This document shows, piece after piece, positions 1 to 23,798 of a stretch of 23,798 bases of DNA. Numbering within the stretch: the first letter of the stretch is position 1; every line of letters begins with the position of its first letter. This stretch comes from a virus. The translations under genes were made by a program, and so were the position numbers. The stretch spans positions 1-23,798 of the IMG/VR virus record IMGVR_UViG_3300047550_004468. One strand, 5' to 3'. The notes below the pieces were generated by a model. The model did not search any database. It saw only the letters and a list, made by a program, of their open reading frames with translations, and had not been told where the DNA came from.

Positions 1-1908
1 GTACTTAAACGGTTTTTGACTAGACGCCTGGAACTTTCGTTCGTTTCGGATGAGGTCACGACCGGTGATGGCTTTGAGGACAGAAACCGAGCCACCATAT
101 CGCTCCACATCATTAAAGAGCAGGAGTTTTTTCTTGTAGAGGTTTGCAGTTTCAAAACGATTCTTTTCCAGATGCTCCAAGGAAGAAATCATGGCGTTAT
201 CATCGCCCACCAAAGCATGAGCCAAGTTTGAATAAGTGGACTTACCCGACTTACCTGGGCCTACAATTTCAACAAACTTCTGGATGTCCGAGCAACCGAG
301 GAGAACAGCTCGCAGCCAAGCCCTCAAAACTTGAGTGCGTTCCCAACTACCATCTTGCGTACCCTTCAACCACTTAATGATTGCTTCACAAGTAGCCCCT
401 GGATCATACTCGTAAGGGAGCTGTTGCGTGATATAAAGATTTCTGGAGCAAGGCTGGAACTCTCTAGTGTAAACATTTAAAACTCCGTTTTTAAATAGCA
501 GGAGTTCGTTGCCTTCATACCAGTCATCAAAGATGACGGTAATGCGAAGCTGCTCAACGATGTCGTTGATCATCTTCATGCTGTAACCGTTATGCAAGAA
601 GCCTTCTTTAATGAGATCTAGTTTATTTTTAATGTCGCCCTTAAACTCTGCATCGGATAGCTGATACCAGAGCCCTTTATTACCCAGGTACTCATAAAGG
701 AAGAAAGCACCGTGCTGCTGACTGTACAGCAAGTTGCCTTTATACATCTGCAATACAACGTCAGTTACAACGTCATACGAAGGATTTTTTGTTTTTTGTT
801 CCTTGTCTTTACCTTCGGCTCTTTGCCTGGTTTTCTTTGCAGATAAAACAAGATTTTCCCGTTCTGGTGCAGCAACAGACATTTTGTTCAGTCCTAAATC
901 TTCTTCAAGTTCAGCAAGTAATTGTTCAGCGCGATCTAGTGCCGCATCATCGGGCGACATCGCCTTATGATCCTGGGGCTCTACCCACCCATGCTTCTTG
1001 GCTTCCATAATGAGGGAGCCAATACCGCGACCACCGCCTTTATTAAAAGAAATCCAACGACGGTGACACTCACCATCCTTATACTTCTCCGATTGCTTAG
1101 ACCATTCATCCCATTGATCCAGCAAGGATTCGTCCAGTTGATGGAGCGATTGTCCGACCATGATCCAAATGTCATAGTCATCAGCAGCTTCCGGGGGTAA
1201 CGCCCACATTGCGGACGTAGCCTTCTTCATGTCACAATCCAGATCCATTGTTGCTTGTACAACGAATCCGTTTCCGACAATCCGAGTTGTTTCCTTTGCG
1301 GGAACCCCTTGCTTGATGTTTTTATTAATAATGAGATTCAGAAGCCAGTCCGGAAACTCAGGCAAAGATTCGACCCACTCAAAACCCATGCCCTGGGCGG
1401 TGTAGTACCCCTCTGTTTCTGGATGCAAGCCCATCAGCACCCCTTGGTGCCGGGACCACAGAATTTCTAACTTTTCCCGATTGCCTTCTGCATGCCAAGT
1501 GTACTTATTCCGAAGGAAATGCTTGTGTTTATCCCGATGTAACTTGTATAGCTTTCGTTCGCGACCTGCCTTACCACTACAAATGGTTAAGGTCGGGGGC
1601 AGCGCAGTGTCGAAATCGGTTTCGTCTGCAAGACCTGTAACAAGTGGATATACAGTCGGACCATCAATATCGACCCAGACCAAGCCATAAGGATGATTGT
1701 AGACAGGGCCACCCAGTAGACCAATGGCTTTACATTGTCCCGAAAGAAGTTCTTCTTCAATTTCTCTAGCGCTATACGGCTTGCTTTGCCAGCCCATGAT
1801 GTATGGGTCTTTGTTGGCACCGAGTGGAGTTAACGGCCAGTCGAAAGGAAGATAATCGAGCCGGATTTCGCCTGGCTTGAGGGCTTGCTCATTTTTATTT
1901 GTCATCAT
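1..1908 (-). CDS. Primase-helicase, P4/D5 type, 3' end outside window
   Basis: The frame is open for 636 codons from ATG 1908 to the window edge, so the C terminus is missing. It likely makes primers and unwinds DNA at the phage replication fork. An N-terminal prim-pol-like region carries a DID motif (D80, D82) followed by a SGKAGR stretch. Residues about 228-308 resemble PriCT-2 (LPPEAADDYDIW, then WISFNKGGGRGIGSL). A helicase domain follows, with Walker A GPGKSGKS at 550-557 and a Walker B-like LLLFND near 595-600, as in D5/P4-type SF3 helicases. The His usual after the SGG motif of AEP primases is not obvious here, so primase activity is less sure than helicase activity. The start overlaps the upstream gene's stop (ATGA); a second ATG lies at 1905. 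Together with PolA and SSB in this window it would form the replisome. Confidence 0.85.
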   Translation of the reverse strand, partial: MMTNKNEQALKPGEIRLDYLPFDWPLTPLGANKDPYIMGWQSKPYSAREIEEELLSGQCKAIGLLGGPVYNHPYGLVWVDIDGPTVYPLVTGLADETDFDTALPPTLTICSGKAGRERKLYKLHRDKHKHFLRNKYTWHAEGNREKLEILWSRHQGVLMGLHPETEGYYTAQGMGFEWVESLPEFPDWLLNLIINKNIKQGVPAKETTRIVGNGFVVQATMDLDCDMKKATSAMWALPPEAADDYDIWIMVGQSLHQLDESLLDQWDEWSKQSEKYKDGECHRRWISFNKGGGRGIGSLIMEAKKHGWVEPQDHKAMSPDDAALDRAEQLLAELEEDLGLNKMSVAAPERENLVLSAKKTRQRAEGKDKEQKTKNPSYDVVTDVVLQMYKGNLLYSQQHGAFFLYEYLGNKGLWYQLSDAEFKGDIKNKLDLIKEGFLHNGYSMKMINDIVEQLRITVIFDDWYEGNELLLFKNGVLNVYTREFQPCSRNLYITQQLPYEYDPGATCEAIIKWLKGTQDGSWERTQVLRAWLRAVLLGCSDIQKFVEIVGPGKSGKSTYSNLAHALVGDDNAMISSLEHLEKNRFETANLYKKKLLLFNDVERYGGSVSVLKAITGRDLIRNERKFQASSQKPFKY

Positions 1909-2087
1909 TTCCCGCTAGAGCTGATCTTTACTTTAAGGTCTTTATCCGGAAATTGACCCTCTTTTATCAATGTGTAGGCATGGAGATGCATGTCGGTGGG
2001 CAGACAAAAACAATCCCCATCCACCGCATTCATCATGAGGTGTTGGAGTGTATTCATCCACTCACCCACAGAAATGTGGATGTCCAT
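1905..2087 (-). CDS. Small hypothetical protein (60 aa)
   Basis: A short frame upstream of the primase-helicase whose TGA overlaps the primase ATG by four bases (ATGA), as expected for translational coupling. The protein is mixed in character with several His and Met residues, and has no membrane segment or motif that I recognise. An AAGGGA sequence about 12 bases before ATG 2087 could serve as a weak ribosome site. An in-frame TAG just upstream limits any longer start. The main support is its tight packing in a same-strand operon. Confidence 0.5.
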   Translation of the reverse strand: MDIHISVGEWMNTLQHLMMNAVDGDCFCLPTDMHLHAYTLIKEGQFPDKDLKVKISSSGK

Positions 2088-2156
2088 GGAGGGTTTTTTA
2101 GGCGTTCCCTTATCCTACGGTGACCAATCCGTGGAGACCATCAAGACTTTGTTAAA

Positions 2157-2339
2157 TCACTGAGACTTATTAGACTCATCTGTTTTATATTTTTCCCGCT
2201 TATCAATGGACAGGAACTCTTTCATGAGTTTGTTGTAAATATCAACAGCATCTTCTTTTGTTACAACTGCACGTTCACATGCAATGGTCCATGCCAGGCG
2301 CTTACGGCATTCCATCGGAGCTTGGGGGTTGTAGCCCAT
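2157..2339 (-). CDS. Small hypothetical protein (60 aa)
   Basis: This frame lies 16 bases downstream of the nuclease stop on the same strand. The product is soluble and charged, probably helical (residues about 10-50, with a run like EDAVDIYNKLMKEFLS), and ends in a Lys/Ser-rich hydrophilic tail. No known family is recognised. The ATG is preceded by GGTAAACTG, not a canonical ribosome site. It sits between a RecB-like nuclease and a primase-helicase, so a replication or recombination accessory role is possible but unproven. Confidence 0.55.
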   Translation of the reverse strand: MGYNPQAPMECRKRLAWTIACERAVVTKEDAVDIYNKLMKEFLSIDKREKYKTDESNKSQ

Positions 2340-2355
2340 CAGTTTACCAAAACAC

Positions 2356-3210
2356 CTAGATCAAATCTGGGTCATACACTCCGCAATTTTCGATCTGTTT
2401 GTAATATTCTTCCACAATTTTGTACCAATCTTCCCGAAGCATGTTCAGAAAATTCCTGGAAATTTTAAAAACCTGAGTCCTGACTGGCGTCGAAACCAAA
2501 ATTGCCGCCTGCTGCACCGTCATACCAAGGGTTTGTTCAATAGCAATGTCATAGGCAGCCAACTGTTTACACGTCTTTTTGAACTTCATATGCCCACCAA
2601 GCAGATCTCTCCACTCCTGGGACCCCTTCTCCAAATCTTTCGGCCACTTCCTGCTGTATGGCTTGACGCTAGTCTTTAAATCCGCCAGCGTAAGTTTGTT
2701 GCCAACGACACCAATAATGTCAGGAGCACCAGCCCAAGCCCTGCCTTCGTCATCACAACCCCAGACACGAGCGACATCGTCAGCACCAATAGTGAAATCA
2801 AACTTATCGAGTACAGGAGACTCCGCCCACAAAACCTCAGAGAACTGGTCAAGAATCGGAGGCATCCCCGCCCAGAAATCCGCGTAGTCTTCTGGGATTT
2901 CCGGAGTTTTGTTTCCTTTAAGGTAGCATTCCATCCCATAGTGGATGGCAGTGCCGCGTTCGGCAGCCGCTTCTTTGACACCTGGATTAGCTTTAGACCA
3001 CATTTCGAGCTTCCGTTTGTTTGCTTCGGAAGCTGTCTCACCAATGATAGTGGTTACGGACGGTGCAGGTCCAGTGGGTAACGGAGTTGTATAGTGACGT
3101 TTTCCGTTAAGCGTAATTCTGGCTGCGGTCCTATTAAGGTTCCGCATTAATTCCGGTTGCTCTTCTTTAGCCTGGATCCAAGGATCCGCTACGTTTAGTT
3201 TAGCAACCAT
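2356..3210 (-). CDS. PD-(D/E)XK nuclease, RecB/Cas4 type
   Basis: A 284-residue protein with the ordered motifs of RecB-family (PDDEXK_1/Cas4-like) exonucleases: RGTAIHYGME with H90 and E94, GAPD with D164, the DLK core with D177 and K179, and QLAAY with Q216 and Y220. These residues would bind two metal ions and cut DNA. No Fe-S cysteine cluster of the Cas4 or AddB kind is evident, so it is closer to stand-alone phage RecB-like exonucleases used in recombination, end processing or host DNA breakdown. It is the first gene of the leftward replication block. Upstream on the minus strand are TATAGT and TATATT boxes (3220-3240) that could be -10 elements. Family assignment is by motif only. Confidence 0.85.
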   Translation of the reverse strand: MVAKLNVADPWIQAKEEQPELMRNLNRTAARITLNGKRHYTTPLPTGPAPSVTTIIGETASEANKRKLEMWSKANPGVKEAAAERGTAIHYGMECYLKGNKTPEIPEDYADFWAGMPPILDQFSEVLWAESPVLDKFDFTIGADDVARVWGCDDEGRAWAGAPDIIGVVGNKLTLADLKTSVKPYSRKWPKDLEKGSQEWRDLLGGHMKFKKTCKQLAAYDIAIEQTLGMTVQQAAILVSTPVRTQVFKISRNFLNMLREDWYKIVEEYYKQIENCGVYDPDLI

Positions 3211-3256
3211 TCTCGGTTTTGTATATTATTTGTACTATAGAGTATTTTTAGACAAC

Positions 3257-3361
3257 GTGGAAGACTTCAAGATTGTGATCCTTACGCTACTTCTTTCCAT
3301 ATTGGCCGTCGCTACACTCGATATATTCGTTTTATCCGAGAGCTTCCGGCATTTTCTATGA
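3257..3361 (+). CDS. Tiny single-span membrane protein (34 aa), GTG start
   Basis: This frame starts with GTG and ends in a TGA that overlaps the Hli start codon (ATGA). The product begins MEDFK and then has about 20 strongly hydrophobic residues (IVILTLLLSILAVATLDIFVL), followed by a short polar tail. It looks like a one-pass membrane peptide. Support comes from the hydrophobic block, the coupling overlap and its place at the head of the rightward transcript. Against it are the GTG start, the lack of a clear ribosome site and the short length. It does not clearly match any photosystem small subunit that I know. Confidence 0.4.
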   Translation: MEDFKIVILTLLLSILAVATLDIFVLSESFRHFL

Positions 3362-3597
3362 ATAAAGCATGGCTTTGGATCCAGGGAACGTGGAGCTGCA
3401 TCTCCTGGATTTTTAAAGAGATTTGGAAGGAGTGCCTCACCGATCTGCACCTAGACAAGATCCCCTGGCATCCAGGCGACTACATGTGGTTTGCTGAACG
3501 CTGGAACGGGCGTGTGGCAATGGTAACAATCTTGGTTGTCCTCCAGCTGGAACTCATCTATAAGGTCAGTATTTGGGAGATGATCGGTGTCCTGTAA
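3358..3597 (+). CDS. hli: High-light-inducible protein (Hli/HLIP)
   Basis: A 79-residue protein whose C-terminal helix carries AERWNGRVAM (residues 46-55), the ExxNGRxAM chlorophyll-binding signature of the one-helix light-harvesting-like family. E47 and N50 are the expected pigment ligands. A hydrophobic run (VTILVVLQLELIY) follows, as in cyanobacterial Hlips. The Gly usual after AM is a Thr here (AMVT). Cyanophage copies are thought to bind chlorophyll and protect photosystems in the infected cell's thylakoid membranes during lytic growth. The N-terminal 40 residues are Trp-rich and longer than in the shortest phage Hlips. The start overlaps the tiny upstream membrane ORF, and the 3' end overlaps the next gene by 11 bases. 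Confidence 0.88.
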   Translation: MNKAWLWIQGTWSCISWIFKEIWKECLTDLHLDKIPWHPGDYMWFAERWNGRVAMVTILVVLQLELIYKVSIWEMIGVL

Positions 3598-3769
3598 CCT
3601 CACACGGTTTTACTATTGTGAGTCTGATATAAGTCTCGTGGAATTTCTTAAGCGAGACCACAAGCTTCGCAATGGTATTGCCTTTGAGGATGTGGAGACC
3701 AAAGAAGCTGATGCCCTGGAGCAAAAGCTAATTGATGACGGCGAAGACTACCTGCGTATCGACCTATGA
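3587..3769 (+). CDS. Small acidic hypothetical protein (60 aa), GTG start
   Basis: GTG 3587 is chosen because GGGAGA lies six bases upstream (3575-3580), inside the end of the hli gene. The protein is charged, with a C-terminal half rich in Asp/Glu (FEDVETKEADALEQKLIDDGEDYL), and has no membrane segment. No family is recognised. Its TGA overlaps the ATG of the glycosyltransferase (ATGA), which makes it part of the rightward operon between hli and the sugar genes. Confidence 0.6.
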   Translation: MSCNLTRFYYCESDISLVEFLKRDHKLRNGIAFEDVETKEADALEQKLIDDGEDYLRIDL

Positions 3770-4500
3770 CAAGGCCCATCGAGATGATTGGCACCATGAT
3801 CCTCAATGGTGCCCATGATTTACTGAAACAATTTGCAGCAATTGACTACCCAGTCAATCGTTATTTCATTCTCGATAACTCCATGGGGCGTGACCCAGAG
3901 GTACGCGAGGCGATTGACAAGGTCAAAAACGGTAACGAATACGTTAAGAGCGTTGAAGTTGTCCACAATTACATGAACGTTGGATTCTCTGGATCTATCA
4001 ATCAAATCATTAAACAAAATATTGATTGCCCCTACTGGTGTGTTTTATCGGTTGACTGGCATCCAGCCCCTGGTGAACTCAAGAAGCTTGCCAAGCGTTT
4101 GGAAAATCCGTTCATTGGCATCTTGTGCGACGAAACCCAGAACGGCTACTCCTCCATGGTATTTACACCTGAACTTCTTTACGAGGTTGGCTACCTAGAC
4201 GAAAATTTCTTCCCTGCCTATTACGAAGACAATGACCACCGTTACCGCATGAAGCAAGTTGGTATCGAATGGGAGTACTTGCCATTGAAATATCAACATG
4301 CTGTTAGTGCCACAATTAAAAGAGATCCTGCAATTTATGCAAGGAACCAAATGACGTTCAAGGAGAACGGTCGTTATTACGTTGAGAAGTGGGGCGGTCT
4401 CCCTGGACAGGAGAAGTACACAACTCCGTTCGACATGGATCTACCCCTTGACTATTGGTTGTATGATCCAGTTCGTAGCCAAAGGCAGCGATGGATTTAA
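3766..4500 (+). CDS. Glycosyltransferase, GT2-like (GT-A fold)
   Basis: A 244-residue protein resembling family 2 glycosyltransferases. It has an N-terminal nucleotide-binding half with a beta-strand and DNS motif near FILDNSMG, a metal-site-like region LSVDWHPAPGEL where a DxD would sit, and a C-terminal acceptor motif GYLDENFFPAYYEDNDHRYR, which matches the conserved xDExFFxxxEDxD pattern. It would transfer a sugar from a nucleotide donor onto a glycan or protein in the host cytoplasm. The start is set by the ATGA overlap with the gene before it. Its position directly before nucleotide-sugar enzymes suggests that it uses the sugar they make. The lack of a textbook DxD leaves metal use uncertain. 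Confidence 0.8.
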   Translation: MTRPIEMIGTMILNGAHDLLKQFAAIDYPVNRYFILDNSMGRDPEVREAIDKVKNGNEYVKSVEVVHNYMNVGFSGSINQIIKQNIDCPYWCVLSVDWHPAPGELKKLAKRLENPFIGILCDETQNGYSSMVFTPELLYEVGYLDENFFPAYYEDNDHRYRMKQVGIEWEYLPLKYQHAVSATIKRDPAIYARNQMTFKENGRYYVEKWGGLPGQEKYTTPFDMDLPLDYWLYDPVRSQRQRWI

Positions 4501-5357
4501 GTCTGTACGGAAGCACTGGAATTATCGGCAGTTACTTCAACGGTTTATTTCCTAGCTTCTGCATACCCCGATCCCAACTGGAACCCGACACAGAAAACGT
4601 TTTGTACTTAATTAGTACAACAGACAACCAAACGTTTCGAGAGGATTGTCATATTGATATCGATACCAATTTGGTGCAGCTCATGCGGCGTCTTGAAGCC
4701 TGCCGCAAAGCACGCGTCGAAGTGTTTAATTTTGTAAGCAGCTGGTTTGTATATGGACCAGACCACACCTATCCCAACGAACAAGCAATCTGCAATCCGA
4801 ATGGTTTTTATTCCACTACCAAGTACGCAGCGGAGAAACTAGTCAAGGAGTATTGCACGACCTTTGGTATTGGCTATCGCATCTTGCGTCTTGGCAATGT
4901 GTACGGAGGCTCAGACTCTGGATCCAACAAAAGAAATGCTTTGCATTATCTCGTGAAACGCATACGCGAGGGCAGAGATGTCACCGTTCACATCAATGTT
5001 TCCCGCGACTTTATTCACATTCTTGACACCTGTCGTGCACTGCGACTCCTTTGCGAACAGGGAGATGTCAATACGATTTACAACGTTGGCACGGGAGTAT
5101 CCACACGTTTAGGCGACGCGCTTGACGAAGCTAAAAGCTTGTTGCGTTCTAGGGTATGTGTACTAAGAGCCAACGTTCCACAGAGTTACGACCAAGCTGT
5201 GCGCTTTGGTCTAGATTGTGGCAAACTAAAGTCTCACGGCTTTCAACCTCTACTTTCTTTTAAGGAAGGACTGCACGACCTATGTCTAAGTCAAAAGTTC
5301 TGTACTCCGGACCCTACTTTGATGGAACAGAAGTTGAAGCAGCAATCGCCTGTTTGA
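4491..5357 (+). CDS. NAD-dependent sugar epimerase/dehydratase (extended SDR)
   Basis: A 288-residue extended short-chain dehydrogenase/reductase. It shows the nucleotide-binding GSTGIIG (residues 7-13), an active-site Ser region VSSW (82-85) and the catalytic pair in YSTTK (Y107, K111). The segment RLGNVYG is typical of sugar-nucleotide epimerases. It could be a C4 reductase or epimerase finishing a deoxysugar made by its neighbours; the substrate cannot be read from sequence. AAAGG lies six bases before ATG 4491, and the gene overlaps the glycosyltransferase by 10 bases. Its 3' end overlaps the next gene by 76 bases, an unusually long overlap that suggests tail extension. The Cys-rich C-terminal tail may be poorly conserved. 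Confidence 0.83.
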   Translation: MDLSLYGSTGIIGSYFNGLFPSFCIPRSQLEPDTENVLYLISTTDNQTFREDCHIDIDTNLVQLMRRLEACRKARVEVFNFVSSWFVYGPDHTYPNEQAICNPNGFYSTTKYAAEKLVKEYCTTFGIGYRILRLGNVYGGSDSGSNKRNALHYLVKRIREGRDVTVHINVSRDFIHILDTCRALRLLCEQGDVNTIYNVGTGVSTRLGDALDEAKSLLRSRVCVLRANVPQSYDQAVRFGLDCGKLKSHGFQPLLSFKEGLHDLCLSQKFCTPDPTLMEQKLKQQSPV

Positions 5358-6499
5358 AAGAAGGAGCCTGGTACCCTGCAGGCAAAGAGGTTGACAAATT
5401 TGAAAAGCAGTTTTCCAAGAAGTTTGGCTTTGATTCGTCGCTGATGGTCAACAGCGGCAGCTCAGCCAATCTTGTGATGATCGCTGCGCTTAAGAAGTAT
5501 TTTGAATGGCCTGACGGCGCAGAGATTATTGTCAGTGTTGTTGGGTTCCCCACAACTGTTAATCCCATCCTCCAAAATAATCTTGTCCCCGTCTTTGTAG
5601 ACATCACCTGGGACGATTTGAATTGGGATCTGAACCATGTTGAAGCAGCAATCACCAACAAAACCGTTGCGGTTTTTAGTAGTCCTGTTTTGGGCAACAG
5701 CTATGACCTTGATCGTCTCCTTGATATTTGTGAACGGCACCAACTGATGTACATCGCAGACAACTGCGATTCACTTGGTTCCAAATGGAATGGCATGTAT
5801 TTAACTGAGAATGCAGTAGCTGCCTCCTGTTCTTTCTACCCTGCACACCACATCACCACGATGGAAGGTGGCATGGTGTCCTCTGGCATCCCAGAGATTG
5901 TCACCCTTGCACGTCAGTTTGCCTGGTGGGGACGTGACTGTTATTGCGTTGGTGCATGCAACCAGTTGATCAACGGTAGTTGCGGCAAACGTTTTGATAA
6001 ATGGCTTGATGGTTACGACGGCATCGTTGATCACAAGTATGTGTTCAGCCAAATTGGTTATAACCTAAAACCAATTGATATGCAGGGAGCTGTTGGTCAA
6101 GTACAGCTAGCTAAATTTGACGAGATCCACAGCAAGCGTCGCTTCAATTACGAACAGATCCGTTCCATCCTGGAACGCCTGTCTCCCAAAGTACGTGTCG
6201 TTGGGGAGTACCCAGAGGCTGAAACGTCTTGGTTTGGTGTACCCATTATCTGCTCTACCGAAGAAACCAAAACAAATCTTCAACTCCACCTGGAGCAAAA
6301 CGGCATTCAAACCCGTAATTACTTTGCGGGTAATTTGTTGCTGCACCCTGCGTACAAGCACCTTGGTAACGCAAAGGATTACCCCAATGCCTACCGTGTG
6401 TTGAAGTATGTGTTCTTTATGGGCACGGCACCGACCATTACGCACGAGGATCTTGCTTACATCTTTGAAACTGTTAGCGAGTATTCCCTACCCAAGTAG
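5282..6499 (+). CDS. rfbH: RfbH/DdhC-type sugar 3-dehydrase (PMP/Fe-S, DegT family)
   Basis: A 405-residue DegT/DnrJ/EryC1-fold enzyme in which the usual PLP-binding Lys is replaced by His: SFYPAHHITTMEGG around 184-197 (H189, H190). This is the hallmark of 3-dehydrases (E1/RfbH, ColD), which use PMP to remove the C3 hydroxyl of a 4-keto-6-deoxy nucleotide sugar. Cysteines C162, C220 and C222 are spaced C-x57-C-x-C, matching the [2Fe-2S] pattern known for CDP-sugar E1. The last Cys, in CGKRF (C234), is 11 residues later rather than 7, a four-residue insertion. The Fe-S pattern favours RfbH over ColD. E1 needs a reductase partner, which is not seen here. AAGGAAGGA lies about 10 bases before the ATG. 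Confidence 0.85.
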   Translation: MSKSKVLYSGPYFDGTEVEAAIACLKEGAWYPAGKEVDKFEKQFSKKFGFDSSLMVNSGSSANLVMIAALKKYFEWPDGAEIIVSVVGFPTTVNPILQNNLVPVFVDITWDDLNWDLNHVEAAITNKTVAVFSSPVLGNSYDLDRLLDICERHQLMYIADNCDSLGSKWNGMYLTENAVAASCSFYPAHHITTMEGGMVSSGIPEIVTLARQFAWWGRDCYCVGACNQLINGSCGKRFDKWLDGYDGIVDHKYVFSQIGYNLKPIDMQGAVGQVQLAKFDEIHSKRRFNYEQIRSILERLSPKVRVVGEYPEAETSWFGVPIICSTEETKTNLQLHLEQNGIQTRNYFAGNLLLHPAYKHLGNAKDYPNAYRVLKYVFFMGTAPTITHEDLAYIFETVSEYSLPK

Positions 6500-6531
6500 G
6501 AAGTAAACCGTATAGGTCTCCTGGAGTACCC

Positions 6532-6574
6532 GTGCCAAACTATTGAAAGACTGAAAAGTATCAATGTTTGGCAC
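6532..6574 (+). other. Perfect 9-bp stem-loop in intergenic leader
   Basis: GTGCCAAAC (6532-6540) pairs perfectly with GTTTGGCAC (6566-6574). Inside, ATTGA pairs with TCAAT, leaving a single-base bulge and a loop of about 14 bases. No T run follows, so it is not a standard terminator. It lies between the rfbH stop and the next gene's ATG at 6609 and could be an mRNA stabilising or processing structure or an operator. A TATACT box follows at about 6582-6587. Confidence 0.55.
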
Positions 6575-6608
6575 AACCGTTATACTTAGGGGACCACGAA
6601 GCTCTGAA

Positions 6609-6815
6609 ATGGCGCTGTCCAACCAAGTTAAAGAGTCATTAGATCAAGCAACCGCATGCCTGCGCGATGCACTTGCGTTTGCTGCACGCGCTGAGCATCC
6701 TATTACCATCAATACCATCTCCGATATTCTCATGCGTCTTGAGTCTTTAGAATGCATGGACGAGTTGATGGAGAAGTTTGAGCGTGCCCAAAACCGATCG
6801 ACAGAAGGCCGCTGA
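6609..6815 (+). CDS. Small helical hypothetical protein (68 aa)
   Basis: ATG 6609 (MALSNQVKES) is preferred over an upstream in-frame ATG at 6564 that lies inside the stem-loop. The product is predicted to be all helical, with a heptad-like pattern (VKESLDQATACLRDAL, then LMRLESLECMDELMEKFERA), and may form a coiled-coil bundle. It resembles the short helical proteins of unknown role often seen in cyanophage genomes. Its last codons overlap the rfbC start, so the two are probably cotranslated. Function is unknown. Confidence 0.65.
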   Translation: MALSNQVKESLDQATACLRDALAFAARAEHPITINTISDILMRLESLECMDELMEKFERAQNRSTEGR

Positions 6816-7437
6816 CGAGAGGCGGATCAACAACTACAGGAAACAGCTGTACACTGTTTGGCCAGAAATTCCTAACCCCTATGCGCCTCGCATGAAGGTC
6901 ACTCCGCTTGCTCTGGAGGGAGTCAAGCTAATTTTCGTTGATCGGTACGAAGATTCTCGCGGATGCTTTAGCGATCACTGGCACATCGAGAAATTCAAAG
7001 AGATTACCGATGGTTTGGAGTTTAAGCAAGACTGCTACGTAACGTCTTATCCCAAGGTGGTGCGTGGCCTTCACTACCAAGTTGGCGAGAAAGAACAAGG
7101 GAAGTTAGTGCGTTGCGTCCGTGGTCGCATCCAGGATGTGATTGTAGATTTGCGTAAATCTTCCAAGACGTTTGGCCAGTGGATCAACGTCTACCTCTCT
7201 GGTGATCACCACCAGATGGTTTGGATACCACCAGGGTTTGCTCATGGTTATTCTACCTTGGACAACGATGCGGATGTTTTGTACAAAATGACAGAAGTCC
7301 ATAGTCCTGACCACGAACGCACCTTGCTCTGGAACGATCCGGACCTTAGTATTAAATGGGATGCGCCCAAGAAACCAATCCTTTCTTTCAAAGATTCTCA
7401 AGGAACTCTTTTGAAGGAATGCGACTTATTTGACTAA
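6784..7437 (+). CDS. rfbC: dTDP-4-dehydrorhamnose 3,5-epimerase
   Basis: A cupin-fold epimerase that inverts C3 and C5 of dTDP-4-keto-6-deoxyglucose. Diagnostic motifs are DSRGCFSDHW, VVRGLHYQ (containing the catalytic His), KLVRCVRGRIQDVIVDLR and IPPGFAHGYS. GTG 6784 is chosen because GGAGAAG sits about seven bases upstream; TTG 6778 is an alternative. ATG 6892 (MKVTPLALEG) matches where most family members begin, so the first 36 residues are an N-terminal extension that may or may not be translated. The gene overlaps the small upstream gene by 32 bases and precedes rfbB, its pathway partner. Confidence 0.92.
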   Translation: MPKTDRQKAADERRINNYRKQLYTVWPEIPNPYAPRMKVTPLALEGVKLIFVDRYEDSRGCFSDHWHIEKFKEITDGLEFKQDCYVTSYPKVVRGLHYQVGEKEQGKLVRCVRGRIQDVIVDLRKSSKTFGQWINVYLSGDHHQMVWIPPGFAHGYSTLDNDADVLYKMTEVHSPDHERTLLWNDPDLSIKWDAPKKPILSFKDSQGTLLKECDLFD

Positions 7438-7446
7438 TATGTATAC

Positions 7447-8418
7447 ATGGAAAAAATTCTTGTTACCGGCGGTGCCGGATTTATTGGTCGTCATTTGATC
7501 AAGCGTTTGCTTGATACAACTGATGCGTTTGTATATAACGTTGACAAGCTTGGTTATGCAAGCAACGCACAAGAATTATTTAACCATCCAGAAGCACGTT
7601 GGCGCTACCAGTTACTGCCATACAACCTGGCCAATGAAGGCGTAATTAAAGAGTGGGTGTTATCTATTCAACCATCTAAGATCTTCCATTTAGCTGCCGA
7701 AAGTCACGTCGATAACTCCATTCGATCACCACACGAATTTATCTACAGCAATATCATCGGCACCTTTAATTTACTTGAGGCATGCCGCCTTGGTATTGAA
7801 GAAGACTTTAAGTTTCTGCACGTCAGTACCGACGAGGTATTTGGTTCATTGCATCCGGATGACACAGAGACTTACTTTGTAGAGACTACGCCTTACAACC
7901 CAAGGTCTCCATACTCAGCCAGCAAGGCAGCTAGTGACCACCTGGTAATGGCCTGGCACAACACCTATAAGTTTCCTGCAGTCATGACGAACTGCAGCAA
8001 TAACTATGGCCCTGGTCAGCATCCAGAAAAGTTAATCCCGATGACGATCACCAATGCGTTGGCAGACAAGCCGATCACGATTCATGGAGAAGGAAAAAAC
8101 GTACGTGATTGGTTACATGTAGAAGATCATATTGATGCTTTACTTTTGGTAATGAAAGAAGGATGGATTGGTCAGCAATATTGTATTGGCGGCGATGGAG
8201 AGCGTACCAACGTAGATGTTGTTTATACTATTTGCAATATTTTGGATGAGCTTAGGCCATCACATAAGCCTCATGCTCAGTTGATTAAACATGTAACAGA
8301 TCGACCGGGCAATGATTTGAAGTATGCAATTAACCCAAGCAAGATTCGAAAGCTTGGCTGGAGCGCACAACGCAACTTCGAAGACGGTATTAGAGAATTG
8401 ATTAAGGGTTACTTATAA
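7447..8418 (+). CDS. rfbB: dTDP-glucose 4,6-dehydratase
   Basis: A 323-residue extended SDR with every key motif of RmlB/RfbB: TGGAGFIG (7-14) for NAD, HLAAESHVD, STDEVFG (127-133) with the catalytic Asp-Glu pair, YSASK (Y156, K160), NCSNNYGPGQHPEKLIP, and VRDWLHVEDH. It converts dTDP-glucose to dTDP-4-keto-6-deoxyglucose, the substrate of the upstream RfbC. Length is slightly below the usual 340-360. No dTDP-glucose synthesis gene (rfbA) or final reductase (rfbD) is identifiable beside it, so the host presumably supplies dTDP-glucose. The gap to rfbC is nine bases and no Shine-Dalgarno sequence is evident. Confidence 0.96.
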   Translation: MEKILVTGGAGFIGRHLIKRLLDTTDAFVYNVDKLGYASNAQELFNHPEARWRYQLLPYNLANEGVIKEWVLSIQPSKIFHLAAESHVDNSIRSPHEFIYSNIIGTFNLLEACRLGIEEDFKFLHVSTDEVFGSLHPDDTETYFVETTPYNPRSPYSASKAASDHLVMAWHNTYKFPAVMTNCSNNYGPGQHPEKLIPMTITNALADKPITIHGEGKNVRDWLHVEDHIDALLLVMKEGWIGQQYCIGGDGERTNVDVVYTICNILDELRPSHKPHAQLIKHVTDRPGNDLKYAINPSKIRKLGWSAQRNFEDGIRELIKGYL

Positions 8419-8440
8419 TAAAGATATAAGTAACAGTTAG

Positions 8441-8725
8441 ATGGCACAAGACGATAGCAAATATTCCAAGCCGGAGTTACGCGAGCGGATCAAAGATCGT
8501 GTAATGGCTGGAGATAAAGGTGGCAAACCTGGTCAGTGGTCTGCACGTAAAGCTCAGCTTGTTGCACAAGAGTACGAAAAAGCAGGCGGTGGGTACAAAG
8601 GTGGTAAAGGGGAAAAACAAAAGTCTTTGGAAAAGTGGGGTAAAGAGAAGTGGATGACCAAAGATGAGTATGAAAAACGCGGCAAAGCTAAAGCTGCTGC
8701 AAAGAAATATAAAGAGAGCAAGTGA
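8441..8725 (+). CDS. DUF5872-like basic protein
   Basis: A 94-residue, very Lys/Gly-rich protein. The segment LRERIKDRVMAGDKGGKPGQWSA, then RKAQLVAQEY and GGGYKGGKG, is the pattern I associate with DUF5872 proteins of cyanophages and algal viruses. Function is unknown; the charge suggests nucleic-acid binding. It ends in KKYKESK, nearly the same as the next protein's RRYKESK, which points to a duplication. Its TGA overlaps the next ATG by one base (TGATG). No Shine-Dalgarno sequence is visible before ATG 8441. The family name is from memory of the motif and should be confirmed by profile search. Confidence 0.8.
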   Translation: MAQDDSKYSKPELRERIKDRVMAGDKGGKPGQWSARKAQLVAQEYEKAGGGYKGGKGEKQKSLEKWGKEKWMTKDEYEKRGKAKAAAKKYKESK

Positions 8726-8925
8726 TGGCAGACAAAGCAATTCAGAAAGGATATACCAAACGTTACCTTCCAGAGAAAGCCTGGGCCTCATTGTCTAAAG
8801 AAGAGCGTGAGGAGACTGATCAAAAGAAACGTGCCGCCAGCCGCGAAGGTAAACAGTTTGTTCCTAACACTGAGCGTGCAAAGAAAGCAGGACGTGCGGC
8901 TCGTCGTTACAAGGAAAGTAAGTAA
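8725..8925 (+). CDS. Small basic protein, paralogous tail to DUF5872 neighbour
   Basis: ATG 8725 shares a base with the previous stop (TGATG); an in-frame GTG at 8722 is less likely. The 66-residue product is rich in Lys, Arg and Glu, with KEEREETDQKKRAASREGKQFVPN in its middle, and ends in ARRYKESK, matching the upstream protein's C terminus. It is probably a nucleic-acid-binding or virion-packaged basic protein. FVPN also resembles KFVPGKG in the next small gene, so the three genes may be a related family. Confidence 0.7.
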   Translation: MADKAIQKGYTKRYLPEKAWASLSKEEREETDQKKRAASREGKQFVPNTERAKKAGRAARRYKESK

Positions 8926-8934
8926 CTTTATAAT
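8906..8934 (+). promoter_or_regulatory. Candidate sigma70-type promoter
   Basis: GTTACA (8906-8911; four of six match TTGACA) is followed after 17 bases by a perfect TATAAT (8929-8934). It lies across the end of the second basic gene and the short gap before ATG 8957, so it would drive the Lys/Pro-rich gene and possibly the structured leader beyond it. This is prediction from sequence alone. Confidence 0.5.
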
Positions 8935-8956
8935 CAATTAAGATACTTTAACAATT

Positions 8957-9133
8957 ATGGCTGAAGGTAAAAAGTTTGTGCCTGGCAAAGGCATGGTTTC
9001 TGCTGGTAAAGCTGCGGCAGAAGGCAAGAAAGGTGCAGTGCCCCCAAAGAAGGGTGCTCCCGTACCACCCAAGAAGGGTGCTCCGGCTGCAAAACCTGGT
9101 GCAAAAAAACCAATGCCACCCAAGAAAAAATAG
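8957..9133 (+). CDS. Lys/Pro/Ala-rich basic protein (58 aa) with PPKKGAP repeats
   Basis: A short frame starting MAEGKKFVPGKG, then SAGKAAAEGKKGA, followed by repeated PPKKGAP units (near residues 27-41) and a tail ending PMPPKKK. About one third of residues are Lys. The composition resembles histone H1 C-terminal tails and bacterial AlaK-rich DNA-condensing proteins; that comparison is compositional, not homology. A good promoter lies just upstream, and a structured region with a terminator-like hairpin lies downstream. No Shine-Dalgarno sequence is seen. DNA binding or packaging is an inference. Confidence 0.65.
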   Translation: MAEGKKFVPGKGMVSAGKAAAEGKKGAVPPKKGAPVPPKKGAPAAKPGAKKPMPPKKK

Positions 9134-9150
9134 TGATATCCTGACAGACG

Positions 9151-9235
9151 GAGCAATACCGCTCTAGGGGTAATAGTCGAAACCCCTTCCACGTTACGAA
9201 AGTAGTGCTCAACAACATTTGAGTAGGGAAGGAAG
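9151..9235 (+). ncRNA. Predicted structured leader RNA with sequestered ribosome site
   Basis: Several helices can form in order: GAGC/GCTC (9151-9154 with 9161-9164), GGGG/CCCC (9167-9170 with 9183-9186), CTCAA/TTGAG (9208-9212 with 9219-9223), enclosed by CCTTCC/GGAAGG (9185-9190 with 9227-9232). The outer helix would hide the purine-rich GGGAAGGAAG just before ATG 9238, and two of its bases compete with the GGGG/CCCC helix, a layout suited to a switch. ACGAAAGTAG and GGGAAGGAAG weakly recall the glutamine riboswitch core, but the match is not good enough for a call. Confidence 0.4.
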
Positions 9236-9240
9236 TTATG

Positions 9241-9268
9241 ATCCCGGTATACCAACCGGGATTTTTTT
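9241..9268 (+). terminator. Rho-independent-type terminator hairpin
   Basis: ATCCCGGT (9241-9248) and ACCGGGAT (9255-9262) form a perfect 8-bp stem with a six-base loop, followed directly by seven T (9262-9268). It immediately follows the structured leader, so it may end transcripts of the basic-protein genes or act as an attenuator for the gene downstream. ATG 9238 opens a 15-codon frame that passes through it. Confidence 0.75.
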
Positions 9269-9272
9269 GTAC

Positions 9273-9902
9273 GTGGCATATTTAAATCACAATTTGCCCG
9301 ACTGGTCTTGCTACATACGTAATGAGTTTCTTTACAACCACACACAAGGTCATGGCGAGGTGACCAAGTGTGATGTGCACTGTGTTGCCAGCATTGAGAA
9401 ACGTGTGCCGTTGTTTGAAGCGTTCCTTGAGAATGGTGTGAATTGGACTAGGCGTCCACTGCATGCGTTCTGCTGGAAACCTGATGCACCCATCGAACCG
9501 TTGGAAGATGTGATGTATTGGGATTGTTTTTCACCTTATATTGATGTGCAGAAACGTGCGCGTCTCTCTGGTCTCCAGGCAGAGTTAATCAAGCCTAATG
9601 GCGAGAAGGCTCTTGGTACCTACATGTTCACCCTTGATTGGTCATGGGAAAACAAAGGTACGACCGACTTTAATTTCTCTGAAACACCAGAGCATAAGTG
9701 CGCCCATCTCTTCAAGATGGATAGCGGTAATTACTATGCGTATCCCAACAACCGAATCATCTGGTACGACAACGCTTGGACATTTAATCGCATCAAACAA
9801 AACCCAGGGTATGAGATTGATATGACGGTGTATTCGGTAGAGAACAAACGGAGGCTGGAGACATCAGACCATTATATCTACGAGGTGAAGACTGTAGAAT
9901 AA
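9273..9902 (+). CDS. Hypothetical protein (about 209 aa), uncertain 5' end
   Basis: A long open frame with no recognised family. The protein is aromatic-rich (many Trp and Tyr), with segments such as PLHAFCWKPDAP, DVMYWDCFSPY, FTLDWSWE and YYAYPNNRIIWYDNAWTF, and is likely beta-rich and soluble. GTG 9273 is used because the first in-frame ATG is far inside; TTG 9267 and TTG 9219 are alternatives. The only ATG with a strong ribosome site (GGGAAGGAAG, ATG 9238) is one frame off and joins this frame if one T is added to, or slipped in, the T7 run. The tRNA and HNH genes follow on the same strand. Confidence 0.7.
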   Translation: MAYLNHNLPDWSCYIRNEFLYNHTQGHGEVTKCDVHCVASIEKRVPLFEAFLENGVNWTRRPLHAFCWKPDAPIEPLEDVMYWDCFSPYIDVQKRARLSGLQAELIKPNGEKALGTYMFTLDWSWENKGTTDFNFSETPEHKCAHLFKMDSGNYYAYPNNRIIWYDNAWTFNRIKQNPGYEIDMTVYSVENKRRLETSDHYIYEVKTVE

Positions 9903-9938
9903 ATCCGTTCCCCCTCTCTTTCCGATGGGGCGCTAAGT

Positions 9939-10000
9939 CCTGGGTACCCAGGCCGCCAGTTCTGAGGTCCGTCGTTGGTAGCGGGTAGCCTTTCCTGGCG
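9939..10000 (+). other. Structured noncoding segment before the tRNA
   Basis: This gap holds a 14-base perfect palindrome CCTGGGTACCCAGG (9939-9952) and, directly after it, a long-range pair CGCCAG (9954-9959) with CTGGCG (9995-10000) enclosing about 35 bases. The stem ends four bases before the tRNA. It may be part of the tRNA precursor, a terminator-like fold without a T run, or another small RNA. Further upstream, CCCC and GGGG at about 9910-9930 could also pair. Confidence 0.4.
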
Positions 10001-10004
10001 TCAA

Positions 10005-10078
10005 CGAGAATTAGCGCAGTTTGGTAGCGCACCTGTTTTGGGAGCAGGGGGCCGCAGGTTCAAATCCTGCATTCTCGA
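10005..10078 (+). tRNA. tRNA-Pro (anticodon TGG)
   Basis: A complete 74-base cloverleaf: acceptor CGAGAAT pairs perfectly with ATTCTCG, D arm GCGC...GCGC, anticodon stem CCTGT/GCAGG with loop TTTGGGA giving anticodon TGG (10039-10041), T arm GCAGG-TTCAAAT-CCTGC, and discriminator A at 10078. CCA is not encoded. A TGG anticodon reads CCA and, by wobble, other Pro codons. It is the only tRNA seen in the window. A tRNA end can also be a phage integration target, but no integrase is visible here. Confidence 0.95.
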
Positions 10079-10132
10079 TTATTCAATTTCCTAATAAACA
10101 CCGTATATTAGTTATACGAATAAAAGTTATGT

Positions 10133-10387
10133 ATGGGTTGGGCTGATGCCAAGAAGCGCATCGACAAAAACCGACAAAAGCTTTTGGAGTACAAGAAGAC
10201 TCTGCAGTGCAAGAAGTGTGGATTGGATGATCACCGTGTCCTTGAGTTTCACCATGTAGGTGATAAGGATAACAATATCTCAAGTATGGTGAATCATGGT
10301 TACGCCTGGAGCAGGGTAGAGCAAGAGATCGAGAAGTGCATTCCGCTCTGCTGCAACTGCCATCGTCTTACCCATTACGAAGGGTAG
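10133..10387 (+). CDS. HNH endonuclease-like protein (84 aa)
   Basis: A short HNH-fold protein with a zinc-binding pair CKKC (C26, C29), the catalytic-region LEFHH (H40, H41) and a second pair CCNCH (C73, C76), with H81 in the terminal helix. The Cys2...Cys2 framed ββα layout matches free-standing phage HNH nucleases, which cut DNA and can home between genomes. It follows the tRNA by 54 bases, a common spot for phage mobile nucleases. AT-rich sequence with a TATATT box (about 10104) upstream may be a promoter. Its last 20 bases overlap the convergent Dps-like gene. Confidence 0.82.
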   Translation: MGWADAKKRIDKNRQKLLEYKKTLQCKKCGLDDHRVLEFHHVGDKDNNISSMVNHGYAWSRVEQEIEKCIPLCCNCHRLTHYEG

Positions 10388-10931
10388 CTTTAATAAACCA
10401 AGCAGCTTTAAAGGCTTGACCACAGAGGTCAGCCATGTAGTTCTGAATATCGATGGCACCCACCTTGGCAGCAATGGGCTCCAGTTTCTTGGACTTCATG
10501 CCCAGTTCTTCCAGGTTTTTGTAGTACGTGGCGAGCTGATCAGTTCCCTTGTAGCTGGTAACATGCTGGATACCAGGGCCAGCATCTGCCAGGCCCCTGG
10601 CGCACATCGGCATCAGGTAGTCCATGGACCTGATGAACTCACTTAATGTATCGAACTGTTCCAGATGAGCTTCGTATTGGTCTTTAAGGAATGCATGCAC
10701 CCCGAGGAAGTTCGACCCCTCGTAGTTCAGGTGAATGAGATGGGATTGTGTTTGAAGTTCCTTGAGGTAGGAGGCGAGGGAGATACACTGTTGGATGAAG
10801 GCCCCGACATCACCATTCTTTGATTTACCAGGAGCCTTGGGCTTGGCCTGTGGCTCTGGAGCCACCCCAGAATTGAGTGGTTCCACCCCCATCTGGGGTG
10901 GTTGTTGCGTCTGAGGACCAGGAGTATACAT
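10368..10931 (-). CDS. Dps-like ferritin-superfamily protein
   Basis: A 187-residue protein. Residues about 44-180 look like a four-helix ferritin bundle of the Dps type. The key segment HLNYEGSNFLGVH has H67 and H79 spaced by 12, followed by D94 and E98, exactly the spacing of the Dps ferroxidase residues (E. coli H51, H63, D78, E82); the equivalent of D67 is Lys. An N-terminal tail of about 40 residues rich in Pro, Gln and Lys could bind DNA or partners. Known Dps proteins oxidise and store iron and protect DNA. It is followed by the convergent HNH gene and preceded by a virion-type gene, with a TATACT box (10952-10957, minus strand) in the 28-base gap. Assembly and iron chemistry are inferred. 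Confidence 0.72.
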   Translation of the reverse strand: MYTPGPQTQQPPQMGVEPLNSGVAPEPQAKPKAPGKSKNGDVGAFIQQCISLASYLKELQTQSHLIHLNYEGSNFLGVHAFLKDQYEAHLEQFDTLSEFIRSMDYLMPMCARGLADAGPGIQHVTSYKGTDQLATYYKNLEELGMKSKKLEPIAAKVGAIDIQNYMADLCGQAFKAAWFIKATLRNG

Positions 10932-10959
10932 AATTTTTAACCAATAGTTCTAGTATAAA

Positions 10960-12246
10960 TTAAACAATTTCAAACCAAGAGAGGTCTGCTAACACCTTGG
11001 TATTAGGTGAAGTTGGCACCATGATGACTGAAAAAATATCACTTACCCCAGCTTGGGTTCTACCCAGCTGGAAATTAAAACTATTAATAGATGTGATATC
11101 TAGTGTGCCATTGTTTTGAATATAACCACCAAGGATATCAGTACCACCACTCATACCACTGGCAGTCATATCGTATTCAACATTTCCGTTGTAGTGAGTT
11201 GTCCAGTTAGCACCACTAAGAGTGGGATTAAGGATTACACGAAACTGTACGTTTTGGTTTGATGTAACAATTGCATTTAAATTAGAAGGAACAATAACGC
11301 TATCTAAACGGCTAGAAGAAAGACGCAGTGAAATGACTGGATAAGAAACTCCAGTGGCGGCTAAGTTTTTTTCTGTGGTGCCAAGGGCTACGTTATAGCG
11401 GCGACTAAATCCTTCATAGCCACCTTCCGATGCAACCGTTGCACAAATTTGTTTTGCTGTTGAGCTAGAAGCTGTAGTACCTAGGTTTTCAATTTCTTGG
11501 CGCAGTGGTAGCACTGCCGTTGTCATGTAGCTGGTTGCATTCTGGTTGTCATTATGGAAAGTATGCGCAACCTGCATATGTCCATCAACTACAAAACCAG
11601 CACGTACGTCACCAACACCAAGCCATTCAATATCCATCCAGAAGATATTGGCTTTGGTTGGATCAAGATTCCTACCGGTTACACCAGAACCATTAAAGGT
11701 ATCTGTATTCCAACCACTCTGAGCAACACGTGTTTCGTTAACAGAGCCACTAATGTAACTACGGAGAACAAGATAGTTTGTATTACCACTTTGTTCAAAG
11801 AAAATACCGTTTTGTGCACCAAACAAACCAACACGTTGTCTAAGGTTTGCTTTGCCTGACGCAAAAACAAACGATGACATATTTAAAAATGATTTACCAG
11901 GCTGGTAAGGAAAGACTCGTTTGGTTTCCCTGTAAATGTAATCGCCAGAACGTGTAGTTACATTGAGATCAACAACGCTTTCGTTAGCACGGTAGGTGGT
12001 TGTACCACTGACACCAGTAAGGGTAGACCACTTATCGTTTTCTTGATAACGGTGTTGGCTATCAAAGATGGTAAATGGTTGTGAAATTCTTAACCGACCA
12101 AAAGCATCCCCAGCTGTTCCCCCTGGCTGCACATAAACAGTATCACCAGATGCGGTCGTTACTTCTAGTGGTTGACCACTGCAAGTTTGAACCTTAACAA
12201 CTTCGTATAGATTACTTGGCTTAAGGGGATCTCTATACAGTGGCAT
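10960..12246 (-). CDS. Probable virion structural protein (428 aa)
   Basis: A large Asn/Thr/Ser/Gly-rich protein with the composition of a beta-structured virion component. The segment GDAFGRLRISQPFTIFDSQHRYQ, then a Thr/Asn-rich stretch, RVFPYQPGKS and LRQRVGLFGAQNGIFFEQ resembles a family that I recall in marine phage and algal virus genomes, without an assigned role. No transmembrane segment or signal peptide is seen. It stands divergent to another small structural-looking gene (12313) and beside a Dps-like gene. A TATACA box lies in the divergent spacer. It could be a tail, fibre or capsid-decoration protein; the sequence does not decide. Confidence 0.7.
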   Translation of the reverse strand: MPLYRDPLKPSNLYEVVKVQTCSGQPLEVTTASGDTVYVQPGGTAGDAFGRLRISQPFTIFDSQHRYQENDKWSTLTGVSGTTTYRANESVVDLNVTTRSGDYIYRETKRVFPYQPGKSFLNMSSFVFASGKANLRQRVGLFGAQNGIFFEQSGNTNYLVLRSYISGSVNETRVAQSGWNTDTFNGSGVTGRNLDPTKANIFWMDIEWLGVGDVRAGFVVDGHMQVAHTFHNDNQNATSYMTTAVLPLRQEIENLGTTASSSTAKQICATVASEGGYEGFSRRYNVALGTTEKNLAATGVSYPVISLRLSSSRLDSVIVPSNLNAIVTSNQNVQFRVILNPTLSGANWTTHYNGNVEYDMTASGMSGGTDILGGYIQNNGTLDITSINSFNFQLGRTQAGVSDIFSVIMVPTSPNTKVLADLSWFEIV

Positions 12247-12312
12247 TATCTTAAAGCTGTGTATACCTTATTCTACTCCTGTTAAAATAGATCAATAATA
12301 GAGTGAACATCA

Positions 12313-12660
12313 GTGGCTTACCGGCACGAACAAGAGAATCTGTACGTCTACACTTCAGGTTTTACCGCACCTGGTAGTGGAGAAGCACAGCGTATTGACT
12401 TTCCAAACCGGTCAGCACCTAAGACTTTTCTGTTTGCACCAACCGTAACTAACATCAATACAAACGTTGTGGTGCGCCTTGATGGTTCTTTGGATGGAAC
12501 CAACTACGCACCTATTATCAGCGGGCAAACAATCACTGGTAATGGCACTGCATTTTTTACGGTAACCAATATGCCTGTGAAATTTATTCAACCGGTGTTT
12601 GTATCTGAAAGTGGCGGCACTGATGCCGTTGTTTCATTTGCGCTTTCTGCGACCGTCTAA
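12313..12660 (+). CDS. Small virion-like protein (115 aa), GTG start
   Basis: A beta-rich protein of 115 residues starting at GTG. The motif VVRLDGSLDGTNYAPI is typical of small phage structural proteins of the LExSLDGxNW kind. The C-terminal half (ITGNGTAFFTVTNMPVKFIQPVF) fits a jelly-roll-like or Ig-like strand pattern, possibly a decoration or fibre-associated protein. It is the only plus-strand gene in a long minus-strand stretch and is divergent from the 428-residue protein, with TTAAAAT and AATAAT boxes upstream. Its last 27 bases overlap the convergent zinc-finger gene. Confidence 0.72.
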   Translation: MAYRHEQENLYVYTSGFTAPGSGEAQRIDFPNRSAPKTFLFAPTVTNINTNVVVRLDGSLDGTNYAPIISGQTITGNGTAFFTVTNMPVKFIQPVFVSESGGTDAVVSFALSATV

Positions 12661-12900
12661 CTCTAGATAACCATAGTCACGCTCTTCCGTAACCGGAAGA
12701 TCTGTTTTATTACATACGGAACATTGTCCCATGTGATACGTAGCGCAATGGTAGGGAGGACCATTGTATTCTCCTAGTCGATACCAACGCCCATACGTTA
12801 CACCGCACTCATGACAAACATAGTCAATTTCCCGTATTTTTCTTTCTTTACGAGGAGGCCGCTGTGATGGTTTGCGGTTTTCTTTTGGATCTTTAATCAT
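12634..12900 (-). CDS. Small zinc-ribbon-like protein (88 aa)
   Basis: An 88-residue basic protein with a Lys/Arg/Pro-rich N terminus (residues 1-23) and probable zinc ligands CHEC (C29, C32), HC (H51, C52) and CSVC (C60, C63). The two CxxC knuckles about 28 residues apart fit a zinc ribbon. Such proteins often bind nucleic acid or act in transcription; nothing more specific can be said. The start overlaps the upstream stop (ATGA), so it is the last gene of a leftward operon. The 3' end overlaps the convergent virion-like gene. Confidence 0.72.
   Translation of the reverse strand: MIKDPKENRKPSQRPPRKERKIREIDYVCHECGVTYGRWYRLGEYNGPPYHCATYHMGQCSVCNKTDLPVTEERDYGYLELDGRRKRK
12684..12709 (+). terminator. 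Possible terminator hairpin after the plus-strand gene
   Basis: CTTCCG (12684-12689) and CGGAAG (12694-12699) form a perfect stem with a TAAC loop; TTTTATT follows after five bases. It lies about 25 bases after the 12313-12660 stop and inside the convergent gene. The gap before the T run makes it a weak terminator, and the repeat could be coding coincidence. Confidence 0.35.
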
Positions 12901-13250
12901 TGTTTGCTTGTCAAATAGTCAACAAGTTGTTTAGCATTCTTATATTCTTTTTCGGCATGCGTTAAGTTTTCCTGGGCCGCTTGCAGAACACACTTATAAA
13001 TTTCTGCACCTGACATGTCTGCCATTGCTTCTGTAATGGTGTCAGCAAAACCATCGACAATGGATTGTTTCCAGGTATTGTCATCGTTAAACAAGTTTGA
13101 AATTGCAGTCATTGTGTTTGAAGTGTTGTCAAGATTTTTTTTAGAATCTTTGTTAGCCAGTGGGTTGTCTATTGATATAAAAGTTCGATTTGCTTTGTAC
13201 CATTTTTGCCATTCATTAATAGCATCAATAGGTTCATGTGGATGTTCCAT
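12897..13250 (-). CDS. Hypothetical protein (117 aa)
   Basis: ATG 13250 (MEHPHEPID) is preferred over an upstream in-frame ATG at 13292, which would put repeat sequence into the protein. The first 50 residues are polar with Trp pairs (EWQKWYK), the middle is Asn/Thr/Ser-rich, and the C-terminal half is helical and charged (SIVDGFADTITEAMADM, then a Lys/Glu-rich helix). Possibly a coiled-coil protein. No family is recognised. It is coupled to the zinc-ribbon gene by an ATGA overlap. Confidence 0.65.
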   Translation of the reverse strand: MEHPHEPIDAINEWQKWYKANRTFISIDNPLANKDSKKNLDNTSNTMTAISNLFNDDNTWKQSIVDGFADTITEAMADMSGAEIYKCVLQAAQENLTHAEKEYKNAKQLVDYLTSKQ

Positions 13251-13263
13251 TGAAAAGAAACAA

Positions 13264-13289
13264 GGACGCCCTACTAACGTAGGACGCCC
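13264..13289. repeat. Direct 8-bp repeat around a small hairpin
   Basis: GGACGCCC occurs at 13264-13271 and again at 13282-13289. Between and overlapping them, CCTAC (13270-13274) and GTAGG (13279-13283) pair with loop TAAC. It sits in the 54-base gap between two minus-strand genes, upstream of ATG 13250. It could be a protein binding site or a small leader structure. Confidence 0.45.
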
Positions 13290-13304
13290 CAACCATAAAC
13301 CAAA

Positions 13305-13568
13305 TCAAACAGAAGCAACTGTTTCTTCTGATTCTTTTTTGATTAGTTCTTCGTATTCTTTGACAGCCTGGAGCCGATCAAAATACATGTCTCGACAGAA
13401 GGGACCCGCCTCTTTTAAACAGAAGTCTTGCCACAGCCCGGTATAAAGACCCACAACACCGGGGGCACCATTGGCGCGACCAGAGCATTGGTACATGTGC
13501 TCCATGAAATCAGCCTTGCGTTGCTCGGCTTTTACATCCCAGCCAGCAAGGTAATCAGTGTTCATCAT
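13305..13568 (-). CDS. Hypothetical protein (87 aa)
   Basis: An 87-residue soluble protein with conserved-looking Cys, Trp and Gly residues (FMEHMYQCSGRANGAPG, then LYTGLWQDFC) and a charged C-terminal helix ending in a Glu/Lys run. ATG 13568 overlaps the previous stop by one base (TGATG); a second ATG follows at 13565. The family is unknown to me. It is part of the leftward operon of short genes. Confidence 0.7.
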   Translation of the reverse strand: MMNTDYLAGWDVKAEQRKADFMEHMYQCSGRANGAPGVVGLYTGLWQDFCLKEAGPFCRDMYFDRLQAVKEYEELIKKESEETVASV

Positions 13569-13762
13569 CAGTCGTTCAAAGCAAAGGAAGTGCAGCTGGT
13601 ATAAACCCCGGTTACTTGAGGCAACTCAAATAAGAGGTCATGCATTTCATCTTGTAAAGCTTCTACAATTTCATCTTCGGTTTTACCACCGAATGAATTG
13701 TATTCAACATCAAGCTCTACAGAGAATGTCACTGAAAGCTTTGGTACAACAACCGGTTCCAT
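13568..13762 (-). CDS. Small acidic hypothetical protein (64 aa)
   Basis: A 64-residue acidic protein with an alternating N-terminal strand pattern (KLSVTFSVELDVEY), a central acidic helix (EDEIVEALQDEMHDLLF) and a short terminal strand, suggesting a small alpha/beta fold. No known family. It is tightly packed in the operon, sharing one base with the gene after it. The gap to the upstream gene is 26 bases. Confidence 0.65.
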   Translation of the reverse strand: MEPVVVPKLSVTFSVELDVEYNSFGGKTEDEIVEALQDEMHDLLFELPQVTGVYTSCTSFALND

Positions 13763-13788
13763 TGAACGCTGGAAAGAACTCTCTAACT

Positions 13789-14046
13789 TTACAGCAGTTT
13801 CTCTAGAGAGTGGACCTTTGCTTGTTGGTAATAACCAAGACGATCTTGAATAATATTGACGTAATTGATGGCAGCATCAACCATTTCTTCTGCTTCCATG
13901 CTAGAAGCAAGATGTTCATTGGAGATCATGGCTGCTGTCAGGATTGTGACAGACCATTCGAGTTTGTTTCCAACTAACGCAGGAAGAGGCGTACCATCCA
14001 ACGTAAAGCCACCCAGGATTTTTTCTAGGTTTTGCTCGTTAGACAT
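13789..14046 (-). CDS. Small helical hypothetical protein (85 aa)
   Basis: ATG 14046 (MSNEQNLEK) is preferred over in-frame ATG 14058 because GAGGCG lies seven bases before it. The product is mostly helical, with a hydrophobic helix (SVTILTAAMISNEHLASS) that is probably buried rather than membrane-inserted, and an acidic helix (EAEEMVDAAINYVNII). Function is unknown; similar four-helix small proteins are common in phage early operons. Confidence 0.65.
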   Translation of the reverse strand: MSNEQNLEKILGGFTLDGTPLPALVGNKLEWSVTILTAAMISNEHLASSMEAEEMVDAAINYVNIIQDRLGYYQQAKVHSLEKLL

Positions 14047-14064
14047 GGCACGCCTCATGGGGTA

Positions 14065-14373
14065 TTAATTCATGTTAAGGCATGAATCTTCTTTCATTAA
14101 GAAATACCAATAAGCATGGGAAGCGTTTTGGTGGAATCGTTTTGCAGTCAAAAGCCGAAGCTTCCGCTGATCTAATTCATCCACTTGATCTGCATTGTAA
14201 GGGAGAACCGCACCTTCTTCGCACAACATGTTGCGCTCAACGGTGTTCATCTCTACTTGCAGACTACAATCTTCTGCTGCATGCCGATGACATGTCATAC
14301 GAACATGTGCATCTTCTAAGTTGGCAGGAGGATCAAGCTTCTGGTAAAAGTGTTCCGCAATATTCGGATGCAT
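14065..14373 (-). CDS. Hypothetical protein (about 102 aa)
   Basis: ATG 14373 (MHPNIAEHFYQKLDPP) is chosen; the frame stays open to ATG 14508, but that start would overlap the Gp157-like gene by 176 bases. The product is polar with several Cys and His (MTCHRHAAEDC), followed by a charged helix (DQVDELDQRKLRLLTAKRFHQ) and YWYFLMKE. No family is identified. Overlap with the upstream gene is 41 bases with this start. Confidence 0.5.
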   Translation of the reverse strand: MHPNIAEHFYQKLDPPANLEDAHVRMTCHRHAAEDCSLQVEMNTVERNMLCEEGAVLPYNADQVDELDQRKLRLLTAKRFHQNASHAYWYFLMKEDSCLNMN

Positions 14374-15055
14374 CCATTTCCAGGTTGAATTCAAGATCTG
14401 AATCGGTTTCCTTCGAATAAATTCGTTTGGTTCGGACTGAGTATTCTTGAAAGACTTTGACTCCGTGGGGGATTTTTTGACCATTCTGATAGGCGTCGCG
14501 GATTGCATCTAGATTTGGTAATAGTTCGGTTTGGGTTTTAGGTTCGATCTTCTCACTGAGGATCTCACCATCTATAGAACGTACCACAATTTGTTTGGTT
14601 GTGGTAATTTCCTGGAGCATACAAAATTTCTTACGGTCATCCGTATGCCAGTATTCAGGATCCGTTGAGATTTCTACAGTAAGATCCCGCTTCTTGACCA
14701 GTGTGAACTGATAGTCACGACCTGTGATCTTATTGGAATCAACAGGCAACACGCGCCGCAGATAATTCAGTAAACCCTTGAGGGACCGCAGTTGGGATTC
14801 GTGGTGACGTTTAGCCTTGGTGATGAGCTCACCTTCTTTTTTGATTCGCTCCAACGCATCTTCATGCGCTGACATTGCGTAGTAAATGCGATCAATCTTT
14901 TCTGAACGCAAGAGGGCACAAGCTTCCAGCTCAGCTTTTGCCAGCTCTTGGGATTCAGGAGTGAGAAGAGGCAAAGACTTTTCGAGAGCAGCATAGTGCT
15001 CGTACAGTTTGATAACGGTTAAGTCTTGTAGTTTAACGTGAGTGATCTGAGTCAT
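14333..15055 (-). CDS. Gp157-like phage protein (240 aa)
   Basis: The N-terminal half is a long helical coiled coil (LYEHYAALEKSLPLLTPESQ, then an Ala/Glu-rich stretch and ALERIKKEGELITKAKRHHE), followed by RSLKGLLNYL, which matches the layout of the siphovirus Gp157 family. A beta-rich C-terminal domain follows (DYQFTLVKKRDLTVEI, with a DPEYWH motif). Gp157 family members are linked to phage resistance or recombination-associated early functions, but the biochemistry is poorly known. The gene begins two bases after the upstream 58-residue gene, so it is operonic. The match is by pattern and would need a profile search. Confidence 0.72.
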   Translation of the reverse strand: MTQITHVKLQDLTVIKLYEHYAALEKSLPLLTPESQELAKAELEACALLRSEKIDRIYYAMSAHEDALERIKKEGELITKAKRHHESQLRSLKGLLNYLRRVLPVDSNKITGRDYQFTLVKKRDLTVEISTDPEYWHTDDRKKFCMLQEITTTKQIVVRSIDGEILSEKIEPKTQTELLPNLDAIRDAYQNGQKIPHGVKVFQEYSVRTKRIYSKETDSDLEFNLEMDASEYCGTLLPEA

Positions 15056-15057
15056 GA

Positions 15058-15234
15058 TTAGAATCCTTGTTTTTTAGCTTGACGAAGTTGTTTGCGTAAC
15101 ATCCGTTCATAACGCCGGCGCACTTCTCTTGAGTTTTCTTGTTTTATAAAGACTTTATTGGTATCAGTTAAAAAGGTTTTTTGTCGTGTTGTTACTTGAA
15201 TTAAATTGAGTTTTTGTTGAGAGATGTCAGACAT
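15058..15234 (-). CDS. Small basic protein (58 aa)
   Basis: A 58-residue frame not masked by any other gene, lying three bases downstream of the 37-residue membrane gene and two bases upstream of the Gp157-like gene. The C-terminal half is strongly basic (EVRRRYERMLRKQLRQAKKQ) and probably helical, fitting nucleic-acid binding. The first half is polar (SDISQQKLNLIQVTTRQK). No family is known. Exact packing between two same-strand genes is the main support. Confidence 0.65.
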   Translation of the reverse strand: MSDISQQKLNLIQVTTRQKTFLTDTNKVFIKQENSREVRRRYERMLRKQLRQAKKQGF

Positions 15235-15237
15235 TGT

Positions 15238-15351
15238 TCAGTTGAATTGAGTTTGAAACTTGTTAACCATATAGGTCAGCAGCATACCTGCCGCTGCCCA
15301 AAGAAGATCTTTTAACACCGGAAGTACGGTGGCAAACAAGGATTCGAACAT
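15238..15351 (-). CDS. Tiny membrane protein (37 aa) behind a conserved leader element
   Basis: A 37-residue frame with one hydrophobic stretch (residues about 5-28: LFATVLPVLKDLLWAAAGML) and a polar C terminus. It starts at ATG 15351, exactly 24 bases after the TTAAACTG part of the repeated leader element and directly after AACACC, as in another copy of that element. The constant spacing supports it as a real gene. A holin-like or small regulatory membrane role is possible, but there is no family evidence. Confidence 0.6.
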   Translation of the reverse strand: MFESLFATVLPVLKDLLWAAAGMLLTYMVNKFQTQFN

Positions 15352-15375
15352 GGTGTTAAGTAGAGGAAGGTTGGT

Positions 15376-15400
15376 CAGTTTAACGTCTTGACCAGGACGG
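15376..15400 (-). promoter_or_regulatory. Repeated leader element, copy 1
   Basis: On the minus strand: CGTC, loop CTGGTCAA, GACG, then TTAAACTG, with 24 bases to ATG 15351. Here the inverted repeat is 4 bp because the flanking base pair is lost. A second CCGTCCCGG lies upstream at about 15412-15420. It follows the stop of the 15423-15593 gene by 22 bases. Confidence 0.8.
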
Positions 15401-15422
15401 TCCACCCTCTACCGGGACGGAG

Positions 15423-15593
15423 TTAGTCTACCAGCTTTTCTAGGATAAAAGATTTTTGACCATCTTCACCAAGGTCATTCCACCATTGAAGATCAGGATC
15501 CTTTTCATCCCAGTCAATGCGGATGGTGCCAGTCCCATCCTCTTCTTCTACATAATCAATCTGCATCTTTTCTATTGAGCTTAAGAAAGTCAT
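15423..15593 (-). CDS. Small acidic protein (56 aa)
   Basis: A 56-residue acidic protein beginning MTFLSSIEKMQIDY, with a Glu/Asp run and the core DWDEKDPDLQWWNDLGEDGQ. The Trp and acidic pattern resembles short conserved proteins of unknown role in cyanophage early regions. ATG 15593 overlaps the upstream TGA (ATGA); an internal ATG at the tenth codon is an alternative start. Its stop precedes the first copy of the leader element. Confidence 0.7.
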   Translation of the reverse strand: MTFLSSIEKMQIDYVEEEDGTGTIRIDWDEKDPDLQWWNDLGEDGQKSFILEKLVD

Positions 15594-16534
15594 TGGTTCT
15601 TTACTGCAGCTTTGAGTTGTGGTAGTGCAGTACCAGGGAATGGTACGTATCCAGCTTCCAGCATATTAAAGAAAAGATCCCAAGCCTGGTGCTGAGTAAA
15701 GATTTCTTTAGGCTTGTAGGTACGCCAGTGGCTTAGTGGAGCTTGTGCTCCCGACTTGGTATGTAGCAATACAAAACGCCCGTCACTGATGTGATCAGAG
15801 GGAGGCGCGTACCACCAGGCCACGCACTTATCAGGTGTACCACTGGAGCTAGCATTGCGTGCTTCTGTGCGCTTGCACAGTAGTTCCCTGTACTTGTTGA
15901 ACCAAGTCAGATGGATGCACCATGGTCTAAATCCCTGGATCTCTTCTTGGAAAGAAGATAGGTCACGGAGCTGACGTTGAAAGGACCCACACGAGCAGCT
16001 AGGTTCGCCAAACATCGCGTGTTGTTCTTGGCCATCGTCCAGTTCAGAGTCCATATCAAGCGGCCGATCCGCAAGCCGCAACCCGTCCGGTGCAACCAGA
16101 TAGCCAAGGTCCGTCTGGTCAGACTGAAGAATGGCTTTGAGTTTGTTTGGATCTGACAAGTGAATAAACTTGTCTGCCCAGTGGGCTTGTAGTTTTGCAT
16201 TAGAGGTCAGGTGTCCGAGTGCGTGTGAGTAGTACCAGCCCTTAAACATAACGTAAGCATTGTTGTGCCATACGCTAGGGCCACGATAATTAGGGCCAAG
16301 ATACGAAAAGAAATCTTTGAGACGATGAGTGTAACCCTGGAACGCTGACTTGATTAGCTCCCGTGCGTAAGTCTGCTCACTACCATCAGTACGCACCACA
16401 GTGCAATGATCATCTCGCAAATAAATGCCGGAGATCTCAGTGTCATCAAAGTCCGGGAAAGCGCGGCGGATGTTAGACCGAGAATAAATAAGAGCTTGCG
16501 CAGGGTTGAGTTCGGTTTGGAATTGAATTGACAT
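15590..16534 (-). CDS. SWIM-type zinc-finger protein (314 aa)
   Basis: A 314-residue protein with a SWIM-like motif: C180-S-C182 followed 23 residues later by C206-I-H208 (CSCG ... PWCIH), matching CxC-x(n)-CxH. SWIM domains bind DNA or protein and occur in ATPases, recombination factors and plant transposases. The N-terminal part (residues 1-130) has an alpha/beta look with PDFDDTEISGIY and an aromatic segment (VMFKGWYYSHALGH). The C-terminal part is rich in Trp and His (VAWWYAPPSDH, SHWRTYKP). The rest matches no family I know. It lies in the leftward operon behind a small membrane protein. Confidence 0.65.
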   Translation of the reverse strand: MSIQFQTELNPAQALIYSRSNIRRAFPDFDDTEISGIYLRDDHCTVVRTDGSEQTYARELIKSAFQGYTHRLKDFFSYLGPNYRGPSVWHNNAYVMFKGWYYSHALGHLTSNAKLQAHWADKFIHLSDPNKLKAILQSDQTDLGYLVAPDGLRLADRPLDMDSELDDGQEQHAMFGEPSCSCGSFQRQLRDLSSFQEEIQGFRPWCIHLTWFNKYRELLCKRTEARNASSSGTPDKCVAWWYAPPSDHISDGRFVLLHTKSGAQAPLSHWRTYKPKEIFTQHQAWDLFFNMLEAGYVPFPGTALPQLKAAVKNQ

Positions 16535-16552
16535 GACTTGAATCGAGTGGAA

Positions 16553-16756
16553 TTAAAACGGGCAGTCCTGGTGCACATTGGTACCAGTCTCTTGATCCTG
16601 GGACTTGACATGGCGATAAGCAAGTCTTCCCATACGGTACGCTCCATAGGCAACCGCAGCCCAGCATACCGGATTACCGATACAAAAAGCAAGGGCACCT
16701 GCTACGGCTGCAGTTGCACCACTTGTTTTGATGGCAGCTTTTTCTTCTGGCTTCAT
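16553..16756 (-). CDS. Small membrane protein with Ala/Gly-rich helices (67 aa)
   Basis: A 67-residue protein with a lysine-rich start (MKPEEKAAIK), then an Ala/Gly-rich hydrophobic hairpin (residues about 14-47: TAAVAGALAFCIGN and VCWAAVAYGAYRMG), a basic turn and a polar tail. The pattern looks like a short two-helix membrane insert or glycine-zipper peptide. ATG 16756 is preceded by AACACCA; a weak TCAAACTTCC 23 bases upstream may be a degenerate relative of the TTAAACTGCC leader. It heads the leftward operon, divergent from the 16812 gene. Confidence 0.6.
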   Translation of the reverse strand: MKPEEKAAIKTSGATAAVAGALAFCIGNPVCWAAVAYGAYRMGRLAYRHVKSQDQETGTNVHQDCPF

Positions 16757-16811
16757 TGGTGTTTCTTAATACATTTGGAAGTTTGATTGTGATCTTTACT
16801 AAGGAAGTAAA

Positions 16812-17099
16812 ATGATCTGTAACAACTTAATACACATGGAAGAAATCAAGTACGTACCATTGGACAAATTTCAAATCGAACCAACGCTTGATGATAAGTT
16901 TTGGTTAGAGAAAATTAAACGTTCTATTCAAGACTGTAATTCGGTAAGTACATTAAAAGAAATGGCGACCTTGCTTGCGCAGATCGCCACTCAACGTCAA
17001 GGTGTGATTAGGGGATTGGTTCAAGATATGTTCATCTTTAATAATGTTTCCATTAATCAAGATGACCTGGCCAATCCTGACGTTAAATCACAGGAGTGA
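16812..17099 (+). CDS. Small hypothetical protein (95 aa), isolated plus-strand gene
   Basis: ATG 16812 has AAGGAAG a few bases upstream, one of the clearest ribosome sites in the window; an internal ATG at 16836 (MEEIKYVPLDKFQIEP) is also possible. The product is soluble and mainly helical (FWLEKIKRSIQDC, then LKEMATLLAQIATQRQGVIRGLVQDMFIF). No family. It stands alone on the plus strand between leftward operons, and its 3' end overlaps the convergent HNH gene by 12 bases. Confidence 0.65.
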   Translation: MICNNLIHMEEIKYVPLDKFQIEPTLDDKFWLEKIKRSIQDCNSVSTLKEMATLLAQIATQRQGVIRGLVQDMFIFNNVSINQDDLANPDVKSQE

Positions 17100-17552
17100 T
17101 TTGACTAAATAACAAAACCAATACTTTCTAACCGTTGGTGTTGAGCAACCAAGAGTTGTTGCAATCTTGGCGTAACTTAAACCAGTTTTTCTCAACTGAA
17201 TTATTTTTTCAATTGTTTCCTGGTTCAACGCCATAGGGTGTTTTCCTGGTTTCCAACGTTGGCGTTTATGCATATCTTTATGGTTATCGGCTTGAGTTCC
17301 GAGCAATAAATGCAACGGATTACAACAGGCTGGATTATCACAAGTATGCCGAACAACCACTTTAGGCGTTAAGCAAACACCATAATGGTGTTCATAACTC
17401 CATCGATGAGCAAGGATAGATTTTTGGTTTCTTTTGGGATAACCATAACCATCTTTGTGCCAACGCTTACCAACGTAATTCCAACAGGAGGAAAGACCCC
17501 CAAAGGGGTCAATCATCTGTAGTAATTCAATAGAAGTATTTGCTTTGGTCAT
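17088..17552 (-). CDS. HNH homing-type endonuclease with C-terminal helix-turn-helix
   Basis: A 154-residue protein. The segment VVRHTCDNPACCNPLHLLLG (about 66-85) is the HNH_3-type active site, with H69, N78 and H81 and Cys residues around it, followed by TQADNHKDM. The N-terminal region (CWNYVGKRWHKDGYGY) is the strand-rich part common to these nucleases. The C-terminal helix-turn-helix (QETIEKIIQLRKTGLSYAKI, then TLGCSTPTVRKYW) likely reads the target. It is a mobile-type nuclease that has settled downstream of the DUF5895-like gene, sharing one base (TAATG), so it is translated with that operon. Confidence 0.9.
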   Translation of the reverse strand: MTKANTSIELLQMIDPFGGLSSCWNYVGKRWHKDGYGYPKRNQKSILAHRWSYEHHYGVCLTPKVVVRHTCDNPACCNPLHLLLGTQADNHKDMHKRQRWKPGKHPMALNQETIEKIIQLRKTGLSYAKIATTLGCSTPTVRKYWFCYLVKSLL

Positions 17553-18571
17553 TAAAACAAATCAGCATCTTCTCCTGTCATCTCATCGCGTGCAGGCAAT
17601 GCCTTCACATCAACAGGATCCATGGTGCGTGACACGGGCAGGATCTCAACACCTGCCTTGATTCCATATGCACCACCAAGCTTCTCAGCATCCTGCTTAG
17701 CATGCTGATTGATGTAGTCGTTAAACAATTCCTGGAACCTCCAGGTTGATTCACGATCTTCATCAGGAATGCTAAGACGATTCAATGATTCGATTGCATC
17801 TTCCTGAGTTCCATAATCAGGGATGTCAAAAGATTCAATTGCGCAGATCTCAACGTTGTTGGCTCCACGCATCTCGTTGGCAAGTACCGGAGTAAATACG
17901 GTAGTAGCGTAGAACTTTTCATTGAAGTTCAAGGGGACTTCAGCGTCTAGTGCTTTGCTCAAACACTTAGACATTTCCTTCTCATACATACGTACCTTCT
18001 CAGATACGTCAGTGCCATTGAGACCCTTCAAGGTAAGAACCATGGGGATCTTATGAGCACGCTTGTTGTCTTCTGTGAGAATATAAACAAGGTACTTGGT
18101 ACGAACACTGTACTTACGCTTGTACATCTCGCCTTTGCTATTAGCCAGGTCCGATGCAACCTTGTCGTTCTCAAACATCTGCTTGACATCTGGATCATCA
18201 AATGTCCCGATCGTCTGGCGCATACCGGTGGTTTCTTCAACCATCAGTGGAGAACGCAACAAGATTTGCAAACGAGGCTGAACAAAATTAAGGCCAGCTT
18301 CAATAGAAGTGTTTGGTGCCATACCAAAAGTTTGCTTGTAGTCCCAGATCACTGAGCCAGTAGCAAACTGATCTTCGGTTGCTGTCCATCCGCAGGTGTC
18401 TAGATCAGACTTGCGGACAAACCAACCACGTACCTTAGATTTGTTTAGAGGTTGGATGGTAACCAGATTTTGGTAACCAGATACAAATTCTTTGGACTGA
18501 AACATCCGGAAGGAGTCGAGTCCACGTGTAGCAAGTGCAGAAGTTTTCTTGGTGGTCATGGAAGCAGTCAT
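17552..18571 (-). CDS. DUF5895-like phage protein (about 339 aa)
   Basis: A large soluble protein resembling DUF5895 proteins of cyanobacteria and their phages (GWFVRKSDLDTCGW, then FVQPRLQILLRSPLMVEE), which have no assigned role. The neighbourhood (SSB, PolA) suggests a DNA replication, repair or recombination accessory. ATG 18571 (MTASMTTKKTS) is preferred because it lies exactly 24 bases after the leader element, as in the other copies. ATG 18625 (MARPEHDV) would make the element coding; it overlaps the upstream stop (TGATG) and cannot be excluded. The family call is tentative. Confidence 0.72.
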   Translation of the reverse strand: MTASMTTKKTSALATRGLDSFRMFQSKEFVSGYQNLVTIQPLNKSKVRGWFVRKSDLDTCGWTATEDQFATGSVIWDYKQTFGMAPNTSIEAGLNFVQPRLQILLRSPLMVEETTGMRQTIGTFDDPDVKQMFENDKVASDLANSKGEMYKRKYSVRTKYLVYILTEDNKRAHKIPMVLTLKGLNGTDVSEKVRMYEKEMSKCLSKALDAEVPLNFNEKFYATTVFTPVLANEMRGANNVEICAIESFDIPDYGTQEDAIESLNRLSIPDEDRESTWRFQELFNDYINQHAKQDAEKLGGAYGIKAGVEILPVSRTMDPVDVKALPARDEMTGEDADLF

Positions 18572-18595
18572 GGTTTGTTCATAGTCAATGGTAAG

Positions 18596-18620
18596 CAGTT
18601 TAACGTCATGCTCAGGACGT
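18596..18620 (-). promoter_or_regulatory. Repeated leader element, copy 2
   Basis: On the minus strand: ACGTC, loop CTGAGCAT, GACGT, then TTAAACTG, with 24 bases to ATG 18571. The stem is 5 bp. The copy starts five bases after the stop of the upstream gene and would be coding if ATG 18625 were used. Confidence 0.8.
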
Positions 18621-18624
18621 GCCA

Positions 18625-18861
18625 TCAGGCTAACTCATCCTGCTGGAGAGGCAAACCAAGACGACGCCTTTCTTCACATTGGAAATACTCATCAACAATC
18701 TCGCTCATTGCTGAGTGGATTGAGTCGTCATGGTAGCTGCATGCACGCATGAAGTTAACAAACTCGCGGATAATTCCTTCCGCAAGAACATTACGAAAAC
18801 AAAAGATAACTTCGTTGTCGCCATCTTCATGCATGAAGATGTAACGATTGTGGTCAGCCAT
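18625..18861 (-). CDS. Small hypothetical protein (78 aa)
   Basis: A 78-residue protein with a strand-like start (RYIFMHEDGDNEVIFCF), then a helical, acidic middle (LAEGIIREFVNFMRAC, then SAMSEIVDEYFQCEERRR) and an acidic tail. No family is recognised. It shares one base with the SSB stop (TGATG) and precedes the leader element, which fits cotranscription with SSB. Function is unknown. Confidence 0.7.
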   Translation of the reverse strand: MADHNRYIFMHEDGDNEVIFCFRNVLAEGIIREFVNFMRACSYHDDSIHSAMSEIVDEYFQCEERRRLGLPLQQDELA

Positions 18862-19667
18862 CAGAAGGGAGCCTCTTCGAGATCAGGAGCAGAACCGTAT
18901 TGGCCAGGAAGATCAGGTAGACCACTGGTGACATGCCAAGGATCGGTGTCTTCAGCAGTCTTACCACCCCACAAGGGAGCTACCGTATCAGATGCCACAG
19001 TAGTGGAAGCCTTAACAGTATTTCCACCTTCAAGTGTGTTACTACCTTTAGGTGCCAGAGTCATTGATACAAGTTGGATCTTGCTCAGACTCTTCTTTTC
19101 TTTGGACTCTTTATCAACCCAAGAGTCAGTCACAAGACGCCCCTGGATCGTAAGCCCAGTTCCCTTCCGTGTGAAGTTAACAAGAAGCTCTGCGTTATTC
19201 AGTGCATCTTTACTGGAGTTAATTGCGTAGAAGTTAAAAAGATCAGCTTGATTGCGTCCAGTATTAACCGAGAGGGTTTGATTGCAAATCATCAAACCAT
19301 CTGCGGTTGTCTTGAACGCACGCGTATCATTTTGATCAATGTCTTTTACGCAGCGTCCACAGAGGATGACTGTGTTGAGGATAGGGAATGCTTCTGTAAC
19401 CGGAGCAACCACTCCTCCATGTAACGAATACGCTTTTGATTCGAGATCGTAACGTAGCTTTGCGCCGTGAATGTAGACCAAGCTTCCTTTGGTAAGTGTT
19501 CGGAAGCGGTCTGCTGCTTTGCCATAGGAGTTGTATTCAAGAACCGTTGGTGCTTTGTTGCCAACAGGAGGAAGAGTAACAATGCAACGCAGCACTGTTG
19601 ATGTTGCGCTGATAAAAGCTTCCCGAGGATTCTCGGCAAGTTGTGCGCAAACAAATGATTGGTTCAT
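18861..19667 (-). CDS. ssb: Single-stranded DNA-binding protein with acidic PF tail
   Basis: A 268-residue protein with two OB-like halves. Residues about 20-90 contain TSTVLRCIVTLPP and GSLVYIHGAKLRYD. Residues about 95-210 contain FPILNTVILCGRCVKDI, NFYAIN, LLVNFTRKG, LTIQGRLVTDSW and LSKIQLVSMTL, close to the bacterial SSB strand order. The C terminus is disordered and acidic and ends DLEEAPF, like the partner-binding PF tip of SSB. It would coat ssDNA at the phage fork and recruit partners. It is longer than bacterial SSB (about 180) because of the apparent duplication. ATG 19667 lies 24 bases after a leader element and has no Shine-Dalgarno sequence. Confidence 0.82.
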   Translation of the reverse strand: MNQSFVCAQLAENPREAFISATSTVLRCIVTLPPVGNKAPTVLEYNSYGKAADRFRTLTKGSLVYIHGAKLRYDLESKAYSLHGGVVAPVTEAFPILNTVILCGRCVKDIDQNDTRAFKTTADGLMICNQTLSVNTGRNQADLFNFYAINSSKDALNNAELLVNFTRKGTGLTIQGRLVTDSWVDKESKEKKSLSKIQLVSMTLAPKGSNTLEGGNTVKASTTVASDTVAPLWGGKTAEDTDPWHVTSGLPDLPGQYGSAPDLEEAPF

Positions 19668-19691
19668 GATCTTGAAAGTTTGGTGTTAAGG

Positions 19692-19716
19692 CAGTTTAAC
19701 GTCATACCTGGGACGT
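19692..19716 (-). promoter_or_regulatory. Repeated leader element, copy 3
   Basis: On the minus strand: ACGTC, loop CCAGGTAT, GACGT, then TTAAACTG, with 24 bases to the ssb ATG at 19667. It starts four bases after the stop of the 19721-19906 gene. The stem is a perfect 5 bp. Confidence 0.85.
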
Positions 19717-19720
19717 GGAA

Positions 19721-19906
19721 TTACTTAGTAGAGTTAATAAGTTTATACAAACCATTCTCTAAATAAGCCCACATTAAAGTAATCATTCCAGCTTGGAACC
19801 AAGTAAAGTCAAATGCATATTTAAGACCCAAGGAAATCAAAAAGTAAAACGCTAGGATACCAAGTGCTTTACCTATGACTTCGGCCACGGCTGTTTCTTT
19901 GTGCAT
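19721..19906 (-). CDS. Small two-span membrane protein (61 aa)
   Basis: A 61-residue hydrophobic protein with two likely membrane helices (KALGILAFYFLISLGLKYAF and MITLMWAYLENGLY) joined by a short aromatic link. It starts four bases after the PolA stop and ends four bases before leader copy 3, so it is cotranscribed with PolA. A holin or membrane-anchoring role is possible, but no family match is seen. Confidence 0.7.
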   Translation of the reverse strand: MHKETAVAEVIGKALGILAFYFLISLGLKYAFDFTWFQAGMITLMWAYLENGLYKLINSTK

Positions 19907-19910
19907 GAGA

Positions 19911-21773
19911 TTAATGCGTCTCGCTCCAGTCGAATCCTACTCGAGAGTCCCCTTCGATCAAGCAACGGAATCCAAAGAATTCCTGAGCTTGCGGAAAGGC
20001 CAGCATAGCTTGCTCTCGTATGGCTTCTGTGTGCTGGGGCTGACAAGCAATTTGTATTTCGTCATGCACCATCAGGAGTTGTTCCCAATCCTTGCCGTGA
20101 ACTAAGCCAAGATTCTTTTCAATGTTGTTGTGTGTAAAGACAACAACTTGTTTCATGAGAATGGCACCGGCTGATTGCAGCAGAACATTCAATCCTTTGA
20201 AGGCTGATCGACAATGAAGAATACGTTTATCCAAACCAATCAAATAGTTTCTATTATTGATTGTTGTATTGATTTCATCTTTAAGTTTCTTAAGTGCAGG
20301 TACACCATTCATGAATGAATTAATTGCAGTTCTTCCTAGTTCACGTAGAACTAATTCATCTTTTTCATTCGGATCAATAATGGTACCAGCTTTGACAGCA
20401 CCACATCCATACAACATTCCATACAGCAAACGCTTACTAATGTCCCTGGTAGGCACACCAAATTGTTCTTGGTTGTATGAGTGGATATCAACCTCTGGAT
20501 TAACAACAAGAGAAGCGTATTCTCCTTTGTCCCAGATAGCTAGATACCCAGCAAGGCAGCGTAGTTCCAATGCTTTTGCGTCAATACCAATAAGATCCCA
20601 ACCGTCAGGAGCATGAAACAAACTACGGCATTCCTTACCGTAAGGTGAGTAGCTTGCTGGAACCTGGCCCATGTTGGGATAACGATGTGCACAACGCCCA
20701 GTAATACAGCCGTTAGTAACAACATCACCGTGCATACGGCCAGTATTGTTATTAACAAGCTTGAGCCAAGAGTTGTTCCCATCAGCAATTTGCCCAAGGC
20801 GTTTCTTGAGTAGCATGTATTCTGCCAGAGGTTTTGCCTCTGGATATGGAAGCTTCTCTAGTACCTCGTCATCAACAACTGGATTTCCTTTCTTAGTTGT
20901 TTTCTCTGGTTCCCATCCGTACTTTTGTTTAAGTCGATCAGCAATCTGCTGACGAGATCCAGGATTGAACACTTCGTAGCTAACTTTTTCAAAAGGAACT
21001 CCCTTGACGTAACCACGCTTGGCGTTGTTGACCTTGGGTGTAAACCAAGAGCTGTGTATGATCGGAGGAAAAATTTCTTTTAGCTGTGCTTCAAGTTGTT
21101 TTTCCTTTGCTCGTAGATCATCCACGAAATCAAGAGCTGCATCCACATCAAAAGGAACACCTGCTCTAATTTGTTTGTTAATCGCCAACGCAAAGTCATG
21201 CTCAAGTTTGATAGCAGACTGCGGATAGTTCTGGCTTTGAATGAGTTGAAATAGTTTAGTGGTGACCTTAACGTCTTGGATGCAATACCGCAGCATCTCC
21301 TCAGAGTATTCTGAGAAGTCTTTGAACGTGATCTTATGATCGGCCAAGCGCCATCCCCAGGCCTTAAGTGATGCGGCACCACGGTTCTTCGGTGGAACCT
21401 GCGGATATTGTTCGACATCAAGATCATAGAGAACCTCCTTGGGCCAGATCAGCCTGGTACAGATGAGTGTGTCAATGATGCGCGCATCAGTACTAAACGA
21501 AAACAATTTGTCTAGCACTGGCAGGTCATAGAAAATTATGTTGTGGCCAATGAGAACATCAGCGGTTGCCAGATGAGCAAGAGCATTAGCAGTATCACTA
21601 GGCCCATAGCTAAAAGTTTGTTGTTTGTTGATGTCATAAATGACGGTACAAAACAAAGTTGTTGCCTGGTCATATAACCCGTTGGTTTCCAAATCAAAAA
21701 CCAACCAAGACTCATTTGCGGAATCTGGCTTCATCTTGAATTGAGAGTTCTTTACTGGCAAGGTCTTGGTCAT
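19911..21773 (-). CDS. polA: DNA polymerase, family A (T7-like) with 3'-5' exonuclease
   Basis: A 620-residue replicative polymerase. Exonuclease motifs are FDLETNG (D27, E29), GHNIIFYDLP (N78, D83) and YCIQD (Y163, D167). Polymerase motif A is GIDAKALELRCLAG (D398), very like T7 gp5. Motif B is RDISKRLLYGMLYG (R443, K447, Y451). Motif C is MVHDE (H570, D571, E572). No 5'-3' nuclease domain is present. It is shorter than T7 gp5 (704 aa), so the thioredoxin-binding loop may be missing. Tyr at the position of E. coli Phe762 is found in lytic phages such as T7. ATG 21773 is used; ATG 21734 is possible. It overlaps the upstream gene by 62 bases. Confidence 0.96.
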   Translation of the reverse strand: MTKTLPVKNSQFKMKPDSANESWLVFDLETNGLYDQATTLFCTVIYDINKQQTFSYGPSDTANALAHLATADVLIGHNIIFYDLPVLDKLFSFSTDARIIDTLICTRLIWPKEVLYDLDVEQYPQVPPKNRGAASLKAWGWRLADHKITFKDFSEYSEEMLRYCIQDVKVTTKLFQLIQSQNYPQSAIKLEHDFALAINKQIRAGVPFDVDAALDFVDDLRAKEKQLEAQLKEIFPPIIHSSWFTPKVNNAKRGYVKGVPFEKVSYEVFNPGSRQQIADRLKQKYGWEPEKTTKKGNPVVDDEVLEKLPYPEAKPLAEYMLLKKRLGQIADGNNSWLKLVNNNTGRMHGDVVTNGCITGRCAHRYPNMGQVPASYSPYGKECRSLFHAPDGWDLIGIDAKALELRCLAGYLAIWDKGEYASLVVNPEVDIHSYNQEQFGVPTRDISKRLLYGMLYGCGAVKAGTIIDPNEKDELVLRELGRTAINSFMNGVPALKKLKDEINTTINNRNYLIGLDKRILHCRSAFKGLNVLLQSAGAILMKQVVVFTHNNIEKNLGLVHGKDWEQLLMVHDEIQIACQPQHTEAIREQAMLAFPQAQEFFGFRCLIEGDSRVGFDWSETH

Positions 21774-21945
21774 TACTGTTAATCCAGCTCAGTATCTGCT
21801 GAGCTCCGGCTCGATATGGATGAGAAAATATTCTATTCAAAGCCACATCAGAATTAACAGCAATCAATTCAAATGAATTGGATTCTTGATTTGCGGTTAG
21901 CGCATATGGCAAACCGTTTTGCCAACAGGCAATGACGTAACTCAT
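21712..21945 (-). CDS. Small hypothetical protein (77 aa)
   Basis: A 77-residue protein beginning MSYVIACWQNGLPYALT. It looks like a small alpha/beta domain with strand-like starts (FELIAVNS) and a helix (GAQQILSWI). No family is recognised. Its 3' end overlaps polA by 62 bases (23 if the internal polA ATG is used). The ATG is directly preceded by a large nested inverted repeat, suggesting control of translation or transcription of this gene and polA. Confidence 0.65.
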   Translation of the reverse strand: MSYVIACWQNGLPYALTANQESNSFELIAVNSDVALNRIFSHPYRAGAQQILSWINSNDQDLASKELSIQDEARFRK

Positions 21946-21991
21946 GGGTCAAACAAAATACGGATGCATACTATCCGATTTCATTTGACCC
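21946..21991 (-). repeat. Nested inverted repeat at the 5' end of the polA operon
   Basis: GGGTCAAA (21946-21953) pairs with TTTGACCC (21984-21991), and inside this CGGAT (21961-21965) pairs with ATCCG (21973-21977), leaving a seven-base loop. The structure directly abuts ATG 21945 on the minus strand. It has no T run. It may act as an operator, an RNA structure limiting ribosome access, or a replication-linked site. Confidence 0.7.
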
Positions 21992-22007
21992 GCAAGGTTC
22001 TACAGAT

Positions 22008-22769
22008 TTATTTCTTGTTTGATTTGCTGTAGCCTACAAAACCACCTTCCTTCTTGCGTTGGCTTAAGGCTTTACTTGCATCTGATCCAGCCCTCTGGGA
22101 CCCATGGACCAGAAGTGCAAACGGCTTATCACCAAGGCAGTGACTATCATCGTGATCGATCTCCAGCCCACGGTCCGCAGCTTCCTGTTCTGTGTAAACC
22201 ACGTAAGCAATACGCTTAAATACGTCAATGTGCTTGGGGATCAAGTAGTCGAGAGTGCCCCCGAAGGATGCAGTGAGATAGAAGTTGGGTGGGATGATGT
22301 CCTTGAGGTTCAGCCACATGCCAAGAGATTTGGTGTAGGCATAAAACTTTTGGTTGGGCCGCTCTTGAGCCACCATCATCCAAGCCCGCATGTAGTTCTC
22401 AGTCCAGAAGTCACCTGACTCATGAACACGCACCAGTTTCTTTGGGGGGTGCATGAGGAGTGACATGTCGATCAGATCACGCAGCAACAGGGCCTGGTTC
22501 CCATTCATGTGAATGGTTTCACGCAGTAGATCCCAGTTGTGCCAACGAGCTTCTCGTACGGTAGGACGAGTCTCTGCCATGGCAGCAAAGCAGCGATACT
22601 CATCTGCTTGTGTGCCAGTGAGCTGAGGTAGGTCACGGATCTCACCACTAACACGATCAGCCATTGTCTTGCAGACACCAGCGTGTGGGCATGAGTAGCC
22701 CGCTGGGATGTTGAAGATCAAACGATCACGCAGCTTGGCGTTGCCTTTGGAAAACTTGAGAAGTTTCAT
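22008..22769 (-). CDS. Gp88-like phage protein (253 aa)
   Basis: ATG 22769 (MKLLKFSKGNAKL) is preferred over an in-frame ATG at 22808, because it lies 25 bases after a leader element and the longer start would be read through the element. The protein has LIFNIPAGYSCPHAGVC with C27 and C33, then RVHESGDFWTENYMRAW and FYAYTKSL, a layout I associate with the phage Gp88 family of unknown function. The Cys pair and conserved His/Glu/Asp suggest a metal site. C-terminal residues are Lys/Gly-rich. The family name should be confirmed by profile search. Confidence 0.7.
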   Translation of the reverse strand: MKLLKFSKGNAKLRDRLIFNIPAGYSCPHAGVCKTMADRVSGEIRDLPQLTGTQADEYRCFAAMAETRPTVREARWHNWDLLRETIHMNGNQALLLRDLIDMSLLMHPPKKLVRVHESGDFWTENYMRAWMMVAQERPNQKFYAYTKSLGMWLNLKDIIPPNFYLTASFGGTLDYLIPKHIDVFKRIAYVVYTEQEAADRGLEIDHDDSHCLGDKPFALLVHGSQRAGSDASKALSQRKKEGGFVGYSKSNKK

Positions 22770-22794
22770 GGTGTTGAATTGAGTTGAGTGCAGG

Positions 22795-22819
22795 CAGTTT
22801 AACGTCATACCCAGGACGG
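22795..22819 (-). promoter_or_regulatory. Repeated leader element, copy 4
   Basis: On the minus strand: CGTC, loop CTGGGTAT, GACG, then TTAAACTGCC, with 25 bases to ATG 22769 and AACACC just before the ATG. Upstream, between this and the previous gene's stop at 22857, are AT-rich AATAAATATAAG and TTATGTAT boxes that could be promoter -10 sequences. Confidence 0.82.
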
Positions 22820-22856
22820 ATACATAAGTAAAACTTATATTTATTGGTGTGTAAAT

Positions 22857-23072
22857 CTAGTGCTCTTTAGGATTAGGAATAACAGAGTAAATAGTCATAC
22901 TTGTTTTCTCAAACAACTCAATGGCTTCCATTGCCAAGCGAAGTTCTTTATCTAGAACATGTTCGTCATAACCGCATACAGCATAAGCTGCTGCTACATG
23001 TCTAACAACCTTGGCATAAATGTAAGCAAAATCAGGTTTGATGAATTCGACAGGTTCAATCTTATGAGTCAT
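22857..23072 (-). CDS. Small helical hypothetical protein (71 aa)
   Basis: A 71-residue soluble protein, largely helical (FAYIYAKVVRHVAAAYAVCGY, then ELRLAMEAIELFEKTS), possibly a four-helix or helix-turn-helix-like domain. No family is recognised. It begins five bases after the stop of the 23078-23419 gene, so it belongs to the same leftward transcript. Confidence 0.65.
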   Translation of the reverse strand: MTHKIEPVEFIKPDFAYIYAKVVRHVAAAYAVCGYDEHVLDKELRLAMEAIELFEKTSMTIYSVIPNPKEH

Positions 23073-23077
23073 GGTAA

Positions 23078-23419
23078 TTACTCAGGCAGGGATTCAAGAG
23101 CGCGGCGGATGATGTCAATGTTGCATGTACCCATGCCCTCAAAGACACCTACTTCTTCAAGCGCCTGCTCCTTCAAGCTTGGCGGCTTGGGGCGCATTGC
23201 TTCTTTTAACGCTTCACCCAATGGAATAATCTTTAGATGCACGTCATTCAATGCATTGTGATCTAGCCATTCTGCATCTTCCGCAAGTTGTTGATCAGCA
23301 CCCCATTGGGCAGCGCGTGTTGCAATATGAAACTCATAAAGCCAATCACGTTCGTCATAACTCTTTTCAGAAGCCCATTGCTCCATGAGTTCACGAGGTG
23401 GGGTAATAGAGTCAGTCAT
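23078..23419 (-). CDS. Hypothetical phage protein (113 aa)
   Basis: ATG 23419 (MTDSITPPRELMEQW) is preferred over an in-frame start at 23497: it has GGAGGA seven bases upstream, and its beginning resembles that of short phage proteins (MTDSITPPxELxxQW). The protein is acidic and helical with a repeated Trp pattern (YDERDWLYEFHIATRAAQWGA) and ends in a charged helix. Role unknown. It overlaps the upstream gene by eight bases. Confidence 0.72.
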   Translation of the reverse strand: MTDSITPPRELMEQWASEKSYDERDWLYEFHIATRAAQWGADQQLAEDAEWLDHNALNDVHLKIIPLGEALKEAMRPKPPSLKEQALEEVGVFEGMGTCNIDIIRRALESLPE

Positions 23420-23594
23420 TAAGCAATCCTCCGTCAACAAGAATATCGCACCATTCTTTGAATGGCGCTTCAATTTGAGCCATAGTTTTGTTGTCAACAG
23501 TTTCTGGTTTACGAATCATGGCAATAGCTAGACCAAGAGCATTGCCAAGGCGGTTCTCAAGGTTGTTAAGTGGCACAAACTTGTAGTCAGTCAT
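23412..23594 (-). CDS. Small hypothetical protein (60 aa)
   Basis: A 60-residue protein starting MTDYKFVPLNNLENRLG with a helical core (GLAIAMIRKPETVDN, then QIEAPFKEWCDILV). No family is known. Its ATG shares one base with the stop of the gene before it (TAATG), and its own stop overlaps the next gene's start, typical of an early-gene cluster. Confidence 0.65.
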   Translation of the reverse strand: MTDYKFVPLNNLENRLGNALGLAIAMIRKPETVDNKTMAQIEAPFKEWCDILVDGGLLND

Positions 23595-23797
23595 TACTCA
23601 ATCTCCTGTTCAAAAGCAAAAACAAGTGCTGGCGGAAAGTAAACATCGGGATTGCTGGTCATCCACGATGCCACCTCGCGGATTGCGGCGCGGGCCATGG
23701 AACCTTGTTCCTTGATGCTTTCCATTAGAGCGCCTTCGACCCGTTCTACCAGCGAACTCCCAATTTGGGAGGAATTAGGAGATGGCTTGGAGCTAGG
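23594..23797 (-). CDS. C-terminal part of a small protein, 5' end outside window
   Basis: The frame is open from the right edge to a TAA at 23594-23596, giving 67 residues: a Ser/Pro-rich start, then a helical region (LVERVEGALMESIKEQGSMA, then AAIREVASWMTS) and PALVFAFEQEIE. The true start lies beyond the window. It may be a further member of the early small-gene cluster. It overlaps the next ATG by one base. Confidence 0.6.
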   Translation of the reverse strand, partial: PSSKPSPNSSQIGSSLVERVEGALMESIKEQGSMARAAIREVASWMTSNPDVYFPPALVFAFEQEIE

Positions 23798-23798
23798 T

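Follow-up and report, generated by a model that had tools for sequence, protein, structure and literature searches.

Introduction

An H-type pseudoknot in the leader of a gene for a single-stranded DNA-binding protein (SSB), with an unstructured stretch between the knot and the start codon, has been described for the gene 32 operator of phages T4 and T2; in T4 the knot lies 67 nt upstream and an A+U-rich spacer overlaps the ribosome binding site (PMC3014915). The phage element analysed here has the same general arrangement in front of SSB genes, and by this analogy T4 gene 32 appears to be its closest functional precedent. The distance and the range of genes differ, however: the phage element ends 19-21 nt before the ATG, and it stands before several unrelated genes per genome and, in unrelated phages, before tRNAs and ribozymes. 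Instead of being restricted to the SSB gene, as in the T4 gene 32 type, it was also found before DUF5895, GP88, PcfJ-like, membrane-protein and scaffold genes, tRNAs and hammerheads. The closest named motif is STAXI (RF01728), likewise a small pseudoknot on mobile elements and named partly from nearby single-stranded DNA-binding protein genes; it is known from Enterobacteriales as two or three knots in tandem, whose loops are often UUCG (PMC2864571). Unlike STAXI, the element is usually single and carries AAAC in loop L3, and at E-values up to 10 the RF01728 model had no match in any of four records, two of which contain tandem copies.

Luteovirus-type frameshift pseudoknots (e.g. that of BWYV) are about 28 nt long, with a C in L1 and an A-rich L3, and lie about 5 nt from the decoded codon. 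The element differs from them in its longer S2, in its location after stop codons and in having no consistent recoded frame. Phage hammerheads are, like the element, located between phage genes, and some have the knot directly upstream; the knot itself is without a ribozyme core and mostly occurs hammerhead-free, and the accessible part of Perreault et al. 2011 (PMC3088659) makes no mention of an upstream knot beside hammerheads. In the Clostridia loci tested, S2 is immediately followed by the 5' end of the DUF2800 RNA (RF02960), but this is a separate 158-nt RNA, the knot being outside its model and far more widespread.

The element is reported here as a new family, made up of compact pseudoknots that act in cis, and not as a member of either the T4 gene 32 type or STAXI. 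A published description was not found by a literature search covering few subscription journals, and an earlier one may exist.

Pseudoknot copies in the window

The window, i.e. the whole stretch of DNA analysed, with a length of 23,798 nt, is a 23.8-kb virus record from a relative of the freshwater Synechococcus phage S-EIV1. An earlier note on this DNA had described four repeated minus-strand leaders. The pattern CGTC-N8-GACGTTAAACTG was matched exactly at four sites, every one on the minus strand (15376-15399, 18596-18619, 19692-19715 and 22795-22818), against a chance expectation of 0.17 even with three or fewer mismatches, and no shuffled sequence reached four. Measurement of the CTG-to-ATG distances of the four copies reproduced the values of the note (24, 24, 24 and 25), and its naming of SSB, DUF5895 and Gp88 as downstream genes agreed with the Pfam assignments given below.

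All four copies share S1 CGTC/GACG, and their geometry is an S1 of 4 bp, an L1 consisting of C, an S2 of 6 bp, an L2 of 1 nt and an L3 of NNAAAC. Copy 4, CGTCCTGGGTATGACGTTAAACTGCCTG, at 22791-22818 of the minus strand has S2 GGGTA/TGCCT and L3 TTAAAC, and is followed by a 21-nt G-poor spacer and the ATG at 22769 (22769-22790, minus strand) of a GP88-family gene (22008-22769; PF17338). Copy 3, CGTCCCAGGTATGACGTTAAACTGCCTT (19688-19715, minus strand), with S2 AGGTA/TGCCT, is separated by a 20-nt spacer from the ATG at 19667 (19667-19687, minus strand) of the SSB gene (18861-19667; PF00436). Copy 2, CGTCCTGAGCATGACGTTAAACTGCTTA (18592-18619, minus strand), has S2 TGAGCA/TGCTTA and precedes, again with a 20-nt spacer, the ATG at 18571 (18571-18591, minus strand) of the DUF5895 gene (17552-18571; PF19247). 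Copy 1, CGTCCTGGTCAAGACGTTAAACTGACCA (15372-15399, minus strand), in which all six pairs of S2 (TGGTCA/TGACCA) are Watson-Crick, is followed by a 20-nt spacer and the ATG at 15351 (15351-15371, minus strand) of a gene (15238-15351) for a 37-aa putative membrane protein, as the note had it, which had no match in a Pfam search and whose orthologue in S-EIV1 has its own element. The observation that two copies lie next to an upstream stop also held, copy 3 starting 5 nt past the stop of ORF 19721-19906 and copy 2 starting 5 nt past that of ORF 18625-18861. S-EIV1 has these four genes in identical order, each preceded by the element (33603, 30514, 29170 and 25919), and one further copy lies near record position 43013.

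The 20 nt before the four element ATGs are very low in G (0.75 vs 3.54 per 20 nt), in agreement with a landing site that is kept free behind the knot. The ATGs do lack a clear Shine-Dalgarno (SD) sequence, as had been remarked, but this is not special to them, SD-like 4-mers being found in only 4/26 other window genes and 14/75 S-EIV1 genes; a replacement of SD by the element was rejected accordingly, since few genes of these phages have an SD, whether or not the element is present. Secondary structures predicted for the four copies without the knot were weak (-2.9 to -5.6 kcal/mol), and no slippery heptamer was evident by eye upstream of them. The structure is not formed by TCAAACTTCC, the sequence ahead of ATG 16756 that had been proposed as a possible degenerate relative.

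Structure and covariation

By comparative analysis of the copies and their relatives, the repeated leader was shown to be a compact H-type RNA pseudoknot of about 28 nt, as predicted for the sense strand. Of the stem with a variable loop described previously, the stem stood and the free loop did not, the loop pairing with TG and the next four bases; the TG of TTAAACTG is thus part of a second helix. The pseudoknot had been missed in the earlier note, and so had its broad distribution. The general geometry is an S1 of 3-5 bp, an L1 of C or sometimes CTT, an S2 of 4-6 bp, an L2 of 1 nt and an L3 that is usually NNAAAC.

The first pattern scan of IMG/VR gave at least 120 stretches, and among the matches listed the loop and the bases after TTAAAC change together (TGGACA/TGTCCA, TGAGCA/TGCTCA, TGGTCA/TGACCA and TGGCCA/TGGCCA). 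With S1 fixed, S2 covaries, and all four Watson-Crick types occur at one S2 pair among 77 distinct elements. With S2 and AAAC fixed and S1 left free, S1 was fully complementary in 168/200 elements of the largest such set as compared with 35/200 with shuffled partners, its forms including AATC/GATT, GGAC/GTCC, CACC/GGTG and many others. The sequence of S1 is thus almost free provided that pairing is kept, and the covariation analysis that had been proposed for the stem came out positive. In an alignment of 50 chosen elements, 97.8% of the cells pair (slid controls, 40% or less), and compensatory double changes were counted in 9/10 pairs. Most of the sets were collected with patterns fixing part of the element, in most cases AAAC at the end of L3, and the conservation of fixed letters is not to be over-read; AAAC was still dominant in one pattern that left L3 free, and L1 was C in 46/48 elements with one that left L1 free. 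The SSB and DUF932 sets are free of this bias, and an orthologous set gathered via a protein, not via the element, gave the same covariation answer. A structural descriptor gave 632 matches in 438 fetched loci (4 Mb) and 1 in reversed sequences, a ratio that measures specificity and not density, many of the loci having been fetched by using element patterns. A start codon inside the element was considered and dropped, the ATG of the loop not being conserved but alternating among ATG, AAG and ACG.

These data bear on two of the alternatives. A DNA promoter read by a phage RNA polymerase or a modified one, as offered in the earlier note, would suit a motif repeated with fixed ATG spacing, and in Staphylococcus phage B166 the site was annotated as a promoter on the basis of a BPROM run; yet the compensatory changes in two interleaved helices and the G-U pairs point to RNA, and S1 varies in sequence while its pairing is kept, unlike a conserved DNA sequence free of pairing constraint, so that a promoter is extremely improbable. 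A riboswitch for a small ligand, of the size of preQ1-I and with the conserved C and AAAC as binding pocket, draws on the compactness of the knot and its invariant unpaired bases, and candidate riboswitches are known from phages (PMC2864571). It is nevertheless a very unlikely reading: with one variable nucleotide in L2 and one base in L1 there is scant room for a ligand, the neighbouring genes have no common pathway, and Rfam riboswitch matches are absent. None of the riboswitches and ribozymes of Rfam (preQ1, SAM-II, SAM-V, pistol and others) matches the element, no Rfam 15 family reached its gathering score over the element in the window and 20 further loci, and searches for weak matches in the window and two loci gave nothing convincing. 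The Rfam families that were found lie beside the element and not over it (tRNA, hammerhead and DUF2800 RNA).

Distribution

This tiny pseudoknot lies between neighbouring genes in hundreds of bacterial viruses, the hosts of which belong to many phyla; the counts given here are lower bounds, and ORFs were called mechanically. The search for more copies that had been suggested thus yielded them in relatives, where the spacing is the same. Among the named phages that carry the element are S-EIV1, S-H35, Nostoc phage NMeng1, Mycobacterium phage Labelle, Paracoccus phage ParMal1, Lactobacillus phage phiEF-1.1, thermophilic phage D6E and Vibrio phage D456. L3 is longer by one or two bases in Arthrobacter phage Molivia, and members of Phietavirus of Staphylococcus carry a variant with a 3-nt L1 and a 4-bp S2. 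No copy was found when phages 80alpha and PaP3 were scanned. The element is present in bacterial contigs too; one scan of species genomes gave 88 stretches, with at least 3/4 pairs of S1 formed in 87/92 among the copies listed, and some of the species-genome matches are spacers of CRISPR arrays containing the element. Copies are mostly single with few tandems (e.g. loci L175 and L462), and several are present per cyanophage, before SSB, DUF5895, GP88 and PcfJ-like genes.

Association with the downstream gene

SSB orthologues were fetched via the protein alone, giving 63 distinct loci of the window's phage group, and the element sequence was present in 63/63. Standard-geometry copies, ending 19-21 nt before the ATG, were found in 41 of them; most of the other 22 have a shifted S2 and a longer L1 (e.g. 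CTT-GAGGTA/TGCCTC), and S2 contains mismatches in two (L610 and L615). Where other genes lie between DNA polymerase and SSB, the element stays before SSB in 45/45 loci and none of these 45 non-adjacent loci has it after the polymerase, which rules out a 3' tail of the cyanophage DNA polymerase. The link to the downstream gene made in the earlier note therefore holds in the window's phage group, in which the element is a leader of the gene that follows.

That the element tracks SSB whatever gene lies upstream is also what would be expected of a translational operator, in which a phage protein, e.g. SSB, would bind the knot, spread over the unstructured leader and repress a replication regulon. 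The several cyanophage copies before SSB, DUF5895, GP88 and PcfJ-like genes, the G-poor leader and the precedent of T4 gp32 with its pseudoknot and unstructured leader (PMC3014915) agree with such an operator. It is considered unlikely all the same, because the same RNA recurs across phyla before tRNAs, hammerheads and scaffold or capsid genes, a phage-specific binder is not expected to be common to such unrelated phages, and the sequence of S1 is almost free.

Position between RNA units

Among the 458 cases in which an upstream ORF was found, the stop lies exactly 5 nt before S1 in 143, 6 nt before it in 49 and less than 5 nt before it in 2. The 5-6 nt spacing, a sharp mode of the distribution, is specific to the sense strand (221 sense vs 8 antisense). 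On the other side, the distance from the 3' edge of the element to the next unit is about 19-29 nt if this is a start codon, 3-14 nt if it is a tRNA and a few nt if it is a hammerhead ribozyme. What follows a viral copy is a start without SD in 274 cases, a start with SD in 129, a tRNA in 29 and a hammerhead in 7, with nothing recognised within 75 nt in 132; the tRNA begins 4-14 nt after S2 in 28/29 cases.

In the DUF932-tRNA-Asp loci, which were collected via the DUF932 protein (PF06067), the tRNA begins 3-9 nt after S2. The element was formed according to the descriptor in 52/57 of them, the other five being recognisable variants, and gene, knot and tRNA are inseparable in this group; one locus without the tRNA retains the knot. 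When copies with a hammerhead core after them were scanned for, eight distinct loci had both complete, and two more, with a 7-nt L3, were added by inspection. In a contig of Polynucleobacter, each of two genes lying close together ends in a stop, a knot and a hammerhead and is then followed by a further gene with its own ribosome site, and the two knots differ by compensatory changes. Phage hammerheads have been proposed to cut long transcripts into gene-length mRNAs (Perreault et al. 2011, PMC3088659); if they cut in this way, each upstream piece would have the knot at its 3' end.

In 22 bacterial loci, the stop codon of an ORF of 20-23 aa falls inside the element and an intrinsic terminator often follows; these ORFs had no NCBIfam match, and no consistent downstream gene was seen by eye. 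Read-through or recoding was rejected, there being no consistent open frame in phase after the stop (next stop at a median of 16 codons, 10th percentile 1).

From known footprint sizes, a ribosome that terminates reaches 5 nt past the stop, and an initiating 30S subunit covers the RNA from about 19-21 nt before the ATG. The edges of the element coincide with these limits, so the element seems built to stay folded while both of its neighbours are translated. These distances would equally suit an element directed at the ribosome, either stopping post-termination or read-through ribosomes or holding or recruiting a ribosome for the next start, and the C of L1 and the A-rich L3 resemble those of frameshift pseudoknots that resist ribosomes. 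This reading is doubtful: recruitment cannot account for the tRNA and hammerhead contexts, although a plain ribosome barrier can, and the inconsistent frame after the stop means that there is no read-through product. The options of a regulator site and a ribosome-recruiting leader in the earlier note hold up only where a start codon follows, the same element standing elsewhere before tRNAs and hammerhead ribozymes.

Proposed function

The most likely role of the element is that of a folded structure which marks boundaries on viral messages. In its fuller form, judged from position, the proposal is that of a cis-acting mRNA boundary element which is folded between ribosomes and insulates or protects the adjoining messages, and this is put forward tentatively, with confidence somewhat short of even. 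Both edge distances approximate the closest approach of a terminating and an initiating ribosome that would leave the knot folded, and its most likely action would be that of a mechanical barrier at the cistron boundary against exonucleolytic decay. Where transcripts of some phages are cut by a ribozyme or RNase P, the knot may cap the resulting 3' end. For the window's phage group the proposed effect is insulation or stabilisation, on their 5' side, of mRNAs in strong demand (SSB, DUF5895, GP88 and PcfJ-like), with a short unstructured ribosome landing site left 3' of the knot. An exonuclease barrier or insulation is preferred because it fits the start-codon, tRNA and ribozyme contexts together, whereas operator and ribosome-recruiting models, as far as position indicates, would fit the start-codon context only.

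Three observations weigh against a boundary role. The element tracks the downstream gene in cyanophages but would be left on the upstream RNA by the predicted cut in hammerhead loci, so that a single role as 3' cap does not cover all contexts. In the 22 bacterial loci with a stop inside the element, the terminating ribosome would unfold it. The intrinsic terminator that often follows in these loci should already protect the 3' end.

More generally, it is possible, and held with less assurance, that the element is a punctuation of phage mRNA, in which one minimal knot would mark cistron boundaries across phyla, stay folded between ribosomes and, with hammerheads, tRNAs or host RNases, define the stable ends of gene-length mRNAs.

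The element is a strongly covarying structured RNA in hundreds of phage loci and many host groups, often multicopy per genome and without an Rfam entry; it is easily overlooked, because it is only 28 nt long and, being knotted, invisible to pseudoknot-free covariance models. Through it, the way in which phages determine the amount and the ends of single mRNAs within long operons becomes directly testable, and it is a compact natural part with which genes could be insulated. If the punctuation reading is true, the element would be a phage counterpart of the intercistronic elements that protect mRNA ends, one missing from the RNA family library.

Genomic contexts of the pseudoknot

Among the fetched loci bearing the element (L-numbers), those from Staphylococcus Phietavirus, Lactobacillus phiEF-1.1 and phage D6E (phage records L530, L533, L534 and L538) have the pseudoknot just 5' of the genes for the scaffold and the major capsid protein, and its site was covered by a promoter annotation in one Staphylococcus record. 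The element was also present inside the spacers of CRISPR arrays, at three places in L514 and in L525, L527 and L487; the contigs bearing such spacers were of Ignavibacteria type and cyanobacterial, a pattern that resembles recurrent uptake of multi-copy phage elements into the arrays.

In the window itself, a tRNA gene at 10005-10078 (plus strand) was found without a pseudoknot before it and appears to be specific for proline, TGG having been read by eye. Putative nucleotide-sugar-gene-like ORFs at 4491-8418 (plus strand) were judged by eye to be epimerase/dehydratase-like, PLP aminotransferase-like and 3,5-epimerase-like.

Association with other RNAs and with short ORFs

Both hammerhead ribozymes of a Polynucleobacter contig (L444, 7271-7325 and 7541-7595, minus strand) were positioned directly 3' of a pseudoknot, the two knots differing in sequence. 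At L464, L493, L521, L456, L475 and the phage locus L208, the pseudoknot was followed at once by the start of the DUF2800 RNA (RF02960), and therefore the two may constitute one larger unit, the 5' end of which would be missed by the Rfam model.

An ORF of 20-23 aa with a strong Shine-Dalgarno sequence, the UGA stop of which falls within the same pseudoknot, was detected at 22 bacterial loci of Desulfobacterota-type, Aminicenantes, Actinomycetes, Omnitrophota and KSB1 affiliation (L448, L449, L453, L455, L480, L492, L498, L501, L509, L513, L515, L524, L529 and others), where an intrinsic terminator often comes next. The peptides, with an approximate consensus of M(K/R)RFMIPRxAHCxxGCxxxS or MRWMFPHATHCxxCGSIRWS, gave no family match in NCBIfam. 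The short ORF together with the pseudoknot is possibly a regulatory peptide-RNA unit.
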